63,151 nt of DNA from Desulfobulbaceae bacterium. Lineage in GTDB: Bacteria; Desulfobacterota; Desulfobulbia; Desulfobulbales; Desulfocapsaceae. Made by a program: the position numbers and the translations under genes. Position 1 is the stretch's first letter; each line of letters opens with the position of its first letter. The notes under the pieces were generated by a model, which saw only the letters and a program-made list of their open reading frames with translations, searched no databases and had not been told where the DNA came from. The DNA is taken from assembly GCA_019163335.1 (NCBI GenBank), contig JAFLKM010000007.1, positions 1 through 63,151 on the forward strand, in the 5' to 3' direction. Shown in pieces: positions 1 through 63,151 of this stretch.

Positions 1-555
1 ATTTCTAAAATATTTGGCTTGCATGGCTGCAATTTCTTAACCGGACATTACTGAAAAATATTAAATAAAATTTTGTAATTCCGATAAACAGTCAATAAGC
101 CTAGTCGGAATTAAACACATTCTTAAACGGTGCAGCCCGGGCGTCGGTTATTATACTTTGCTATGGTCCGGTCTACTACATTCGTTAATAGATTATACTA
201 GCTTACAAATCGAGAATAATAGATAAATGGAATCAGAGTGAAATGAATCTGCAAAAAATCACCTCCTGCGAGAGCCTGTGGTTTATCGTAAAATAAAGCA
301 AAATTTAATTTTATCCTGCTCCCTTACAATTCAATAATTTGTTTTCTAACACGCCCCTAATCTGCAAAGGCATCAAACTCACAAAATGCCCTGAGTATCG
401 AAACCCGCCCTGGGAGATCCTGCATCTTTTACATTTTTACAGTTGGTATGCGTCAATATACGGGCATCCTGAGCAAGGAATTTTTTCTGGAAAAGGTAGC
501 ACCACGGTAGCACCAAACAAAAAAGCACCTAACTCAAAGTGAGCTAAGTGCTTGA
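1..555. other. Left flank of the integrated element, no convincing gene
   Basis: AT-rich sequence without a supported gene. A 67-codon frame opening with TTG at 339 has no clear ribosome binding site and no family I recognise. Two structures stand out near the element: a tandem 10-mer (GGTAGCACCA twice, 495-515, 11-bp period) and a hairpin at 523-553. The tandem resembles integrase arm-type sites, so this flank may include the end of another element that used the same tRNA site. That is inference. Confidence 0.5.
517..553 (-). terminator. Probable native terminator of the tRNA-Thr gene
   Basis: An imperfect 14-bp stem (523-536 with 540-553) is followed on the minus strand by a T-rich run (about 517-524). 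It lies directly beyond the displaced 3' end of tRNA-Thr at 561. Before the element integrated, it would have sat just downstream of the tRNA gene. The intact tRNA at the right junction has only a partial, non-hairpin match to this flank. Confidence 0.5.
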
Positions 556-607
556 TTTATTGGAGCCGACATGCGGAATCGAACCGCAGACCTACTGATT
601 ACGAATC
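556..607. repeat. attL: 52-bp direct repeat, 3' half of tRNA-Thr
   Basis: This block is identical to 8913-8964. It holds the 3' part of tRNA-Thr, from the anticodon arm through the encoded CCA, plus a few bases beyond. The match stops inside the anticodon stem, where the left copy reads on into unrelated sequence. This is the usual outcome of tyrosine-recombinase integration into a tRNA 3' end. Confidence 0.92.
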
Positions 608-727
608 GGTGGTTCGAGTAAATACCTAAAAATATCCTTTAATATTTACCCTGCTTTATCAGTCATTTATCCTTGACCATTCCGCACATTGTAGTATATT
701 CTTGTATCAAATAACCCCTGTTTTACC

Positions 728-761
728 CGATTTCATCTAACCGGCATCTAACCGTTAGATG
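728..761. promoter_or_regulatory. Integrase arm-type sites and palindrome upstream of int
   Basis: A 27-bp sequence (728-754) containing the 10-mer CATCTAACCG twice at 11-bp spacing recurs exactly at 8845-8871 near the other end. The second 10-mer overlaps a perfect palindrome, CATCTAAC-C-GTTAGATG, at 745-761. In the excised circle these sites would flank the core on both sides in the same orientation, as arm-type integrase sites do. The palindrome is 30 bp before int and could also serve as an operator. Confidence 0.6.
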
Positions 762-790
762 GAGATCACATCAACCAAGAGGAAAAATTC

Positions 791-1981
791 ATGGAGAATA
801 AATTCAAGTTTACCGATGAAAGACTTCATAAAATAGAACCGGCACCGGCAGGCAAAAGAACATATTACCATGACCTCTTCACCCCCGGCTTGATGTTGTC
901 GGTGACTTCCTCTGGCACCAAGTCCTTTATGTTTCAGGTATGGAGCAAGGCAAAAGGGCGGTCAGTAACAACCACCCTGGGCCGTTACAATACCGCCATA
1001 TCTCTAAACGAGGCCAGAGCCAAGGCCAAAGAGCTATCAGTGGCAGTCAATGAGGGCAAAGACCCGCAAACAGAGAAGAAAGAAAACCGTGACACCATGA
1101 CCGTTGGAGAAATGCTTGACCGGTATGTCACCGAACACTCGATTCCGCATAAGCGATCCGCCAAAGATGACCAGGCGTTCATCCGCCTGCACCTTAAGCC
1201 GATATTTGGCACCAAGCGCGTTGATGAACCCACCCCCGAATCTGTACGATCCTGGCATAATGGTCTTGTCAAGATCATGAAGCCAGCGTCCGCTAACCGC
1301 ATGCTGGCATTGATGCGATCCGTTTATAACGTCATGATGCCCGACCTTCCTAATCCATGCCGTGGCGTCAAGATGTTTAAGGAATATTCCCGCGACCGAT
1401 TCTTGCAGCCAGAAGAGCTTGAAAGATTCTTCCAGGCTATCGAACATGAACGCGCCACCGGGAATCCTGATATTGCCGACTACTTGCTGTTGAGCATCTT
1501 CTCTGGCGCAAGGCGCGCCAATGTGCTGGCTATGCAATGGAAGGATGTTGATTTTAGCCGGGAACAGTGGCGCATTGCTGGCGAGGACTCGAAAAATAAG
1601 AGCATCATGCTTGTTCCTCTGGTTGGTGAAGTCCTTGAGATTTTGACCAAGCGGCGGTTGACCGCTTCCAGTGTCTTTGTCTTTCCGAGTTATGGGAAGA
1701 CCGGGCACCTTGCAGAACCCCGAAAAGGATGGGACAGGATAAAAAAGACCGCTGGCCTTGTTGATGTCCGCCTGCATGATCTGCGTAGAACCATGGGCAG
1801 TTATCAGACGATCAGCGGCGCGTCAACGGCCATCGTAGGCAAGACACTGGGGCATAAGAACCCGGCAAGCACGGCGGTCTATGCAAGAATGACCCTTGAC
1901 CCTGTTCGAGAAGCAATGGAAAAGGCGGTCCAGTTAATGAAAACACCGGTTGAGAAGAAGATTGTTAATATCAAAAAGTGA
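791..1981 (+). CDS. int: P4-type tyrosine recombinase (integrase)
   Basis: A 396-residue site-specific recombinase that would integrate and excise the element at tRNA-Thr. The N-terminus (about 1-95) has the DUF4102 arm-binding form typical of P4-type integrases, and a SAM-like core-binding domain follows (about 105-190). The catalytic domain shows the first Arg in SGARRANVL (about residue 240), HDLRR (about 328), LGHKN (about 353) and the nucleophilic Tyr in AVYARM (about 362). It starts at ATG 791 after AGAGGAA. It sits directly inside attL with the arm-type repeats just upstream. Length and motifs are intact, so it is probably active. Confidence 0.95.
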   Translation: MENKFKFTDERLHKIEPAPAGKRTYYHDLFTPGLMLSVTSSGTKSFMFQVWSKAKGRSVTTTLGRYNTAISLNEARAKAKELSVAVNEGKDPQTEKKENRDTMTVGEMLDRYVTEHSIPHKRSAKDDQAFIRLHLKPIFGTKRVDEPTPESVRSWHNGLVKIMKPASANRMLALMRSVYNVMMPDLPNPCRGVKMFKEYSRDRFLQPEELERFFQAIEHERATGNPDIADYLLLSIFSGARRANVLAMQWKDVDFSREQWRIAGEDSKNKSIMLVPLVGEVLEILTKRRLTASSVFVFPSYGKTGHLAEPRKGWDRIKKTAGLVDVRLHDLRRTMGSYQTISGASTAIVGKTLGHKNPASTAVYARMTLDPVREAMEKAVQLMKTPVEKKIVNIKK

Positions 1982-1989
1982 GGGAGAAA

Positions 1990-2208
1990 ATGGACATGAA
2001 ATCGCTGAAAATGAGGATTGAATACCTGGAGATCGATAACGCGCGATTGGAAAAGAAGATTGCATTCCTTGAGGAGAGTATCGAGTCAAAGAGAGAAGTG
2101 ATAGCCGGCAAAGAAAGACTTATCACTCTCCTTGAAGACCGGCTTGCCAGATATGAAGAGCCAAAGCCCCGGCTTGCGATTGTTCGGCAGATTCGACCCG
2201 TGGCTTGA
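1990..2208 (+). CDS. Small coiled-coil protein of unknown function
   Basis: A 72-residue charged protein whose middle (about 5-55) is a continuous leucine/isoleucine heptad pattern rich in Glu, Lys and Arg, so a dimeric coiled coil is likely. I chose ATG 1990 because GAGGGA precedes it well. A GTG at 1978 overlapping the int stop is the alternative start. It follows int almost without a gap and precedes a strong terminator, so it is co-transcribed with int. I do not recognise the family. A recombination directionality or accessory role would be a guess from position only. Confidence 0.7.
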   Translation: MDMKSLKMRIEYLEIDNARLEKKIAFLEESIESKREVIAGKERLITLLEDRLARYEEPKPRLAIVRQIRPVA

Positions 2209-2238
2209 TTGTTCTACTGACGCAGCCACACCCCCCCC

Positions 2239-2276
2239 AAGGCCCGGATCACTCCCCCAAGTGACCCGGGCCTTTT
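2239..2276 (+). terminator. Rho-independent terminator after the int operon
   Basis: A 12-bp GC-rich stem (GGCCCGGATCAC with GTGACCCGGGCC, one mismatch) with an 8-nt loop is followed by TTTTCC. It separates the integrase unit from the regulatory and replication genes. Confidence 0.85.
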
Positions 2277-2347
2277 CCATTTTCCCACCAAAGAAAACCT
2301 CCTCGCCCGCAAGCTCCAAAAACCCTGTCAAGTGAATTGAGTATCAT

Positions 2348-2506
2348 TTGATATGTCATTCGCTTGCATTTGAATGCAATATACTTGCATTTCGCTTAAT
2401 CCGCCAAAATCGTCGTGTAACATTATCGCATATCAAGACTGATGCAATAGGGCAAAATAGTTTTGCCTCCTACTGCACCGGTCAAATGCAATAAGGAGTT
2501 TTGCCC
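2348..2506 (+). promoter_or_regulatory. Operator-rich promoter region of the alpA-rep operon
   Basis: Two kinds of inverted repeat are packed here. TTGCATT-TG-AATGCAA (2364-2379) lies against a possible -10 TATACT (2380-2385), with another TTGCATT at 2385-2391 and ATGCAAT near 2442 and 2486. GGCAAAA-TAG-TTTTGCC (2451-2467) is a second perfect palindrome, and its half-site TTTTGCC recurs at 2499-2505 between the Shine-Dalgarno AAGGAG (2493-2498) and ATG 2507. The palindromes are seen directly; repressor binding is inference. Confidence 0.5.
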
Positions 2507-2719
2507 ATGCCCGAACTGACCCCCACCCCTGCACCATCTACCACCCCGCTTGCAATGCGCGACGTTAAAGCGGCCCCACTTTTGAACATGTCCGTTCACA
2601 CCCTCCGTAAGATGAGAAGCCAAGGTAGAGGCCCCGCCTACATCAAGGCAGACAAGACCGTCCTATATCGCTTGTCCGATCTGGAAGCGTACCTTGAAAA
2701 GCAATTAGTGACTCGCTAA
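2507..2719 (+). CDS. AlpA/excisionase-like HTH regulator
   Basis: A 70-residue protein with a MerR-type winged HTH (HTH_17) over about residues 20-65: the segment LNMSVHTLRKMRSQGRGPAY and then LYRLSDLEAYLEK fit AlpA-like regulators and excisionases. ATG 2507 is preceded by AAGGAG at 8-nt spacing; an upstream in-frame TTG at 2501 is less likely. In P4 and in PICI satellites AlpA-type proteins activate excision or replication genes. Its stop overlaps the next start (TAATG), and the upstream palindromes suggest it regulates its own operon. Confidence 0.8.
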   Translation: MPELTPTPAPSTTPLAMRDVKAAPLLNMSVHTLRKMRSQGRGPAYIKADKTVLYRLSDLEAYLEKQLVTR

Positions 2720-2928
2720 TGCTAATGGCGAAAGAAAAAGGGGCTTGCCTCGAGTATCCACCCCGGATGCAAACCCCTAAAACCAAACAAGACAAGTTTA
2801 ATCCTATACCCTCGATTTGTCAACGAAACTACCTGGTAACCTCCCATTTTCTGGCTGGGTTGGTTGGCAGTGGCGCGGGATTTTGGTTTTACATCTTTGC
2901 GATGATCCTTGTGGAGGTGCTGCGATGA
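2719..2928 (+). CDS. Putative leader peptide coupled to rep
   Basis: A 69-codon frame whose ATG overlaps the preceding stop (TAATG at 2717-2721) and whose TGA (2926-2928) overlaps the rep start (ATGA at 2925-2928). The product has a basic N-terminal half and a hydrophobic C-terminus, and matches no family I know. There is no independent Shine-Dalgarno. Its 5' part is covered by the predicted antisense RNA. The layout resembles the tap leader of IncFII plasmids, whose translation opens the repA start. That role is inferred, and the peptide itself may have no function. Confidence 0.45.
   Translation: MLMAKEKGACLEYPPRMQTPKTKQDKFNPIPSICQRNYLVTSHFLAGLVGSGAGFWFYIFAMILVEVLR
2731..2789 (-). ncRNA. 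Predicted antisense RNA opposite the rep leader
   Basis: On the minus strand a promoter (2795-2823) is followed within about 60 nt by a single long stem-loop and a U tract. The stem pairs AGGGGTTTGC with GCAAGCCCCT (2778-2769 with 2748-2739; one G-T pair), has a 20-nt loop with an inner ATCC/GGAT stem, and ends in TTTTTCTTT (2739-2731). The RNA would be complementary to the rep leader about 135-195 nt upstream of the rep ATG. Size, single hairpin and position match plasmid copy-control RNAs. It is not shown experimentally. Confidence 0.5.
2795..2823 (-). promoter_or_regulatory. Sigma70-type promoter for the antisense RNA
   Basis: Read on the minus strand: a perfect -35 TTGACA (2823-2818), a 17-nt spacer, and a -10 TAAACT (2800-2795) matching four of six consensus bases. 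The expected start is near 2788-2789. It is the cleanest sigma70-type match I found in the element and points against all annotated genes. Confidence 0.55.
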
Positions 2929-3956
2929 ACGCGCCTATTGATGAGGACGGCTATCTGGACACCCTGGGAACTGCCACCGCACCAAAAACTTTCCGACCAG
3001 AAAAAGAACCAGCGCCCCGGGCAGTCTGTACCAATCTGGCAGACTTCCTATCTATCGATTTCCCGCCCCGTGAACCACTACTCACGCCCTGGCTGTCAAA
3101 GCAGTCCATCGTGATGTTGTACGCATGGCGCGGCCTAGGTAAATCCTGGCTGGCTATGTCCATCGGTTATGCCGTGGCCACCGGTTCGGCCCTGCTGAAT
3201 TGGAGCGCACCGGGAAAGGCAAGAGTCCTATACATCGATGGGGAGCTACCCGGTCAAGTCCACCAAGAGAGAATGGCCTTGATCGTGAGTTCATTCCAGG
3301 ATGAACCACTTGAGGATGGCTACCAGATATTTACGCCAGACCTTCAGAAGGACGGCATCATGCCGAACCTATCAACGGCTGAGGGTCAATCAATTATCGA
3401 TGAACACGCCAATAATGCCGACCTGATAATCGTCGATAATCTTTCATGCCTGGCCAGAGGTGGTAAAGAAAACGAAGGCGAGAGCTGGCTACCTATACAG
3501 GCATGGGCACTACGTCACCGGGCTCAAGGGAGATCAATCCTATTTGTCCACCATAGCGGCAAGAACGGACAACAACGTGGTGCATCGAGGCGTGAGGATG
3601 TTCTCGATGTTGTCATTACTCTGAAGCGTCCGGATGAGTACCAGGCCAGCGAAGGGGCAAGGTTTAATCTCCTGTTTGAGAAGTCAAGAAACCTGACAGG
3701 TGATGACGTGGCACCTCTGAGCGTAGAGCTTCAATCAGATGATGGAATGATTACTTGGAAGTGGACACCGGCTGAAAATGCCATCCTTGACCGCGTGGCT
3801 GAATTGGTTGGAGATGGTGCTACCAGGCGAGAGATTCAGGAAGAAACCGGGTTGAGTAGATTCGCCTTAAAACGGCTCATCGAACAGGCAAATACCACCC
3901 GGCCATACACTGAGAGAATCACCCTTCCAGATGCCAGAAAAGGAGGTGCACGATGA
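2925..3956 (+). CDS. RepA-like replication ATPase (RecA-fold helicase)
   Basis: A 343-residue protein of the AAA_25/RepA type, related to the hexameric helicase RepA of RSF1010. After about 45 variable residues comes a Walker A, YAWRGLGKSW (about residue 63), and later a Walker B, LIIVDNLSCL (about 168-177). FVHHSGKNGQQRGASRR follows (about 206) as in RepA/RadA-like ATPases. The C-terminus (about 285-330) looks like a winged HTH, with TRREIQEETGLSRFALKRL. ATG 2925 follows GGAGGTG; an upstream extension in the same frame lacks support. Its stop overlaps the next gene (ATGA). It is the likely replication helicase of the element. Confidence 0.85.
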   Translation: MNAPIDEDGYLDTLGTATAPKTFRPEKEPAPRAVCTNLADFLSIDFPPREPLLTPWLSKQSIVMLYAWRGLGKSWLAMSIGYAVATGSALLNWSAPGKARVLYIDGELPGQVHQERMALIVSSFQDEPLEDGYQIFTPDLQKDGIMPNLSTAEGQSIIDEHANNADLIIVDNLSCLARGGKENEGESWLPIQAWALRHRAQGRSILFVHHSGKNGQQRGASRREDVLDVVITLKRPDEYQASEGARFNLLFEKSRNLTGDDVAPLSVELQSDDGMITWKWTPAENAILDRVAELVGDGATRREIQEETGLSRFALKRLIEQANTTRPYTERITLPDARKGGAR

Positions 3957-4654
3957 CCACTTTACAATGTGCGAATGTGCACCCTAAGGCAAACGCACAT
4001 CCGCACATTAGCCCCGAACCCCGCACATTGTCGCGCACATTACCCGCACATTGCAAAGAAGAGGCGCGCACATTACCCGCACATTGCAAAAACAAGCCTA
4101 CCCTGAAAGCCATAGCCAGTAAGGTTCTTAGGGCATCATTGCAATGTGCGAATGTTCATGCACCTATACGCGCACATCCGCACATTAGCCCCGAACCCCG
4201 CACATTAGAGCGCACATTGTCCGCACATTGTGAGAATAACCCCCGCACATTACCCGCACATTACCCCAAAAACCCTTCAATTACCTATGTGAAGGCTACC
4301 CCCGGAATCTGCATGATCTGTGGTGTGCCCTTGACCGAGAATGGAGGGGACTGCTGGCATAAAGCCTATCACTTTTCCACAAAGAAAAAGTCTGGCATAT
4401 CCTCCGTTGCCTTATCCTGGTTGAAAAAAAACAGGGTTCAGTTACGGCGGCATGGTTGGACAATGGCAGAACTCTACCGGCGGAATCTGTCTCGTGGTAT
4501 CGCATGGTGCAGTCTCTGGGACATGCCGGGTTTGACCATAACAATCGAGACCGGCGGATGTATCAGCTTTTATTTCCAGACTGCTACCGGGCAGAAGATA
4601 AAGCAAACCGCCTGGCCAAAAAAATACGAACGAAAATGGAGACTCAAAAGATGA
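3953..4654 (+). CDS. Iteron-bearing gene with Cys-rich C-terminal domain, function unknown
   Basis: A 233-residue frame with a strong AGGAGG (3941-3946) before ATG 3953, overlapping the rep stop. Its first 105 residues are encoded by iteron DNA, so the peptide repeats itself (RTLPAHCK and HPHISPEPRTL appear twice). The rest looks like a real domain: CMICGVPL with a later C and H could bind zinc (about 119-135), followed by a basic region with SWLKKNRVQLRRHGW and a beta-rich tail. I do not recognise the family. An initiator or accessory replication protein acting at its own iterons is a reasonable guess, comparable with rep genes that carry their origin. Confidence 0.65.
   Translation: MTTLQCANVHPKANAHPHISPEPRTLSRTLPAHCKEEARTLPAHCKNKPTLKAIASKVLRASLQCANVHAPIRAHPHISPEPRTLERTLSAHCENNPRTLPAHYPKNPSITYVKATPGICMICGVPLTENGGDCWHKAYHFSTKKKSGISSVALSWLKKNRVQLRRHGWTMAELYRRNLSRGIAWCSLWDMPGLTITIETGGCISFYFQTATGQKIKQTAWPKKYERKWRLKR
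3966..4262 (+). repeat. Two congruent iteron arrays (candidate replication origin)
   Basis: The heptamer GCACATT starts at 4003, 4023, 4035, 4046, 4068 and 4079, and again at 4180, 4200, 4212, 4223, 4245 and 4256. The spacings, 20-12-11-22-11, are identical in both sets, offset by 177 bp, a whole number of codons. Each set is preceded by the reversed heptamer AATGTGC (3966 and 3974; 4143, with a one-base variant at 4151) and by GCACATC. Phasing near one or two helical turns is typical of Rep-binding iterons. A DnaA-box match, TTTTCCACA, lies 110 bp downstream at 4373-4381. Confidence 0.8.
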
Positions 4655-4983
4655 CCTACATCAACGAAGCAAAATTCACCGGCAAGATTCAGCGATCAGC
4701 CCAGACCAAGGGCAAAACGACCGGCCTGCCAACGCTGAAAATTACTTTGGCCTGTGGAAAAGAGACCATTCACGCCGTCTTGCTGGGAGAGCTGGCCGAA
4801 TCGATCAGCCCGGCTGACGGTGAGTGGATCGAAATCAAAGGCAGTGTCCACACCTCAAGCTGGGATGGCCTAGACGGTATCCGCCGTTTCGGGTGGTATT
4901 GCCTGGCTAAGAAGATACGGTCCATCCCGGAATCTGTCCATTGCTCAGATGTGCCACCAACTGAAAGGAGTACCAAGATATGA
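4651..4983 (+). CDS. SSB-like OB-fold protein
   Basis: A 110-residue protein beginning NEAKFTGKIQRS, the usual first strand of single-stranded DNA binding proteins, with further beta-rich segments (LPTLKITLAC, HAVLLGELAE, EWIEIKGSVHTSSW) fitting one OB-fold over about residues 5-85. There is no acidic SSB tail (DDDIPF). ATG 4651 overlaps the upstream stop and follows GGAG. It would protect ssDNA during replication or RecT-type annealing. The assignment rests on pattern only. Confidence 0.65.
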   Translation: MTYINEAKFTGKIQRSAQTKGKTTGLPTLKITLACGKETIHAVLLGELAESISPADGEWIEIKGSVHTSSWDGLDGIRRFGWYCLAKKIRSIPESVHCSDVPPTERSTKI

Positions 4984-5048
4984 GCTACGACAAAAACGAG
5001 TGCCATTTCACTGGCAAGGTTGACCGGTTCGATCAGCGGCACCATTAA
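4980..5048 (+). pseudogene. Truncated second SSB-like gene (22 codons)
   Basis: This short frame has a good AAAGGAG, a start overlapping the SSB-like stop (ATGA), and the opening NECHFTGKVDRFDQ. That parallels NEAKFTGKIQRSAQ of the upstream gene and the first strand of SSB proteins. It then stops at TAA 5046-5048, and unrelated sequence leads into the next ribosome binding site. It looks like the 5' stub of an ssb paralogue whose body was deleted. It may still be translated as a short peptide. Confidence 0.6.
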
Positions 5049-5082
5049 ATCAACCTGACCTCCCATTCTAAGGAGCCCCACC

Positions 5083-5874
5083 ATGATAACACCACACCTG
5101 AGTTTCAAAGAATACCGCGCCATTGATGCCCGAAACTGGTCAAGCCTGAAGAACTATTCAAAGACCCCCGCGCACTACCTGGAAGCCCTTAACAACCCCA
5201 TGACCCAGACCCCGGCCATGTTGGTTGGATCCGCTGTCCATTGCCTTGTCCTGGAAGGAGTGCAGGCTTTCGACCGGCAGTACATCGAAGCACCTGAAGG
5301 AATCGACCGTCGCACAAAAGAAGGAAAGCTGGCATGGGCTGAATTCCAAGAGAAAGCCACCGGCAGAGAGATCTTGACCGCTGACCAGTATGATCAGGTC
5401 TGCCAGATGTGGAAGTCTGTGATGGCCCACCCTACCGCTGGAAAGTTGCTGGCAATGGCAGATCAGAGGGAGCTGTCCGCCACCTGGACAGATACCACCG
5501 GCATCGATTGCAAGGCCCGGATTGATGCCTATTCAGAAGAGCATGGGCTAGTTGTCGATCTGAAAACCACCGCTGAGGCTGACCCAAAGACCTTTGGCCG
5601 TACCATTGCAAATTTCCAATACCATGGGCAGGCCAGCTTTTATATGCAGGCCATGAAGAAGAACGACCTACCCGCCCGGCAGTTCATTTTTATTTGTGTA
5701 GAAAAAGTCCCACCCTATGCCGTCGCCTGCTACATCCTTGACGATGAAGCTCTGATGGCAGGGAATCAGTTAGTTGATGGCTATCTTTCCCGGCATGCTG
5801 AGTGCGTCGCGGCTGACAATTTCCCCGGCTATCCTGCTGAGGTTCAAACAATCACACTCCCCGCGTGGGCATAA
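5083..5874 (+). CDS. RecE/exonuclease VIII-like PD-(D/E)XK nuclease
   Basis: A 263-residue protein of the phage DUF3799/PDDEXK_14 type, whose members resemble the nuclease domain of RecE and resect double-strand ends 5' to 3'. The N-terminal WSSLKNYSKTPAHYLEAL and AMLVGSAVHCLVLE are family hallmarks. The active site is visible as GIDCKARIDAY followed by LVVDLKTT (about residues 147-168). Near the C-terminus come YHGQASFYMQAM and FIFICVEKVPPY. ATG 5083 follows TAAGGAG. The next gene encodes a RecT-like protein 9 bp later, the classic RecE/RecT pairing. Confidence 0.85.
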   Translation: MITPHLSFKEYRAIDARNWSSLKNYSKTPAHYLEALNNPMTQTPAMLVGSAVHCLVLEGVQAFDRQYIEAPEGIDRRTKEGKLAWAEFQEKATGREILTADQYDQVCQMWKSVMAHPTAGKLLAMADQRELSATWTDTTGIDCKARIDAYSEEHGLVVDLKTTAEADPKTFGRTIANFQYHGQASFYMQAMKKNDLPARQFIFICVEKVPPYAVACYILDDEALMAGNQLVDGYLSRHAECVAADNFPGYPAEVQTITLPAWA

Positions 5875-5883
5875 AGGAGATCC

Positions 5884-6516
5884 ATGGAAAATCTACCCGC
5901 CGTATCGGTTGCACCTGGAATGGAGATCAGCACCACCAATCAGAACGAATCCTTTTTCCTGTCTGGTGACTCTTTTGAACATGGTCAACGTATCGCCAAA
6001 ATGCTGGCATCGTCCGACCTTGTACCAGCTCAATTCAAAGGCAATATTCAAAACTGCTTGCTTGCTATGGAGCTGGCGAACAGGACCGGCAGTTCACCCC
6101 TGGCAGTTATGCAAAACCTCTATGTGGTTCATTCAAAGCCTTCTTGGAGTAGCCAGTTCATCGTTGCCTGCTTGAATAGCTGTGGCAAGTTCTCCCCTCT
6201 GAGGTTCGAGATCACCGGCACCGGCGCTGATATGGAGTGCCGGGCTGTTGCTACCGACCTGGCCACCGGGGAAGCTATCACCGGCCCTGTCGTTTCAATG
6301 GAGATGAGTAGGAAGGAAGGATGGTATGCCAAAACAGGAAGCAAGTGGCAAACCATGCCAGAGCTGATGTTGCGTTATCGTAGTGCCACCTTCTTTGGCA
6401 GGCTATACGCGCCTGAAATCCTGATGGGCATGCAGACCAGTGAAGAGGTCCAGGACATACAACGGGCCACCCGGGAAGCGGCGGCGCGGTCAATCAACGA
6501 TCTGTTGAATAGCTAG
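5884..6516 (+). CDS. RecT-like ssDNA annealing protein
   Basis: A 210-residue phage recombinase of the RecT/Red-beta group. The stretches NCLLAMELANRTGSSPLAVM, NLYVVHSKPSWSSQFI and LRYRSATFFGRLYAPE are the pattern I associate with RecT-family annealing proteins, which pair complementary single strands produced by the partner nuclease. ATG 5884 follows AAAGGAGATCC. It forms one unit with the RecE-like gene. The C-terminus ends soon after the conserved core, so the protein is on the short side. Catalysis needs no cofactor, hence no active-site motif to inspect. Confidence 0.75.
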   Translation: MENLPAVSVAPGMEISTTNQNESFFLSGDSFEHGQRIAKMLASSDLVPAQFKGNIQNCLLAMELANRTGSSPLAVMQNLYVVHSKPSWSSQFIVACLNSCGKFSPLRFEITGTGADMECRAVATDLATGEAITGPVVSMEMSRKEGWYAKTGSKWQTMPELMLRYRSATFFGRLYAPEILMGMQTSEEVQDIQRATREAAARSINDLLNS

Positions 6517-6590
6517 ATCAGTAAAGAAAACCAACCGCCCCTTCTGAAAGGGATGGGTAAAACGTAAAACCTTAATGAAAGGAAACCACC

Positions 6591-7247
6591 ATGAAAGACA
6601 CCATCACCACCGTAGAGCTACCACAAGAAGTTAATCTCACTGACTGGTATCAGCAAGAAGAGACTAGGGTTGCTCAAATGATCATTAAAGCCTTGAAGGG
6701 CTCAAAAGCCCTGACCGACGCCGCCAAGGTCTGGGAAAAATCGGTAGAGGATCAAAAACGAATTAAACGTGAGTTCGAAGAAATGAAGATCCGGCGCGGT
6801 GACATGGCCGTTGAGATTGAGGACTTAAAACGGAACATTGGTGCTGAAGATTCGTTCGCTGACCTGAGGAAGATTGAGGGGCTCCAATCTGAGCTAAAGG
6901 CGATTGATGAGGTCTTGCCAGGGATGGAGCGACGTTTTTATAACGATAGTGCCTTTACCCGGCAAATTAGAGATAATAAGTACAACGCAATTTTTCTTAT
7001 AGATGCCGAGCTTGCCAAGGTCAACGCGTCCCTGAAAGAAGACATTGACCGCCGTGCAGAAGACTTAATATTGACGATAAAGGCATACAAGTCCGCCACT
7101 GAGCTTGCCAGAAGTGAGCAAAAGGCAATCCCCTCCGCCTTGTTGCAGCTAGGGTCTATCATGAAGATCGTGCCTAAGATCGAAGGGCTAGAAGGTTTGG
7201 TTGAGCTAGACCCTTTCGCCTCGACTGCATCGCTGCGCCGATACTAA
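6591..7247 (+). CDS. Phage-type coiled-coil protein of unknown function
   Basis: A 218-residue, highly charged protein predicted to be mostly helical. Heptad-like stretches occur at about 45-90 and 120-175, with many Glu, Lys and Arg. The end turns hydrophobic around KIVPKIEGLEGLVELDPF. ATG 6591 follows GAAAGGAAACCACC. It lies between the recT-like and ruvC-like genes, so a role in element recombination or replication is plausible, but I recognise no family and assign no function. Confidence 0.7.
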   Translation: MKDTITTVELPQEVNLTDWYQQEETRVAQMIIKALKGSKALTDAAKVWEKSVEDQKRIKREFEEMKIRRGDMAVEIEDLKRNIGAEDSFADLRKIEGLQSELKAIDEVLPGMERRFYNDSAFTRQIRDNKYNAIFLIDAELAKVNASLKEDIDRRAEDLILTIKAYKSATELARSEQKAIPSALLQLGSIMKIVPKIEGLEGLVELDPFASTASLRRY

Positions 7248-7314
7248 CAACATAAGCCAGAGTAGCCCGGTATTGGTGCCGGGTTGCTCATCAGCCATAA
7301 GAAAGGAAACCCGC

Positions 7315-7782
7315 ATGAGTTTAATGATTGGAATAGACCCCGGAGTCACCGGCGGCGTCGCTCTTTTTCTGGATGGCGAGCTGTTAGCAGTTGATCCACT
7401 CCCCACCCGCGCCCGGCTGTATGGTTCAGGGCTTCAGCTTGATGGTGCTGGCCTTAAGTCCTGGCTGATGGAGATGAGAGCAGGGCGGCCCTGTGTAGCG
7501 ATCTTAGAGGCGGTATCAAGCAGACCAGGGCAGGGCGTCCGTAGTGTATTCAATTTCGGGCACTGCCTGGGAACTATCGAGGGCGTGTTGGCATCGCTCG
7601 GTATTCCCTACCAGCTTGTCAGTGCCAGCGTATGGAAAAAACGGGCTGGTCTCATCGGTAAGCCAAAGAGCGCGTCAAGATCACTTGCTATGCAGTTGTT
7701 CCCTGACCAGACAGACAGGTTTAAGCGTGTCAAGGATGATGGCCTGGCTGAGGCGTGTCTAATAGCGAAGTTTGGGCAATAG
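7315..7782 (+). CDS. RuvC-like Holliday junction resolvase
   Basis: A 155-residue RNase H-fold endonuclease of the phage RuvC-like kind, resolving four-way junctions or branched DNA. The first strand MIGIDPGVTGGVAL carries the first catalytic Asp (about residue 7). AILEAVSSRPGQG holds the Glu (about 65), and the last acidic pair is in KDDGLAEACLIA near the C-terminus. FNFGHCLGTIEGVLASLGI is a family signature. ATG 7315 follows GAAAGGAAACCC; the upstream in-frame extension is not supported. In phages such enzymes clear branched DNA before packaging, which fits the next genes. Confidence 0.85.
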   Translation: MSLMIGIDPGVTGGVALFLDGELLAVDPLPTRARLYGSGLQLDGAGLKSWLMEMRAGRPCVAILEAVSSRPGQGVRSVFNFGHCLGTIEGVLASLGIPYQLVSASVWKKRAGLIGKPKSASRSLAMQLFPDQTDRFKRVKDDGLAEACLIAKFGQ

Positions 7783-7896
7783 GGGCCGAGGCAACGGGTC
7801 CTTCCTGGCCTTGACCCCTTAACCGGGATCATCGACCCCTTAAAACAGTCGGATGTGAATTTGAAAAATAAGCATAGAAAACAAGAGGTTGAAAAG

Positions 7897-8463
7897 ATGG
7901 AATTTGATACCCAAACGGCAGTAATAAAGCACCTGACAGGCCTTGGCTACAAGGCCACCCGTTGCAATGTCTCGTATCATGTGAAACTCGGACACCTGGC
8001 CAAAGTAAACGGCAGATTCCCCCTGGACTTGGTAACCCGGTTCGCTGAGTCGTACCTCGTAAAATCTGATACAGGGCTAACCATCGGCACCTCTGAGCTT
8101 ATAGGCGCAAAGGAGCTGAAAACCCGCCTTGAGGCTGAGAGACTACAGGAACAAGTCCACATGGCAAGGCTGCAACGTGAACGGCTCCAAGGAAAATACA
8201 TTTCCAGGGAAGAGGTCTATCTCGAACTTGCCGCCCGCGCCGTTGTCATTGGTACAGGTCTGTCGCACATGTTCCAGATTAAAGGGATTGATATCATCAG
8301 CACGGTTGAGGGGAAGACTGCCCGATATCCGGAATTAATCGAATTCCTACAAGGTGAGGTGGATGAACTGCTTAACAGCTACGCCTCTACTGATGAGTTT
8401 GAGGTGCTGTTCGAGGAGGCGGCGGCTGGGATTGAAAAAACCACTGACCCAGACCAAGGGTAA
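7897..8463 (+). CDS. Terminase small subunit-like protein (Nu1/TerS-type)
   Basis: A 188-residue protein starting with an HTH-like segment (FDTQTAVIKHLTGLGYKATR), then a charged coiled coil of about 40 residues (KELKTRLEAERLQEQVHMAR). GKYISREEVYLELAARAVVI and a helical tail with YPELIEFLQGEVDELLNSYA follow. That order, HTH, coiled coil, then a REEV-type helical domain, is what I associate with Nu1/TerS proteins, which mark DNA for packaging. ATG 7897 follows AAGAGG; a GTG at 7855 has no ribosome site. No large terminase is present, as in satellites that redirect helper packaging. Moderate confidence. Confidence 0.55.
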   Translation: MEFDTQTAVIKHLTGLGYKATRCNVSYHVKLGHLAKVNGRFPLDLVTRFAESYLVKSDTGLTIGTSELIGAKELKTRLEAERLQEQVHMARLQRERLQGKYISREEVYLELAARAVVIGTGLSHMFQIKGIDIISTVEGKTARYPELIEFLQGEVDELLNSYASTDEFEVLFEEAAAGIEKTTDPDQG

Positions 8464-8513
8464 AAGCCTTTTTATTGGCTAGGTGCAGTTGATCAGATAA
8501 GGGAGAGACATCA

Positions 8514-8729
8514 ATGGCGGTAAAAAAACCGGAAAAGGGATTGCTAGGACTAAAGGAAATCGTCGGATATACAGGATACAGCCGCAAGACCCTGGTTAAG
8601 CTGACCAGGGATGATAACTTCCCCATGGTCAAGCTGAATGGCAGCAATTGGGAGAGCGACACTGAGTTGATCGATGTGTGGAGAATGCAGAAGATCCTGA
8701 GCCTGACCGATCAAATTGAACAGGCTTGA
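8514..8729 (+). CDS. Small HTH DNA-binding protein
   Basis: A 71-residue protein with one helix-turn-helix: LGLKEIVGYTGYSRKTLVKL (about 10-30), then NFPMVKLNGSNWESDTELID. This form is shared by Nu1-type terminase N-termini, AlpA and excisionases. ATG 8514 has a weak GAGAGACATCA upstream. It is the last gene before the terminator and attR. It could be a second packaging-recognition protein or the excisionase; nothing in the sequence decides between them. Confidence 0.65.
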   Translation: MAVKKPEKGLLGLKEIVGYTGYSRKTLVKLTRDDNFPMVKLNGSNWESDTELIDVWRMQKILSLTDQIEQA

Positions 8730-8754
8730 AATTAATTTCCGCCGTTGCAATGAG

Positions 8755-8789
8755 CCACCCTCCTTTTTCCTGGTTGGTGGTTTTTTTTC
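8755..8789 (+). terminator. Terminator closing the element's operon
   Basis: CCACC (8755-8759) pairs with GGTGG (8776-8780) and is followed by eight T residues. It lies 26 bp after the last gene of the element and before the right-hand arm repeat. The short stem makes it a moderate call. Confidence 0.6.
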
Positions 8790-8844
8790 TTCAGAAGGTA
8801 GAGATAATGGTGCTGTCGGAATACTGACTTGTACCCGGAAGTAG

Positions 8845-8871
8845 CGATTTCATCTAACCGGCATCTAACCG
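8845..8871. repeat. Right copy of the integrase arm-type repeat
   Basis: Twenty-seven bases identical to 728-754, again with two CATCTAACCG units at 11-bp spacing. It is 42 bp from the attR core, while the left copy is 121 bp from its core. The palindromic extension present on the left is absent here. Confidence 0.75.
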
Positions 8872-8912
8872 AGGGCTCGAGCCTTCATCCAAAAGAGAGC
8901 TAAACCCTTGAT

Positions 8913-8993
<81 letters not shown>

Positions 8994-9114
8994 TTTATGT
9001 TTAACGAGTAAAAAGTTGATCCACTAACTATCAATTTTATGGTACTATGTCAAGATTGGATCAATGCAGCCCCCATGAAACTTCAGTTTGCACCGCAGGA
9101 TTCCCTCTCTTATC

Positions 9115-10638
9115 ATGCCGTATCTTTTCCTCTTTATTCTTTCTTCTCTCTTGCTGACGGCCTGTTCCGAGACGCCCCCCTCTGAACAAACCAAGGATTC
9201 CGCCACAAAAGCAACTGTCGTTGTTCCTCCTGAGCATAATGGGTGCAGGCGCTGTCACGCTGTGCATCAAGACAAGGCCCATGACTTTTCCTGTTCAGAC
9301 TGTCATGGCGGGAACGACACCAGCAACGACAATCAGACTGCCCATCTTGGTCTCATCGCCCGGCCCGCTCATCCGACATCAATGGCCAAGAGTTGCGGGC
9401 GCTGTCATCCCGACCAGTCAGCAGGGGTTGCAGAGTCCATTCATTTTACCTTGGCAGGCAAGATCAATCAGGTGCGAAAGGCCTTTGGCGCAAATGCTCC
9501 TTTAGACAATCTCACCCAGGTCCCCATAACCGAGGTACCGGAGTCGCCCCTGCAACTGGCAGACGACCTCTTACGTCGGCGTTGTCTGCGCTGCCACCCC
9601 TACTCCAGCGGTGATCCCTATCCGCTTGTGGGTCACGGCACCGGGTGCGCGGCCTGTCACCTTGACTTTAACGACGGCGCACCGGCCACCCATACCTTCC
9701 TGGCTGCCCCCACCGACAAACAATGTCTGCAATGCCACTACGGAAACTGGGTGGGTGCCGATTATCATGGCCGTTTTGAGCATGACTTCAACGAAGAATA
9801 CCGAACCCCATACTTCACCCGTGCATCCGCCGATAAAGCCCCGATACGGCCCTATGGGGTTGAATTTCATCAACTCGCCCCGGACATCCACCAGCAGCAG
9901 GGGATGATCTGCATTGACTGCCATAACGGGGCTGAACTCATGAACAGTTCAAAGTCTCAGTCCATCCGCTGTCAGGATTGCCATCTCCAGCAAAGCCTGG
10001 AAAAGGCGCTGCCCTCCAATGTGACAGCAGAAGCAGGCCAATACTTCCTCCAATCCAAGGGAGACAAGCGGCGCCATGCGATCCCTGTGATGAGCCATCC
10101 AGCCCATACCGCCTATCGGGACTCAATGGACTGCCAGGTTTGCCATGCCCAGTGGGCCTTCAATGATATCGGTACTCACCTGCTCCGGAATGACACCATT
10201 GAACAGGACACATTCTGGCGGCTGACAACTCAGGGAAGCTGGGAGGTGGAACAGATTCTCTCTAATAACCAGAGTCCTGACACCTCTACCACCTTGCCTC
10301 CAACCATGGCTGACAAGATCAGCGGGGAGCTGAAGCAAGGAATATGGCATCAAGGCTATACCATGCGCCGTTGGGAAACGATCCAGCTTGGACGGGATGA
10401 AAAGGGGAAAATTTCGGTCATGCGACCAATCCTTGATCTGCATCTTTCTTGGATTGATGAAAATCATACGGTCCGTTTTGATGCCATCACTGCCCTCTCA
10501 GACAATAAAGGACTTCTTCCCTACGTCCCGCATACAACGGGACATGCGGGAATGTTCTACCGGCAGCGTTTACAGGATTTTTACCAGATGGAAAATGCGG
10601 AAAAGAATGCAGTGAAAAAAGAATCTCTGAAGCAATGA
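9115..10638 (+). CDS. Nine-heme cytochrome c lipoprotein
   Basis: A 507-residue exported multiheme cytochrome. The N-terminus is a lipoprotein signal, hydrophobic stretch then LLTAC, so the Cys near residue 17 would be lipidated. Nine CxxCH heme sites can be counted (CRRCH, CSDCH, CGRCH, CLRCH, CAACH, CLQCH, CIDCH, CQDCH, CQVCH), all in the first two thirds; the last 150 residues are heme-free. ATG 9115 gives the cleanest signal peptide; an in-frame TTG at 9088 would extend it. A role in periplasmic or outer-surface electron transfer is expected, but I cannot name the partner. It is monocistronic and convergent with trpF. Confidence 0.85.
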   Translation: MPYLFLFILSSLLLTACSETPPSEQTKDSATKATVVVPPEHNGCRRCHAVHQDKAHDFSCSDCHGGNDTSNDNQTAHLGLIARPAHPTSMAKSCGRCHPDQSAGVAESIHFTLAGKINQVRKAFGANAPLDNLTQVPITEVPESPLQLADDLLRRRCLRCHPYSSGDPYPLVGHGTGCAACHLDFNDGAPATHTFLAAPTDKQCLQCHYGNWVGADYHGRFEHDFNEEYRTPYFTRASADKAPIRPYGVEFHQLAPDIHQQQGMICIDCHNGAELMNSSKSQSIRCQDCHLQQSLEKALPSNVTAEAGQYFLQSKGDKRRHAIPVMSHPAHTAYRDSMDCQVCHAQWAFNDIGTHLLRNDTIEQDTFWRLTTQGSWEVEQILSNNQSPDTSTTLPPTMADKISGELKQGIWHQGYTMRRWETIQLGRDEKGKISVMRPILDLHLSWIDENHTVRFDAITALSDNKGLLPYVPHTTGHAGMFYRQRLQDFYQMENAEKNAVKKESLKQ

Positions 10639-10657
10639 TGAAGGGGCTGACAGCAAA

Positions 10658-11323
10658 TCAGCCCTCCAGTCGTACTCCCTGGTCAGCCAGCCTGACCTGT
10701 TCCATAAGGGCATGCAATTTATCGTAATCTTTCTGACCCGGGGCACGCTCCACACCAGAATTTACATCAATGGCAAAAGGCCGCACCAGACTAATCGCCT
10801 CCCGCACATTCTCGGGCCCGATCCCGCCGGCAAGAATCAGGGGTAACTGCAAGTTCAGCCTGCTGATAATCGTCCAGTCAAAGACCAAGCCCGTCCCTCC
10901 CGCAATGCCCTTGCTGTAGGTATCCAGCAAAACACCCTGCGCCACCTCTTCATAGGGGGAAAACAGATCAGCATGCGAGTCCCCGCTCACCCGAAAGGCC
11001 TTGATCACCTTGCAGGGGGCGGAAGAACGAGCCAGACGCTCACAGTACTTAGAATCTTCACTACCATGCAACTGGGCATAGGAAAGCCCGCAATAGGCAA
11101 TGATTTCTTCGACCTCTATGGGATCACGGTCAACAAAGACACCAACACAGTCAACAAAGGGAGGTAATTCAGAAATGATCTCCCGCGCATCTTCCGGTAA
11201 AATATACCTTGGACTTTCTTCCACAAAGATAAACCCCAGGGCGTCAACCCCGGCCCGTACACCCTCTTCGGCGTCGTAAAGATTGGTGATTCCACACATC
11301 TTCACCCGCGTTCTGGCAGCCAT
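10658..11323 (-). CDS. trpF: Phosphoribosylanthranilate isomerase
   Basis: Catalyses the Amadori rearrangement of phosphoribosylanthranilate in tryptophan synthesis. The 221-residue TIM barrel begins VKMCGITNLYDA, with the catalytic Cys at about residue 10. LLDTYSKGIAGGTGLVFDW holds the general acid Asp (about 133), and LILAGGIGPENV and AIDVNSGVERAPGQKD form the phosphate-binding end. The start follows AGGAGGG. It is the last of trpG-D-C-F in this window. trpB and trpA do not follow; the next gene converges from the other strand. Confidence 0.95.
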   Translation of the reverse strand: MAARTRVKMCGITNLYDAEEGVRAGVDALGFIFVEESPRYILPEDAREIISELPPFVDCVGVFVDRDPIEVEEIIAYCGLSYAQLHGSEDSKYCERLARSSAPCKVIKAFRVSGDSHADLFSPYEEVAQGVLLDTYSKGIAGGTGLVFDWTIISRLNLQLPLILAGGIGPENVREAISLVRPFAIDVNSGVERAPGQKDYDKLHALMEQVRLADQGVRLEG

Positions 11324-11359
11324 GCTCCCTCCTGTTAAGATAATAAAAAAGACTCCAAC

Positions 11360-12136
11360 TCAAATGCCGCGCAAACCGCGTAAAGTATTGCCACCGGAAC
11401 TTCCCCGCATCAGTGTTTCTCCGATCAATGCGGCGGTGATCCCTTCTTCCTGAAGGCGCTGGAGATCAGCCCTGGTCCTCAGGCCCGACTCGCCAACCAC
11501 CGGTATGTCCGCAGGAATTAATTTCTTCAGCCGAAAGGTAGTTTCAACATCCATGGAAAAATCCTTGAGATTCCGGTTATTCACCCCGATCAGGGCGGCC
11601 CCGGCTGCAAGCACAATCTCAAGTTCCCGCTCATCATGGACTTCGACCAGGGAATCCATCCCAAATTCCCGGGCACAGGCCTGAAAATCCTGCAACTGTT
11701 GCGGATCTAGAATGGAGGCCATCAGCAGAATAGCATCAGCACCATAGATATGGGCCTCCTCAATCTGGATTACATCAATGATGAACTCCTTGCGCAGCAC
11801 CGGCAATTTTACCTCTTCCCGAACTTGCAGGAGATAGAGCAGACTGCCCTGGAAAAACTGTTCATCCGTCAACACCGATATGGCCTGGGCCCCATCATCT
11901 TCATAGGCCCTGGCAATGGCAACCGGATCAAAATCAGGGCAAATCACCCCTTTTGACGGCGAGGCCTTCTTGCACTCGGCAATAATAGCGACGCCGGGAT
12001 AATCAATGAGCGCCCGCCGGAATCCTCGAGGCGGATCAATGGGCTTGTCGGCGAACTGGGACGGGAGATGAATCCCGGTGGTCTTCAGGAGGCTGACCTC
12101 TTCTTTCTTCCTGGCAACTATTCTATCTAAAATCAT
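11360..12136 (-). CDS. trpC: Indole-3-glycerol phosphate synthase
   Basis: Closes the indole ring from CdRP. The 258-residue barrel shows the family order: MILDRIVARKKEEV, then IAECKKASPSKGVI with catalytic Lys and Glu (about 55), VLTDEQFFQGS, LRKEFIIDVIQIEEA, ALIGVNNRNLKDFSMD and VVGESGLRTRADL near the end. It lies 36 bp upstream of trpF and 58 bp downstream of trpD in one operon. Length is normal and no key residue appears lost. Confidence 0.95.
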   Translation of the reverse strand: MILDRIVARKKEEVSLLKTTGIHLPSQFADKPIDPPRGFRRALIDYPGVAIIAECKKASPSKGVICPDFDPVAIARAYEDDGAQAISVLTDEQFFQGSLLYLLQVREEVKLPVLRKEFIIDVIQIEEAHIYGADAILLMASILDPQQLQDFQACAREFGMDSLVEVHDERELEIVLAAGAALIGVNNRNLKDFSMDVETTFRLKKLIPADIPVVGESGLRTRADLQRLQEEGITAALIGETLMRGSSGGNTLRGLRGI

Positions 12137-12194
12137 GGCAATAAATCACAAAATATCTTTTTATATCAAAAACATAAAAAATTTCAGAGAATTG

Positions 12195-13250
12195 TTACAA
12201 CGCTCGACAGAAAGCCACCAGCTGATCAAGCTTGGCGATGGCCTTGCCTGAGTCGATGATCTCTGCCGCCTTTTCGACCCCTGCCTGCAAATCCAGTGCG
12301 ACCCCGGCGGCCATCAGGGCTGCCCCGCTGTTGATAAGCAGCATATCCCGTTTGGGGCCCAACTCTCCTTCCAAAATCGCCCGCATCTGCTTGGCTGCCT
12401 CCTGGCCGGTTGTCCCGCCCTTGAGATCAGTCAGCAAGGCACGGGGCAATCCAAGTTGTTCCGGGGTGACGGTGTAGGTCGTCACCTTTCCATGATTCAG
12501 ATCGGAAATCCTGGTGCTGCCGGTGACGGTCAATTCATCCAGATTCCCCTCACCATGCACCACCAACGCCCGCCTGGAACCCAGCCGCCCCAGCACCTCG
12601 GCCAGTGGCTCGGTCAATTCCGGCGCAAAGACTCCCAGTACTTGGACATTTGCACCGGCAGGATTGGTCAGGGGGCCAAGAATATTAAAGATGGTCCTGA
12701 TTCCAATTTCCCGGCGCGGCCCGATGGCATGTTTCATTGCCCCATGCAGAGCCGGGGCAAACAGGAAACCGATACCAACTTCCTGCACACAACGGCCAAT
12801 CTGCTCCGGGCTCAGATTCAGGGAAACCCCGGCAGCCTCAAGGACATCTGCACTGCCGCAATGACTGGAAACGGAACGGTTGCCATGTTTGGCCACCGCA
12901 ATGCCTGCGCCGGCCACAACAAAGGCTGAAGTCGTGGAAACATTAAAGGTGCCGGAACCATCCCCGCCGGTTCCACAGGTATCCACGAGAATTCCACCAT
13001 GCTCAAGGTCAATGCCGGTGGCAATGGGAGTCGCCTTGTGCCGCATGACCCGCACCGCGCCGGTAATCTCCGACACTGTTTCGCCTTTCATGCGCAGGGC
13101 TGTGATAAAAGAACCAATCTGGGCTGCGGTTGCCGCTCCGCCCATGATCTCATCCATCACCTCAATCATTTCATTTTCATCAAGATCCTGACGGGTCACG
13201 ACCTTGCTGATTGCCTGTTTGATATCCATTTTTCGATCCACTACTGTCAA
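12195..13250 (-). CDS. trpD: Anthranilate phosphoribosyltransferase
   Basis: Transfers phosphoribose from PRPP to anthranilate. The 351-residue protein has the helical N-terminal domain with [20 protein letters not shown], the diagnostic [18 protein letters not shown] (PRPP loop, about residue 90), [18 protein letters not shown] and GPLTNPAGA. The start overlaps the trpG stop (ATGA), indicating translational coupling; an internal Met 7 codons later is an alternative. No fusion to trpG is present, unlike in E. coli. Confidence 0.95.
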
Positions 13251-13852
13251 TGATTCAACAACGTAAGATAATCAGGACTCATAAAATTTTTAAGCAGAGT
13301 AATCCCCGCCGGAGTCATGATGGATTCCGGATGGAACTGCACGCCCTCAATGGCCAGGGTCTTGTGACGCAGCCCCATCAGCTCGCCTTCATCGGTGCGG
13401 GCGCTGATTTCAAGGCAATCGGGCAAAGTTGCCTCTTCCACCACCAGGGAGTGATACCGCATGCCATCAAAAGGGTTGGGCAGGGAGGTGAAAACCCCCT
13501 TGCCGTCATGGTGGATGGGCGAGGTCTTGCCATGCATGATCCGCCTGGCTCGCACTGTTGCCCCGCCAAAGGCCTCGCCCATGGACTGGTGGCCAAGGCA
13601 GACGCCAAGGATGGGAATCTTGCCGGCAAAATGCCTAATGGAAGCAATGGAGATCCCCGCCTGAATCGGGTCACAGGGGCCGGGAGAGATCAGTAATCGA
13701 TCCGGGCGCAAGGCCTCGATCTCTGCAAGGGTGATCTTGTCATTGCGGAAGACCTTAATGTCTGCCTTCTGCCCCATGGCCGCGCTGTTCCCGGCAATGG
13801 TCTGAACAATATTATAGGTAAACGAATCGTAATTATCAATAATGACCAGCAT
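13247..13852 (-). CDS. trpG: Anthranilate synthase glutaminase subunit
   Basis: Class I glutamine amidotransferase that feeds ammonia to TrpE. The 201-residue protein reads [31 protein letters not shown], then the nucleophile elbow [13 protein letters not shown] (catalytic Cys about residue 83), and ends with [12 protein letters not shown] containing the His-Glu pair. It is the first gene of trpG-D-C-F here, separated from trpE by 2.2 kb carrying a diguanylate cyclase gene and repeats. Confidence 0.95.
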
Positions 13853-14211
13853 AATCTAAGCCGTTTGAATAAAAGAAGTAAGGCGGCACAAAGGTAAGTG
13901 TGGCCGCATAATTAGTTATAATTTCTCGCCTTGATAAACGCACCCAATAGTCAGTAACGAGCGCAAATAACCGGAGGCGAAGGAGCACACAGACTGAGCG
14001 AGTCCGAGGTTACTTGCATCTTGGTTTATCTTACACCAGATAAACCAGGATGCCCACATTTGCCATAGTAAGCAGAATATTCGCCAATATAAAATCAATA
14101 AGTCAGCAGCGTCTCCATTGGTTCACCTTTGATTCTTCCAGTTCGTGATTTTTCTGGATTCCGGCTTTCTCCGAGATGACGAATCTTCAACAAATCGGTG
14201 CGTTCCCTGGG
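13853..14211. other. Intergenic region between dgc and trpG, with repeats
   Basis: It holds one 39-bp flanking repeat (13917-13955), a longer possible fold closed by GTAAC (13954-13958) and GTTAC, and a hairpin TGGTTTATCT/AGATAAACCA (about 14022-14047). No gene is supported; a 60-codon minus-strand frame here looks accidental. I could not identify a trpG promoter with confidence. Confidence 0.5.
13917..13955 (+). repeat. Flanking direct repeat of the dgc cassette, copy 1
   Basis: Thirty-nine bases matching 15668-15706 at 34 positions, in the same orientation. The common core includes GCCTTG-N-TAAACG and CCCAATAGTCAGT. The two copies lie on either side of the diguanylate cyclase gene and its intergenic sequence. 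Confidence 0.75.
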
Positions 14212-15603
14212 CTACTCACCGGACTGTGCCGCTATGCATACCTGGTTACGCCCCATGGCCTTGGCTTGATACAGCGCGATGTCAGCTTGTTTGAGTAGAA
14301 ACTCCAGGTTTTCTTCCGGGTTGAATTCACAAACCCCGAAGCTTGCTGTAATTCGGTGCGGGTAACGCTCGATCTGCAGTGCATCGCTGTCCAACAATTG
14401 CCGCAACCGCTCGGCCTGCTCGAACGCATCGGCCTGGGCGGTTGCGGGAAGCAAAATAAGAAACTCCTCACCACCCCACCGGGAGACGATATCCTGCTCA
14501 CGGACCGCGCTCTCAAATACTCGCGACAGGGTGATCAGCACTTCGTCGCCAATGTCATGCCCAAACTGATCGTTGATATTCTTGAAATAGTCAATGTCCA
14601 CCAGCACCAATGAAAATGCACCGCCGGTTCGCCCAAAGCGCGCTATTTCATTTTGCAAGAAGCGGTGCATGGCGCGCCGGTTGATGAGCTTGGTCAAGAA
14701 GTCTGTGCGTGCGGTCTCTTCGAGCAGCAGTGCTATCTGCTCGCACTTACCCATCTCCGCGTTCAACTGCTGATTGGCCAGGCTCAGTTCAGTAGTGCGT
14801 TGCTCGACGCGTCGTTCAAGGTCGGCCTGCGACTGCTGCAATCGGGTCAACATGTCACCAAAGGTCACGGCCAGCTGATCAAGCTCGTCGCCTTCCCGGC
14901 GCAATGCCGCGCCGGTTGACGTACCGACCTCCAGACAACGCCGATGCAAGGCATTGATCCGTCTGACCAGGCTGCGCGAAAGGAAATGACTGAACAGGAA
15001 GGCCAGCAGTATCGAAAAAGCAAACGACAGAGCACCGGTGACCTTCAGTTCATGGAGCTTGTTTGACACTTCGTCGGCGCGCATGTCGATACCTATGATG
15101 TAATGCCCGCCACCACCGCTGAGGGGAGCAAATCCCGACATGAAGGTGCCCCACTTGTCGGTAAACAGCTCACGGTTACTGCTGGGTTTACTGAAGCCTT
15201 CGAGTAAGGCCGGCACGATTACCGTGTAGACCTCACCGGGATCAGCCGGGGTATCAGGGTCGGAATCCAGCACAAAGCGAATCTCTGGCCCGTTTCGCCG
15301 CATGACATAGATAAAGGCGATATCCGGATTCGTTGCGACCAACTCACGTAAATGGGCAACGCCCTTTTTATAGCTTTCGTGGGTCTTGTCGGCAGGGGAG
15401 GTGATCTGATCGAGATCGCTAACATCGACCAAACTACTGAGCAAGGCCGCACTGTATTTCAGGCGCGCCTGCACGCTTTCCAGCAAGCTGTTGATGGCAT
15501 TCTGATAAAAGTAAGAGCCAATACTCCCCGAAACCATAACAATGGCCAGGAAGTGACTCAGGAACAGCTTTTTTCCGGTAGATAAGTTCATCCGTTTACT
15601 CAA
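14212..15603 (-). CDS. Membrane-bound diguanylate cyclase (sensor-HAMP-GGDEF)
   Basis: A 463-residue protein that would make cyclic di-GMP from GTP. One membrane helix near the N-terminus (about 12-30) and a second at about 180-200 bound a periplasmic sensing domain. A HAMP-like segment, a coiled coil (SQADLERRVEQRTTELSLAN) and a GGDEF domain from about residue 295 follow. The active site is WGGEEF, with the inhibitory I-site REQD five residues before it, so activity with product inhibition is expected. The gene interrupts the trp cluster, has no functional link to it, and is flanked by direct repeats, which suggests insertion. Confidence 0.9.
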   Translation of the reverse strand: MSKRMNLSTGKKLFLSHFLAIVMVSGSIGSYFYQNAINSLLESVQARLKYSAALLSSLVDVSDLDQITSPADKTHESYKKGVAHLRELVATNPDIAFIYVMRRNGPEIRFVLDSDPDTPADPGEVYTVIVPALLEGFSKPSSNRELFTDKWGTFMSGFAPLSGGGGHYIIGIDMRADEVSNKLHELKVTGALSFAFSILLAFLFSHFLSRSLVRRINALHRRCLEVGTSTGAALRREGDELDQLAVTFGDMLTRLQQSQADLERRVEQRTTELSLANQQLNAEMGKCEQIALLLEETARTDFLTKLINRRAMHRFLQNEIARFGRTGGAFSLVLVDIDYFKNINDQFGHDIGDEVLITLSRVFESAVREQDIVSRWGGEEFLILLPATAQADAFEQAERLRQLLDSDALQIERYPHRITASFGVCEFNPEENLEFLLKQADIALYQAKAMGRNQVCIAAQSGE

Positions 15604-16077
15604 TCGTCATTCATGGCAATACACCTGACATCATGAAAAGTGTTATGGGTATGGCCATAATACTATCTATAATTTCATGCCTTGGTAAACGAGCCCAATA
15701 GTCAGTGGAAGCAATTGAACAAGAAGGCAGCAGTAAAACTGCTGCCTGATTTTATCTTATGTGTCAGGAGCCAGTTCGCTGTAAGAAGTTTCCGCTTCAG
15801 GAAAAAAATCAAAAAACGATTCTGGAATCAGCTCATTGCATTGCTGGACGCCGTTTTCATTCATCAGCCAGTCTTCTCTGGCTGATGAATGAAAAGAGCA
15901 TAAGGTGCCGTAAAGCTCTTCAAGCAAGGGAAAAGACCTGCCCTCTGTCAACGGCCTTGCTTCATGACACACGCCACACCAGAAAACAGCCCTAACAGAT
16001 GCTGTTTTCTGGATGCGGCATAAGAGTCCGTAGACTCTACGAGCAAGTAAGAGACCTTGCTCGTAGAGCAACGGTCT
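15604..16077. repeat. trpE-dgc spacer: flanking repeat, hairpins and tandem 120-bp units
   Basis: From left to right: the second 39-bp flanking repeat (15668-15706), a 9-bp hairpin AGGCAGCAG/CTGCTGCCT (15725-15747) able to act as a terminator either way, then two related 120-bp units (about 15841-15960 and 15961-16080). The units contain an 18-bp perfect hairpin (15854-15895), a 12-bp perfect hairpin (15979-16012) and a 13-bp one (16035-16068). A 104-codon minus frame spans this region but is made of the repeats, and I do not call it a gene. Confidence 0.7.
15668..15706 (+). repeat. Flanking direct repeat of the dgc cassette, copy 2
   Basis: Same orientation as 13917-13955, with five mismatches in 39 bases. 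It lies 65 bp upstream of the dgc start codon. Confidence 0.75.
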
Positions 16078-17586
16078 CTAAAATCCCTTTTCCGCAAGCT
16101 CCACAGCCCGGCGTAATCCCATGGATTTATTAACAGTCTCTTCCAGTTCCTTGTCCGGATCGGAGTCATAGACGATTCCGGCTCCGGCCTGAATCCACAG
16201 ATCCTGCCCCTGCATAACAAAGGTACGAATGGTGATACAGAAATCCATATTGCCGGAAAAGCCGAAATAGCCAACAGCCCCGGCATACGGCCCGCGCCGC
16301 TCGGGTTCCAGCTCCTCAATGATCTCCATGGCCCGGATTTTGGGCGCACCGCTCACCGTACCGGCCGGGAAACAGGCATCCATCACATCGAATTGATCCT
16401 TTCCCTCGGCAATAAGCCCGTGCACCCCTGAAACCAGATGCATCACATGACTGTACTTTTCCACCACCAACAGGTCTTTGACCTCAACACTACCGTCACG
16501 GGCCACCCGCCCAACATCATTGCGGCCAAGATCAACAAGCATCAGATGCTCGGCCCGCTCTTTCGGGTCGGCCAGCAGTTCAAGGCGAAGGGCCTCATCC
16601 TCTTCAGGCGTCGCCCCTCTCTTCCTGGTGCCGGCAATGGGTCGCAACTCAATATGTTCGCCCTCCTTACGCACCAGAATCTCGGGAGACGAGCCAATCT
16701 GGACCAAAGTATCCAGCTTCAGGAAAAAGAGATACGGACTGGGATTGATATGACGGAGGGCTCGATAGAGAGTGAGGGGAGCAAGTTCTGTTTTTGTATG
16801 AAAACGCTGGGACAAGACCACCTGAATAATATCGCCGGCTTTGATATACTCACGGGCCCGATCAACCATGGCCCGGAATTGCTGTGGCTCCATATTGGAT
16901 GTAAACTGATGGGAGGAGGAACAGCCCTGAAGGTTCGCGCTCAGTGACGCCTCCGAAACAGGCGCTTGCAAAAGGGAGATCACCTCATCAATTTTCCTGG
17001 TGGCGCCACGATACACGGAAGCAGCATCTTCAACGCCTGCCGGCTGCACCCAGCAGACAACGGTCACGGTCTGACGGAAGCTGTCATGCACCAGCACCAT
17101 TTTCGGCACCATGAAAGACGAATCGGGAAAGGTAAGGGGGGGCTTTTCATTGGGCAGATCCTCCATGAACCGCACCATGTCATAGCCCAGGAATCCGACT
17201 GCACCGCCGCAAAAACGGGGGAGGTCGCCATCCACCTCTGCCGCCGAAAAACCCTCTACAAGCAACTTCAAGGCCTGTAACGGGCCCCCTGTCCGGACAA
17301 CTTTTTCCTTCCCCGATTCACGGAAGACACAGGTCTCAATCTGATCGCCCTTGGACGTAAACGTCACCAGCGGATCAAAACCGATAAAGGAATAGCGGCC
17401 CCATTTTTCGCCGCCTTCCATACTTTCAAAGAGAAAGACATGGCTCTGATTCTCGGCGACCTTGGCAAAAAGGGTGAGCGGAGTATCGAGGTCAGCTATT
17501 ATTTTTCGGTAAACGGGGACAAGCCCGGCATGGTTTTGCAGGCTCTGGAAAGCTGGGAGATCTGGACTATGGCTGTGATGTGACAT
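16078..17586 (-). CDS. trpE: Anthranilate synthase component I
   Basis: Converts chorismate to anthranilate with TrpG. The 502-residue protein has the N-terminal tryptophan-sensing domain with LLESMEGGEKWGRYSF-like FLFESMEGGEKWGRYSFIG (about residue 50) and the chorismate-binding C-terminal half: GDIIQVVLSQRF, PSPYLFFL, IAGTRKRGATPEED, MLVDLGRNDVGRVA and FPAGTVSGAPKIRAMEIIEE. FCITIRTFVM and IQAGAGIVYDSDPDKE close it. It stands apart from trpG-D-C-F because of the dgc insertion. A structured repeat begins at its stop codon. Confidence 0.95.
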   Translation of the reverse strand: MSHHSHSPDLPAFQSLQNHAGLVPVYRKIIADLDTPLTLFAKVAENQSHVFLFESMEGGEKWGRYSFIGFDPLVTFTSKGDQIETCVFRESGKEKVVRTGGPLQALKLLVEGFSAAEVDGDLPRFCGGAVGFLGYDMVRFMEDLPNEKPPLTFPDSSFMVPKMVLVHDSFRQTVTVVCWVQPAGVEDAASVYRGATRKIDEVISLLQAPVSEASLSANLQGCSSSHQFTSNMEPQQFRAMVDRAREYIKAGDIIQVVLSQRFHTKTELAPLTLYRALRHINPSPYLFFLKLDTLVQIGSSPEILVRKEGEHIELRPIAGTRKRGATPEEDEALRLELLADPKERAEHLMLVDLGRNDVGRVARDGSVEVKDLLVVEKYSHVMHLVSGVHGLIAEGKDQFDVMDACFPAGTVSGAPKIRAMEIIEELEPERRGPYAGAVGYFGFSGNMDFCITIRTFVMQGQDLWIQAGAGIVYDSDPDKELEETVNKSMGLRRAVELAEKGF

Positions 17587-17736
17587 GCTGACTAATCGGC
17601 AGGAAAATTAGAGTTTTATAGGATATTTTTTCACTGATAAGGGCAAAAACAACCCTCAATGAAGCTGGTTTCTTGTCAAAAAATAAAAAACTTTACCACA
17701 TTTTATTTTTTGGGAACAGCATAAAAGAACCATAAA

Positions 17737-17774
17737 AAAAGGGCCATGAAATCTAACGACTCCATGGCCCTTTA
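17737..17774 (-). terminator. Rho-independent terminator of rpsT
   Basis: AAAGGGCCATG pairs with CATGGCCCTTT around a 14-nt loop, and on the minus strand the stem runs into TTTTTTTATGG. It is 58 bp beyond the rpsT stop. Confidence 0.85.
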
Positions 17775-17831
17775 CAATGGCTCAAATTAACCGGCACTGC
17801 TTACTCCATGCCAAACACCTATCAAGACCGC

Positions 17832-18104
17832 TTACGCGGTGGCCTGCATCTTATTGACACGTTTTGTCAACTGAGAAACCTTGCGGGAAGCATTTTTCTT
17901 GTGAATGGTTCCTTTCCCGCCAGTCTTGGCGATAACGGGAATAGCAACTTTCAAAGCCTCTTGGGCCTGCTCAACAGAACCAGAGGCAACAGCCTCATCA
18001 ACAAGACGAATTAAATTTTTCATCCGTGTTTTGATAGCTCGATTGCGTAAACGTTGAGCGATTGCCTGACGATTTCTCTTTTCTGCAGATTTATGATTAG
18101 CCAC
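17832..18104 (-). CDS. rpsT: 30S ribosomal protein S20
   Basis: A 90-residue basic helical protein that binds 16S rRNA. The start is GTG at 18104, preceded by AGGAGGAG; this gives the canonical opening VANHKSAEKRNRQAIAQRLR. NRAIKTRMKNLI, KGTIHKKNASRKVSQLTKRV and the end at residue 90 match S20 length. The longer frame upstream is not used. It is a single-gene unit with its own terminator. Confidence 0.95.
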   Translation of the reverse strand: MANHKSAEKRNRQAIAQRLRNRAIKTRMKNLIRLVDEAVASGSVEQAQEALKVAIPVIAKTGGKGTIHKKNASRKVSQLTKRVNKMQATA

Positions 18105-18480
18105 AAACTCCTCCTGATATTGACTCTCGAAAATAACAAACCGGCTTTCCCGGTAATGTATACTATAAATTCCAGACACAAAACTACTATATGCCCACAA
18201 AGACGAATATATCTAATACGACCAAAGAGTAAAGTCAATAAATATTGCCATGGGACCCTCTGAAAGTATCTTTTTTTTCTGCTCTCCCACTCACAAAAAG
18301 TCCTCTATTAAAAATGGACACTTTCTGACGAGTGGGTTACTACTTTGGCATGCGTTGCACCTCCACTCAACAAGAGCGTCGATCTCGCGTCAAACTGATC
18401 AACAGAATCCATTCAAAGAGGATCATGAGACGCGGCAACAGATAAAAAAAACAGCAAGAACACAAAAGAGCTCAGCCAAC
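18105..18480. other. Divergent intergenic region rpsT/xseA
   Basis: A 376-bp stretch between two divergent genes. The xseA frame stays open back to 18250, but that part reads like non-coding sequence (low complexity, no conserved residues). I see no hairpin or clear promoter pair worth reporting. Confidence 0.4.
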
Positions 18481-19860
18481 ATGCAATCTGTTACCACATC
18501 ATCTTTTTCATCTTCAGGACCGGCAATCCTCACCGTTTCACAAATAAGCCGTTCCATCAAAAATCTTCTTGAAGGGGAGTTCAACTTCGTCAGGGTGAGT
18601 GGCGAAATCTCCAATCTCTCGCGCCCCCACTCGGGTCACAGCTACTTTACCCTTAAAGATGAAGGCGCTCAACTTCGGGCCGTCCTGTTCAAAAACCAGC
18701 AGCGATTTCTCCCCAAAACAATCCGCGACGGACAACAAGTGATCTGTCATGGCAGGATTTCCCTCTATGAACCTCGCGGCGATTATCAACTCATTGTTGA
18801 CACCATCGATTTTCAGGGAAGCGGTCTGCTCCAGCTCCAATTTGAAGCGTTAAAAAAACAACTGGCAGCGGAAGGCCTCTTTGACGCAGAGCGAAAGAAA
18901 AAGATTCCACTTTATCCGAGAAAGATTACCCTGATCACATCCCCTACGGGTGCGGCCATCCATGATTTTCTCAAAATCTGGCGGAATCGCAAGTGGAACG
19001 CAGCTATTCAGGTCTTTCCGGTACGGGTTCAGGGAGTGGGCGCGGCGGAGGAGATCGCCCAGGCGATTCGTCGGGTCAATAAAGAGGTTGAAAGCGACGT
19101 CATCGTTCTCTGCCGGGGCGGAGGATCGCTGGAAGACCTCTGGGCCTTCAACGAAGAGTGCATCGCCAGGGCCATTGCCGGGTCAAGCCTACCGGTCGTT
19201 TCAGCCATTGGCCATGAAATTGATTTCACCATCGCCGATTTCTGCGCCGACCTGCGAGCCCCAACTCCAACCGGAGCGGCAGAACAGATTATACCCGACC
19301 TGGCCCTCCTGCAAAGACAGCTCCAGAATCTCAAACGAACCTGCACGACGCTGATCATCGAAAAGCTTGAAGACTGCCGCAGAGAAATCAGCCAACAGAG
19401 ACGGCTGCTGGGCAATCTTGAGATGACCCTCGCCCACCTCACCTTGCAAGTTGACCACAACACCTCAAAACTGCTGCATTCACTGGAAAGCCATTTGCAA
19501 GTACAGGATTTGCGTTTCGCAAGAATCATGGCCAGATTCAAGCAGCAATCCCCGATGAATCGAATAACGCTTCAGCACCAACGCCTGCACCACGCCACCG
19601 ACAACCTGACTCAACGAATGCGCTTTCTACTTGATCAGAAAAACGCAGCTCTCTCAGCGCAGGCCACACTGCTGGATACAGTCAGTCCCCTTGCCACCCT
19701 TGCCCGGGGCTATGCCATTATCAGAAGAAAAAATCGAGAAAAAAAACAGGAAGAGATTATCACCCAAAGCAGTCAGACCCGCCCTGGTGAACTTGTTGAA
19801 GTCCTTCTCCATAGAGGAAGGCTCGAGTGTGTTGTGGAAAAAGTTATTCCCCCATCATAA
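18481..19860 (+). CDS. xseA: Exodeoxyribonuclease VII large subunit
   Basis: With XseB it degrades single-stranded DNA to oligonucleotides. The protein from ATG 18481 has 459 residues, normal for the family. An N-terminal OB-fold (ILTVSQISRSIKNLLEGEF, VSGEISNLSRPHSGHSYFTL, QVICHGRISLYEPRGDYQL) is followed by the nuclease core (ITLITSPTGAAIHDFL, VIVLCRGGGSLEDLWAFNEE, VVSAIGHEIDFTIADFCADL, RAPTPTGAAE), then a long coiled coil and LARGYAIIR. No strong Shine-Dalgarno marks the start, so a few codons may shift. xseB is not adjacent. Confidence 0.93.
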   Translation: MQSVTTSSFSSSGPAILTVSQISRSIKNLLEGEFNFVRVSGEISNLSRPHSGHSYFTLKDEGAQLRAVLFKNQQRFLPKTIRDGQQVICHGRISLYEPRGDYQLIVDTIDFQGSGLLQLQFEALKKQLAAEGLFDAERKKKIPLYPRKITLITSPTGAAIHDFLKIWRNRKWNAAIQVFPVRVQGVGAAEEIAQAIRRVNKEVESDVIVLCRGGGSLEDLWAFNEECIARAIAGSSLPVVSAIGHEIDFTIADFCADLRAPTPTGAAEQIIPDLALLQRQLQNLKRTCTTLIIEKLEDCRREISQQRRLLGNLEMTLAHLTLQVDHNTSKLLHSLESHLQVQDLRFARIMARFKQQSPMNRITLQHQRLHHATDNLTQRMRFLLDQKNAALSAQATLLDTVSPLATLARGYAIIRRKNREKKQEEIITQSSQTRPGELVEVLLHRGRLECVVEKVIPPS

Positions 19861-19879
19861 AGCAAGAACTATTCAATAT

Positions 19880-20389
19880 TCAATCACATTGCTCCAGATG
19901 CAATAAGGAGTTGACCTCTCTTTCGATCTTGAAAAGGACTTTGGCTAACTGCAGATGATTTTCCGCTCCTGCCTGTCGCAGCTCCTTCCCCCAGAGCCGC
20001 AACATATCCGTATCCACCTTGCGAATATGATCATCACGACTCCACTCACTGCCGATCTTCAAGCCAAGTTCCCGCATGATTACCATCCGCTGGTCCCTCT
20101 CATTCTCGGGAAACTTTTCAACAACGGCCTGCGTTATCTTTTTCCACCCGGAAAAAAGGGGCACTCCTTCCTGAAATCTCTGGAACCATTTCTTCTCCCC
20201 TGGCGAAAGGGTCTCCAGTAAATCCGGAGGAGCAGGAACAAATCCATCAGGAACGACTTGAGACAAATTGTTGTATTGTTTTAGTTCTGCCATCTGATTA
20301 TTCTCCTGAAGCTGCATGGCATTGCCATGCGCGCATAAAAGAAAAGAAAGAGTTGCCGTCAACAAAGATACCTTCTTTAAAAATCCCAT
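19880..20389 (-). CDS. Exported protein of unknown function
   Basis: A 169-residue protein starting MGFLKKVSLLTATLSFLLC and ending its signal near HGNA, so it is periplasmic. I start it at 20389, where GGTGG precedes ATG and the signal peptide is complete; the frame continues upstream without meaning. The mature part has a proline-rich start (VPDGFVPAPPDLLETLSPG) and is otherwise helical and charged (FPENERDQRMVIMRELGLKI, ENHLQLAKVLFKIEREV). I know no family for it. It converges with xseA. Confidence 0.65.
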   Translation of the reverse strand: MGFLKKVSLLTATLSFLLCAHGNAMQLQENNQMAELKQYNNLSQVVPDGFVPAPPDLLETLSPGEKKWFQRFQEGVPLFSGWKKITQAVVEKFPENERDQRMVIMRELGLKIGSEWSRDDHIRKVDTDMLRLWGKELRQAGAENHLQLAKVLFKIEREVNSLLHLEQCD

Positions 20390-20608
20390 ACATCCACCAT
20401 GAAGAATTTTAAGAGATAATAAATCAACGATTACAGAACAACAGACATCAACCAACCTCAGTGTTTTCAAGCTTCCATCTCTTTCAAGGGAAATGGAGGC
20501 ATTCACCAAATTAAGCTGCACCACAACCTGTTCCACTCAACAGGTAAACAGTATACTATAAAAAAAATTGGAAATCCATAGTGTGGCGCCTCCTTTTTAG
20601 GGGAGCCC

Positions 20609-21271
20609 CTATCTCTCAGCCAGGGCTGCCCGATCAAGGATTTGAATCTTCTTGCCATCCACAGCAATCAATCCCTCGTCACTCATTCGCGCAAAGATCC
20701 GCGAAAGAGTCTCCGGAATAGTTCCCAGTAAACTTGCCAGCTGCCCTTTCGATATCTCCAGTTCAACACTATCGCCTTCCCCCTGCTCCTCTGAAAGATA
20801 GAGCAGATAGCCAGCCAGCCTTGCCGGCACTTCTTTTAAGGAAAGGTTCTCAATCTGATCAACAAATCGGCGCAGCCGTAAAGAAAGAATCGCCAGCATA
20901 TGTAATGCCAGCGAGGGATTATCCTCCACCAGAGCGATAAATGTGTCTCTTGGGAAAAACAATAATACGCTTTTCACAAGAGTCTCAGCATTTGCCGGGA
21001 AGGGCGTTCCGTGAAAAACCGGCACCTCACCAAAAGGCTCACCCGGACCGAATATATGAAGGATCTGCTCTTTGCCGGCCCAGGACATCTTGAAGATCTT
21101 TACCTTCCCCTCAGCCACCATATAAAAGCCATTGCCAGGATCCCCCTCATGGAAGACAAACTCACCTTTTTCAACCTTCTTCTCTACAGCTATGCGCACC
21201 ACCGCCTCGAACTGATCTTCCGGCAGACCACCAAACAGCATGCTGGCACCGATCAACGCCCGCTTATCCAT
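20609..21271 (-). CDS. Crp/Fnr-family transcriptional regulator
   Basis: A 220-residue regulator. The cyclic-nucleotide-binding-like domain (about 10-120) shows GEFVFHEGDPGNGFYMVAEG, HIFGPGEPFGEVPVFHGTPF and ANAETLVKSVLLFFPRDTF. A long dimer helix follows, then a winged HTH (about 150-210) with ISKGQLASLLGTIPETLSRI as recognition region. There is no N-terminal cysteine cluster, so it is not an Fe-S FNR. The ligand is unknown. It is the single gene on its strand between an exported protein and the divergent mpl unit. Confidence 0.9.
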   Translation of the reverse strand: MDKRALIGASMLFGGLPEDQFEAVVRIAVEKKVEKGEFVFHEGDPGNGFYMVAEGKVKIFKMSWAGKEQILHIFGPGEPFGEVPVFHGTPFPANAETLVKSVLLFFPRDTFIALVEDNPSLALHMLAILSLRLRRFVDQIENLSLKEVPARLAGYLLYLSEEQGEGDSVELEISKGQLASLLGTIPETLSRIFARMSDEGLIAVDGKKIQILDRAALAER

Positions 21272-21546
21272 CCGTCTCTATCTCCTGCTAAAAATTTTCT
21301 TCTCGATGCTTCCCATCGTCTTTCATCAATTTATTCTGGTAAAACTCACACAACTACAGTAAAAAATAGATTCTACAGGGATGGCCTGACCGTTATTTCT
21401 GAAACTCCCGCCTCTGCTGTCTCGTGATGAATTGGCCTTCTTCCGCCGGCAGAGGCGGCATGTCAAAGGATTATCAGTCACCAGCGGACACAGATCATCT
21501 CACATCATCATTCAAGAATCACTTTACTTTATTTTCATTCAAGATC

Positions 21547-21726
21547 ATGCCGGAAAGAAATGCCGCCCCCCCTTCTGACAGGCCTGTCTCTGACGAGACT
21601 CTGCTGAAAGTTGCCAAGGAAATCGTTATCAAATTTATTGAAGTAGGACGACTGACACCGGCCACCTTCGAGCAGACCTTTGATTCCATCTACAGCACAA
21701 TCAAAAACACGGTGCGCAAGGGATGA
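21547..21726 (+). CDS. Small conserved-type protein coupled to mpl
   Basis: A 59-residue protein from ATG 21547: a polar start, then SDETLLKVAKEIVIKFIEVG and FEQTFDSIYSTIKNTVRKG. Such small proteins of unknown function commonly precede ligases in Desulfobacterota, from memory of the pattern rather than a search. The stop overlaps the mpl start (ATGA), so translation is coupled. The frame is open back to 21424, and an upstream start is possible because no clear Shine-Dalgarno precedes 21547. Confidence 0.55.
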   Translation: MPERNAAPPSDRPVSDETLLKVAKEIVIKFIEVGRLTPATFEQTFDSIYSTIKNTVRKG

Positions 21727-23162
21727 AAGAGCTTGATCCGCAACTCAATATTGTTCCACAAAATATCCATCACATTCACCTCATGGGGATCTGCGGCACA
21801 GCCATGGCGGCCATGGCCGGGATGCTGAATGCCTCCGGCTACACCGTGACCGGCTCCGACAGCGGCATCTATCCACCGATGTCGGATTTCCTTGCAAGCT
21901 CAGGAATCCAGGCGGCCAGCGGCTATGGCCCGCAGAACCTCACTCCCCGGCCCGATCTGGTTATTGTCGGCAATGTCATTACCCGCAAAAACCCTGAGGC
22001 TCAGGGCATAATCGAGGCAGGCATTCCCTACCTTTCCCTTCCTCAGGCCCTGGCCCACTTCTTTATCAGCTCCCGCACTTCCCTGGTGGTGGCCGGCACA
22101 CACGGAAAGACCACCACATCTTCGCTCCTGGCCTCGGCACTTCATCAGGCAGGTCTTGACCCCTCCTTTATGATTGGAGGAATTGTCCGCGATTTTGAGG
22201 CCAATTTCCGTATCGGCAAGGGCCCTTACTTTGTAGTGGAAGGAGACGAATATGACACGGCTTTTTTTGACAAAGGTTCCAAGTTTCTCCACTATCAGCC
22301 CAAAATTGCCGTGATCACCTCGGTTGAATTTGATCATGCCGATATCTTTGCAGATCTTGACGCCATCAAACGCTCCTTTCGCAAGTTTGTCGCCCTGCTA
22401 CCTAGGGACGGACTCCTTATCGCGCACATGGATGATCCCAACGTAGCCGAAGTCGTGGCCGATGCCCCTTGCGAAATTCAAGGCTATGGATTCAGCCCGG
22501 AACTTGCCTGGTCGCTCAGCAATATCCGCCCCGACCAGGGACTGACCAGGTTCAAGGTTCAGCACCGAAATCAAGACTGGGCAGAACTGGCAGTTCGCAT
22601 GCCGGGCCGTCATAACTGCCTGAACAGCCTGGCCGTGACTGCGGTTTTACACCGGATTGGTCTAGCCCCTGAACAGATCAATGGCTGCCTGAGCACCTTT
22701 GGCGGGGTGAAACGACGCCAGGAGATCCGGGGCATTGAGCGCGGCATAACCGTTATCGACGACTTTGCCCATCATCCCACTGCGGTGCGGGAGACCCTTG
22801 CCGCCCTCAAATCGGCCTACGCAGGCCGGCGCCTGGTAACGGTCTTTGAGCCGAGAACCAACTCCTCTCGACGGTCCATCTTTCAGCAGGATTATGTAAG
22901 CGCCTTTGACGCCGCCGACCTGACCCTCATCAGAAAACCAGTGCCGCTTGCCAATATTCCGGAAGAAGAAATGTTTTCTTCCGAACAGCTCACCACTGAT
23001 CTACGAACCCGGGGCCTCAACGCTTTGACCTTCGCCGACACCGACGCAATCCTGGCACATCTCATGACCACCCTGCAGAAGGGAGATGTGGTGGCTATTC
23101 TCTCCAATGGTGGTTTTGACAATATTCACAACCGATTACTGGAAAGCTTGCGGGCCAGCTGA
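21723..23162 (+). CDS. mpl: UDP-N-acetylmuramate-tripeptide ligase (murein recycling)
   Basis: Joins recycled tripeptide to UDP-MurNAc, saving de novo synthesis. In this 479-residue Mur-ligase-fold protein, IHLMGICGTAMAAMAGML and SDSGIYPPMSDFL are the Mpl (not MurC) version of the N-terminal nucleotide fold. VVAGTHGKTTTSSLLASAL is the ATP loop (about residue 120), then VEGDEYDTAFFDKGSKFLHY, FDHADIF and VIDDFAHHPTAVRETL (about 345). The short gene before it is coupled. tilS follows 78 bp later on the same strand. Confidence 0.93.
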   Translation: MKELDPQLNIVPQNIHHIHLMGICGTAMAAMAGMLNASGYTVTGSDSGIYPPMSDFLASSGIQAASGYGPQNLTPRPDLVIVGNVITRKNPEAQGIIEAGIPYLSLPQALAHFFISSRTSLVVAGTHGKTTTSSLLASALHQAGLDPSFMIGGIVRDFEANFRIGKGPYFVVEGDEYDTAFFDKGSKFLHYQPKIAVITSVEFDHADIFADLDAIKRSFRKFVALLPRDGLLIAHMDDPNVAEVVADAPCEIQGYGFSPELAWSLSNIRPDQGLTRFKVQHRNQDWAELAVRMPGRHNCLNSLAVTAVLHRIGLAPEQINGCLSTFGGVKRRQEIRGIERGITVIDDFAHHPTAVRETLAALKSAYAGRRLVTVFEPRTNSSRRSIFQQDYVSAFDAADLTLIRKPVPLANIPEEEMFSSEQLTTDLRTRGLNALTFADTDAILAHLMTTLQKGDVVAILSNGGFDNIHNRLLESLRAS

Positions 23163-23240
23163 ACATCCTCAGAAGAAGAATTTCCATTTCACAATCAAAC
23201 TGAAGGCCGATTAAAAGCTCAACCAACCCGCTCGACACCT

Positions 23241-24299
23241 GTGAAAAACCCCACACCTCCAACTATCCTGCGACAGCGAGTCTCGGCCCTTGTTACCACT
23301 ACAATCCCGCTTCCAACCGGTGCAACTGTTATCGTCGCGGTCTCCGGTGGCCCTGATTCCGTGGCACTGCTTCACATTCTCTGCACAGCCCTGCCTTCCG
23401 TCCAATTTGTCGCTGTGTATGTTGACCACGGCCTGAGGCCGGACGAAACCGGGGCAGAAATTAAGTTGGTACAAGGCCTGGCCATGCAACTGCAGGCCGG
23501 ATTTGAACAGATCAGTGTTGATGTGAAGGCAGGCGCCGAAAAAAACAGCGCATCCATTGAGGAAACCGCTCGTATCTTGCGATATGAGGGACTTGAGGCA
23601 CTACGCAGGCAATATCATGGAGCAGCCATCGCCGTGGCCCATACCGCCAATGATCAAGCCGAAGAACTGCTGATCCGTCTTATCCGGGGTTCTGGCCGCA
23701 AAGGATTGTCCGGGATGCAGCTCCACAATGGCTGGATTATCCGCCCACTCTTGCAGACAAAAAAGGATACCCTGCTCCACTATCTCCAGACTGAACACAT
23801 TCCTTTCTGCATTGACAGCTCAAACCTGGAGCGAACCTATCTCAGAAACAGGATCCGACTGGACCTTCTACCGTATCTGGAGGAACACTTTAACCCCTCC
23901 ATCCGGGAAACCCTGCTGCAGACCGCACAAATCCTTGGAGACGAAGAAGCTCTCATGGAGGCAATGGCGAACAAAGCCTGGCAGGAGACGGTTGAAATCA
24001 TTGCCATTCAACCGGTGTCTTCCGACACACCATTCCATACCATCCACATTGACATTCAACTGTTTTGCCGCGAGCAGAGGGCCATCCAGCGACGTATTCT
24101 CGAAAAATGCTGCTGGCAGATGGAAGCCCGGCCTCAATTCAGACAGATAGAATTATTACTCGACCTCTTCCTAAAAAGAGAGACCGGAGCGGAAATTCAT
24201 CTGAGCAGGGGACTGCGGGCACACAAGACAGCCAAGACCGTGGTCTTCACCTACCCGATTGGCAAGTGCAGCTACCGGGGAACCTGTAGGAAAAAATAA
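23241..24299 (+). CDS. tilS: tRNA(Ile)-lysidine synthase
   Basis: Modifies C34 of the AUA-reading tRNA-Ile with lysine, an essential change. The 352-residue protein starts at GTG 23241. The PP-loop ATPase motif VAVSGGPDSVALLHIL is at about residue 32-47, with YVDHGLRP, AVAHTANDQAEELLIRLIRG and GLSGMQ following as expected. The C-terminal part holds the TilS linker domain and is shorter than in E. coli (about 430), a length common among smaller TilS proteins. Confidence 0.92.
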   Translation: MKNPTPPTILRQRVSALVTTTIPLPTGATVIVAVSGGPDSVALLHILCTALPSVQFVAVYVDHGLRPDETGAEIKLVQGLAMQLQAGFEQISVDVKAGAEKNSASIEETARILRYEGLEALRRQYHGAAIAVAHTANDQAEELLIRLIRGSGRKGLSGMQLHNGWIIRPLLQTKKDTLLHYLQTEHIPFCIDSSNLERTYLRNRIRLDLLPYLEEHFNPSIRETLLQTAQILGDEEALMEAMANKAWQETVEIIAIQPVSSDTPFHTIHIDIQLFCREQRAIQRRILEKCCWQMEARPQFRQIELLLDLFLKRETGAEIHLSRGLRAHKTAKTVVFTYPIGKCSYRGTCRKK

Positions 24300-24341
24300 A
24301 ACAACATTTGTTCAACATCTTAAAAAGATCCGAACATTTGT

Positions 24342-24845
24342 CTACATAGCATTCAAATCCTGAATTGCATCGACAATCATCCCGGTTCCTACCGAAATCA
24401 ACAGGACATCCGAGGCCACACGGACAAATCGATGTCCTGCCGGTGCGGGCCCAAGCTGATAGAGGATCTCCGGGGGTAGATCATAGCGGACGACATCATG
24501 GGGCAGAAGTTGCCCTTTCTTCCATTTTTTAGCCTGACCAGGAGGCATGCATCCATTTTTCTTCTTGGCAAGGCCCGGTGGACAGTGACCTGATCGATAC
24601 TCCTGGCTATAATAATTACGAATAACATCCCGCTGCTGACCACCAAAAAAGACGTTGATATTCACATCACTGCCTTGATGATCATCCACCTTCCCTGCAT
24701 GAGCCTTATTGCTGTCCTGGTGTTTTTTCTGCTCGTGTTTTTCATCCTTGCCGGCGCCGGCCCAAGAAGGCTTTTCCGCCTGCGCAAAACTAGCAAGGCC
24801 CAATATTCCAACAATAGCAAAAGTCAAAACATCTATTTTCCGCAT
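24342..24845 (-). CDS. RcnB/CigR-like exported protein
   Basis: A 167-residue protein: a signal peptide (to about residue 23, AQA), a low-complexity Lys/His/Asp segment (about 30-60), then the RcnB-type block with CPPGLAKKKNGCMPPGQAKK and GQLLPHDVVRYDLPPEILYQ. It ends in VASDVLLISVGTGMIVDAIQ, the usual ending of CigR/RcnB-like proteins. ATG 24845 follows GGGAGAGA, so upstream Met codons are not used. Family members act in the periplasm in metal homeostasis or virulence control; which applies here cannot be told. Confidence 0.75.
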   Translation of the reverse strand: MRKIDVLTFAIVGILGLASFAQAEKPSWAGAGKDEKHEQKKHQDSNKAHAGKVDDHQGSDVNINVFFGGQQRDVIRNYYSQEYRSGHCPPGLAKKKNGCMPPGQAKKWKKGQLLPHDVVRYDLPPEILYQLGPAPAGHRFVRVASDVLLISVGTGMIVDAIQDLNAM

Positions 24846-24987
24846 TGAAAAATCTCTCCCATTGAATAATTTCATGCTGATAAATCTACAAGTTTGATGT
24901 ACCGGCACGAGAACATCTGACAGCTACACACATTAAAACAAACAAATCCTTTCATTGAGAACCTTAATGTCAGGAGTCTTTTATGCA

Positions 24988-25314
24988 TTACCGGCCATAA
25001 TGGGTATACACTTTAAAGAGCACAAACCATTCCATGGGAGAGGTAAAATGAATGGCAACCCCCTGCTTATCCTGTCGGACTACTTCGCCATGGATATCCT
25101 CAAGGACTAGACAACTATGGTTCCCGCACAATTTTATGACGATTGTACACAAGGTCCCCACCGGCAATGTCTGCTTAGCCTGCACATACATGCCGCTGAT
25201 ACTGATATCAAAAAGGTCGGCTTCAATTTCAACGTCGCTACTTTTTACCCTCAGCCTTACATCCGTTAAAAAAAGGGTGCGAGAGCAAACCCTTTTATCA
25301 TTGTTTTCACTCAT
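24988..25314 (-). CDS. PilZ-domain protein, candidate cyclic-di-GMP effector
   Basis: A 108-residue protein consisting of one PilZ domain. The RxxxR-type motif is visible as KRVCSR (about residues 7-12), and the DxSxxG motif as DLFDISISGMYV (about 37). The beta-barrel continues with VGTLCTIVIKL and HGEVVRQDKQGVAIHFT. I start at the Met of MSENNDKR, which leaves the domain intact; a longer start adds 20 residues. A cyclic-di-GMP receptor fits the diguanylate cyclase and the two GEMM riboswitches elsewhere in the window. Confidence 0.8.
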   Translation of the reverse strand: MSENNDKRVCSRTLFLTDVRLRVKSSDVEIEADLFDISISGMYVQAKQTLPVGTLCTIVIKLCGNHSCLVLEDIHGEVVRQDKQGVAIHFTSPMEWFVLFKVYTHYGR

Positions 25315-25771
25315 AGTTTTTATTCTGCTTATCGATAAAGGCCAGGTCCTAACCCAACCTATTAATGTTGACAAAAAAGGGTTTCCGATTCTTTGCTTTC
25401 TTCAATGTTCCATCTCGTTCCCGCAATATCTCCCGGTCTCCTCTCGCCACCACTAACTGCGCCTGTTGCACGTTACCTGACCAGTAAAACATTGGTCCAG
25501 GCTGATGGTATCAGATAGAAACATTCAACGAACATTTCTTCTATCCCACGGGCATCGACAAGGGAAAGTGGAGTTTCTACAGCAAGCAAGATAACCTTTG
25601 CCAAAATCATCATCTAGTTTACAGCGCAAAAACTCTCAAAAAGATAGCAAAGATATCTTCAGAATTCAAGTTATTACCCTTGGCGACTTCAATCAGGTTA
25701 GACTGTCAGGCGCTAACGGCATGACCTTCGGAGGTGAATGCCCAACAAGGGGCGGAACCCGTAAAAACCCA
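25315..25771. other. Intergenic region without supported gene
   Basis: A 457-bp region between a PilZ gene and a PEP-CTERM gene, both on the minus strand. A 72-codon plus-strand frame (25598-25816) overlaps the end of the PEP-CTERM gene and has no ribosome site; I reject it. No riboswitch or strong terminator is apparent. Confidence 0.4.
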
Positions 25772-26362
25772 TTAAAGATGTTCAACTCTTTTCTTACGAA
25801 TTCCTATTCCCACTAATCCCAGCAACCCGGATCCGAGAAGAAGTAGTGCGCCAGGCACTGGGACCGGTGCCGACATTGGGGCTGAATTCATCATATTGAC
25901 GGTTATTGACGAGGAGACGATCTTGAGTTTATCCATACCGGGAGAATCGTTGTCATTCAAATGAACCGTTAACTGCCACAAAGAGTCGCTGGCATTCCAC
26001 TGAAAATAATCAGACAAAAATACCCAGGTTGCCACATACCAGTCGTTGCTCATAACCGACTTGCTCAAATCCCCGATAAGTCTCCTGGTTTCACCAGCGA
26101 CCCCATACACAGACCAGGTCTCTCCATTGCCACCATTGCTATTACCTTTATAGGTGAGTGACAGGAAAAGAGAATCGTCGTTACCAGGCAGAATCGTCAG
26201 GCCTGGGAGTGTGTACTCATAGCTGTTCTGAACCTCTAAAAAGGATTCATTACCTGTACTTCCGAAAGATATTGTATCTATCAAGGTCATCGCATTCGCT
26301 ACCCCGGATATACCGGTCATCAGGATGCCAACAACCATTACTGCCAGAAATTTCCTGCTCAT
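25772..26362 (-). CDS. PEP-CTERM-type secreted protein 1
   Basis: A 196-residue exported protein. The N-terminal signal (MSRKFLAVMVVGILMTGISG, cleavage after ANA) and the C-terminal sorting tail VPVPGALLLLGSGLLGLVG followed by IRKKR identify a substrate of an exosortase-like system. The middle is beta-rich (LTYKGNSNGGNGETWSVYG, ASDSLWQLTVHLNDNDSPG) and looks like a lectin- or carbohydrate-binding-type sandwich, without a named family. ATG 26362 follows GAGAGG. No GEMM element is visible upstream, unlike its paralogues. A hairpin with a 10-bp stem (GCAGATAGTA) lies about 130 bp before the start. Confidence 0.8.
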   Translation of the reverse strand: MSRKFLAVMVVGILMTGISGVANAMTLIDTISFGSTGNESFLEVQNSYEYTLPGLTILPGNDDSLFLSLTYKGNSNGGNGETWSVYGVAGETRRLIGDLSKSVMSNDWYVATWVFLSDYFQWNASDSLWQLTVHLNDNDSPGMDKLKIVSSSITVNMMNSAPMSAPVPVPGALLLLGSGLLGLVGIGIRKKRVEHL

Positions 26363-26639
26363 TTCATGCCTCTCATTTTTTATTAATGAGCCTTGAATCA
26401 ACCTTACTCCGGACGAGATGCCCAAAGCACATTCAACTGAAAAACTACTTGAATAATTAAGAAAATACCTCAACTGCCAGCTCCATACAATACGCAGATA
26501 GTATGATTTTTTGATCGTACTATCTGCTGTTTCCTCGTACGAAAGGATGACTGGAACAACAGACATCCGGTTACAAAACCTCAGGCAGTCGGGAAAAATG
26601 GCAATCTTCTGAGAGGGAAAACATTAAAGAACTGGAAGA

Positions 26640-27590
26640 GGAGGGAGATGGCAGGAATAACAAGAGATGAGGCCAATTTAGCGGCCAGAAAAAACATCGC
26701 ACAGCAACACATCAGTGGCGAAGATGGTGACAAACAACAAAAGGCAGGGAATAATGTCAGGAAAATTTTTCAAGGAATGAACCCTCCCCTTCCTCTGCAA
26801 ATGACATCCCCAGAAAGAGAAGTCTTCTGCTTGGACACCATCCATGGCACCAGCGACACCAGGTTCATTGCTGGTCTGACGGAAAGGAATCAACGAGCTA
26901 TCTTTTTCGCTCTTAAGGCATCTTATCTCAGGGAAACTTGATGGAGCCGTTTGAATGGAGCTTGACCGCCGCATCCGCTTCATTTTCAATCTTTACCCCT
27001 CGGCTCAGATCCCCCCTGGTGAACAAAATGAATACCAGGATGCCGTGCCTTGGATCGTCACGGTCCCACTCGTGCAGGTATCGACAATCCGGGGAAGTAA
27101 CTGGATACTCTGACCATCGCAACAGTACCGCTACCCCCGGTTGATTCCCGGCTAAATCCACCTGCAAGGTATAATTTACCATCACCACCAAAAAACCATC
27201 CCCTGAAATCTCAGGTCTCAGCTGTGAAGGGCCCATGAGGATACTCTGCCAGCTTCATTCCAGTCATGGGAAGAAAAGGAACTGACTTGCGTGTTATTTG
27301 TCATTGCCATGGCAGAAGAACCCTGTGCCTCGGCCAATGTTCCGTCACTCCAGTTGCTTGCTGTTTTGAAGACAGATTGCCCCCCCGGCCAAGGCCTCAC
27401 TGCTATCTTCCTGGTGACTCTAGGTTAGGTTGGTGCCGCCTCCACACAAGTCACGTCGTAGGACGTGTAATGTATCTCAATCAAGCATAACCGTAGGTGA
27501 AAGATCCGAAACACCATTTGCACTGGCCTCCCGGCCTGTAAAAAAACCGGCCATAATCGCAAATGCAAGAACTGCAAGTTTCTTTTTCAT
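26640..27590 (-). pseudogene. Decayed PEP-CTERM-type protein gene
   Basis: A signal peptide opens at 27590 (MKKKLAVLAFAIMAGFF, cleavage near ASA) but hits TGA after 37 codons at 27477. Farther on, coding-like sequence continues in changing frames. One segment (27218-27400) reads SNWSDGTLAEAQGSSAMAMT and DWNEAGRVSSWA. A second (26928-27236) continues in another frame with ISGDGFLVVMVNYTLQVDLA, a switch near 27225. This looks like one secreted protein broken by a stop and frameshifts. No C-terminal sorting tail remains, so the left boundary is approximate. Confidence 0.6.
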
Positions 27591-27714
27591 CACCCCCCGT
27601 ATTAGCTTGTTATTTAGTAAAGCCCCTGAAGTACCTCCCTGTCGGCGTCTACACACTCTTCAGTACCTCAGAGGTCTTCGAGTCATTCTAACACACTCCA
27701 CTCATGAAGGAAGA

Positions 27715-28233
27715 TCATGCTTGTTTCTTAAAGCGGCTAATCCCGAGTAAACCCATAAGGCCGGAACCCAGCAGGATGACAGCACCAGGAATGGGTGTAT
27801 GATGACTGACGCTAACGTTGCCGTCTTGAGAAGTTAATTGATAGGCAATTATCATCCCTGTATTGCTATTCTTCAACAAATAAGAGGAAGGGGCAACTTC
27901 TTCCACGGAATAGGTGTAATAGGTATTGGCCCCATCAGTAAATGAAAAACCATATTTTAGCGGAGGTATATCATAACCCAGGTCTGGCTGGTGCATGGCT
28001 TGATCAGAATGTTCCTGCCAAATCATTTTTACGGATTGTTCTCCCAAGATGAAATTGAAAAAGTCATCGGCATCAGTATTCAATATATTAAAATCAGAAA
28101 TTTTAGTATTTCCCGTTCCACTCCAAATCCAGCGATATTCACCCTCTGCAAGAGAGGCCCCTGCTGGAGCTGCAGACAACATTCCCAACGACAAGGCCAT
28201 TAACACCAATAAAACACCTTTTCTTTTTTTCAT
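27715..28233 (-). CDS. PEP-CTERM-type secreted protein 2
   Basis: A 172-residue exported protein: signal peptide MKKRKGVLLVLMALSLGML with cleavage near AGA, a central domain rich in Tyr, Asp and Asn (YRWIWSGTGNTKISDFNI, GFSFTDGANTYYTYSVEE), and the sorting tail TPIPGAVILLGSGLMGLLGI then RFKKQA. The reading frame is complete and starts after GAAGGGGG. A GEMM-type riboswitch lies directly upstream at 28272-28375, so expression probably depends on cyclic di-GMP or a related dinucleotide. The function of the secreted domain is unknown. Confidence 0.82.
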   Translation of the reverse strand: MKKRKGVLLVLMALSLGMLSAAPAGASLAEGEYRWIWSGTGNTKISDFNILNTDADDFFNFILGEQSVKMIWQEHSDQAMHQPDLGYDIPPLKYGFSFTDGANTYYTYSVEEVAPSSYLLKNSNTGMIIAYQLTSQDGNVSVSHHTPIPGAVILLGSGLMGLLGISRFKKQA

Positions 28234-29253
28234 CAGGACCCCCTTCGTTACAAATTTTTAAGTACGGTTCTGATACTCGAAACGAACAACACGAACGATT
28301 CGAACAACCCGGCCATCTCACCCCAGGAGACCCGCAGTTTTCCGTCCCTGCCTCACAACAGGTTTGGCGGTATCATATTTTTTTCTTTTTTGCATAAATC
28401 ATTCCAGTATATTCGGATAATCAAAAAAACATGAAAAATTAACAACATACATACACAAGAGACAATTAAAAACACTGCAAGGAACCGGAACTATATTTAT
28501 TTTGATCAATTTTCTTCCGATTTCCTGGAAAACTTAGATTATATCCAAATAATATCAAATATTTACTCATCATACGTTTTTCCTGTTTTCCGAAAAAACA
28601 CCTTAAGAAATTGCAGATATTGTTCTTTTTCATGTAATTTATTGCATAATATTAAGATATTATCACACAAATAACAATTTCCGATTTTCCGATAAAAATA
28701 CTTTTCATAATGCGTAAGATCAATCACATTCCAAAAAAATTCTTTAAAAAAGAATTTTCCAGACAACTAAAACCATTGATCCAGCAAAATATTATGCGAC
28801 ATCTCAAGGGCGCATTGATAAGTGAAAAAAATCTAACTTACCAACAAACCAGGCCTCCTCTCCACATCATCTCGCCTTTAGGCGAATCGAGCCTAACACA
28901 GCGCTATTGCAAACGAAGAGCTGCTGACTTTTCCTGCAAGGCCTTCGGCCAAAAACATCGTCCCGAGATGACCAGGAAAGAATCGGTTCGTGGCTGACGA
29001 CAACAAAAGATTTCCTTTTATCTCAAACTGTTACTAATCAAACATCAAACACGATGTTAGCGGAATTGACCGCAATAGCCACAACACTGCCTTGCGGCCA
29101 CTCCCCCAGTTTATCCTTCTTTTCTGTTGACTTTGGCAGTAAGCTGACCATAAAATATATTTACTCCTGACGTTCTCAATCCTTCAGCAATCGATGCTCA
29201 GCCAAAATCACCCAAGCTGAATTACTGAAACCTTCTTCCACACTCACCCACCC
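28234..29253. other. Long AT-rich intergenic region
   Basis: A 1-kb region between divergent genes. Its left part holds the riboswitch; 28370-28730 is very AT-rich. Short frames at 28563-28766 (minus) and 28710-28997 (plus) lack ribosome sites and recognisable sequence, so I leave them out. Nothing else is supported. Confidence 0.45.
28272..28375 (-). promoter_or_regulatory. GEMM-I cyclic-dinucleotide riboswitch upstream of PEP-CTERM gene 2
   Basis: Read on the minus strand from 28375, the conserved parts appear in order: GATACCGCCAAACC, a P2 arm CTG...CAG, GGGACGGAAAAC, GCGGGTCTC then a loop and GAGATGGCCGGGTTG. The closing P1 strand GTATC sits at 28276-28272. The pattern CAAACC, GGGACG-AAA and GGCCGGGTT is that of GEMM-I riboswitches that sense cyclic di-GMP (some variants cGAMP). 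It ends about 40 nt before the start codon at 28233. No terminator follows, so control may be on ribosome access. Confidence 0.8.
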
Positions 29254-30180
29254 ATGGAAAAAAAAATCCTTATAGCCATTGATGGTTCCAGTTATTCGAC
29301 GCAAGCCCTGGAATATCTCGCCCTCCTTTTTGTAGATGACCCCAGCATCCATTTCCATCTCACTTCCTGTGTAAGCGGCCATGAGAATATACTGCCCTCT
29401 TCGGCTGACAGGAGGAATTCCCTTTTACCCTCATCCGGCAGTCCAGGGAAAAGGCAAACGGCTGAGAGGTATCTCGAGAATGCTGCTGCCAAACTTATCC
29501 ATCTGAACATTGCCTCCGAAAGAATCAGCTCCTCAGTGGAACCCTCAGGATACGATATTGCCGCCACTATTCAACGCCAGGCCGAAAATCTTCTGGTGGA
29601 TAGTATTTTGATCGGTCGCAGGGGATTAAACACCCTCAGCGAGATGCTTCTCGGTTCGGTCTCCACCACCCTGCTCAACAAATGCCATGCAATCCCTTTA
29701 TGGATCATTGACGGGGAGGTACGAAACCGCAACTTTCTGGTTCCAGTGGATGGCTCCCTTCCCTCTCTGATGGCCATTGATCATCTCACCCATATCATGG
29801 GAGGACGGCAGGATATCACCCTTTACCTTTTCCACTGCCTGCATTTCCTGGGCAACACGGTTGAAGCAAGCCCTGAGTCCTTCTATCATCTCTGGGAGAA
29901 AGAATGGTGCGACACCCATCTCTGCGGCGACAAAAGCCTGTTTCACGGGCCCACCCAACTTTTGATTGAGGCCGGTATCTCCAAAGACCATATCATTATC
30001 CTGCCTGAAAAATCTGATCTGGAAGCAGCCCGCAGCATCATCCGTCAAGCCGAGAAATACCACTGTGGTACAATTGTCATTGGACGCAGGGGGGATGGAA
30101 CCACCAAGGGAATTTTAGGTGGCGTCTCAGACCGCACCGTTAAAAACGCACAGGATATCGCTCTCTGGGTTGTCGGATAA
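29254..30180 (+). CDS. Tandem universal stress protein (two UspA domains)
   Basis: A 308-residue cytoplasmic protein with two UspA folds. The first opens KKILIAIDGSSYSTQALEYL and has the nucleotide-loop-like end SILIGRRGLNTLSEMLLGSV (about 115-135). The second opens NFLVPVDGSLPSLMAIDHL (about 160) and ends GTIVIGRRGDGTTKGILGGV and SDRTVKNAQDIALWVVG. Both keep the G-x2-G-x9-G(S/T)-type loop, so ATP binding is plausible. ATG 29254 has no strong Shine-Dalgarno. It stands alone on its strand; the stimulus is unknown. Confidence 0.88.
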   Translation: MEKKILIAIDGSSYSTQALEYLALLFVDDPSIHFHLTSCVSGHENILPSSADRRNSLLPSSGSPGKRQTAERYLENAAAKLIHLNIASERISSSVEPSGYDIAATIQRQAENLLVDSILIGRRGLNTLSEMLLGSVSTTLLNKCHAIPLWIIDGEVRNRNFLVPVDGSLPSLMAIDHLTHIMGGRQDITLYLFHCLHFLGNTVEASPESFYHLWEKEWCDTHLCGDKSLFHGPTQLLIEAGISKDHIIILPEKSDLEAARSIIRQAEKYHCGTIVIGRRGDGTTKGILGGVSDRTVKNAQDIALWVVG

Positions 30181-30528
30181 CTCGTCGGATAACGGCAGGC
30201 AATTATCCCATGCCTGCCTGGCTTGGACGTGTTTAGAGGCCCCCAACTCAGAGAGTTTCTGGTGAAATGATCAGGAAAGAGTGGTGCAGGAAAGCAGAGA
30301 AGTTGAGGTCGGACAGACAGAGGGCGGACGCTACCTGTACGGATGCACCGCGAAACTTCTGAGAGCTGCGGCAGAGAAAAGAGCTCTGGATAACGGAGCG
30401 AGCCAGAACTCAAAGATGCATCAAAATCAAGACCAAGCAGGCCATGAAGGCTGGAGGGTGCTGCGCCCTGTGCATCCACAGTGAACGGACTCCCCCTCCA
30501 GTCATCAACTGGTCAGTGGTTATCAGTA
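30181..30528. other. Intergenic region with inverted repeats
   Basis: It contains a GGCAGGCA/TGCCTGCC hairpin near 30193-30217, a plausible stop for the usp transcript although without a T run. A wide CTGGAGGG/CCCTCCAG pair lies at about 30450-30506. Frames on both strands look accidental. Confidence 0.45.
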
Positions 30529-33378
30529 TTACTTCTCCGGGACAACCAGAACAGAGGCGGCCCTGGCCGGATCAAGATATTCATGGGCAAGAGCCGTCAC
30601 CTGATCTCCTGTGATCGATTCAAACCCGGAAAGAATAGTGGCTGGCCACTGAAGCTGCTCGGGATGCCGCGTAGACAGGGAAAAAACAGAATTCAGCCAA
30701 TACCCGTTACTCCGCACCATGTCCTTGAGCGAGGTGAGTAAAGGCAGGCGAGCCCGGACCAGCTCCTCAGCCGTTACCCCGGATTTCCACAAGTCCGCTG
30801 CCACCTGGGCCACCTCCTCCCGCACAACCTCAATCTGGGCAGGATTCACAATCAACTGAGCCCGCAACACACCATATTCGGGATACGTCCGACTCGGTTG
30901 ATTCATGACCTGAGGAGAATACGTAGCCCCCAGCTTTTCTCGAATAACCTTGCGCAATCGGTCTGCAAAGACCTCCGTCAGAAGATACAGACCTCTGGTG
31001 CGTTCAATATTCCAGAAATCAGCGGTGGGCCAGGCCACCACCAGCATGGCCTTATCAATGGACGAGGGAGCAGTCAGTCGCAAGGTTTTACCAACCGGGA
31101 AATGAATTTTTTCAACTGCGGCCTCCCCCTGCTCACGTTGCGGCAAGGACGCCAAATAGATTCTGGCAAGCTCCCGAACACGTTCCATGTCAAAATCACC
31201 AACCAGAGAGACCTCAAGCCCTCCAGACAACAACGCCGAATCCATCCAGGTGCGAATCTGGTCTGGCTTCAGCAAGGCAAACTCAGACCAGGGCGGCAAA
31301 CCAAAGGCGGTATTGCCGCCAGCCAGAAAAGATTCTCCCGACAGCTGCACAACCCCGTTCACATCACTGTTCATCTGTTCATACATCTGTTTAAAGCCCT
31401 GCATCGCCAGGATATATGCGTCTTCACGCACGGCTGGATCAACAAGTCGCGTCTGCAGAAGTTGAAATAAAAGCTCAAGGTCTTTCCCCACTGCCGATCC
31501 CTTCCAGGTAAAACTTGACTCTCCAACCTTGAAATCCAGTTTAATCGTACTGCCGGCTAGAACCCGTTCCAAATCCGACTTACCCAGCTTCCCGGTTCCG
31601 GATTCATTCACCACCCGTTCTGCAAGCAGAGCAAGACCAGGATGCGGTTCAGTCTGCTTGCCATGCCCGAAATGGGCTGCCACCTGCACCTCATTCTCCT
31701 TGAATTTGGTCTGCTTGAGATTCACCACCACACCATTAGCAAAGCGTATCCGCTCACCTTGGACCTCCGAGAGCGAATGCTGCTGAGCTGGCCGGGGGTC
31801 AACGGCAAGCTGCAAGTAGGGAAAAACCAGATCCTTTCCGGCCAGGGGCGGCACTACTTTTTGGGCGCCGGCCTGTTCATACGCTTCCTGAATCTGCAGA
31901 CGAGGATCTTTCCCGGAAAGCGCAGTATTGCCAACAACCTGAATCAGTCTTGCTTTATGATTCCAGATCCCCTGCAAAGCCACATGCAGCTCTTCTGCCT
32001 TCATTTTCTCAATCACCGGGGCAAAAATCTCTTTTTCCTGTAGCGGTGACATCACGACCTTATTGCCATTGAGATTACGGACAATCTGCGCTGCCAGCTT
32101 CTGGCTGTCTCGGGTAACCGAGGTAAGTACTGCCGCATCAAGATCGGCCAGCAGCTCTTTCTGCACACGTTGTATCTCAAGCTCGGTAAAACCAAACTCC
32201 AGTGCCTGACGCAGTTCCTGCTCAATCACCGCCAGAGCCGACTGCCACTTCCCGGGGTCCGTTCTGGCGCTGATCATGCCATAACCGATACGCCCAAGAA
32301 AGATCCCTGAATGCGCCTCGCTCCGGGTAAAAGGGATATCCTTATTTTCCAGAAGCCGATCAAGACGATGCTTGAGTATTCGACCTGCTGCTTCCTTTTG
32401 AATCTCAATGGTTTGTGAGGACAGGGAATCAATTTTCTCCTGTTCATTCCAGACAGTTTCAATGCTCAGCTCGGTAAAGCCCATCTCCGGCTCATGGTGA
32501 TAAAAAAACTCAGTCCCGGCATGACTCACCTCTCCCCAATGCGGACAAACGGGCACGGCGCCTTCACCCCGCATTGACTTGAAACGCTCTTTAATAAGCG
32601 GCTCCACCAAAGCTGGATCAAGATCACCCACCACCACCAGGATCATCTTCTCCGGTCGGTACCACGTATCATAGTACGACTTCATAAGGACATGATCAGC
32701 TTTGAGCAGGGTTTCAAGGACGCCAATGGGCATCCGCTCGGGAACCCTGCTGCCCTGCATGGTAAAGGCAAGTCCGGCCTCATGGGTACGATACTCCACC
32801 GAATCGCGGGCCCGTTTTTCAGAGAGGATAACCCCGCGCTCCCGATCAATCTCAGTATCAAGCAGCAAGGCGCCGCGTGCATAGTCGGCCATAACCAGCA
32901 AGCCCTTGTCCAACTCTGCCCGACTGGAACCGGGCAGCAGAAGATGGTACACCGTCTCATCAAAGCCGGTATGGGCATTGGTGTCACCGCCAAAACTCAT
33001 GCCAATGGACTGAAAATAATCAATCAACGCCCCTGGTGGAAAATGGGTTGACCCGTTAAACACCATGTGTTCCAAAAAATGAGCGATGCCTCGCTGCTCT
33101 TCGGTCTCCACCAATGATCCCGCCTGTACATCCAGATAAATTGCAACCCGTCCTTTTGGTTCTTGATTCTTCATGAGAACGTAGCGAAATCCATTGTCCA
33201 GGCGGCCAAAGATCAGGGCTGGATCTGCGGGAAGATCACTTTGAACGTGAGGCCAGGTTACGGAACTCTGGCACCACTGCTTCTGTTCAACTACTCCTTT
33301 AAAGTCGGCAGCCGGGCTTGTCTGAAAAGAGAAGACCAGAAGTAAACATGAAAGAAGCAGCGCATTCAGCCATTTCAT
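30529..33378 (-). CDS. M16-family zinc metallopeptidase, exported
   Basis: A 949-residue insulinase/pitrilysin-type protease. It has a signal peptide (MKWLNALLLSCLLLVFSF) and is therefore periplasmic. The first M16 domain carries the inverted zinc motif in GIAHFLEHMVFNGSTHF (about residue 105), with the further Glu expected about 75 residues later. A second, inactive-type M16C half follows, ending near LYLLTEVFADRLRKVIREKL and GATYSPQVMN. Four-domain single-chain M16 proteins degrade peptides in the periplasm. It is monocistronic and followed by no obvious partner. Confidence 0.92.
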   Translation of the reverse strand: MKWLNALLLSCLLLVFSFQTSPAADFKGVVEQKQWCQSSVTWPHVQSDLPADPALIFGRLDNGFRYVLMKNQEPKGRVAIYLDVQAGSLVETEEQRGIAHFLEHMVFNGSTHFPPGALIDYFQSIGMSFGGDTNAHTGFDETVYHLLLPGSSRAELDKGLLVMADYARGALLLDTEIDRERGVILSEKRARDSVEYRTHEAGLAFTMQGSRVPERMPIGVLETLLKADHVLMKSYYDTWYRPEKMILVVVGDLDPALVEPLIKERFKSMRGEGAVPVCPHWGEVSHAGTEFFYHHEPEMGFTELSIETVWNEQEKIDSLSSQTIEIQKEAAGRILKHRLDRLLENKDIPFTRSEAHSGIFLGRIGYGMISARTDPGKWQSALAVIEQELRQALEFGFTELEIQRVQKELLADLDAAVLTSVTRDSQKLAAQIVRNLNGNKVVMSPLQEKEIFAPVIEKMKAEELHVALQGIWNHKARLIQVVGNTALSGKDPRLQIQEAYEQAGAQKVVPPLAGKDLVFPYLQLAVDPRPAQQHSLSEVQGERIRFANGVVVNLKQTKFKENEVQVAAHFGHGKQTEPHPGLALLAERVVNESGTGKLGKSDLERVLAGSTIKLDFKVGESSFTWKGSAVGKDLELLFQLLQTRLVDPAVREDAYILAMQGFKQMYEQMNSDVNGVVQLSGESFLAGGNTAFGLPPWSEFALLKPDQIRTWMDSALLSGGLEVSLVGDFDMERVRELARIYLASLPQREQGEAAVEKIHFPVGKTLRLTAPSSIDKAMLVVAWPTADFWNIERTRGLYLLTEVFADRLRKVIREKLGATYSPQVMNQPSRTYPEYGVLRAQLIVNPAQIEVVREEVAQVAADLWKSGVTAEELVRARLPLLTSLKDMVRSNGYWLNSVFSLSTRHPEQLQWPATILSGFESITGDQVTALAHEYLDPARAASVLVVPEK

Positions 33379-33674
33379 AATTTCACCTTGCAGAACAGAT
33401 CCATGGAAGTTTATATAAAAATGGCCCGCAATTCTAAACGTGCCATGCCGAAATAGGGATTTTTTGTTTTACGTGAAGATTTGTTTAGCGGCTAGAAATC
33501 AGCATTTGAATTTTCCCCAACAGACGTGTCTTTTTACGGCGAATAGATTGAATCCCGTCGAGCTGACAGGATATTTTTTATCAACTCAGAAAAGAACCAT
33601 TACTTTATATCCTGGTTTGAGAATTACAAGCAATGAAATCCGGTGTAAAACCGCCATGAAAAGGAGCAGACAGC

Positions 33675-34517
33675 ATGCTGTTAGAAGGGAAAACAGCCCT
33701 CATCCCCGGTGCATCAAGGGTCATCGGCAGGGCTATCGCAAGAAAACTGGCCCAGAAAGGGGCCAACCTTATCCTTCCTACCTTTGACTGGCCGGAATCT
33801 ATTCAAGAGCTGGAAGAGGAATTCAGGGAAATGCAAGAAAATGTACTGATCCTCCCTTGTGATTTGCGAGACCAAACACAGGTACAAGAAATGATCTCAA
33901 AAATTCAGCAACGATTCGGTGCTCTCCATATCCTGGTCAACAATATCGAGCGGGGTGGCATGCCCATCGTCCACGGTTCATACGACCACCCCCACAACCA
34001 CGACCAGTGGGATCTGGAGATTGACACCACCCTCAAGGCCAAATGGCTGCTATTCCATCACAGTCTTCCTCTGATGAAACGCTCTGGCCCAGGCGCCGTG
34101 GTCAACATCTCATCCATTGCGGCCATAACCGGCCGAAGTGGGCCAGCCGCGCTTTTCTTCAATGATGCCTATAGCGCCGCCAACCGCGCCATTTCTTCTT
34201 TTACAGAAACCTGGGCCCGGGAAGCCGCGCCGGAGATACGGGTAAATGAACTGATGCTGGGCTTTATCAAGCACCGGCATGGTGAGGAAACAAGGGGATG
34301 GTCGCTACTGAGTGATTTGGAAAAACAGGGGCTAATCCGTCATACCCTGCTGCAACGAACGGGTTCAGCGGAAGAAGTGGCCACTGCCGTCCTCTTTCTT
34401 CTGCGTGATGCAGACTTCATGACCGGCAGTGTTCTGCGTATGGATGGAGGATTTATGGTCGGTGGAGAAGATGTTCCTGCTATGCCAATGGGTATCTTGG
34501 CGCCCCAAAAAGATTAA
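33675..34517 (+). CDS. Short-chain dehydrogenase-like protein with altered catalytic site
   Basis: A 280-residue SDR-fold protein, close to 3-oxoacyl/enoyl-ACP reductases. The cofactor loop reads LIPGASRVIGRAIARKL (about 8-24) and the NNI segment ILVNNIERGG is present. The catalytic Ser is in VVNISSIAAITG. The active-site Tyr is in DAYSAANRAISSF, where the Lys expected four residues after Tyr is Asn. The end has GSVLRMDGGFMVGG. Loss of this Lys usually abolishes classical SDR chemistry, so the protein may bind but not reduce, or use another residue. ATG 33675 follows AAAAGGAG. Confidence 0.85.
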   Translation: MLLEGKTALIPGASRVIGRAIARKLAQKGANLILPTFDWPESIQELEEEFREMQENVLILPCDLRDQTQVQEMISKIQQRFGALHILVNNIERGGMPIVHGSYDHPHNHDQWDLEIDTTLKAKWLLFHHSLPLMKRSGPGAVVNISSIAAITGRSGPAALFFNDAYSAANRAISSFTETWAREAAPEIRVNELMLGFIKHRHGEETRGWSLLSDLEKQGLIRHTLLQRTGSAEEVATAVLFLLRDADFMTGSVLRMDGGFMVGGEDVPAMPMGILAPQKD

Positions 34518-34613
34518 TCAGCACAAGCTTGCCTGTTTTCCCCGACATCTTTTTGGTCCTTTGATATATGGAAGCCACGTTCTCATCCCATCCCGTCCGG
34601 ATTGGGGAATCAA

Positions 34614-34979
34614 TCAATTTCCACTACACGAACCCTGGAGGAGAATCTCCAGGGAGACTAAATGATTCTGACCAGCCTCCACGGCATAAACTGCTTTTAC
34701 AGGCTGAGATTTAGCGATATCCCGCATACTCCCTCCCTCAACTGGAGTCTGTCCAGTGAATTTCAAGGATACACGATCCCCCTTGGAAGAAGCGACAACC
34801 ATAAGTCCCTCTTCCAGTGAAATCTTCTGGATTTTTCCAGTAACCGTCAACGTATGGTCCACTATCTTTTCAGGATCGGGCATTCCATTCCGGGGAGCCA
34901 CACATCCAAGACTCAGGGAGAAAAGCACACAAAGAAACAGCTGCAAAATACCCGACCAGCGACGATCTGCAGTAACCAT
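34614..34979 (-). CDS. Small lipoprotein of unknown function
   Basis: A 121-residue protein with a lipoprotein signal: LFLCVLFSLSLGC, lipidated Cys near residue 26. The mature part is a small beta-rich domain (LTVTGKIQKISLEEGLMVV, GDRVSLKFTGQTPVEGG, VKAVYAVEAGQNHLVSLEIL), reminiscent of OB-like exported domains but not a family I can name. The start follows AGGAGGGTGCC. A GC-rich hairpin (about 35014-35042) is upstream. Confidence 0.7.
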   Translation of the reverse strand: MVTADRRWSGILQLFLCVLFSLSLGCVAPRNGMPDPEKIVDHTLTVTGKIQKISLEEGLMVVASSKGDRVSLKFTGQTPVEGGSMRDIAKSQPVKAVYAVEAGQNHLVSLEILLQGSCSGN

Positions 34980-35050
34980 GGCACCCTCCTGAAAAAAATC
35001 GTCTCATGGGAACGAACCCCCTCCCAATAAACGGGGGGTTCGTGTCTTTC

Positions 35051-35087
35051 ACAGATTGTTTTCTTGTAAAAAAAGAAAACAATCTGT
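35051..35087 (-). terminator. 15-bp perfect hairpin after the 35094 gene
   Basis: ACAGATTGTTTTCTT pairs perfectly with AAGAAAACAATCTGT around a 7-nt loop, 7 bp past the stop of the minus-strand gene. A terminal T run is lacking, so termination is likely but not certain. Confidence 0.5.
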
Positions 35088-35093
35088 AATGCA

Positions 35094-35348
35094 CTAAAGA
35101 TCCAGCACCCAGTCAGGGATATGATGCAGAACATAGTTCTGCACGGCCTCTTTCTGCTGATCTTTATCTCCAGTACCGATAGCCTGCATGACTTCTTCAA
35201 AGTCAAACCAGCACAGTTCGCGCTCATCATGATTATAAACCGTCAAAATACGACGATCCTGGTCATGGATATTTTCCTCTTCCTGAATGGCGGCCACGAT
35301 CTTTGCCGCCTCTTGAAAAGAGAGAAACTTCACTTCATTCTCAGTCAT
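35094..35348 (-). CDS. Small acidic protein of unknown function
   Basis: An 84-residue acidic cytoplasmic protein (MTENEVKFLSFQEAAKIVAA, ENIHDQDRRILTVYNHDERE, CWFDFEEVMQAIGTGDKDQQ). The frame is clean, the start follows AGGAGTG, and it lies between rpmB and a lipoprotein gene with its own hairpin. I do not recognise the family. No motif suggests a function. Confidence 0.65.
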   Translation of the reverse strand: MTENEVKFLSFQEAAKIVAAIQEEENIHDQDRRILTVYNHDERELCWFDFEEVMQAIGTGDKDQQKEAVQNYVLHHIPDWVLDL

Positions 35349-35367
35349 TTCTCACTCCTTCAAACGG

Positions 35368-35402
35368 AAAAAGGCGAGATGGACTACGCCACTCGCCTTT
35401 TT
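35368..35402 (-). terminator. Terminator downstream of rpmB
   Basis: AAAAAGGCGAG pairs with CTCGCCTTTTT around a 13-nt loop, 20 bp past the rpmB stop on the minus strand. The symmetric A/T ends would let it work in either direction. Confidence 0.75.
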
Positions 35403-35421
35403 AAAAAAATCCATCAAACCT

Positions 35422-35619
35422 TCACGCAGAGGGCTTTACCACTGCACCGGATCGAATACAACGGGTACAAACCCTGGCCCGTATGGCACTACCACTGGCA
35501 GCAACCATATGAACTTTTTTCAAATTCGGCAGCCAGCGCCGACGAGTTTTATTATTCGCATGGGAAACATTATTCCCGGTTACAGGCCCTTTTCCACAAA
35601 TTTGACATACCTTTGCCAT
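35422..35619 (-). CDS. rpmB: 50S ribosomal protein L28
   Basis: A 65-residue basic protein: [35 protein letters not shown] and [14 protein letters not shown] are the L28 signature. The paired CxxC motifs (residues about 5-8 and 51-54) mark the zinc-binding version. Length is normal. Its start follows AAGGAGAACGTA. Confidence 0.95.
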
Positions 35620-36039
35620 TACGTTCTCCTTACCTTGCTTCTCAGCCCTTTATCACTTGATCAGCAAGCAATAACAACCAAGCATATTAATTACTCATCA
35701 TATGTTCACAACTATCGACACTTTAAGAACCGTTTTTTATACCCATTATCTTTTCTAATAGCAACATCTTTTCTTCATTATGATTGTCAAAAAATTATTT
35801 GCACAGCCAATTTCACGATTAATGATGAAAAAAAATGTGCCTCTTTAACAAGAGGAAAAAGATGTTTTCCCTATCCACTCCTGAAAGATTCTGATAAGGT
35901 TTCTGCGAGCAGAACGAATAGATCCCAGTCTTAAATTCAGTCAAATGACAGCATCATTCTTGAGAATATTACTACTTGTTTTCACCCGTCCTTAATGATA
36001 CACAACAGCATACAATAATAATTCCCAAAGACAGACTTT
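35620..36039. other. AT-rich spacer between rpmB and resB
   Basis: A 420-bp divergent spacer. A 141-codon plus frame begins inside rpmB and runs through AT-rich sequence; it is a shadow. I see no clear hairpin or named regulatory element. Confidence 0.45.
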
Positions 36040-37362
36040 ATGAAACATAAAAATCCCATCTGGAGCTTTTTTGCATCAGTAAAGCTCGCCCTTTTTACCC
36101 TCTTTTTTCTCTCGACCACCTCGATCATTGGAACTGTTATTCCTCAGAAAGAGACTTCCCAGTGGTATGTTGAACGATATGGAGAAAAAACAGCAAGCCT
36201 TTTCGCCAACCTCTCCTTCACCCCTGATATGTACAGCTCAGGCTGGTTTATTGCCCTTCTTTGCCTGCTCTGCATCAATCTCATCGTCTGCAGCCTGGAA
36301 AGGTTCCCCGGAGTTTGGCAGCAGATCAAGGCTGACAATCTAGCCACCCCGCTGGCACGCCTGGAAACAATGACGCCTCAGCATCGTTGGCAGCTCGCTG
36401 GTCAAGATAATGACGTTGCCGGTCTTCTTGCCGCCTCCCTTCACTCCATCGGCTGGCAAACGGAAAAAAGGAACCGTGAACATGGGATCCTGCTCTTTGC
36501 CCAAAAGGGGGCGATGACCCGCATTGGCGTGTACATTGTGCACGCCTCCATTCTTGTTATTTTTGCTGGAGCAACTATCGGTTCGATTCTAGGCTTTAAG
36601 GCCAGCATCATGCTCCCTGAAACAAACAGCACTGACGTGGCATACACCTTCGGCACCCATACTCCTGTAAACCTGGGCTTTGAAATCCGTTGCGATCATT
36701 TCAACATTGAGTTTTACGACAACGGGATGCCCAAAAGCTATCGGTCCCAGCTTGCCATCCTTGAGGAGGGCAAGATAGTCCTGGAGAAGGCCATTGTGGT
36801 CAACGACCCGCTTACCTATAAAGGCATTACTTTTTATCAATCAAGCTATGAGCCGTTTTCTGATTTTTTAGTCACCATCACTAATAAAAACAGTGGATTG
36901 AGCGAAACTGAAATAATCCCGTATCAACAACAACAGACCTTACAGAAAAGCGGCCTGCAAATAGGGGTCATCAGTGCCGACGGACGAGGGCAATCTGCCA
37001 GCAAGATGAAAATATGGTTCACTGATAATAACGGTGAGCCATCCCTCTTCTGGCTGGACAATGGGGCCCAGACAACAGTGGAGCGATCGAAGAATAATTA
37101 TACAGTGTCCGTGAAACAGATGTATGCCACCGGCCTGCAAGTTGCCAAAGACCCTGGAGCATGGCTGGTTTACATTGGTTGCGGCTTGATGATTCTTGGC
37201 CTTGTTGTCGCTTTTTTCACATCCCATCAACGTATCTGGTTATTTATTCAAAAAGATTCAGCCGGTAAATGCTCTATTCTTCTGGCTGGAACAGCAAACA
37301 AAAACAAAACTGGTTTTGCAAAAACTTTTCAGCACCTGGTAGAAAATATCCACAAAGCTTAG
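36040..37362 (+). CDS. resB: Cytochrome c biogenesis protein ResB (Ccs1)
   Basis: With CcsA it forms the system II heme export and ligation complex for periplasmic c-type cytochromes. The 440-residue protein opens IWSFFASVKLALFTLFFLST with ISIIGTVIPQ-like IIGTVIPQKETSQWY, the usual ResB start. Three N-terminal membrane helices, a large periplasmic domain (about 195-360, with YKGITFYQSSYEPF) and a last helix near 365-385 follow. ccsA lies next on the same strand. The multiheme cytochromes of this window are its natural clients. Confidence 0.92.
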   Translation: MKHKNPIWSFFASVKLALFTLFFLSTTSIIGTVIPQKETSQWYVERYGEKTASLFANLSFTPDMYSSGWFIALLCLLCINLIVCSLERFPGVWQQIKADNLATPLARLETMTPQHRWQLAGQDNDVAGLLAASLHSIGWQTEKRNREHGILLFAQKGAMTRIGVYIVHASILVIFAGATIGSILGFKASIMLPETNSTDVAYTFGTHTPVNLGFEIRCDHFNIEFYDNGMPKSYRSQLAILEEGKIVLEKAIVVNDPLTYKGITFYQSSYEPFSDFLVTITNKNSGLSETEIIPYQQQQTLQKSGLQIGVISADGRGQSASKMKIWFTDNNGEPSLFWLDNGAQTTVERSKNNYTVSVKQMYATGLQVAKDPGAWLVYIGCGLMILGLVVAFFTSHQRIWLFIQKDSAGKCSILLAGTANKNKTGFAKTFQHLVENIHKA

Positions 37363-37590
37363 AATGTATCGAACAAAAGCATAATCATAGGATTGGCTAG
37401 AAAAGCTTTTTTTTGCTGTTTCTGTGCTGCTCTGGCAATCAATAAACTGGTTCATCTTATAAATGCAGAGAAAAATCGTTCGTATGAAACAGGTTCTCTC
37501 ATCACTGCGCTTACGTATTCCATTTCAAGCTTGCACCTTCACCGCATGCCTGGAACAATACTGATACCTTTATGGAACGGAGTTAAATTT

Positions 37591-38445
37591 ATGAACAGTT
37601 CACAACTCATAGGCATTACCACCTTCACCTATCTGTTCTCCACCATTCTCTATGCTGCTCTTTTTATTTTTAAGAGTAATCGGTTAGGTTTTATCGCCAC
37701 CATTTTCACCGTTGTGGCCTTCCTCATTCAAACGGCCGGCATTGGACTCAGATGGCTGGAGTCTTATCAGCTGGGCATCGGCAGGGCACCTCTGACGAAT
37801 ATGTATGAATCGGTCGTCTTTTTTGCCTGGACCATTATTCTCATCTACCTGATTATTGAATGGAAGTTCAAGACTAGAATCATTGGCACCTTCGCTGTTC
37901 CTTTCGCCTTCCTGGCCATGGCCTATGCCTCTTTTGCCACAGGAATTACCAAGGAGATCGTCCCATTAATTCCTGCCTTGCAGTCCAACTGGCTTATCGC
38001 CCACGTTGTCACTTGCTTTATTGGCTATGCTGCTTTTGCTGTGGCCGCCGGTCTAGGATTTATGTATCTGATCAAAAACACCAGTGATACCCGGCAATCA
38101 ACCAACAATAGTTCCCTCCTTGGCACATTGCCTGCATTGAAGGTTCTAGATGACATCACCCATAAGACCATGGTCTTCGGGTTTCTCTGGCTGACAGTGG
38201 GGATCATCACCGGTGCCATCTGGGCGAATTCAGCTTGGGGCACATACTGGAGTTGGGACCCCAAGGAAACATGGTCCCTGATCACCTGGTTCCTTTATGC
38301 CATCACCCTGCACGCCCGCTACACCAGAGGCTGGGGTGGCACCCGAATTGCGTGGCTCTCCATCTTTGGTTTTATATCCGTTGTCTTCACCTACTATGGT
38401 GTCAACTTCCTGCTATCCGGACTGCACAGTTATGGCTCCAGTTAA
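37591..38445 (+). CDS. ccsA: Cytochrome c biogenesis protein CcsA/ResC type
   Basis: Heme-handling membrane protein of system II. From ATG 37591 (preceded by GGAG) it has 284 residues and about eight membrane helices. The tryptophan-rich heme-binding WWD motif is present as WGTYWSWDPKETWSLITWF (about residue 220), with conserved His residues in NWLIAHVVTCF and ITLHARY. The frame is open upstream to 37393, but that part lacks a ribosome site. It partners ResB encoded 229 bp before. Confidence 0.92.
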   Translation: MNSSQLIGITTFTYLFSTILYAALFIFKSNRLGFIATIFTVVAFLIQTAGIGLRWLESYQLGIGRAPLTNMYESVVFFAWTIILIYLIIEWKFKTRIIGTFAVPFAFLAMAYASFATGITKEIVPLIPALQSNWLIAHVVTCFIGYAAFAVAAGLGFMYLIKNTSDTRQSTNNSSLLGTLPALKVLDDITHKTMVFGFLWLTVGIITGAIWANSAWGTYWSWDPKETWSLITWFLYAITLHARYTRGWGGTRIAWLSIFGFISVVFTYYGVNFLLSGLHSYGSS

Positions 38446-38524
38446 GATCGATCCAACCTCAGTCGCTATCAGTTTTAGTTAAATAAAAACAAATACTTAG
38501 ATTGTCTTTCAAAATTACAACAAG

Positions 38525-38562
38525 CCCCTTGCTGATTTCTTGACAAAGAAATCAGCAAGGGG
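38525..38562. terminator. 17-bp perfect hairpin after ccsA
   Basis: CCCCTTGCTGATTTCTT pairs perfectly with AAGAAATCAGCAAGGGG around GACA. It lies 80 bp after ccsA. No T run follows on either strand, so it may act as an mRNA-stabilising hairpin or a weak terminator. Confidence 0.5.
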
Positions 38563-38648
38563 TAATCTTAAATTTAATAAAAAATTACACGAATGAGTGG
38601 TCATTCATTCTATTCTTATTCATTTTTTTAATCCAAAGGGGGAAAACA

Positions 38649-39044
38649 ATGAAAAAAACCGTAATCTATGCTGCAGCCATTGCTCTGGCACTGGGTATGG
38701 GATTTACTGCTAATGGTATTGCTGCCGACAAAGGCCCCGCAGAACTCACCCTGCAGGCAACCGTCGATGCCGCTGCCAAGGCAAAACCAGCCACCTTCAA
38801 TCACGCCAAGCATCAGGAAAAGTTAGCCTGTGGCGATTGCCATCATTCCAAAGATGCTGCTGGTAAAAAAGTTCCGTATGTCGATGGCCAGAAAGTCCAA
38901 AAATGCGAAACCTGCCATAACAAAGCTGCCGGAATGACAAACGAAAAACTTGCAACCTTCAAGGATGCCGCCCACGCCAACTGCAAGGGTTGCCATACCG
39001 AAAAAAATGCTGGTCCGACTAAATGTGACGGATGTCATAAATAA
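38649..39044 (+). CDS. Tetraheme cytochrome c3-type protein
   Basis: A 131-residue periplasmic cytochrome. A signal peptide (MKKTVIYAAAIALALGMGF, cleavage after GIAA) precedes four CxxCH sites: CGDCHH, CETCH, CKGCH and CDGCH. Extra His residues (FNHAKHQEK, AAHANC) can act as sixth ligands, as in the c3/c7 class. In sulfate reducers such proteins shuttle electrons between hydrogenases and membrane redox complexes. The start follows AAAGGGGGAAAAC. It lies after resB-ccsA, which would mature it, and has its own strong terminator. Confidence 0.92.
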   Translation: MKKTVIYAAAIALALGMGFTANGIAADKGPAELTLQATVDAAAKAKPATFNHAKHQEKLACGDCHHSKDAAGKKVPYVDGQKVQKCETCHNKAAGMTNEKLATFKDAAHANCKGCHTEKNAGPTKCDGCHK

Positions 39045-39061
39045 AACGTTTTCGCTTTCCC

Positions 39062-39101
39062 ATAAAAAAAGGCCGTCTTGAAAAAGACGGCCTTTTTTTA
39101 T
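39062..39101 (+). terminator. Strong terminator between cytochrome c3 and glyS
   Basis: An 18-bp perfect stem with a GAAA loop (GGCCGTCTT/AAGACGGCC core, A-rich left arm and T-rich right arm). It works for the plus-strand cytochrome and, being symmetric, for the convergent glyS. Confidence 0.92.
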
Positions 39102-39141
39102 GGGAAAATGCCCAATTAATGAAATTTTATCGTCAGGTTTA

Positions 39142-41217
39142 CTAAGCGACCGTCATTTTTGAAATATCACCAATCTGCAGGAAAAGCCGGGAAATGGCGG
39201 CCAACAAATTAAGGCGGTTTTGACGAATTGCTGCATCATCGGCCATGACCATCACCGAATCAAAAAAGAGATCCACCGGCTCTTTTAAGGCAAGCATACA
39301 GGAAAGCGCCTGGCTGTACTCCTTCCGAACCAGCAATGGCTGAACAACGGAAACGACATCAGCATAAATACTCGCCAGATTTCGTTCTGCCTCTTCTATA
39401 AAAAGCTCACGAACAAGTTCTCCCCCTTCATGGCCTTTAATAATGTTGTTTATCCTTTTAAAGGCTGCCGCCAGAACGGTGAAAGCCTGCTCATGACGGA
39501 TGGCAATAAGGGCATCGATTTTCTTTCTGCTATCATTGACATCATCAAAACCAAGGGAAGTTACCGCCTCCACCGCCCCCTGATCAAGCCCCCGAGCCAC
39601 CAGGTCATTAACGAATCGCCCCTTAATAAAGGATACAACGGCATCTACTGTCACAGCACTGCCGTCAACCTTATCACCATAGAGAGCCAGGGCCTTATAA
39701 ATCATCTCCCGAAGAGACACACTATCCCCACGATCACTGATAATATTCAACAGCGAAAGCGATAAACGGCGCAAACCAAAAGGGTCTGTGGTGCCGGTTG
39801 GCTGCTGACCAATACCGAAACATCCGACCACGGTATCCAGCCGATCGGCCATACCAACAAGGGCACCAGGGGTGGTGACCGGGAGCCCGGAACCTGCCCG
39901 CTTGGGAAGATAGTGTTCACGAATGGCCTCGGCTACCTCTGGCAACTCGCCATCATTCATGGCATAGGCAGCGCCCATATCCCCTTGCAGAGAAGGAAAC
40001 TCGCCCACCATATTAGTGAGCAGATCAATCTTACAGAGTTTTGCTGCCCGCTGGACCACGTTCGTTTGTTCCGGTGCCAATTTTTCGGCCAATATGGCAG
40101 AAAGCTTGATCAACCGCTCACTCTTTTCCAGCATAGTCCCTAATTTAGCCTGGAAAATGATCCCGCTCAACTCAGAGAAACGATCTTCCAGTCGCCTCTG
40201 TCGATCAACCCCAAAGAAGAAAAGTGCGTCTTCAAGCCGGGCTCGCAGCACCCGCTCGTGTCCCTTTCTGGTCAAAGCGATATCCGCCACCCGGGTGTTA
40301 TTGACCGCCACAAAAAAAGGAAGGAGCTGATCTTGCCCATCAACGACCGGAAAATACTTTTGATGTTCACGCATGGAGGTGACCTGCACATCTTTGAGCA
40401 ATTGCAGAAATCGTTTATCAAAGGCCCCGCAAACACCACACGGCCATTCAACAAGATTGGTCACCGTGTCCACTAGAGCATCATCAACGGCAACATGGGC
40501 ATCGGGAAGGTGTACATGTGCAGCCAAGGCCTGCGCAATCTCATCCAGCACCCGTTGACGGCGACGGACCGGATCTACCAGAACAAAGGCGTCGGCAAGT
40601 TGTTGCTCATAGCTGGCGACCTCATGAATCTGGATCGAGTCGGGGGCCATGAATCGATGGCCCCGGCTGCTCCGTGAGGTAACAATACCATCCACAGAGA
40701 AGGGAATCACTTCCTGGCCATAAAGGGCCAGCAACCACTGAATCGGACGGGCAAAGGTGTGGCTGTTGACACCCCACTTCATCGACTTGGGAAAGGAGAA
40801 TTCTGCAAGAAGCTCACGCAGCAAGTCGGGAAGCAATTCCGAGGTCGCAACGCCTGCCACCTCTCTGACCAATAGCAGATATTTCCCTTTAACCGTCTCG
40901 ACAACCTGCAGGTCCTTGGTTTCAGCCCCTTTGGAACGGGCAAATCCCTCTGCTGCCTTCGTGAAGCCACCCTTATCATCAAGTCCTGCTTTGGCAGAAG
41001 GTCCCATCAACTCTTCACGACGATCCGCCTGCCGCGCATCAAGATCCTGAACCAGCAAAGCCAGACGTCGTGGAGTCCCAAGCACCCTCACCTGCCCGTA
41101 AGCAAGCTGCAACCCACTGGCCTTTTTGATAAAATTCTGGTGAAACTGTTCAAGAGCGGGAAGGATAAAACCCGCGGGAAGTTCTTCGGTACCTATTTCA
41201 AAGAGAAGATCAGCCAT
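39142..41217 (-). CDS. glyS: Glycyl-tRNA synthetase beta subunit
   Basis: The tRNA-recognising half of the bacterial alpha2beta2 glycyl-tRNA synthetase. The 691-residue protein opens MADLLFEIGTEELPAGF, with MKWGVNSHTFARPIQWLLAL, TSMREHQKYFPV, ADRLDTVVGCFGIGQQPTG and DPFGLRR as family landmarks, and a C-terminal anticodon-binding helical domain. The alpha-subunit gene glyQ, usually just upstream, is not here: folE2 takes that place, so glyQ must lie elsewhere in the genome. Confidence 0.95.
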   Translation of the reverse strand: MADLLFEIGTEELPAGFILPALEQFHQNFIKKASGLQLAYGQVRVLGTPRRLALLVQDLDARQADRREELMGPSAKAGLDDKGGFTKAAEGFARSKGAETKDLQVVETVKGKYLLLVREVAGVATSELLPDLLRELLAEFSFPKSMKWGVNSHTFARPIQWLLALYGQEVIPFSVDGIVTSRSSRGHRFMAPDSIQIHEVASYEQQLADAFVLVDPVRRRQRVLDEIAQALAAHVHLPDAHVAVDDALVDTVTNLVEWPCGVCGAFDKRFLQLLKDVQVTSMREHQKYFPVVDGQDQLLPFFVAVNNTRVADIALTRKGHERVLRARLEDALFFFGVDRQRRLEDRFSELSGIIFQAKLGTMLEKSERLIKLSAILAEKLAPEQTNVVQRAAKLCKIDLLTNMVGEFPSLQGDMGAAYAMNDGELPEVAEAIREHYLPKRAGSGLPVTTPGALVGMADRLDTVVGCFGIGQQPTGTTDPFGLRRLSLSLLNIISDRGDSVSLREMIYKALALYGDKVDGSAVTVDAVVSFIKGRFVNDLVARGLDQGAVEAVTSLGFDDVNDSRKKIDALIAIRHEQAFTVLAAAFKRINNIIKGHEGGELVRELFIEEAERNLASIYADVVSVVQPLLVRKEYSQALSCMLALKEPVDLFFDSVMVMADDAAIRQNRLNLLAAISRLFLQIGDISKMTVA

Positions 41218-41259
41218 GATAATATAGAAAAGGGATAGGGGATAATAAGAAAAATAAAC

Positions 41260-42000
41260 TCAGGAGGAATGGGACGTTGTGGCAAAGGTGGAATATCCAT
41301 CAAAGAGGTTCTCCACCGTTACCGAAAACCATTTCAGGGCCGTAAGCTCTGACAGATGAGCCCCAATTTGCCGGGTAAGGGACTCCACCGACAGCGATCC
41401 TTGCAAATCTCGACTGCTCTGTTCCTGCTCAAGACCAATGACCTGTTCAATGGCCCGCTCAACCAGAGTGATAATGTCTTCAATCCAGATAAATCGACGG
41501 AACCTCACCGCCACAACCGCGTGCCCCCAATGACCACGAGAACGTGGCAGGCCAGAGGAGATCATCTCTTTTAGAGGCAGCAACACCGGTACTGTAAACT
41601 GAAACTCAAGGTCATCCGTCTGCCCGAGGGAGCCATGCATCCGACACTCATATCGACAGGCATTCAATATTTCCGGAGAATGCTTTCTTGGCAAAAAATA
41701 CGAAAAGGCCATTTCCACATGGGCTGCCTCGGCTTCCAGCCGCTCTTTCATCTCTTCCAGAATATGATGAAAGCTTCTCAAGTCAATATGTCCATGAAAT
41801 TGGTTCAGGATTTCAATAAAACGACTCATATGAGTCCCCTTGAACCGATGAGGAAGGTTAACGTACATGTTAACCGTGGCCACGGTGTGCTGGCGTTTTC
41901 TGGCTTTATCAAGAACGGTGATGGGATAGGAAATAGTCTTGACCCCAACCTTTTTGATATTGATGCGCCTGTGGTCCGACTCGCTCTGGATGTCTTTCAT
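41260..42000 (-). CDS. folE2: GTP cyclohydrolase I type 2 (FolE2)
   Basis: Makes dihydroneopterin triphosphate for folate or queuosine, using metals other than zinc in many bacteria. The 246-residue protein from ATG 42000 opens MKDIQSESDHRRINIKKVG, the FolE2 signature, and continues with YVNLPHRFKGTHMSRFIEIL and a catalytic region around ECRMHGSLGQTDDLEFQF. A Met two codons upstream is an alternative start. It lies between glyS and a receiver-domain gene on the same strand, without obvious link. Confidence 0.88.
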   Translation of the reverse strand: MKDIQSESDHRRINIKKVGVKTISYPITVLDKARKRQHTVATVNMYVNLPHRFKGTHMSRFIEILNQFHGHIDLRSFHHILEEMKERLEAEAAHVEMAFSYFLPRKHSPEILNACRYECRMHGSLGQTDDLEFQFTVPVLLPLKEMISSGLPRSRGHWGHAVVAVRFRRFIWIEDIITLVERAIEQVIGLEQEQSSRDLQGSLSVESLTRQIGAHLSELTALKWFSVTVENLFDGYSTFATTSHSS

Positions 42001-42085
42001 GATCAAGCAACCAACTCAAAGGGGAGAATGGCTCATTTCAGCCATGCCTTTCCCATTTCCGTCCTCTGCTCCTCGCTTGAATGTC

Positions 42086-42436
42086 TTATCGCAGAAACCG
42101 CTGAACAGCCTCTTTCAACTTACTCAAATCCGGGGATTTGACGATATACTCATCCGATGCCCAGGCGCTTAGATCCTGCTTATACTCATGGTATGCGGTA
42201 CTAAGAATAATCGGAAGTTTTGGGTCAATCATCTTCATCTGTCGCAAAACTTCAATCCCATTCATCCCCGGCATCTGGATATCAAGAATAACAAGATCGG
42301 GAGCCTCAGTTTTGAATTTTTCAAGGGCCTCTTCGCCTGTGAAAGCAGAAATCACTTCGTACCCTTCATCCTGAAATTCTTCCTGATACAGCAACTGAAT
42401 CCCTTCTTCATCGTCAACCAGCAAGATTTTACTCAT
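42086..42436 (-). CDS. Single-domain response regulator (CheY-like)
   Basis: A 116-residue stand-alone receiver domain. The acidic pocket is in ILLVDDEEG (residues 8-9), the phosphoacceptor Asp in LVILDIQMPGMNG (about 53), the Thr/Ser in IILSTAYHEY (about 80) and the Lys in YIVKSPD (about 100), all conserved. There is no output domain, so it would act by protein contact. Its start overlaps the galT stop (ATGA), so the two are co-translated. No histidine kinase is in the window. Confidence 0.88.
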   Translation of the reverse strand: MSKILLVDDEEGIQLLYQEEFQDEGYEVISAFTGEEALEKFKTEAPDLVILDIQMPGMNGIEVLRQMKMIDPKLPIILSTAYHEYKQDLSAWASDEYIVKSPDLSKLKEAVQRFLR

Positions 42437-43458
42437 GGCTTTGCCTCCTGTGCTTCCTTTTCAAGTGATTCACGCAGATACAGTGCCGCCTCTTCTGGAG
42501 GCATGGGGTTGATATAAAATCCTGTTCCCCATTCAAATCCGGCAATGGATGTCAGCTTGGGAACGATCTCGAAATGCCAGTGATAATGTTTCATGCTTTC
42601 AGTGCGTAATGGCTGGGTATGGAGCACAAAGTTGTACGGCACCCCAGGAATACAGGCGTCAAGACGGCGCAAGGTCTCAGAGAAAATCTCCGCCAATGCG
42701 TTAATTTCATGATCTTGAATAGCATGGAATCCGGATTGATGATGCTTCGGCAGTACCCACATCTCAAATGGCGTCCTTGGTGCAAAGGGTGCTATGGTAA
42801 TAAAAGAATCATTCTGACATACCACCCGGACCTTTTGCTGAATCTCCTGTCGGATGATATCACAAAAGAGACACCGTTCCTTATATCGGTAATACTCATC
42901 CGCCCCTTGCAATTCTGAGACAATCATCCGTGGCAGAATCGGCAGCGCAACTAGCTGGGAATGCGAATGCTCAAGTGATGCTCCGGCAGCCCGGCCATAA
43001 TTCTTAAAGACAAGAACATAATGAAAACGAGGGTCACGCTCCAGATCCTGGATCCTGGCCCGAAAGGCATGAAAGACCAAGGCCATATGGTCAATCGGAA
43101 GCTTGGTGAAGACATCCTCATGGCGAGGACTCTCAATGACCACTTCATGGGCACCGATGCCGTTCATCTTGTCATACAGCCCCTCACCCTGCCGATCGAT
43201 ATCGCCCTCTATAACCAAAGCCGGATATTTATTGGGAACCACCCGAACCTGCCACCCGGGACTATTACCAGGAGCCCCGTGGGGGCGACCATACACAAGC
43301 ACTTCAGAAGGTGTTGTGTTCTCATTTCCCGGACAGAGGGGACAAAACCCGCCAGTGGCAGGGGTCTTGTCGATAATAAAATCAGTGGGCCGCTTGGCAC
43401 GCTCCTGGGCAATGATAATCCACCGCCCCAGGACAGGATCTTTACGCAATTCAGGCAT
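42433..43458 (-). CDS. galT: Galactose-1-phosphate uridylyltransferase family
   Basis: A HIT-superfamily nucleotidyltransferase of 341 residues. It opens MPELRKDPVLGRWIIIAQER, with zinc-type CPLCPGNE (about 38-45) and CLFCDII (about 193). The catalytic region is GASLEHSHSQLVALPILP, the HSHSQ form found in GalT relatives of anaerobes, and a later HYHWHFEIVPKL supplies further His ligands. Related enzymes use UDP-glucose or ADP-sugars, so the exact nucleotide is not settled by sequence. It is coupled to the downstream receiver gene. Confidence 0.88.
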   Translation of the reverse strand: MPELRKDPVLGRWIIIAQERAKRPTDFIIDKTPATGGFCPLCPGNENTTPSEVLVYGRPHGAPGNSPGWQVRVVPNKYPALVIEGDIDRQGEGLYDKMNGIGAHEVVIESPRHEDVFTKLPIDHMALVFHAFRARIQDLERDPRFHYVLVFKNYGRAAGASLEHSHSQLVALPILPRMIVSELQGADEYYRYKERCLFCDIIRQEIQQKVRVVCQNDSFITIAPFAPRTPFEMWVLPKHHQSGFHAIQDHEINALAEIFSETLRRLDACIPGVPYNFVLHTQPLRTESMKHYHWHFEIVPKLTSIAGFEWGTGFYINPMPPEEAALYLRESLEKEAQEAKP

Positions 43459-43460
43459 GG

Positions 43461-43826
43461 TTATTCTACTCCATGTCCTTTTTCATTTTTTTCCTGCAGT
43501 GTCTTGCAATCGATACAGAGTGCGGTAACCGGACGAGCCTCAAGACGCTTTAAACCTATTTCACACCCGCATCCCTCACATTGGCCAAAGCTGCCGTCAT
43601 TGATTCGCTCAAGGGCTGCCTCAATCTTTGGCAGTAACTTGCGCTCACGCTCACGTATCCGAAGCTCAAAATTCCGATCAGTCTCCGCCGTTGCCCGATC
43701 ATTTGGATCTGGAATATTTCCACTCCGATTATTCAATTCAGTCAACATCCGATCCGCCTCATCCTCGATCTCTTTCCGCTTATCCTCAAGCAGCTTCCTA
43801 AATCTATTCAGCTCGTTCTGCTCCAT
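43461..43826 (-). CDS. DksA/TraR-type zinc-finger regulator
   Basis: A 121-residue protein with an N-terminal coiled coil whose tip reads NIPDPNDRATAETDR (about 37-51), close to the DxxDxA tip of DksA. A C-terminal four-Cys zinc finger follows: GQCEGCGCEIGLKRLEARP then ALCIDCKTLQE (about 82-108). Such proteins enter the RNA polymerase secondary channel and adjust the response to ppGpp. It starts after AGGGGGATGATATGG-type sequence, and galT begins 2 bp after its stop. Confidence 0.9.
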   Translation of the reverse strand: MEQNELNRFRKLLEDKRKEIEDEADRMLTELNNRSGNIPDPNDRATAETDRNFELRIRERERKLLPKIEAALERINDGSFGQCEGCGCEIGLKRLEARPVTALCIDCKTLQEKNEKGHGVE

Positions 43827-43895
43827 ATCATCCCCCTAATTCATCAGGAATCCTGACAATATCTATCAAAATTCATAAGTTACAAAAAAGAAATA

Positions 43896-44399
43896 CTACT
43901 CTGGACGAACAAAAGTTCCGCTTTTACCACCCGTTTTTTTCAACAGACAAATATTGTTGATCACCATCGCCTTGTCAACTGCTTTACACATATCATAAAT
44001 AGTCAATGCGGCCACCGAGACTGCAGTCAGGGCTTCCATCTCTACGCCTGTTTTGCCGCAGATGCCTACTGTTGCCAGGATCTCTACGGAACAATCCTGA
44101 TCATGCAGGGTAAAATCGATATTGACCTTGGAGATCATCAGGGGATGCGTCAGTGGAATGAGTTCAGCAACTTTTTTGGCACCCAGGATTCCTGCCACGC
44201 GCGCGACCCCAAGGACATCACCTTTGGCCATATTACCGCTTTTCACCAGACTGTAAGCCTGCGCTGACATACTGACAGTACCTGTGGCTAGGGCCACTCT
44301 GGTGGACTCACTCTTGCCACTGATATCAACCATCTGCGCATTTCCTTCTGCGTCAAAGTGGCTGAATTCCGGCTGTTTATCTCCCTGACTCATCAACAA
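43896..44399 (-). CDS. moaC: Cyclic pyranopterin monophosphate synthase
   Basis: Second step of molybdopterin synthesis. The 167-residue protein has SHFDAEGNAQMVDISGK, VARVAGILGAKKVAELIPLT, HPLMISKVNIDF (catalytic His near residue 86), GKTGVEMEALTAVSVAALTI and YDMCKAVDKAMVI with the catalytic Lys-Asp pair. It follows dnaJ directly. Molybdo- or tungsto-enzymes such as formate dehydrogenase would be the users; none lies in the window. Confidence 0.95.
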   Translation of the reverse strand: MLMSQGDKQPEFSHFDAEGNAQMVDISGKSESTRVALATGTVSMSAQAYSLVKSGNMAKGDVLGVARVAGILGAKKVAELIPLTHPLMISKVNIDFTLHDQDCSVEILATVGICGKTGVEMEALTAVSVAALTIYDMCKAVDKAMVINNICLLKKTGGKSGTFVRPE

Positions 44400-45548
44400 T
44401 CACTCTTCCTCTTTCTCTTTCTCTTTCGATTTTTTTCCAAGGACTTCATTGAAAAGACGACTGAAAAAGCCTTCCTGTTCTTTATGATGTCCATGTTCCC
44501 TGCATAAATCATCGAATTTCTGCAGAAGCTCTTTCTGTTTCTCACATAAATTGACCGGCGTCTGGACCTGCAGCTCCACAACCATATCCCCTCGACCACT
44601 CCCGCGCAAACTGGCCACGCCTTCATTCTTCAATGTGAATTGTGTGCCGGATTGACTCCCGGCGGGAATCTTCAAATTCTTTTTGCCATGAATGGTCGGA
44701 ACCTCAACCTTGCAGCCCAAGGCGGCCTGAACCATCGATACCGGAAAATGGCAATAGATGGTACTCCCGTCCCGCTTGAAAAACTCATGGTCTTCCACAT
44801 GAATAACCACGTAGAGATCACCGGTCGTCCCACCACGGCGGCCCCCTTCTCCTTCTCCGCGCAGACGCATCCGGGCGCCATGATCAACTCCAGCTGGAAT
44901 CTTGATGGAAACCGTCTTGGTCTTGTTCACTAAGCCTGTGCCGTTGCAGTCGGTACAAGGCTCCTTGACAATCTCACCTTCACCATGACATTGCGGGCAA
45001 GCCGTACTGACCTGAAAGAATCCCTGCGAGCGAATAACCTGGCCACGACCATGGCACAAGGGGCACGTTTCCCGTTTGTGCCCCGGACGACACCCTGAAC
45101 CTTCACAGGTCCAGCAGGTATCACGCCTGGTCAGTTCAACCTCTTTGGCCGTACCATGCACGGCCTCCATGAATGAAATGGTTATATCATAGCGCAGATC
45201 ATTCCCCGGAACCGGACCGTTTCGGCGACTGGCAGCACCTTCCCGCCTCCCGAAAAGATCCCCGAACAAATCACCAAAACCGGAAAAGATGTCCTCAAAA
45301 TTTCCCGGCCCCTGATATCCGCTGTTCTTCAGACCCTCATGTCCATAGGTGTCGTAGATTTTGCGCTTCTGAACATCACTGAGCACCTCGTAGGCCTCAG
45401 CACACTCCTTGAAGCGGGATTCCGCCGCTGGATCATCCGGATTCCGATCCGGATGATACTTCATGGCCAGCATCCGGTACGCTTTTTTGATCTCGCTGCT
45501 GCTGGCAGTCCTGCTTACCGCCAGAATATCATAATAATCATTTGGCAT
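44400..45548 (-). CDS. dnaJ: Chaperone protein DnaJ
   Basis: Co-chaperone that stimulates DnaK. The 382-residue protein has the J domain ([23 protein letters not shown] in [10 protein letters not shown] at about 32), a G/F region, and four CxxCxGxG zinc repeats ([33 protein letters not shown], about 145-210). The C-terminal substrate domains include [19 protein letters not shown]. It ends with a highly charged Lys/Glu tail. dnaK and grpE are not adjacent. Confidence 0.95.
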
Positions 45549-45571
45549 TCTTCCGACTTGCTCCCAACAGA

Positions 45572-45835
45572 CTAGGCAATGACTTCCTGCTCAGCGGGAT
45601 CGGCTGCACGGCCTTCCTTGTGAGAGTGATCCGTCAGGCTCTTGATATTTTTAAAGGTCACCTTGCCAGCCGCAATTTCTCTCAGGGTCAAGACTATTTC
45701 CTTATTATTTGCCTCCACCAGAAAGGGTTCCCCCTGCCGATGCTGTTTAATCCGAGCAACAGCCAGATGAATCAGATTAAAACGATTATCATCACCTATT
45801 TGCTCCAGACAGTCTTCCACAGTAATTCTTGCCAT
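45572..45835 (-). CDS. rpoZ: RNA polymerase omega subunit
   Basis: An 87-residue omega subunit: [37 protein letters not shown] and [13 protein letters not shown] are the family core. The C-terminal acidic tail ([12 protein letters not shown]) is typical. It lies between purA and dnaJ on the minus strand and assists assembly of the beta-prime subunit. Confidence 0.9.
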
Positions 45836-45993
45836 ACGATACCCTCATATTTTTTTAGGAGTCATTCCGAAACAGCCACTGTTTTCCAGCCATTTCACAA
45901 CAACTTTTCATGCTCTGTATCCCGGTCAAATGACCATCGAATTCACAACAACGGGTACAACTTCGACCCTGTATTCTTTACTTAGACATCCCT

Positions 45994-47731
<1,738 letters not shown>

Positions 47732-48733
47732 ATGAAAACTTTCTGGAGCCATACAAACATAGCCACCCTGCGCCTGATCAGCCAGTCACTGTTTGCCACA
47801 TTCTGCCTTGCAGTCGGTCTACAGTTTTATCGATTTTATCTCTTTGCGACACAGGCCTCTGAGCAGTTCGTCCAGCGGCCACCTGCGGTTGAGGCCTTTC
47901 TCCCCCTTGGCGCCCTGGTCAGCTTAAAACGGTTTGTTCTGACCGGAGAATTCGACACCATCCATCCGGCCGGTTTCACCATCTTTCTGGCCGCCCTGTT
48001 TCTCGGCCTCTTCCTGCGCAAGGGTTTCTGCGGATGGATCTGCCCGGTCGGCCTGGCCTCAAATCTTGCCGAAAGAACCGGGAAGGCTCTACGCATTCTC
48101 CTGACCCCGCCAGCCTGGATCAACCTGCCGCTTCTCTCTCTGAAATATCTGCTGCTCGCCACGTTTAGCTGGCTCATCCTCTGGAATATGAACCTCCAGG
48201 AGCTCACCGCTTTTCATTCCTCTGCCTACAACCTGATCGCAGACGCCAAGATGCTCCATTTTTTTCTCCACCCCAAACCGCTGGCGGCCTCAATCATGCT
48301 CATACTGATAACCGCATCTTTTGTGGTCAAGAATCCATGGTGCCGCTATTTCTGCCCCTACGGCGCCCTTCTTGGCCTTTTAGCTTTTTTCAGTCCATTT
48401 CAGGTCCGACGAGATCAGAAGCTGTGCATCAACTGCAAAAAATGTGAGACCATCTGTCCCGGTTCCATCCAAGTCACGGCAAGGCAAACCATACGCAACG
48501 CTGAATGTATCGGCTGCCTGGAATGCCTTTCCGTCTGTCCGCAACCCGAGTGCCTGCAACTCTCCCTGCCGGCAAAAAAGACGGCCCATCCCCTGCTGCT
48601 GCCGGGCCTTGTCATCACTTTTTTTCTTCTCTTCTGGCTTATCGGCCGACTCACCGGTCACTGGCAAAGCCAAATTCCGACGGAGCTGTTCGAGCATTAC
48701 TACCGGCAGATTCAATCCATCGGACACCCATAA
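47732..48733 (+). CDS. NapH/RdxA-type membrane polyferredoxin
   Basis: A 333-residue membrane iron-sulfur protein, probably moving electrons between quinone or periplasmic partners and the cytoplasm. Four to five membrane helices surround two conserved Cys motifs, FCGWICPVGLAS (about 94) and WCRYFCPYGALLG (about 205). Two ferredoxin-type 4Fe-4S sites follow, CINCKKCETICP (about 230) and CIGCLECLSVCPQPEC (about 256). A final membrane helix precedes the C-terminus. I start at ATG 47732 because homologous sequence begins there; ATG 47600 has a closely spaced GAGG and is the alternative. tatB follows 158 bp later. Confidence 0.83.
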   Translation: MKTFWSHTNIATLRLISQSLFATFCLAVGLQFYRFYLFATQASEQFVQRPPAVEAFLPLGALVSLKRFVLTGEFDTIHPAGFTIFLAALFLGLFLRKGFCGWICPVGLASNLAERTGKALRILLTPPAWINLPLLSLKYLLLATFSWLILWNMNLQELTAFHSSAYNLIADAKMLHFFLHPKPLAASIMLILITASFVVKNPWCRYFCPYGALLGLLAFFSPFQVRRDQKLCINCKKCETICPGSIQVTARQTIRNAECIGCLECLSVCPQPECLQLSLPAKKTAHPLLLPGLVITFFLLFWLIGRLTGHWQSQIPTELFEHYYRQIQSIGHP

Positions 48734-48891
48734 CCGCCACCCCGGCAGCGGTTGCTCTTCAACAAAGATTGACAGCCTCCGGCAAATGGCGTACATTTTG
48801 CTTGCCTTGACACCTCTCTATTTCCGGTCTGGTCAAAAAAACTTCTTTTCTCTCGCTATCTCAAACTTTTAGGCTTACACAGGGTACTTCC

Positions 48892-49377
48892 ATGTTCGGT
48901 ATCGGTCTTCCTGAAATGATCCTGATTCTGGCCCTGGCTCTCATTATCGTCGGGCCGGACAAACTGCCTGATCTCGCCAGATCAATGGCCAAGGGCGTTA
49001 TGGAGCTGAAAAAAACAGCCGAGACGCTCAAAAAAAACCTGAGCGAAGACGGCAACCCCCTCAAAGACCTCAAGTCTGATCTCGACGATACCGCCCGTGC
49101 GCTGAACCAGAACCTGCTTGAATCCAACGAATCCGCCTGGAGGACTCGGACCCCTGGCGAAGGAGTGAATGCTGTCCCTGAAAAGACCAGCAGCGGGATC
49201 ATAGAGGCCGAGTTCACCGACAAATCCGAGCCCGACGCTTCCGGCTCCGAGGCGCTTCCTCCCAGCGACACAGCCATTGGCATAGCCAGTGACACAATCA
49301 GCGATACAACCAGTGAGCCGGCACAAGCGGCCAACCCCACCCCCGAAAAAGATTCCGCTCCCCCGCCGGCATGTTAG
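48892..49377 (+). CDS. tatB: Twin-arginine translocase subunit TatB
   Basis: Tat substrate receptor with TatC. In this 161-residue protein, MFGIGLPEMILILALALIIV is the membrane helix with the conserved Glu (residue 8) of TatB rather than TatA. The hinge GPDKLPDLARS and an amphipathic helix to about residue 75 follow. The C-terminal half is acidic, Ser/Pro-rich and probably disordered. tatC overlaps its end by 7 bp. tatA is not adjacent. Confidence 0.9.
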   Translation: MFGIGLPEMILILALALIIVGPDKLPDLARSMAKGVMELKKTAETLKKNLSEDGNPLKDLKSDLDDTARALNQNLLESNESAWRTRTPGEGVNAVPEKTSSGIIEAEFTDKSEPDASGSEALPPSDTAIGIASDTISDTTSEPAQAANPTPEKDSAPPPAC

Positions 49378-50096
49378 CCAGAAGCCTTGAGTTCTTCGCT
49401 CCACACCATCAGGAGCTGCGCAAGCGACTGATCACCATTTTTCTGACCATCATTGTCTGCACGGCGATTGCCTATGGCTTTTCCGAACATATTGCCCGCC
49501 TCTTTCTGATCCCCCTCTTCCACGCCAGCCCGCTGATCAGCAAACTGGTCTACACCAACTTGCCTGAGGCCTTTCTCTCCTATATCAAGCTCTCGCTGCT
49601 CGTTGGCCTGGTGGCCAGTTTTCCGGTTATTCTCCATCAGATATGGACATTTATCGCCCCGGGACTCACGGGCAGTGAAAAGAAACTTGCCACCGTTGTG
49701 GTCTTCTGGGCCACCCTGCTCTTTATCTCGGGTGCCGCCTTTGCCTTCCTCGCTGTTTTACCGAAAATGCTGCACTACTTTATGAGTTATGCTAGCCCAA
49801 ACCTTGAACCTCTGCCCAGATTCGGAGAATACCTGACCTTTGTGGCCCGCACCTCGCTTGCCTTCGGGCTCTCCTTTGAAATCCCCTTTCTCATGGTTAT
49901 GGCCGGCAAGGCCGGATTTATTCAGGCCAGCTCTTTTCGCAAAAAAAGGATCTCCTTTTACGCCGCCATCGTGGTTCTGTCCTTTCTTCTAACCGCCGGC
50001 GACTTTATGGCCACGATAATGCTCACAATCCCTCTTATCGGGCTCTACGAGGCTGGAATTTTTCTGACCGCCCTCTTTGGCAGCAAAGCGAAATAA
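49371..50096 (+). CDS. tatC: Twin-arginine translocase subunit TatC
   Basis: Core membrane subunit of the Tat pathway for folded proteins, many of them redox enzymes in this type of organism. The 241-residue protein has six predicted membrane helices. The N-terminus FFAPHHQELRKRLITIFLTI contains the ELRxR signature that contacts the twin-arginine signal. The segments YTNLPEAFLSYIKLSLLVGL and LSFEIPFLMVMAG are also typical, the former with a conserved Glu. It overlaps tatB. Confidence 0.93.
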   Translation: MLARSLEFFAPHHQELRKRLITIFLTIIVCTAIAYGFSEHIARLFLIPLFHASPLISKLVYTNLPEAFLSYIKLSLLVGLVASFPVILHQIWTFIAPGLTGSEKKLATVVVFWATLLFISGAAFAFLAVLPKMLHYFMSYASPNLEPLPRFGEYLTFVARTSLAFGLSFEIPFLMVMAGKAGFIQASSFRKKRISFYAAIVVLSFLLTAGDFMATIMLTIPLIGLYEAGIFLTALFGSKAK

Positions 50097-50241
50097 CAGC
50101 AAAACCCCATCCTCAAAAACATCCCCAACCTTTCTGCTGTAATCTCCATGATCGCGAAACCTTACCCCCTCCCCTAATTCAAAGAACAACACCTCGCTCC
50201 TATTCTACGTAAATACTGAGCCGTGACAAAAGGGGCTGAAT

Positions 50242-51276
50242 TCACCGGACAACGGGTCGGATTTCCTGTTTCAACAGACAGCAGGAGATTCGGTATTCCG
50301 GTATTCCACCTGCGTCATAGCGGATGGTATCAGGCTGAAGCAGTTTGTTCATCACGCAGCCCTCAGCAATATTGAGGGTAAAAAATCGGTCTTCCGTCAA
50401 TCCCTTGTTGAGCAGCAGACGATCTTCTTCAATGCGCAAGGCATGGACGGGATAATCCTCACACAGGGGGCAGCGATAGACCCGGCCATTGGGAAAGATG
50501 AAAAAATTGTCGGCCACCAATCCGGCGCATTCAAAGTTTTCGTTGCCGTCCAGAAATACCTTGGGATAGGTCACATGGATGCCGGCCATCGCCGCCTGGC
50601 GGGCCACCTCCGGCACCACCCGCAGCCACTGCTCGGGGCTTACCTGCCACCCAGTTTCTTCGCCGTCCAGCTCACAGATGCCGCCATCCTGGGCCGGTTT
50701 GCCCCGCAGCCCGATCACCTGAATGAAAAACCGCCGCACTCCCAACTCCACCAGCAGATCCACCATACGCGGCAGGTGATCAATATTCAGCGCTGAAACG
50801 GTATAGATGACGCTGACCGCAAACCCACGGGCCACAGCCCGGCGAAGATTGGCCGTACACACCTCAAAGACGCCCTGCCCGCGAATGGGATCATTCACCG
50901 CCGCATCCGGGCCGTCGAGACTGAAGCTGAGATAATCAAGCAGTTCCGGAGTGGTGCGATCCAGCAGATCGTGGAACAGATAGCCGTTGGAATCCACGGT
51001 CACATTAAAGCCGCAGGCCTTGGCCTTGGCAATACCATGGGCGAGATCCGGATGCAGGGTGGGCTCACCGCCCAGAAAGATCATGTTGGACTGCTGCCCC
51101 GGACGGGCAAAGAGCTCAATCCAGCGCTCCATGGTTTCCCGCGCAAGAGTTATCCGGCCATGCTGCTCAGGGTTGATATAACAGTGCCGGCAGGAGAGAT
51201 TACAGGCCGTCAGGATATGAAAAAAAACGTTTCGTTCGCCGGGGACAAAGCCGACCGTTGTCGCTGAAGGAGGCAT
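50242..51276 (-). CDS. Radical SAM protein with C-terminal Cys cluster
   Basis: A 344-residue radical SAM enzyme. The cluster motif is HILTACNLSCRHCYINPEQ (about residues 20-38), followed by IFLGGEPTLHPDL (GGE motif), VDSNGYLF and SFSLDGPDAAVND. The C-terminal part has Cys residues in FECAGLVADNF, RVYRCPLCEDYP, EGCVMN and ISCCLLKQE, suggesting auxiliary Fe-S clusters of SPASM type. I start at the Met of MPPSATTVGF; the longer frame would overlap the next gene upstream. The substrate is unknown; no small peptide gene is obvious beside it. Confidence 0.83.
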   Translation of the reverse strand: MPPSATTVGFVPGERNVFFHILTACNLSCRHCYINPEQHGRITLARETMERWIELFARPGQQSNMIFLGGEPTLHPDLAHGIAKAKACGFNVTVDSNGYLFHDLLDRTTPELLDYLSFSLDGPDAAVNDPIRGQGVFEVCTANLRRAVARGFAVSVIYTVSALNIDHLPRMVDLLVELGVRRFFIQVIGLRGKPAQDGGICELDGEETGWQVSPEQWLRVVPEVARQAAMAGIHVTYPKVFLDGNENFECAGLVADNFFIFPNGRVYRCPLCEDYPVHALRIEEDRLLLNKGLTEDRFFTLNIAEGCVMNKLLQPDTIRYDAGGIPEYRISCCLLKQEIRPVVR

Positions 51277-51301
51277 AAGAGAGATGTAAGGTATCAGGAG
51301 G

Positions 51302-51841
51302 TTAAAGAGAAGGAGCAATCGATTGTTTCAGGGTATAGTCGGCCAGAAGCGAATCTTTCCAGTAAGGGTTGTCGGGATCGCGGAAAAATTGCTGAAAGAG
51401 GGCCAGACTCTCCTGCCTCAGCACCGCCGGCACCACCTCAATCTCCATGGTCGCATAGAGAGGACTTAATGCCGTGAGCGGCAGGTTGGTGCCGCCGCCC
51501 ATCACATCTTCATAAGCATACACAATTTTTCTGATGCCATTAAGAATCAGGGTTGAAAAGCACATAAGACAGGGTTCCATGGTGGCGTACACCGTTAGCT
51601 CCTGCGGGGCAACACCCGTCTCCGCGTCAAGAAAACCCCGCAGGGCCAGCATCTCGGCATGATCCATTTCATTGACCCGGCCGCTGGAATGGGTCCTTTT
51701 CCCGGAGGCAAGCACCTCCCCCCCATGCACCAGCACACACCCCACCGGAAACTCCCCCAGCGCCAAAGCCGCACCAGCTTCAGCCAGAGCAAGCCGCATC
51801 CAGCGCTCATGCTCCCGCAATGTCACATCACCATTCTTCAT
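51302..51841 (-). CDS. Cytidine/deoxycytidylate-type nucleoside deaminase
   Basis: A 179-residue zinc deaminase of the TadA/guanine deaminase class. The zinc site is visible as MDHAEMLALRG (HAE, about residue 63) and TMEPCLMCFSTLIL (PCxxC, about 93-99). The opening WMRLALAEAGAALALGEFPV is typical. The tail after VMGGGTNLP is longer than in TadA and lacks the usual tRNA-binding end, so a free base or nucleoside may be the substrate. The radical SAM gene follows on the same strand. Confidence 0.83.
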   Translation of the reverse strand: MKNGDVTLREHERWMRLALAEAGAALALGEFPVGCVLVHGGEVLASGKRTHSSGRVNEMDHAEMLALRGFLDAETGVAPQELTVYATMEPCLMCFSTLILNGIRKIVYAYEDVMGGGTNLPLTALSPLYATMEIEVVPAVLRQESLALFQQFFRDPDNPYWKDSLLADYTLKQSIAPSL

Positions 51842-51998
51842 AAAAACCCATCAAAAAGCAAAAAGGGGACAGATTTATTTTCTTGCGCAAGCGCGCCTGC
51901 GCCACTCCCAACGACCGCAAAAACAAATCCGTCTCCCTCGATTATACGCATAATTTTCACCGGTTATTGTTGTTGTAGAATTCAATCAATCATACTGT

Positions 51999-53252
51999 TT
52001 ACAGGCTGCGCCCGAATCGAAGCACAGAGCCGGGCACCGCCAGCAAAATGTGCTCCTGCACCCAATCGTGGCCATTATCGATGAACGGCAAATAGACAAG
52101 CTCGGTGGCCTGTGGCTGAAAAGAGATTCCGGGCAGCAGGGGCAGGAAATCCCGCTTATTCACCGCTGCCTCAGCCAGCACCGTCTTTACGGCCTGCACC
52201 GCCTCGCTTTGCGGCAGGGTGACCGGAAACAGACCTCCGGCCATAACCGCTTCGCCTGCCGGAAGCCGTTTCTGGGACAAGGTCAGATTGCGGGCGAGAT
52301 TCAGAAAAATCTGGGGCCGGATCTTGAAGGCCGGAACCCAGAAACACAGAGCCATGCGATCATGCTCCGGACGCACCACCAGCGGCTGATTGGTCAGCCG
52401 GAGAAAGTCACCGAAAGTTTCCATCTCGACACCGGAGGCACTGACCTCAATTTTCCAGAAGGGAAGATAACGAGCATCCTTGTGCAGCGAGGCAAGCCGC
52501 TGCCAGGCAAGGGAACGCAGCACTCCGCCCACCTCCTCCCAGGATGTCTGGCAATTATGACAGGAAAGCACCAGACTGTCCCGCTCACCTTCAAGGGAGC
52601 CGCCGCAGGCGGGACAGAGAGTGGCCAGGAAACGCGGCATCCATTGATTTTGAAAGGGCAGGCACATCTTCTCGAGCTCCGCGGCGGAGACTCCTTCCGC
52701 AAGAGACCTGTTTGTCACCGCGTCATAGAGAATTCCCCCATGGAGATAAAGAGGCAGATAGAGACAACTGATGGTTTCTCCGATAAAGGCCCGATGGTAC
52801 AGGGGATCAGGGCTCTTTTCCAGAACACCCCCTGCTGACAGGGCGGCCAGCTCGAAGATGGCCTCCGCCTTGAGCTGCTGACGAAAGAAATGCCCGGGAA
52901 GCTGCGCCGCCAGCAGCGAAACCGGCATCGCCTGCGGCCTGAGCCCGAGGGATGGCGGCAAACCCGCGACCGTGCCGCCTGTTCCCGACTGGGTGATATC
53001 CACCACCCGTTGCTGCACCTGTTTGCCGTTGCAGGTGAAGATGCTTCCCTTGAAATGCAGATAGGGCGCGTAGAAGATCTCCTCGCGGGGGATATGGCCG
53101 GGAGCCTTGTCGGGCAGGACGTAACGGGACAGACCGGGGGTCACCCGGTAATGGCGCACCCCGCAGAAGGGACACTGCAGCAGCCGGTCCGCCTCGTCAC
53201 CTACAATGGCGGCCCCGCAGGACGGGCAGCTCTGCTCAACAATCAGTTCCAT
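51999..53252 (-). CDS. Zinc-ribbon protein paired with SPFH protein
   Basis: A 417-residue protein starting with a zinc ribbon (SCPSCGAAIV then LQCPFCGVRHY, residues about 9-34). A second ribbon occurs mid-protein (LCPACGGSL then LSCHNCQTSW, about 215-240). Between and after them are beta-rich segments of unknown fold (IFYAPYLHFKGSIFTCNG, ARYLPFWKIEVSASGVEM, MALCFWVPAFKIRPQIF). I know no named function. It begins 18 bp after the SPFH gene and is clearly co-transcribed with it, so a joint role at the membrane is likely. Confidence 0.7.
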   Translation of the reverse strand: MELIVEQSCPSCGAAIVGDEADRLLQCPFCGVRHYRVTPGLSRYVLPDKAPGHIPREEIFYAPYLHFKGSIFTCNGKQVQQRVVDITQSGTGGTVAGLPPSLGLRPQAMPVSLLAAQLPGHFFRQQLKAEAIFELAALSAGGVLEKSPDPLYHRAFIGETISCLYLPLYLHGGILYDAVTNRSLAEGVSAAELEKMCLPFQNQWMPRFLATLCPACGGSLEGERDSLVLSCHNCQTSWEEVGGVLRSLAWQRLASLHKDARYLPFWKIEVSASGVEMETFGDFLRLTNQPLVVRPEHDRMALCFWVPAFKIRPQIFLNLARNLTLSQKRLPAGEAVMAGGLFPVTLPQSEAVQAVKTVLAEAAVNKRDFLPLLPGISFQPQATELVYLPFIDNGHDWVQEHILLAVPGSVLRFGRSL

Positions 53253-53270
53253 TGGGGTTCAGAAAGCCGC

Positions 53271-54395
53271 TTAATCAACCCGCTGCCCGCACAGATTGCA
53301 AAACATCGAGCCGGGCAGATTTTCCGCCTGGCAATGGGAACATCGCACTGCCACAGGCCTCTCCGTTGCCGGACGACCGCAGCGGGAGCAGAATTTTGCA
53401 TTGACCGGCATATTCTTGCCGCAATGGACGCACTGGCTCGACACCACCTGATGGTGCCCGCACAAAGGACAAAAACGGGCGTCGGCAGGGATGCTGTTCC
53501 GGCACTCGGGACAGGTCACTGTTGCTGCCGCCTTCTCGGACCCACCGGCGCTTTGACCCTGGGCGAAAAGAGCAGGCATCATCATCCCCAGCCCCATGCC
53601 CATTCCGGCTCCAGCCTCACCCTGATTGTCCGCCGCCTTTTCCATGGCCATGGCCGCCTTCATCTTCACAAATTTGTCGATATCATGGATCACATTGAGC
53701 CGGCCCTTGTCGTCAATGGCTCGCTGCACTTCCTCCGGCGGGGTGATCGAGGTGATGTAGAGATGGCTGAGGGCAAGGCCGAAGTGGGCAAAATCACCGA
53801 CCAGCCGCTTCTGCAGCTGCTGCGACAGCTCGTCAAAACGGCCGGGCAGATCAAGAATGGTGTCCAGCACCTCACCGAGATAATCATTGAGCCGGGAGAC
53901 GATCACCTCTTTGAGATAACTGCCGACAGATTCGGTGGTCAAGCTGCCCATGGTGCCCACCAAAGAATTGACAAAGAGCACCGGCTGGATGATCTGGATA
54001 TTAAAGATGCCATGGGCACGCAGGCGGATCAGCCCAAGCTCGCTGTCGCGGAAGGCCACCGGACTCATGGTGCCCCATTTGAGGTTGGTGAAATGTTTCA
54101 TGTTGACCAGATAGACCTCCGCCCGCAGCGGGCTGTTGCCGCGCCAGGGCACCGAGAGGATCTTGGTGAGCAGGGGAAGATTGGCCGTTTTCAGGGTGTG
54201 CCGCCCCGGCCCGAAGGCGTCGCAGGCCCTGCCTTGATAAAAAAGGACCCCGGCCTGGCTGTCGCGCACGGTCAGCTGCGCGCCCCATTTGATCTCCCCC
54301 GAGCCCTCTTCCGGCAACCGGTGTACCAGCTCCTCACCGGTTTCATCAAACCACTCAATGTTTTCAAGAAAAATGGCACTGTCAAATGTATTCAT
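53271..54395 (-). CDS. SPFH-domain protein with C-terminal zinc ribbons (YdjI-like)
   Basis: A 374-residue stomatin/prohibitin-fold protein of the kind annotated COG4260/YdjI. The SPFH part covers about 20-230 (LTVRDSQAGVLFYQGRACDA, FGPGRHTLKT, VYLVNMKHFTNLKWGT, YLKEVIVSRLNDYLGE, LYITSITPPEEVQRAIDDKG). After a Met/Gly-rich linker come four CxxC pairs forming two double zinc ribbons (CPECRNSI, CPLCGHH, CVHCGKNM, CSRCGRP, CSHCQAEN, CNLCGQ). YdjI in Bacillus sits in an envelope-stress locus. It has no clear membrane anchor and may need its zinc-ribbon neighbour. Confidence 0.85.
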   Translation of the reverse strand: MNTFDSAIFLENIEWFDETGEELVHRLPEEGSGEIKWGAQLTVRDSQAGVLFYQGRACDAFGPGRHTLKTANLPLLTKILSVPWRGNSPLRAEVYLVNMKHFTNLKWGTMSPVAFRDSELGLIRLRAHGIFNIQIIQPVLFVNSLVGTMGSLTTESVGSYLKEVIVSRLNDYLGEVLDTILDLPGRFDELSQQLQKRLVGDFAHFGLALSHLYITSITPPEEVQRAIDDKGRLNVIHDIDKFVKMKAAMAMEKAADNQGEAGAGMGMGLGMMMPALFAQGQSAGGSEKAAATVTCPECRNSIPADARFCPLCGHHQVVSSQCVHCGKNMPVNAKFCSRCGRPATERPVAVRCSHCQAENLPGSMFCNLCGQRVD

Positions 54396-54583
54396 GATGG
54401 GTTCCCATTGTTTCCGGTTGAAGGTTCATGGTTCAAGGCTGTTTCGCCCTTTGCGAGTAAACCGCTGCCGGCAGCATCGCACTGGTATTCTTTGTCCGCC
54501 CTGCTCCTTGCAGCAAGGGTGGAATGAATTATAGTACACTGCAAAACCTTCCTCCACAGAAAAACTTGCAAGGAGATCATATT

Positions 54584-54931
54584 ATGGACATCAAGGATCA
54601 ATGGACCGAAGAAACAGCACTGAAGGACCTGCAACACCCCACCGTTGACTCAAAACTCTGGTCAGAGGCCGTCGAATGGCTGATCCTTTTTGGCCCGGAG
54701 AAAATTCGCGACCTGCTCCTGCAATCCTCCGGCACCGCCACCGGTCACTGTTTCCCGGAGCTCAAGCCCACCGGCTACGCACCCGACGGCCAGCCTTGTT
54801 ACCAGGTCGCCGATCTCGCCGAATCACTGCAGATCAGCAGGGAAGAGGCCAAGGCAATCCTTGCCAGAAAGCAGGAAGAACATGACATGCCCCACTTCAT
54901 TGACGAGACCGAGGCCCTTAAACTCCAGTAA
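54584..54931 (+). CDS. Small protein of unknown function
   Basis: A 115-residue protein from ATG 54584, which follows AAGGAG. It is mostly helical: KDQWTEETALKDLQHPTVDS, WSEAVEWLILFGPEKIRDLL, then GYAPDGQPCYQVADLAESLQ with ISREEAKAILARKQEEH. The middle resembles small domains that recognise a target through an HTH-like hairpin, but I cannot name the family. It is divergent from the SPFH gene and next to the left inverted repeat of the ATPase cassette. Confidence 0.7.
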   Translation: MDIKDQWTEETALKDLQHPTVDSKLWSEAVEWLILFGPEKIRDLLLQSSGTATGHCFPELKPTGYAPDGQPCYQVADLAESLQISREEAKAILARKQEEHDMPHFIDETEALKLQ

Positions 54932-55067
54932 CAACCCCGATAAACGCGTACCAAGCGCGGTGGTAATCGTAACTCCCACCCAACCCCCTCTTGACCTCAA
55001 GAGGGGGCTTTAGCTTCCCAAGCTTGAATAGGCTCAAACTCAAGAAATCTTTCTGTAATGTAAGGCA

Positions 55068-56303
55068 CTAATATAAAAATCCAAACAGCCACAACGGAAT
55101 TTTCTTTCCGCTGCCGATCTCAATGGAATCCAGGGCAAGCCAAGCCTGTTCGATCCCCGATATCTGACCGGTGTCCTTGTTCTTGCCGCCCACCTCGAAG
55201 GTCATACGATCATCCACCAGAAAATCACCTTTCGAAGGTACGCTCACGCGATGGGCAACCCGCAGCATGGCGAGAAAGAAAGTTTCCCGAACGGCGCCGC
55301 TATCCGGGGCGGCAGTGCCCGCAAGGGCATGATACAGCGTTGGGTTGTTTAGATAGATTTTCTCCGGTTTTTCCAGCGTCCGCAGCCCCTTGCCGCTTTT
55401 ACCGACTGTCAGAATGATACCGGCATCCTCAAGAAGTTTCAGATAGTTCTTTAATGTCCGCTCATCACCAATCTCCAGCAAATTCTTCAGATGTTTCATG
55501 TCGGGCGTATAAGGCACCATTGAAGAAACTATCGCCAGGAGACGCTCAATCTTGCGGACAGATGCGCCGGTCAAGGTTTGATGGATGGCAGGAAGGTCAG
55601 CCTCAAGGGTGGTATGGATGTTCTGCTCAATGGTCAGATAAAACTGCCCCCTGTCGTTCAACTCGTTGAAATATGGGTAATATCCGGTTGCAAGATATTC
55701 TTTGAACAAGGCAAGCACCTTCAAATCAAGACGGCCAAGGCCTGTAATGACCGTATCCGCCGCCCGCTGGTGATCTTCCAGGATGACGGCAAGGGGAATC
55801 TTGTCAAAATGGATTTCGCAGTTCAGCCCCAGATATTCGCGAAAAGATAAACCATGCATACGATACACCAGGGCCCTCCGGCTCAAATCATGGCTTCCCT
55901 TGGCAATTTCCAGAGCCGAACTCCCAGTGGCAAGCATCCTCAGATCGGGGAAGGTGTCAAAGATGCTTTTCAACTCCATCGACCAATCCCGATATTTATG
56001 GATTTCATCAAAACAGATCAGCTTCCCGCCCAATTGATGGAACTCAGCGGCAATGTCGTACAGAGAAGTCCGCGAAAGCAGGAAGTGATCCGCCTGGACA
56101 TACAATATCCGGCGTGAAAATCGATCTCCCTCCGCCTCTGTCAAGAGACGCTGAATCATGGCGGTGGTTTTGCCAATACCACGCTGGCCAACAATGATGG
56201 AGAACCGCCCCGTCAATGCGGTTTCTTGTAAAAAATAGCGGCGGAAAACGCGATTCCGCAGGTGTAAAAAAGTCTGACTCAAGGAAAAGATTTCATCGAT
56301 CAT
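55068..56303 (-). CDS. AAA_14/DUF4143-type ATPase, copy 1
   Basis: A 411-residue P-loop ATPase. Walker A is FSIIVGQRGIGKTTAMI (about residues 33-49), Walker B is KLICFDEIHKYRDW (about 93-106), and the sensor region is RMLATGSSALEI. A C-terminal DUF4143-like part includes SGKGLRTLEKPEKIYLNNPT. Proteins of this group are common in accessory DNA of bacteria and archaea and have no settled function. The N-terminus has a Met 4 codons upstream as alternative. Its C-terminal DFLVDDRMTFEVGGKNKDTG resembles the nuclease-like tail of copy 2 (DLVIEGNQGVIPVEIK). Confidence 0.82.
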   Translation of the reverse strand: MIDEIFSLSQTFLHLRNRVFRRYFLQETALTGRFSIIVGQRGIGKTTAMIQRLLTEAEGDRFSRRILYVQADHFLLSRTSLYDIAAEFHQLGGKLICFDEIHKYRDWSMELKSIFDTFPDLRMLATGSSALEIAKGSHDLSRRALVYRMHGLSFREYLGLNCEIHFDKIPLAVILEDHQRAADTVITGLGRLDLKVLALFKEYLATGYYPYFNELNDRGQFYLTIEQNIHTTLEADLPAIHQTLTGASVRKIERLLAIVSSMVPYTPDMKHLKNLLEIGDERTLKNYLKLLEDAGIILTVGKSGKGLRTLEKPEKIYLNNPTLYHALAGTAAPDSGAVRETFFLAMLRVAHRVSVPSKGDFLVDDRMTFEVGGKNKDTGQISGIEQAWLALDSIEIGSGKKIPLWLFGFLY

Positions 56304-56315
56304 GATCGCCCCCAT

Positions 56316-56657
56316 AGGAATGAAAGCCTATCTTTATCGGTATTTTTTAGGAATGCAATACTATTTTTTAGCACTACTCGAAAACCTTCCCATCAATCAA
56401 GGTTGACATTCTCGCCGATAAGCATGCCTGCAAGCCTTCGGAAGGCCCAGACGACCCTGTTGTCATTTATGCCGTAGGAGGAAATTATAATAGTACCCAG
56501 TGGTTAATGAAGAAAAATCTATCGAGCTGTCACACAAATGACAGACACATATGACTATTTGCAAAACCAGCAAAGCTGCTATTAATAAATAACACACCCC
56601 TTTTATCTTAAAATTAATCTGACCCCTTTATTCCTTCAGTTCCACATCACGGTTTTT
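56316..56657. other. Spacer between the two cassette ATPase genes
   Basis: A 342-bp AT-rich spacer. ATTTTTTAG occurs twice (about 56342-56370) near the copy 1 start, and a possible ribosome site, GGGGCG, lies before it on the minus strand. No gene is supported. Confidence 0.4.
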
Positions 56658-57896
56658 TTATAGATAATTAACTGGTATCTGGATAATTTTTTCCGTCAGA
56701 AGCTCCACCCTCTTCCCTCGATTGATGAGGATACCATACGAAGCCCCGGTATCGACCAGGAAGTTTTCCATCCCCCGCAAGGCAAGCCGCTTGAAGCTTG
56801 AGGCGAGCTTAATTTCCACGGGGATTACGCCCTGGTTCCCCTCGATCACCAGATCAATCTCCGACTTGTCAATCGTTCGATAATAGGAAAATTCCATCTG
56901 GGTTGCCATAGTCGACTGGAATCCCCTGATTATTTCTTCAATCACAAAACTTTCAAAGGAAAAACCAGCCACTGGATGCAGAAGCAGGCTATCCAGGCCA
57001 GTTATTTTAAGCAGGTAGTGCAAGATGCCCTGATCACGAAAGAAACCTTTCTTAGCCTTTTGCACCTTTTTGAGAGGATTTTTAGTATATGGCGGGAGAT
57101 TTCTCCACAGGAAGGTCTGGTGAATGATATCCAGGTAATCTTTGACTGTGGGAACAGTGACTTCCAGTGCTCTGGCCATGTCACTCATATTTATCTGGTG
57201 ACCGGAAAACTGCGCCAGCAGGGTAAGAAACCTTCTGAAATTATGGATATTCAACTTGGGGAAGAGGGCTCGTATATCACGACCCACATAATTGATAATA
57301 TACTGCTCCATCCACTGCTGGTAAAAACCGTCTTGCCCTTCGCCCTCGATCAGTGGTTCGGGGAAACCACCCTGCAACCAGACATGCATACTTTGACTTA
57401 ATGAAAGATTTTCCTGAAGCGTCAAAAAGTCCACAGGCTTGGTCGCGCTGTCAACAAGCAGTCCATAGATATCCGGCAGAGGCTTTTCATGGAATTCGCT
57501 CTGCTTAAAGGGCCATAATTCGACGGTGGCAATGCGGCCGGCTAAGCTCTCGGTAATTCCTTTGACAATATCCGGAGAGCTGGAACCGGTAAGCAGGAAT
57601 CGCCCTTTCAACTTTCTGTCCCGATCAATCACCCCTCTCAGCACCCTGAACAGCTCAGGATACTGCTGGGCCTCATCAATAATAATCCGGTCAGGATTGA
57701 TGGCAAAAAAAGCCACGGGATCGCTGCTGATCAACTGATAATCGTCAGGACTTTCCAGATCATAATATTTCCAGTCAGGGCGAAGACTCCGAACAAGGGT
57801 GGACTTACCGCATTGCCTTGGGCCAATAACCGCCACCACTGGAAACATCTCCAGCAAACAGTTTAATTTTATCGCTACTAATCGTTTTTTATCCAT
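56658..57896 (-). CDS. AAA_14/DUF4143-type ATPase, copy 2
   Basis: A 412-residue P-loop ATPase. Walker A is VVAVIGPRQCGKSTLVRSL (about residues 20-38), Walker B is RIIIDEAQQYPELFRVLRGV (about 70-89), and sensor LLTGSSSPDIVKGITESLAG matches the family. AAA and lid are followed by an HTH-like DMARALEVTVPTVKDYL (about 240) and a DUF4143 part whose end, EIDLVIEGNQGVIPVEIKLA, has a PD-(D/E)XK-like pattern. It is not a duplicate of copy 1; identity is low outside the motifs. ATG 57896 lacks a strong Shine-Dalgarno. Confidence 0.85.
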   Translation of the reverse strand: MDKKRLVAIKLNCLLEMFPVVAVIGPRQCGKSTLVRSLRPDWKYYDLESPDDYQLISSDPVAFFAINPDRIIIDEAQQYPELFRVLRGVIDRDRKLKGRFLLTGSSSPDIVKGITESLAGRIATVELWPFKQSEFHEKPLPDIYGLLVDSATKPVDFLTLQENLSLSQSMHVWLQGGFPEPLIEGEGQDGFYQQWMEQYIINYVGRDIRALFPKLNIHNFRRFLTLLAQFSGHQINMSDMARALEVTVPTVKDYLDIIHQTFLWRNLPPYTKNPLKKVQKAKKGFFRDQGILHYLLKITGLDSLLLHPVAGFSFESFVIEEIIRGFQSTMATQMEFSYYRTIDKSEIDLVIEGNQGVIPVEIKLASSFKRLALRGMENFLVDTGASYGILINRGKRVELLTEKIIQIPVNYL

Positions 57897-59240
57897 GATT
57901 TTTATACTCTATCCTTAAATTTCATGGGTGTCAACTGGGTGACAATCCTCTTTCGCAAGCAATGCAATCTTCATGGCTGGGTGAAGATAGGCGCTCCTGC
58001 AAGGTTTCATTCTGCATTTCCCCAGCATGCCACCTCTTTACAACCCCAATTTTCCCAGGGTCTCAAGGTCTATTCCTGAATCGCAGAAAAGGGCCTTGCC
58101 ATTTTTGACCAACTTTGAACACAACTCTATCAAAACGACAACAATCACCTGCTATTTTTTTTGTAACTATCCAGCTTGGGACGATATAGCCCCCTCTTGA
58201 GGTCAAGAGGGGGTTGGGGAGTTACGATTTCTACCGGCCTTGGCTCTAACCCCGATAAACGGAATAAGTACCTAAATCACGTTCCCATTAATCCCTCTCC
58301 AAAGTGTCGCAGATGGATGCAGCCTGGATGAGCCGCAGCCGGAGAAGCCTGTCCGTCCTGTATCAAGCCGAAGGCCGGCACCGCAGAAATCTCCCAAATC
58401 CATAATGTAACGAAAGTTTAACTTCCCTCTCATCATCACGTAACAAAGCAGTGGTATCCTTATTTTCAGATGATGGAGAACGATGAGGGAACGGCAGGAA
58501 GACAATCCGCTTAGCGCCCGGAAAATACAAATTTTCCTAACTGATAAATAACCGTCCTGTAACTTTTCGCTAATCATCCTCTCACAATCGGGGTGTATCT
58601 TCACGACAATTGAAAAAGTCAACATCTGTGCCGCGCACATAAACGACTCTTCAACCATTGTGAAGATGCCACGCAGTAAATCTAACACAAGTTTAATTCG
58701 ACCAACATCATCCCTTAACAAGGATGCAGTATCATCGTTAAAAGTTCGAGTGGAAGAGTTCGGGTTCAGGACAAAAAGGCCATGGCAAACAACTTGCCAA
58801 CAAGATAAAAGGCCAAAAAATCAGCCCTTCTCCCGGAACAACACCTTCGGACAATAAGCTGTGGGCCCGCTGGAAAACCGGCGATGCCTCAAGACAAACC
58901 AGGTTTTCAGTCGGTGCAATGCCGGCGCGACAAACCACAAACTTGAGCCAGTGCAAACCTGGCCGTGATCTGTTTCTCGGAAGATCTTTCCTGGCAAACA
59001 TATCAAAAAAACCAAAGCAAGACGCAGGAATGGCCGCAGAGCAAATGCCCGGCGTTGCCACTTTAGAAAAAGCCAAACCGCGCGAGACCGCGGGACGGAA
59101 AGCCACGGGTTCTCCCATCTGTGCATGCACAATGAAGGACAGCCGAGCTGCCTGGAGGAAAATGAAGCAGTAAAAAAAAGTAGTTAATTTCCAGGAATTC
59201 CTGGAACTAAAAAAATCATTTTCTAAAAGGGGAAACAAAA
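57897..59240. other. Long intergenic region before PEP-CTERM gene 3
   Basis: It contains the right cassette repeat (58188-58261), two diverged copies of a segment (58409-58450 and 58684-58725, about 29 of 42 positions alike), several TGTAAC-type motifs, a GEMM riboswitch (59066-59153) and a palindrome TTCCAGGAATTCCTGGAA (59189-59206). Minus frames at 58272-58721 and 58738-59238 overlap these structures and lack family resemblance, so I omit them. Confidence 0.5.
59066..59153 (+). promoter_or_regulatory. GEMM-I cyclic-dinucleotide riboswitch upstream of PEP-CTERM gene 3
   Basis: In order on the plus strand: AAAAAGCCAAACC, P2 arm CGCG/CGCG, GGGACGGAAAGCC, ACGGGTTCTC, then a longer P3 loop with TGTGCATGCACA, and GGACAGCCGAGCTGCC. 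The CAAACC, GGGACGGAAAGCC and AGCCGAGCTGCC blocks are diagnostic of GEMM-I riboswitches that sense cyclic di-GMP or, in variants, cGAMP. The gene starts 87 nt later, after an 18-bp palindrome (59189-59206) that could form an alternative hairpin. Confidence 0.82.
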
Positions 59241-60059
59241 ATGAAGAAAGTATTATCCGCAGTAGTTCTTTCCGCCGCAGTGGTAGCCACTGCCGGCCAG
59301 GCTCACGCTTGGGGCAACTTTACCCTGACCCAAGCCATGTATGATATGGACAAAAAAGTTGAGATCGCAGTGGATCACGGTATTTTCAATCAAGCCATCG
59401 ACTTCACCGCTACCAACAAGGTACTGAACACCGCTGTCAACTATCAGACTACCGCTGGTAGTTTTGGAGCAAATGCCACTAACATGAAGACCGGATACTG
59501 GATTGATGGTTATGGTGTTTCCGGCGATTTAGTCTGGGATATCTATTTTGTTACAACCACTGCCGATGCCCCAACTGCTTCCATTACAGGTGCTTATGCT
59601 AAATTTAACGGTGCCGCCACCACCCTGGCTTCTGCTTATGATTCAATTGACGTTAATGGTGTAGCAAGTCGTGCCTTTCAATTAAGCCAAGCCTACACAG
59701 ATCTTATGAATGTTGGTGGCAGTGCAGGCATGTACGCATCAGCCAATCAATCCCCTACTTTAGGCGAGATTGACATAGCCACAATGACCGGTGACACCCA
59801 GAATGTATATCTCTGGCATATGCAGTACAACAAGAACAAGGTTAACGGCACAACAATCGGCACCAAGCTGATCGAGGCAGATGGTTCTTATGCTGACAAT
59901 ATCGGCCAGCAATACACCGCCGTGATCCAGTTCAACAAAGTTACCGGCACAAGCACCCTGAACCCCACCGCCGCTCCAGTTCCAGTACCAGCTGCCGCCT
60001 GGCTGCTTGGTTCCGGGCTTCTCGGACTGGTTGGACTTCGTCGTCGTAACAACGCATAA
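59241..60059 (+). CDS. PEP-CTERM-type secreted protein 3
   Basis: A 272-residue exported protein. The signal peptide is MKKVLSAVVLSAAVVATAG with cleavage after AHA, and the C-terminal sorting tail is VPVPAAAWLLGSGLLGLVG followed by LRRRNNA. The body is rich in Ala, Thr, Asn and Tyr (FTLTQAMYDMDKKVEIAVDH, GYWIDGYGVSGDLVWDIYF) with no named domain. ATG 59241 follows AAAGGGGAAAC. A cyclic-dinucleotide riboswitch lies upstream, and a PstS-like gene lies 251 bp downstream. Likely surface-exposed after processing by an exosortase encoded elsewhere. Confidence 0.85.
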   Translation: MKKVLSAVVLSAAVVATAGQAHAWGNFTLTQAMYDMDKKVEIAVDHGIFNQAIDFTATNKVLNTAVNYQTTAGSFGANATNMKTGYWIDGYGVSGDLVWDIYFVTTTADAPTASITGAYAKFNGAATTLASAYDSIDVNGVASRAFQLSQAYTDLMNVGGSAGMYASANQSPTLGEIDIATMTGDTQNVYLWHMQYNKNKVNGTTIGTKLIEADGSYADNIGQQYTAVIQFNKVTGTSTLNPTAAPVPVPAAAWLLGSGLLGLVGLRRRNNA

Positions 60060-60310
60060 TCGTACCGTTTAAACCACCGCAATGGAGGGTCTACCTGATA
60101 CTAATAATTCTTTCTCGATGCGTATTAGATCGAGGAAGAACACAATACAAAATATCTGTAGGTCTGGTTTCAACCCGACGATAAACTTGCAAAATGCACC
60201 TGATTTCAGGTTAAAAATCGACCTACTGAGTTTTGGGTTAAAGACCGACTATATAAACGATCAGAGTTAGTTAACGAGCAATATAAACATAATAATTTAG
60301 GGAGAATACA

Positions 60311-61750
60311 ATGAAAAAGGTAATTAACACCGCACTCTTCGCCGCTCTTATCGCCGGCGTTGCCGTAACCGCTCAAGCTGACCCCAACACCAATGATATA
60401 CAAATAGATATGTATGGAGCCTCAGCCCAGAGAGATTTCTGGAAGGATCTAGGCCATACCTTCATGACATTTCCCACCACGGAAGGTGGAATGGGTTGTG
60501 CCAATGCTTACAAGTCCGTAGGACAAAAGTTAGATACAGATAATACTACAATTATAGCAGATAGTAACAGGGTTGTTATCAAAGGTGATAACTGCGGAGT
60601 CAACGGAGGTTCCGATGTATATATCACCTATACTTCCGTTGCCTCCCTTGAAGGTGTTCGTGCAGCCAAGGAAGTTGCGCCGGTTACTACAGAGTCCTGC
60701 GCCACTGCCAACGTAAAAAATCGTAAAATTGCTAATCCTGCTACCTGCACCTCCGTACCATGGTACGTTATAAAATTAGACAATCCTGCAACCCCCGATA
60801 TCGATGAAGGAGGCAAGTTTATTAAACTAGATTCCACAGGCAGATATGTTTTATACGTAGCCGGTACAAACCAGGTTGGTACCAGGTATGCTGTTGGTAC
60901 CGATGGCAGATGTACAGCTAACATTTGCGCTGATATCGAACTTGGAACATCCGACGTGGAGGGTGAAAGCTTTTCCCAGGCATCCCGTGGTAATTTAACC
61001 GGACATATCGCTGATGATGTAACTGATGCGGATATTTCCCTTACCCCCGAGACCATCGATGCGACCACTATGAAGAGCTACAAACCCACCGTTGTTCCTT
61101 TTGCCTTCTATGCGAACAACGACCTGGGCGGCGCAACTCCTGCCGCTCCCCTGAACAACCTCACCCGCACCCAGGCTCTCAACCTTTTCAGCGGCTCTGT
61201 TTATGACTGGGGCCAGTTGAACGGTTTTGGTGCTTATGCTGGCAAGGGCGTTCAGATCTGCCTGCGTCATGCAGGTTCCGGCACCCATGCCACCCTCGAT
61301 AAGGCGGTTATGCGTGGTGATCTTAACTTAATACAGGATGAAGGAGTTAATGGTGTGCCAGGAGAAATTACGGACGCTTTTTTCTATCAATCGTCTGACA
61401 GCTCTTCCGGCGGCATGAAACAATGCATCGAGACCAATGGCGGCAATGGCGTTGGCGGTGATTATATCGCCATCGGCTACCTTGATGCCGATGCCGCAGC
61501 AACCACTAATATGCATCAGTTGAAGTATCAGGGAGCCTCCGCCACCGACACCGATATCGCCAACGGTTCCTATGACTTCTGGTCTGCCCAGAACGTCTAC
61601 CTGAAGAAATCAGACGACAGCGCGACTGTGGTGGCAATGATGAAATTTGCCGCAGCCAATGTCCCCAGTAGTAAGGCAGGAATCTGGGTTAAGGCTAACG
61701 ATCTTAAAGTTCAAAAATTGAAAGACACTGACATTCCTGTGTTGCAGTAA
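60311..61750 (+). CDS. PstS-like periplasmic substrate-binding protein
   Basis: A 479-residue exported protein. After a signal peptide (MKKVINTALFAALIAGVAVT, cleavage after AQA) it starts like PBP-like phosphate-binding proteins (IQIDMYGASAQRDFWKDLG). The diagnostic parts are VVPFAFYANNDLGG, NNLTRTQALNLFSGSVYDW and ICLRHAGSGTHATLDKAV, matching the PstS loop region around GSGT. It is longer than PstS (about 350) and holds paired Cys (CGVNGG, CATANV, CTSVPW, CTANICAD) that may form disulfides. No pst transporter genes are adjacent, so it may capture ligands or act as an extracellular protein. Confidence 0.78.
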   Translation: MKKVINTALFAALIAGVAVTAQADPNTNDIQIDMYGASAQRDFWKDLGHTFMTFPTTEGGMGCANAYKSVGQKLDTDNTTIIADSNRVVIKGDNCGVNGGSDVYITYTSVASLEGVRAAKEVAPVTTESCATANVKNRKIANPATCTSVPWYVIKLDNPATPDIDEGGKFIKLDSTGRYVLYVAGTNQVGTRYAVGTDGRCTANICADIELGTSDVEGESFSQASRGNLTGHIADDVTDADISLTPETIDATTMKSYKPTVVPFAFYANNDLGGATPAAPLNNLTRTQALNLFSGSVYDWGQLNGFGAYAGKGVQICLRHAGSGTHATLDKAVMRGDLNLIQDEGVNGVPGEITDAFFYQSSDSSSGGMKQCIETNGGNGVGGDYIAIGYLDADAAATTNMHQLKYQGASATDTDIANGSYDFWSAQNVYLKKSDDSATVVAMMKFAAANVPSSKAGIWVKANDLKVQKLKDTDIPVLQ

Positions 61751-61852
61751 GACCCCATCTCCGGAAATCGCGCCCACTCCTCACACAATTTCAAGGAAGG
61801 GTGCTGCTTCCGATAATAAATGAAACAAGGTCCTTATGGGCCTGAAGAATAC

Positions 61853-61890
61853 GGGGGCCCCTCTTAAAGGAGGGGCCCCCCTTCTTGTTT
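61853..61890 (+). terminator. GC-rich terminator after the PstS-like gene
   Basis: GGGGGCCCCTC pairs perfectly with GAGGGGCCCCC around TTAAAG and is followed by CTTCTTGTTT. It lies about 100 bp after the gene and just before the start of the next one at 61904. Confidence 0.7.
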
Positions 61891-61903
61891 ACGAGGTAAT
61901 TTT

Positions 61904-63067
61904 ATGCGTTTTTTACTGCCTGCTCTTCTCTGTTCCCTTGTTTTGTCCGGCTGCACCACGGCCTCCGTTGCCACCCGGCAGCAGATCCAGCCGGGTGAGC
62001 GGATTTATATCGACTATACCTGCCGGACCGCAAGTGGCGAGCTGGCTGCTACCTCACGCAAAGAGACGGCCGAGGACAAGACCCTTGCCCATTCCCCGCT
62101 TTTTGCCGCCTTGAATAATTATCTACCCGCAAACGAACTGGTTCCAGATCCCCAGCAACTGCCGCCCCTCACTCCGACCATGTGCTTTGAAGAGATGCTG
62201 GAACTGCTCCTTGCCCGGCAGGCCGCAGGCGCCCCTATAAAAACCCCGCAAACCCTCACCGTTGAGGGGGAATTGATCCCCGGCCTGTCCAGCGGCGATC
62301 GCTATCTAAGCATGAACCGCTCTTTCCAGAAGAAACGGAGGGTGACCATCCCGATCCACAAGTTTGAAGAAAGCTTCAAGTCGTCCCCGCTTATCGGCAA
62401 AACCATCGCCACCACCGAACCCGGCATGAGTGTCACCGTGGAGGCCATTGACGGTGACAAGGTGAACCTCCGTTACAGTGCCGAACCGGGCGCAGCCTTT
62501 CCCTCTCCCTTCGGCCCCGGCATTATCACCCAGACGGAGGATTCCTTCGATATCAAAACCGACGCCAAAGAGAACACCATTCTCCGGAGCGGCAGTATGA
62601 TCGGCAAGATCACCGGGGTTGATGAGAACTCCTTTGTGGTGGATTACGGCCACAGCACGGCCTTTACCCCGCTCACCTGCGAGGTGGTCTTCCAACCTTT
62701 GAATGGTACGGCCGGTCTGAGCTGGCTTGACAACCTTGACCAGGCCAAAGAGGAGAGCCGCCGCACCGGCAAACCTCTGATGGTACACTTCCATGACCAG
62801 TGGAACAGCGCCAACCGCACCCTGCTCGCCACCATCCTGCCCGACCCCAGGGTCGTTGCCGCCGCTGACGGCTATGTCCGGGTCCGGATGAATACCCTTG
62901 ACCGTATCACCATGCTGCGCGACTATCGAGTGGCCACCATTCCCGCAATTCTGATCTTTGACAGCCAAGGGAATGAGCTGCAACGATTTATCGGCGTGCC
63001 CAAGGTTGATGAGTTTGTTGATGGATTGGAGAAGATTTTGAAAGATCCAGTGCCTGCTGCTCAATAA
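61904..63067 (+). CDS. Lipoprotein with FKBP-like and thioredoxin-like domains
   Basis: A 387-residue lipoprotein: LLCSLVLSGC gives a lipidated Cys near residue 16. The N-terminal half has FKBP/SlyD-like strands (GERIYIDYTCRTASGELAAT, VTVEAIDGDKVNLRYSAEPG and FVVDYGHSTAFTPLTCEVVF), suggesting one or two prolyl-isomerase-type domains. From about residue 275 comes a thioredoxin fold (SWLDNLDQAKEESRRTGKPL, VHFHDQWNSANRTLLATIL, VATIPAILIFDSQGNEL). The redox CxxC is replaced by NSAN, although the cis-Pro (TIP) remains, so it cannot do dithiol chemistry. A chaperone role at the envelope is likely. The start follows ACGAGG. Confidence 0.78.
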   Translation: MRFLLPALLCSLVLSGCTTASVATRQQIQPGERIYIDYTCRTASGELAATSRKETAEDKTLAHSPLFAALNNYLPANELVPDPQQLPPLTPTMCFEEMLELLLARQAAGAPIKTPQTLTVEGELIPGLSSGDRYLSMNRSFQKKRRVTIPIHKFEESFKSSPLIGKTIATTEPGMSVTVEAIDGDKVNLRYSAEPGAAFPSPFGPGIITQTEDSFDIKTDAKENTILRSGSMIGKITGVDENSFVVDYGHSTAFTPLTCEVVFQPLNGTAGLSWLDNLDQAKEESRRTGKPLMVHFHDQWNSANRTLLATILPDPRVVAAADGYVRVRMNTLDRITMLRDYRVATIPAILIFDSQGNELQRFIGVPKVDEFVDGLEKILKDPVPAAQ

Positions 63068-63151
63068 CTGTTCGTTTTTTCTCCTCCCCTTAGGTTCTGA
63101 TCTTTACCCACACTTAACACCGGGGGTCAGGGGGGAGCTGCCAAAGGGGGT

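Follow-up and report, generated by a model that had tools for sequence, protein, structure and literature searches.

A RepA-type helicase with a predicted C-terminal HTH is the likely reader of iteron-like repeats downstream of its own gene

Introduction

The replication origins of PICIs lie immediately 3′ of rep and contain two iteron sets flanking an AT-rich stretch; in Gram-negative PICIs transcription runs one way, and PICI initiators have been described as a primase homolog plus an initiator (PMC6092414). In the PLE of V. cholerae, RepA domains covary with the origins and swap as modules (PMC8263062, PMC7145576), a specificity that has been shown experimentally (PMC8263062). Origin recognition and helicase activity are combined in one protein in phage P4 alpha (title cited in PMC8628076). 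Alpha additionally has primase activity, and the helicase it contains belongs to a different class. The iterons of RSF1010 are bound by a separate protein, RepC. Origins have been described inside coding genes, both in gene O of lambdoid phages (PMC7466680) and in P1, where oriL has been placed in repL (PMC9948254). For a plasmid primase, origin recognition through the C-terminal winged helix has been suggested, and primase-RepA-helicase fusions have been noted (PMC5862659).

Here we analyze a heptamer array in an integrated element of a Desulfobulbaceae bacterium (contig JAFLKM010000007.1; the window is the whole stretch analyzed, 63,151 nucleotides). Like PICI origins (SaPI, EcCICFT073 rep-ori), the array has likely iterons immediately 3′ of rep, in two sets flanking a possible melting site. 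In contrast to PICIs, the Rep of the window is a RepA-like helicase (RecA fold, AAA_25) with a C-terminal HTH, the iterons of the window type are ~7 bp at ~11-bp steps, and the putative origin overlaps a gene in some lineages. The covariation of a satellite initiator's DNA-binding domain with its origin is shared with the PLE, whereas the PLE initiator belongs to the RepA_N family, has an N-terminal DNA-binding domain, uses ~30-bp semi-palindromic intergenic iterons, and has a C-terminal domain hypothesised to recruit the replisome (PMC8263062). As in lambdoid O and P1 repL, the essential DNA sites would lie inside a coding gene; however, in those systems that gene encodes the initiator, while in the window it is a different gene, downstream of the initiator-helicase. 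Origins within genes and Rep/iteron covariation are therefore already known, and what is new is a RepA-type helicase-HTH family as the likely iteron reader.

Results

An integrated element at tRNA-Thr

The element occupies 8.4 kb at tRNA-Thr and is flanked by an exact 52-bp direct repeat (Table 1). It fulfils the PICI gene-set criterion, since it encodes an integrase, an AlpA/xis-type protein and Rep and has two sets of likely iterons directly 3′ of the rep gene. On sequence alone, it looks like a phage satellite. No capsid family was matched among the window products scanned with Pfam and PHROGs. Genes psu/sid/delta are the mark of P4-like satellites, and neither these names nor alpha were found among the Pfam and PHROG matches of the scanned window proteins (P4 proteins were not used as queries). 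Promoter and terminator scans (5 matches against 3.1 expected and 3 against 3.6, respectively) were given no weight.

A primase homolog (pri), either fused to rep or separate from it, is a further PICI feature. AAA_25 was the only Pfam family above the cut-off on Rep. PHROG families named for polymerases or primases also match Rep (e.g. phrog_906, E 4.2e-15, positions 511-736 of 872); we take the matched part to be the helicase portion of these families. No primase match was found in any other window product scanned (Pfam, PHROGs).

The same genome contains a second element (L017:7062-11650, contig C20) with a primase-helicase match, an SSB match and, by eye, an AlpA-like ORF, and it also encodes an ORF with the C-terminal domain of the window ORF 3953-4654. 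Its SSB match (L017:10274-10636) is at the same place as the possibly SSB-like small protein of the window.

Table 1. Positions of the features discussed, with the matches, model or location on which each reading is based
Feature	Positions	Strand	Basis or remark
Left-end direct repeat, 52 bp, copy of sequence at tRNA-Thr	556-607	.	exact match to 8913-8964
Tyrosine integrase	791-1981	+	Phage_integrase E 1.1e-18, phrog_1 E 2.9e-61
AlpA/excisionase-like HTH protein	2507-2719	+	HTH_17 E 4.7e-9, phrog_66 E 5e-6
Rep, RepA-type (RecA-fold) helicase with C-terminal HTH (predicted)	2925-3956	+	AAA_25 E 1.2e-24
Rep C-terminal three-helix segment, residues 283-325, read as HTH	3771-3899	+	model helices
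Putative recognition helix segment LSRFALKRL, Rep 310-318	3852-3878	+	best-covarying 8-column window of 287
ORF, 233 aa, likely iterons in N-terminal half; C-terminal domain common to other elements	3953-4654	+	
First set of likely iterons	3966-4085	.	reversed heptamers 3966, 3974; forward 4003, 4023, 4035, 4046, 4068, 4079
Codons for LKAIASKVL, conserved peptide between the two sets	4103-4129	+	motif in 27 loci
Second set of likely iterons	4143-4262	.	reversed heptamer 4143; forward 4180, 4200, 4212, 4223, 4245, 4256; first set at +177
Small protein, possibly SSB-like	4654-4983	+	from location alone; nothing in PHROGs at E 0.01
RecE/exonuclease VIII-like nuclease	5083-5874	+	phrog_412 E 1.8e-78, DUF3799 E 3.1e-37
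RecT-like annealing protein	5884-6516	+	phrog_561 E 6.8e-76
ORF of unassigned function	6591-7247		between RecT-like and RuvC-like genes
RuvC-like Holliday junction resolvase	7315-7782	+	phrog_1770 E 8.1e-32
Weak terminase-small-subunit-like (TerS-like) protein	7897-8463	+	phrog_57 E 1.3e-4
Small HTH protein			last in the element's gene order, after the TerS-like gene
Right-end repeat and tRNA-Thr gene	8913-8964; tRNA-Thr 8918-8993	-	repeat overlaps tRNA gene

A heptamer array immediately after rep

Fifteen exact copies of GCACATT/AATGTGC were found in 3966-4262, on both strands and in all three reading frames. In the whole window the heptamer occurs 23 times against 10.0 expected (maximum of 18 in 100 shuffles), and in a 730-nt stretch that spans and follows the rep stop the top 7-mer has 16 copies, compared with a maximum of 4 in 40 resamples. 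A preliminary description, made from the sequence alone, had reported six GCACATT heptamers with spacings 20-12-11-22-11 that recur at 177 bp with the reading frame preserved, and both points held: the forward spacings are the same in the two sets, and the offset is exactly 177 bp, or 59 codons. Its placement of the arrays in a coding region directly after rep, behind a strong ribosome site, also held, since ORF 3953-4654 overlaps the end of rep by four bases and has AGGAGG before its ATG. Its claim of reversed heptamers before each set held in part: two exact copies precede the first set, but of the two before the second set only one is exact, the other being degenerate. A DnaA-box match that it had added (4373-4381) carries no weight and was dropped as a part of the origin, because the motif occurs at chance frequency (6 times in the window versus 4.9 expected). 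Inverted arms of 13 nt at 4369-4381 and 4753-4765 contain this DnaA-box-like TTTTCCACA on opposite strands.

The 177-bp copies are identical at 113/177 positions. Over their first 135 nt, differences affect 1/56 heptamer bases versus 31/79 other bases (Fisher p 7e-8, with heptamer positions defined in the first copy), indicating that the heptamers were kept while the spacers drifted. Over all 177 nt the non-heptamer differences number 63/121, the last 42 nt scarcely aligning. A relative from the same genus (L059) has one series only, running 29-8-19, LKAL codons, 12-11-22-11-31 (one degenerate site counted), with nine exact heptamers that again fall in all three frames. The spacing 12-11-22-11 thus recurs in the window and L059, and parts of the pattern were seen in two other loci (12-11-22 and 20-12-11 in L003, 12-11 in L004, counting degenerate GCACAAT sites). 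Because L059 has a single series, the identical spacing of the two window sets is best explained by duplication, and the doubled array is likely to be a 177-bp local tandem duplication. Since one set looks like a copy of the other, their identical spacing is not independent evidence, and the helical-phase argument was moved to a test across the family.

One alternative is that the repeats are merely a peptide repeat of the ORF product, as the in-frame 177-bp offset and the recurrence of RTL..PAHC in the peptide would suggest. However, the heptamer is read in the window as RTL, AHC/AHY, PHI, QCA and NVH, and its presence in three frames and on both strands means that no single peptide repeat explains the array. 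Likewise, in 27/27 loci with the LKALA ORF (described below) the 5-base core of the top 7-mer occurs in at least two phases of the same strand within the ORF, although this count includes chance matches and the top 7-mer of L039 is probably no iteron. The sparing of heptamer bases but not of spacers also speaks against a peptide repeat, as does the finding that 20 of the first 45 codons differ between the copies, with the amino acid changed in 14. Contradicted by frames, strands and spared heptamers, the peptide-repeat reading is all but excluded.

Rep is a RepA-type helicase with a predicted C-terminal HTH

The AF2 model of Rep (pLDDT 80.9) has RSF1010 RepA as its best structural match (1g8y_A: Z 22.7, rmsd 2.8, 229 residues aligned), and Foldseek aligned it with 1nlf_A at E 5.2e-12. 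Rep meets the criterion for a RecA-fold RepA helicase domain (RSF1010 RepA family), RSF1010 RepA being the closest solved fold for this domain. The model has C-terminal helices at residues 283-296, 301-308 and 312-325 (block pLDDT 70-83), and these three short helices are likely, on the model's prediction, to form an HTH. The alignment of RSF1010 RepA chains with the model stops at residue 298, leaving the rest of the HTH without a counterpart there. Searching PDB sequences with the Rep C-terminus gave two matches at E <= 1 (8vd6_A, E 6e-7; 4l5i_A, E 0.97).

Repeat arrays follow rep across the family

Relatives of Rep were identified in bacterial genome contigs (13), in IMG/VR (5, 20, 32 and 53, in overlapping sets) and in whole genomes, where they were present in 16/395 of a phylum sample, 8/257 of the class, and 1/41, 1/21, 1/12, 7/85, 62/348 and 10/379 of other genome groups. 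The whole-genome searches used differing profiles and E limits; at most 30 loci were taken per genome search, and one search contributed loci for only part of its matches. Searches of phage and plasmid records gave 8 matches, then 3 plasmids and 3 phages, at 25-31% identity save for a Nitrobacter hamburgensis plasmid (43.5% over 44% of the query). Scanning with the L053 protein alone brought up no relative.

Removing 5 N-terminally truncated loci and 49 that duplicated another's last 150 residues reduced 187 Rep loci to 133, and 3 more with <300 nt downstream were set aside, leaving 130 unique loci for the array test. The top 7-mer exceeded all 60 resamples in 74/130 and did not in 56/130; HTH-bearing Reps without a clear array include L006, L015, L020, L021 and L039, among others. 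Where a usable cluster was present (65 loci), the median first copy lay at +16 nt and the last at +221 nt past the rep stop; there were 8 exact copies, and the largest gap had a median of 56 nt. One criterion for an iteron-type origin, multiple short repeats adjoining the initiator gene, is fulfilled. Across the family the gap is more AT-rich than the array (0.57 vs 0.51, p 0.001, 64 loci); the same comparison gave p 0.10 in 18 loci with the LKALA ORF, and in the window the gap between the sets is only slightly AT-richer (0.54 vs 0.45).

Distances between same-strand starts peak at 8, 11-12, 22-23, 33 and 44 bp in 54 non-redundant loci. The best period was 11.25 bp (R 0.355, and 0.353 at 11) against a null 95% limit of 0.145 from uniform distances, the test being based on 532 distances that are non-independent within a locus. 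The near-helical spacing first proposed for the window therefore held across the family, at ~11 bp.

Strong repeats of other kinds were also observed after Rep-like genes, namely GGCACAC (20 copies, L134) and AAGAGGA (10 copies, L084). Soon after the array region, L018 encodes a major head protein and a head maturation protease, L022 encodes a scaffold and a major head protein, and L019-L021 look like L018 by eye; it is possible that L018-L022 resemble capsid-forming satellites.

The repeat sequence follows the recognition helix of Rep

For each column of the Rep alignment, we asked whether a shared residue predicts shared repeat 6-mers once helicase identity has been regressed out, limiting pairs to <65% identity and using either 111 loci (HTH aligned) or 82 loci (clear repeat). 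The segment SRFALKRL was the best of 287 eight-column windows, with a mean r of 0.164 in the 82 loci (0.002 for the median window), and it also ranked first in all 111 loci (0.139) and for pairs below 45% helicase identity (0.109). The last 46 columns held 13 (82 loci), 11 (111 loci) and 6 (<45% identity) of the top 15 covarying columns, and the best single column reached 0.272 against a locus-permutation 95% maximum of 0.108 (82 loci). With mock regions in place of the array, the helix window ranked 20, 90 and 272 of 287 (+700 to +1300, the last 600 nt of rep, and -1900 to -1300, respectively).

The relation was also used for prediction, taking as donor the locus with the most similar helix at <60% helicase identity and counting success when the donor's repeat 6-mer had >=3 copies in the target. 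For the 62/111 targets having a donor of helix identity >= 0.66, the repeat was predicted in 43/62, versus 5/62 when donors were matched for distance but had another helix. As a second control we took the closest relative by helicase whose helix differed; it "predicted" the repeat in 22/62, indicating that shared ancestry accounts for some of the signal at higher identity. At <45% identity the prediction succeeded in 15/22, compared with 0/22 and 1/22 for the distance-matched and nearest-relative controls. For 24 usable targets outside the donor set (24 of 50 non-donors; 10 in the non-donor group were above resamples with <6 copies), the figures were 16/24, 1/24 and 12/24. Some misses are instructive: L052 (SKGLVSR, AGTTTAC) and L188 (DKGYVSR, AGTTGAC) are two helix residues and one base apart.

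In 70 loci of one scaffold, 57 different helices of nine residues go with 41 different top 7-mers. A template fixed the register of the helix and repeat pairs, which include SKGQVSK with AGTTTCC, SKGLVSR with AGTTTAC, DKGYVSR with AGTTGAC, SKSKVQR with TGTCCCA, SKGAIQR with TGTACCG, NKSNVSR with AGTTGCG and SRFALKR with AATGTGC. A natural switch was seen at the fourth of the nine helix residues, Ser versus Gly/Ala, where KSKS helices go with GTCCC (30:13, 8 loci) and KSK[GA] helices with GTACC (49:1, 9 loci; Mann-Whitney p 0.0005). The sample comprised 17 loci whose helices are of the KSK/RSK type and whose helicases are 67-100% identical to that of L155; being related, they represent few independent events. 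An exception is L169, which has a KSKS helix yet more GTACC (4) than GTCCC (2), and L180 has Ser plus Gln at the seventh position with GTCCC:GTACC at 3 to 1. The C-terminal HTH of Rep is thus the likely reader of the repeats, on evidence that is indirect, consisting of covariation with the recognition helix without binding data.

Covariation of HTH and iteron identifies a partner and not a function, and the array lies within an operon, both of which would be compatible with an operator through which the Rep HTH regulates operon expression with no start of replication. This seems unlikely, as there are 15 sites over 300 bp after a helicase gene, in two sets around a gap and with ~11-bp phasing, and an array immediately 3′ of rep resembles known PICI origins (PMC6092414). 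It is still less likely that the array serves the TerS-like protein as a packaging site or is recognised by it in some other role: the element does have a weak TerS-like gene, but this gene is ~3.6 kb from the array, and the array covaries with Rep's helix (TerS covariation was outside the comparison).

A gene shares its 5′ half with the array

ORF 3953-4654 is a real gene. The motif LK.LA...L follows the rep stop by 58-146 nt in 27 loci, of which two are near-duplicates, and mean entropy over the five LK.LA codons is 1.37 bits at the third position versus 0.53 at the first and 0.15 at the second; since third positions vary most, the LKALA peptide is constrained. The LKALA ORF had no match in viral contigs, Pfam or PHROGs.

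The C-terminal domain of the ORF was found in 20/242 genomes of the class. Of 26 loci encoding it (all counted for heptamers and Rep matches; the 13/26 that fit the motif pattern were read), only the window (L194, 15 copies) and the L059 place (L216, 9 copies) have the heptamer array, and only these have a strong match to the window Rep family (487.6 and 460.8 bits). In the remaining 24, heptamers number 0 or 1 and a Rep match is absent or weak (50.8 and 33.8 bits in two); several of these loci encode different N-termini. Heptamers occurring only where the Rep match is strong (2/26) indicates that the iterons travel with Rep and that the N-terminal half of the gene carries them. The preliminary description had named homologues that keep the protein sequence but lose the heptamer spacing as a sign that the repeats are only a peptide repeat; with 24/26 domain loci at 0-1 heptamer and arrays present only with Rep, the outcome instead favours a DNA site.

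The preliminary description had also left open whether the binder was the RepA-like protein or the 3953-4654 protein. The ORF protein could bind repeats within its own gene as lambda O does, and the location of the iterons inside ORF 3953-4654 is consistent with this, lambdoid iterons likewise lying mid-gene in O (PMC7466680). However, the ORF protein is not generally needed, 47/65 arrays lacking an LKALA ORF by pattern search (some of these are covered by another ORF), 24 loci have its C-terminal domain but not the heptamer array, and the repeat sequence tracks Rep's helix. Binding by the ORF protein is accordingly unlikely, and Rep's C-terminal HTH remains the likely binder.

Upstream of the same C-terminal domain, L201 has AACCGGC in ten copies (null maximum 4) and lacks a match to the window Rep family; this array may belong to another iteron system using the same downstream gene. 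The N-termini of the domain-family proteins at L195, L198, L201 and L017:9792-10277 have what we take to be a likeness to TubC-type docking segments.

Discussion

We propose that the heptamers are iterons of the element's replication origin and are bound by the helicase's own HTH, an interpretation that is likely but has no binding or replication assay behind it. An origin embedded in a gene, as the preliminary description had it, is well supported by the comparison and not proven, origin activity being inferred. As in P4 alpha, origin recognition and helicase activity would be combined in one protein.

In the proposed mechanism the element would first be excised, after which several Rep HTHs would occupy the two iteron sets, probably with one HTH per 7-bp site and sitting on one face of the DNA at ~11-bp steps. 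Direct binding is inferred here. The stretch between the sets, which in the branch of the window comprises the LKALA codons, may then be opened by the bound Rep, and the RecA-fold Rep ring would assemble on it, load itself and start a fork; self-loading by the helicase is likewise an inference. Recombination-dependent amplification may be the task of the RecE/RecT and RuvC-like proteins. In the lineage of the window the putative origin would overlap the N-terminal half of the next gene, with LKALAxxVL encoded between the iteron sets, and the role of this peptide is inferred.

A bolder reading, which we put forward with some reserve as the evidence falls a little short of favouring it, is that RepA-type helicases of a widespread family each read their own origin by a plug-in HTH, and that the iteron sequence can be deduced from its recognition helix. 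The LKALA protein would then be a helicase partner encoded across the melting site in one branch, making origin and cofactor one locus. In the open-access literature searched (subscription papers and preprints were outside its scope), we found no description of a RepA-type helicase whose C-terminal HTH is matched to iterons downstream, of its readable helix-iteron relation, or of the overlap with a downstream gene.

The pairs of helix and iteron would constitute a testable natural code of protein-DNA recognition, with one-step switches between near relatives. From sequence alone, they could show where the origins of integrated elements not yet characterised lie; they could supply orthogonal helicase/origin pairs and could explain the compatibility of co-resident elements. 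In the lineage of the window, gene and putative origin would occupy the same DNA under two kinds of selection.
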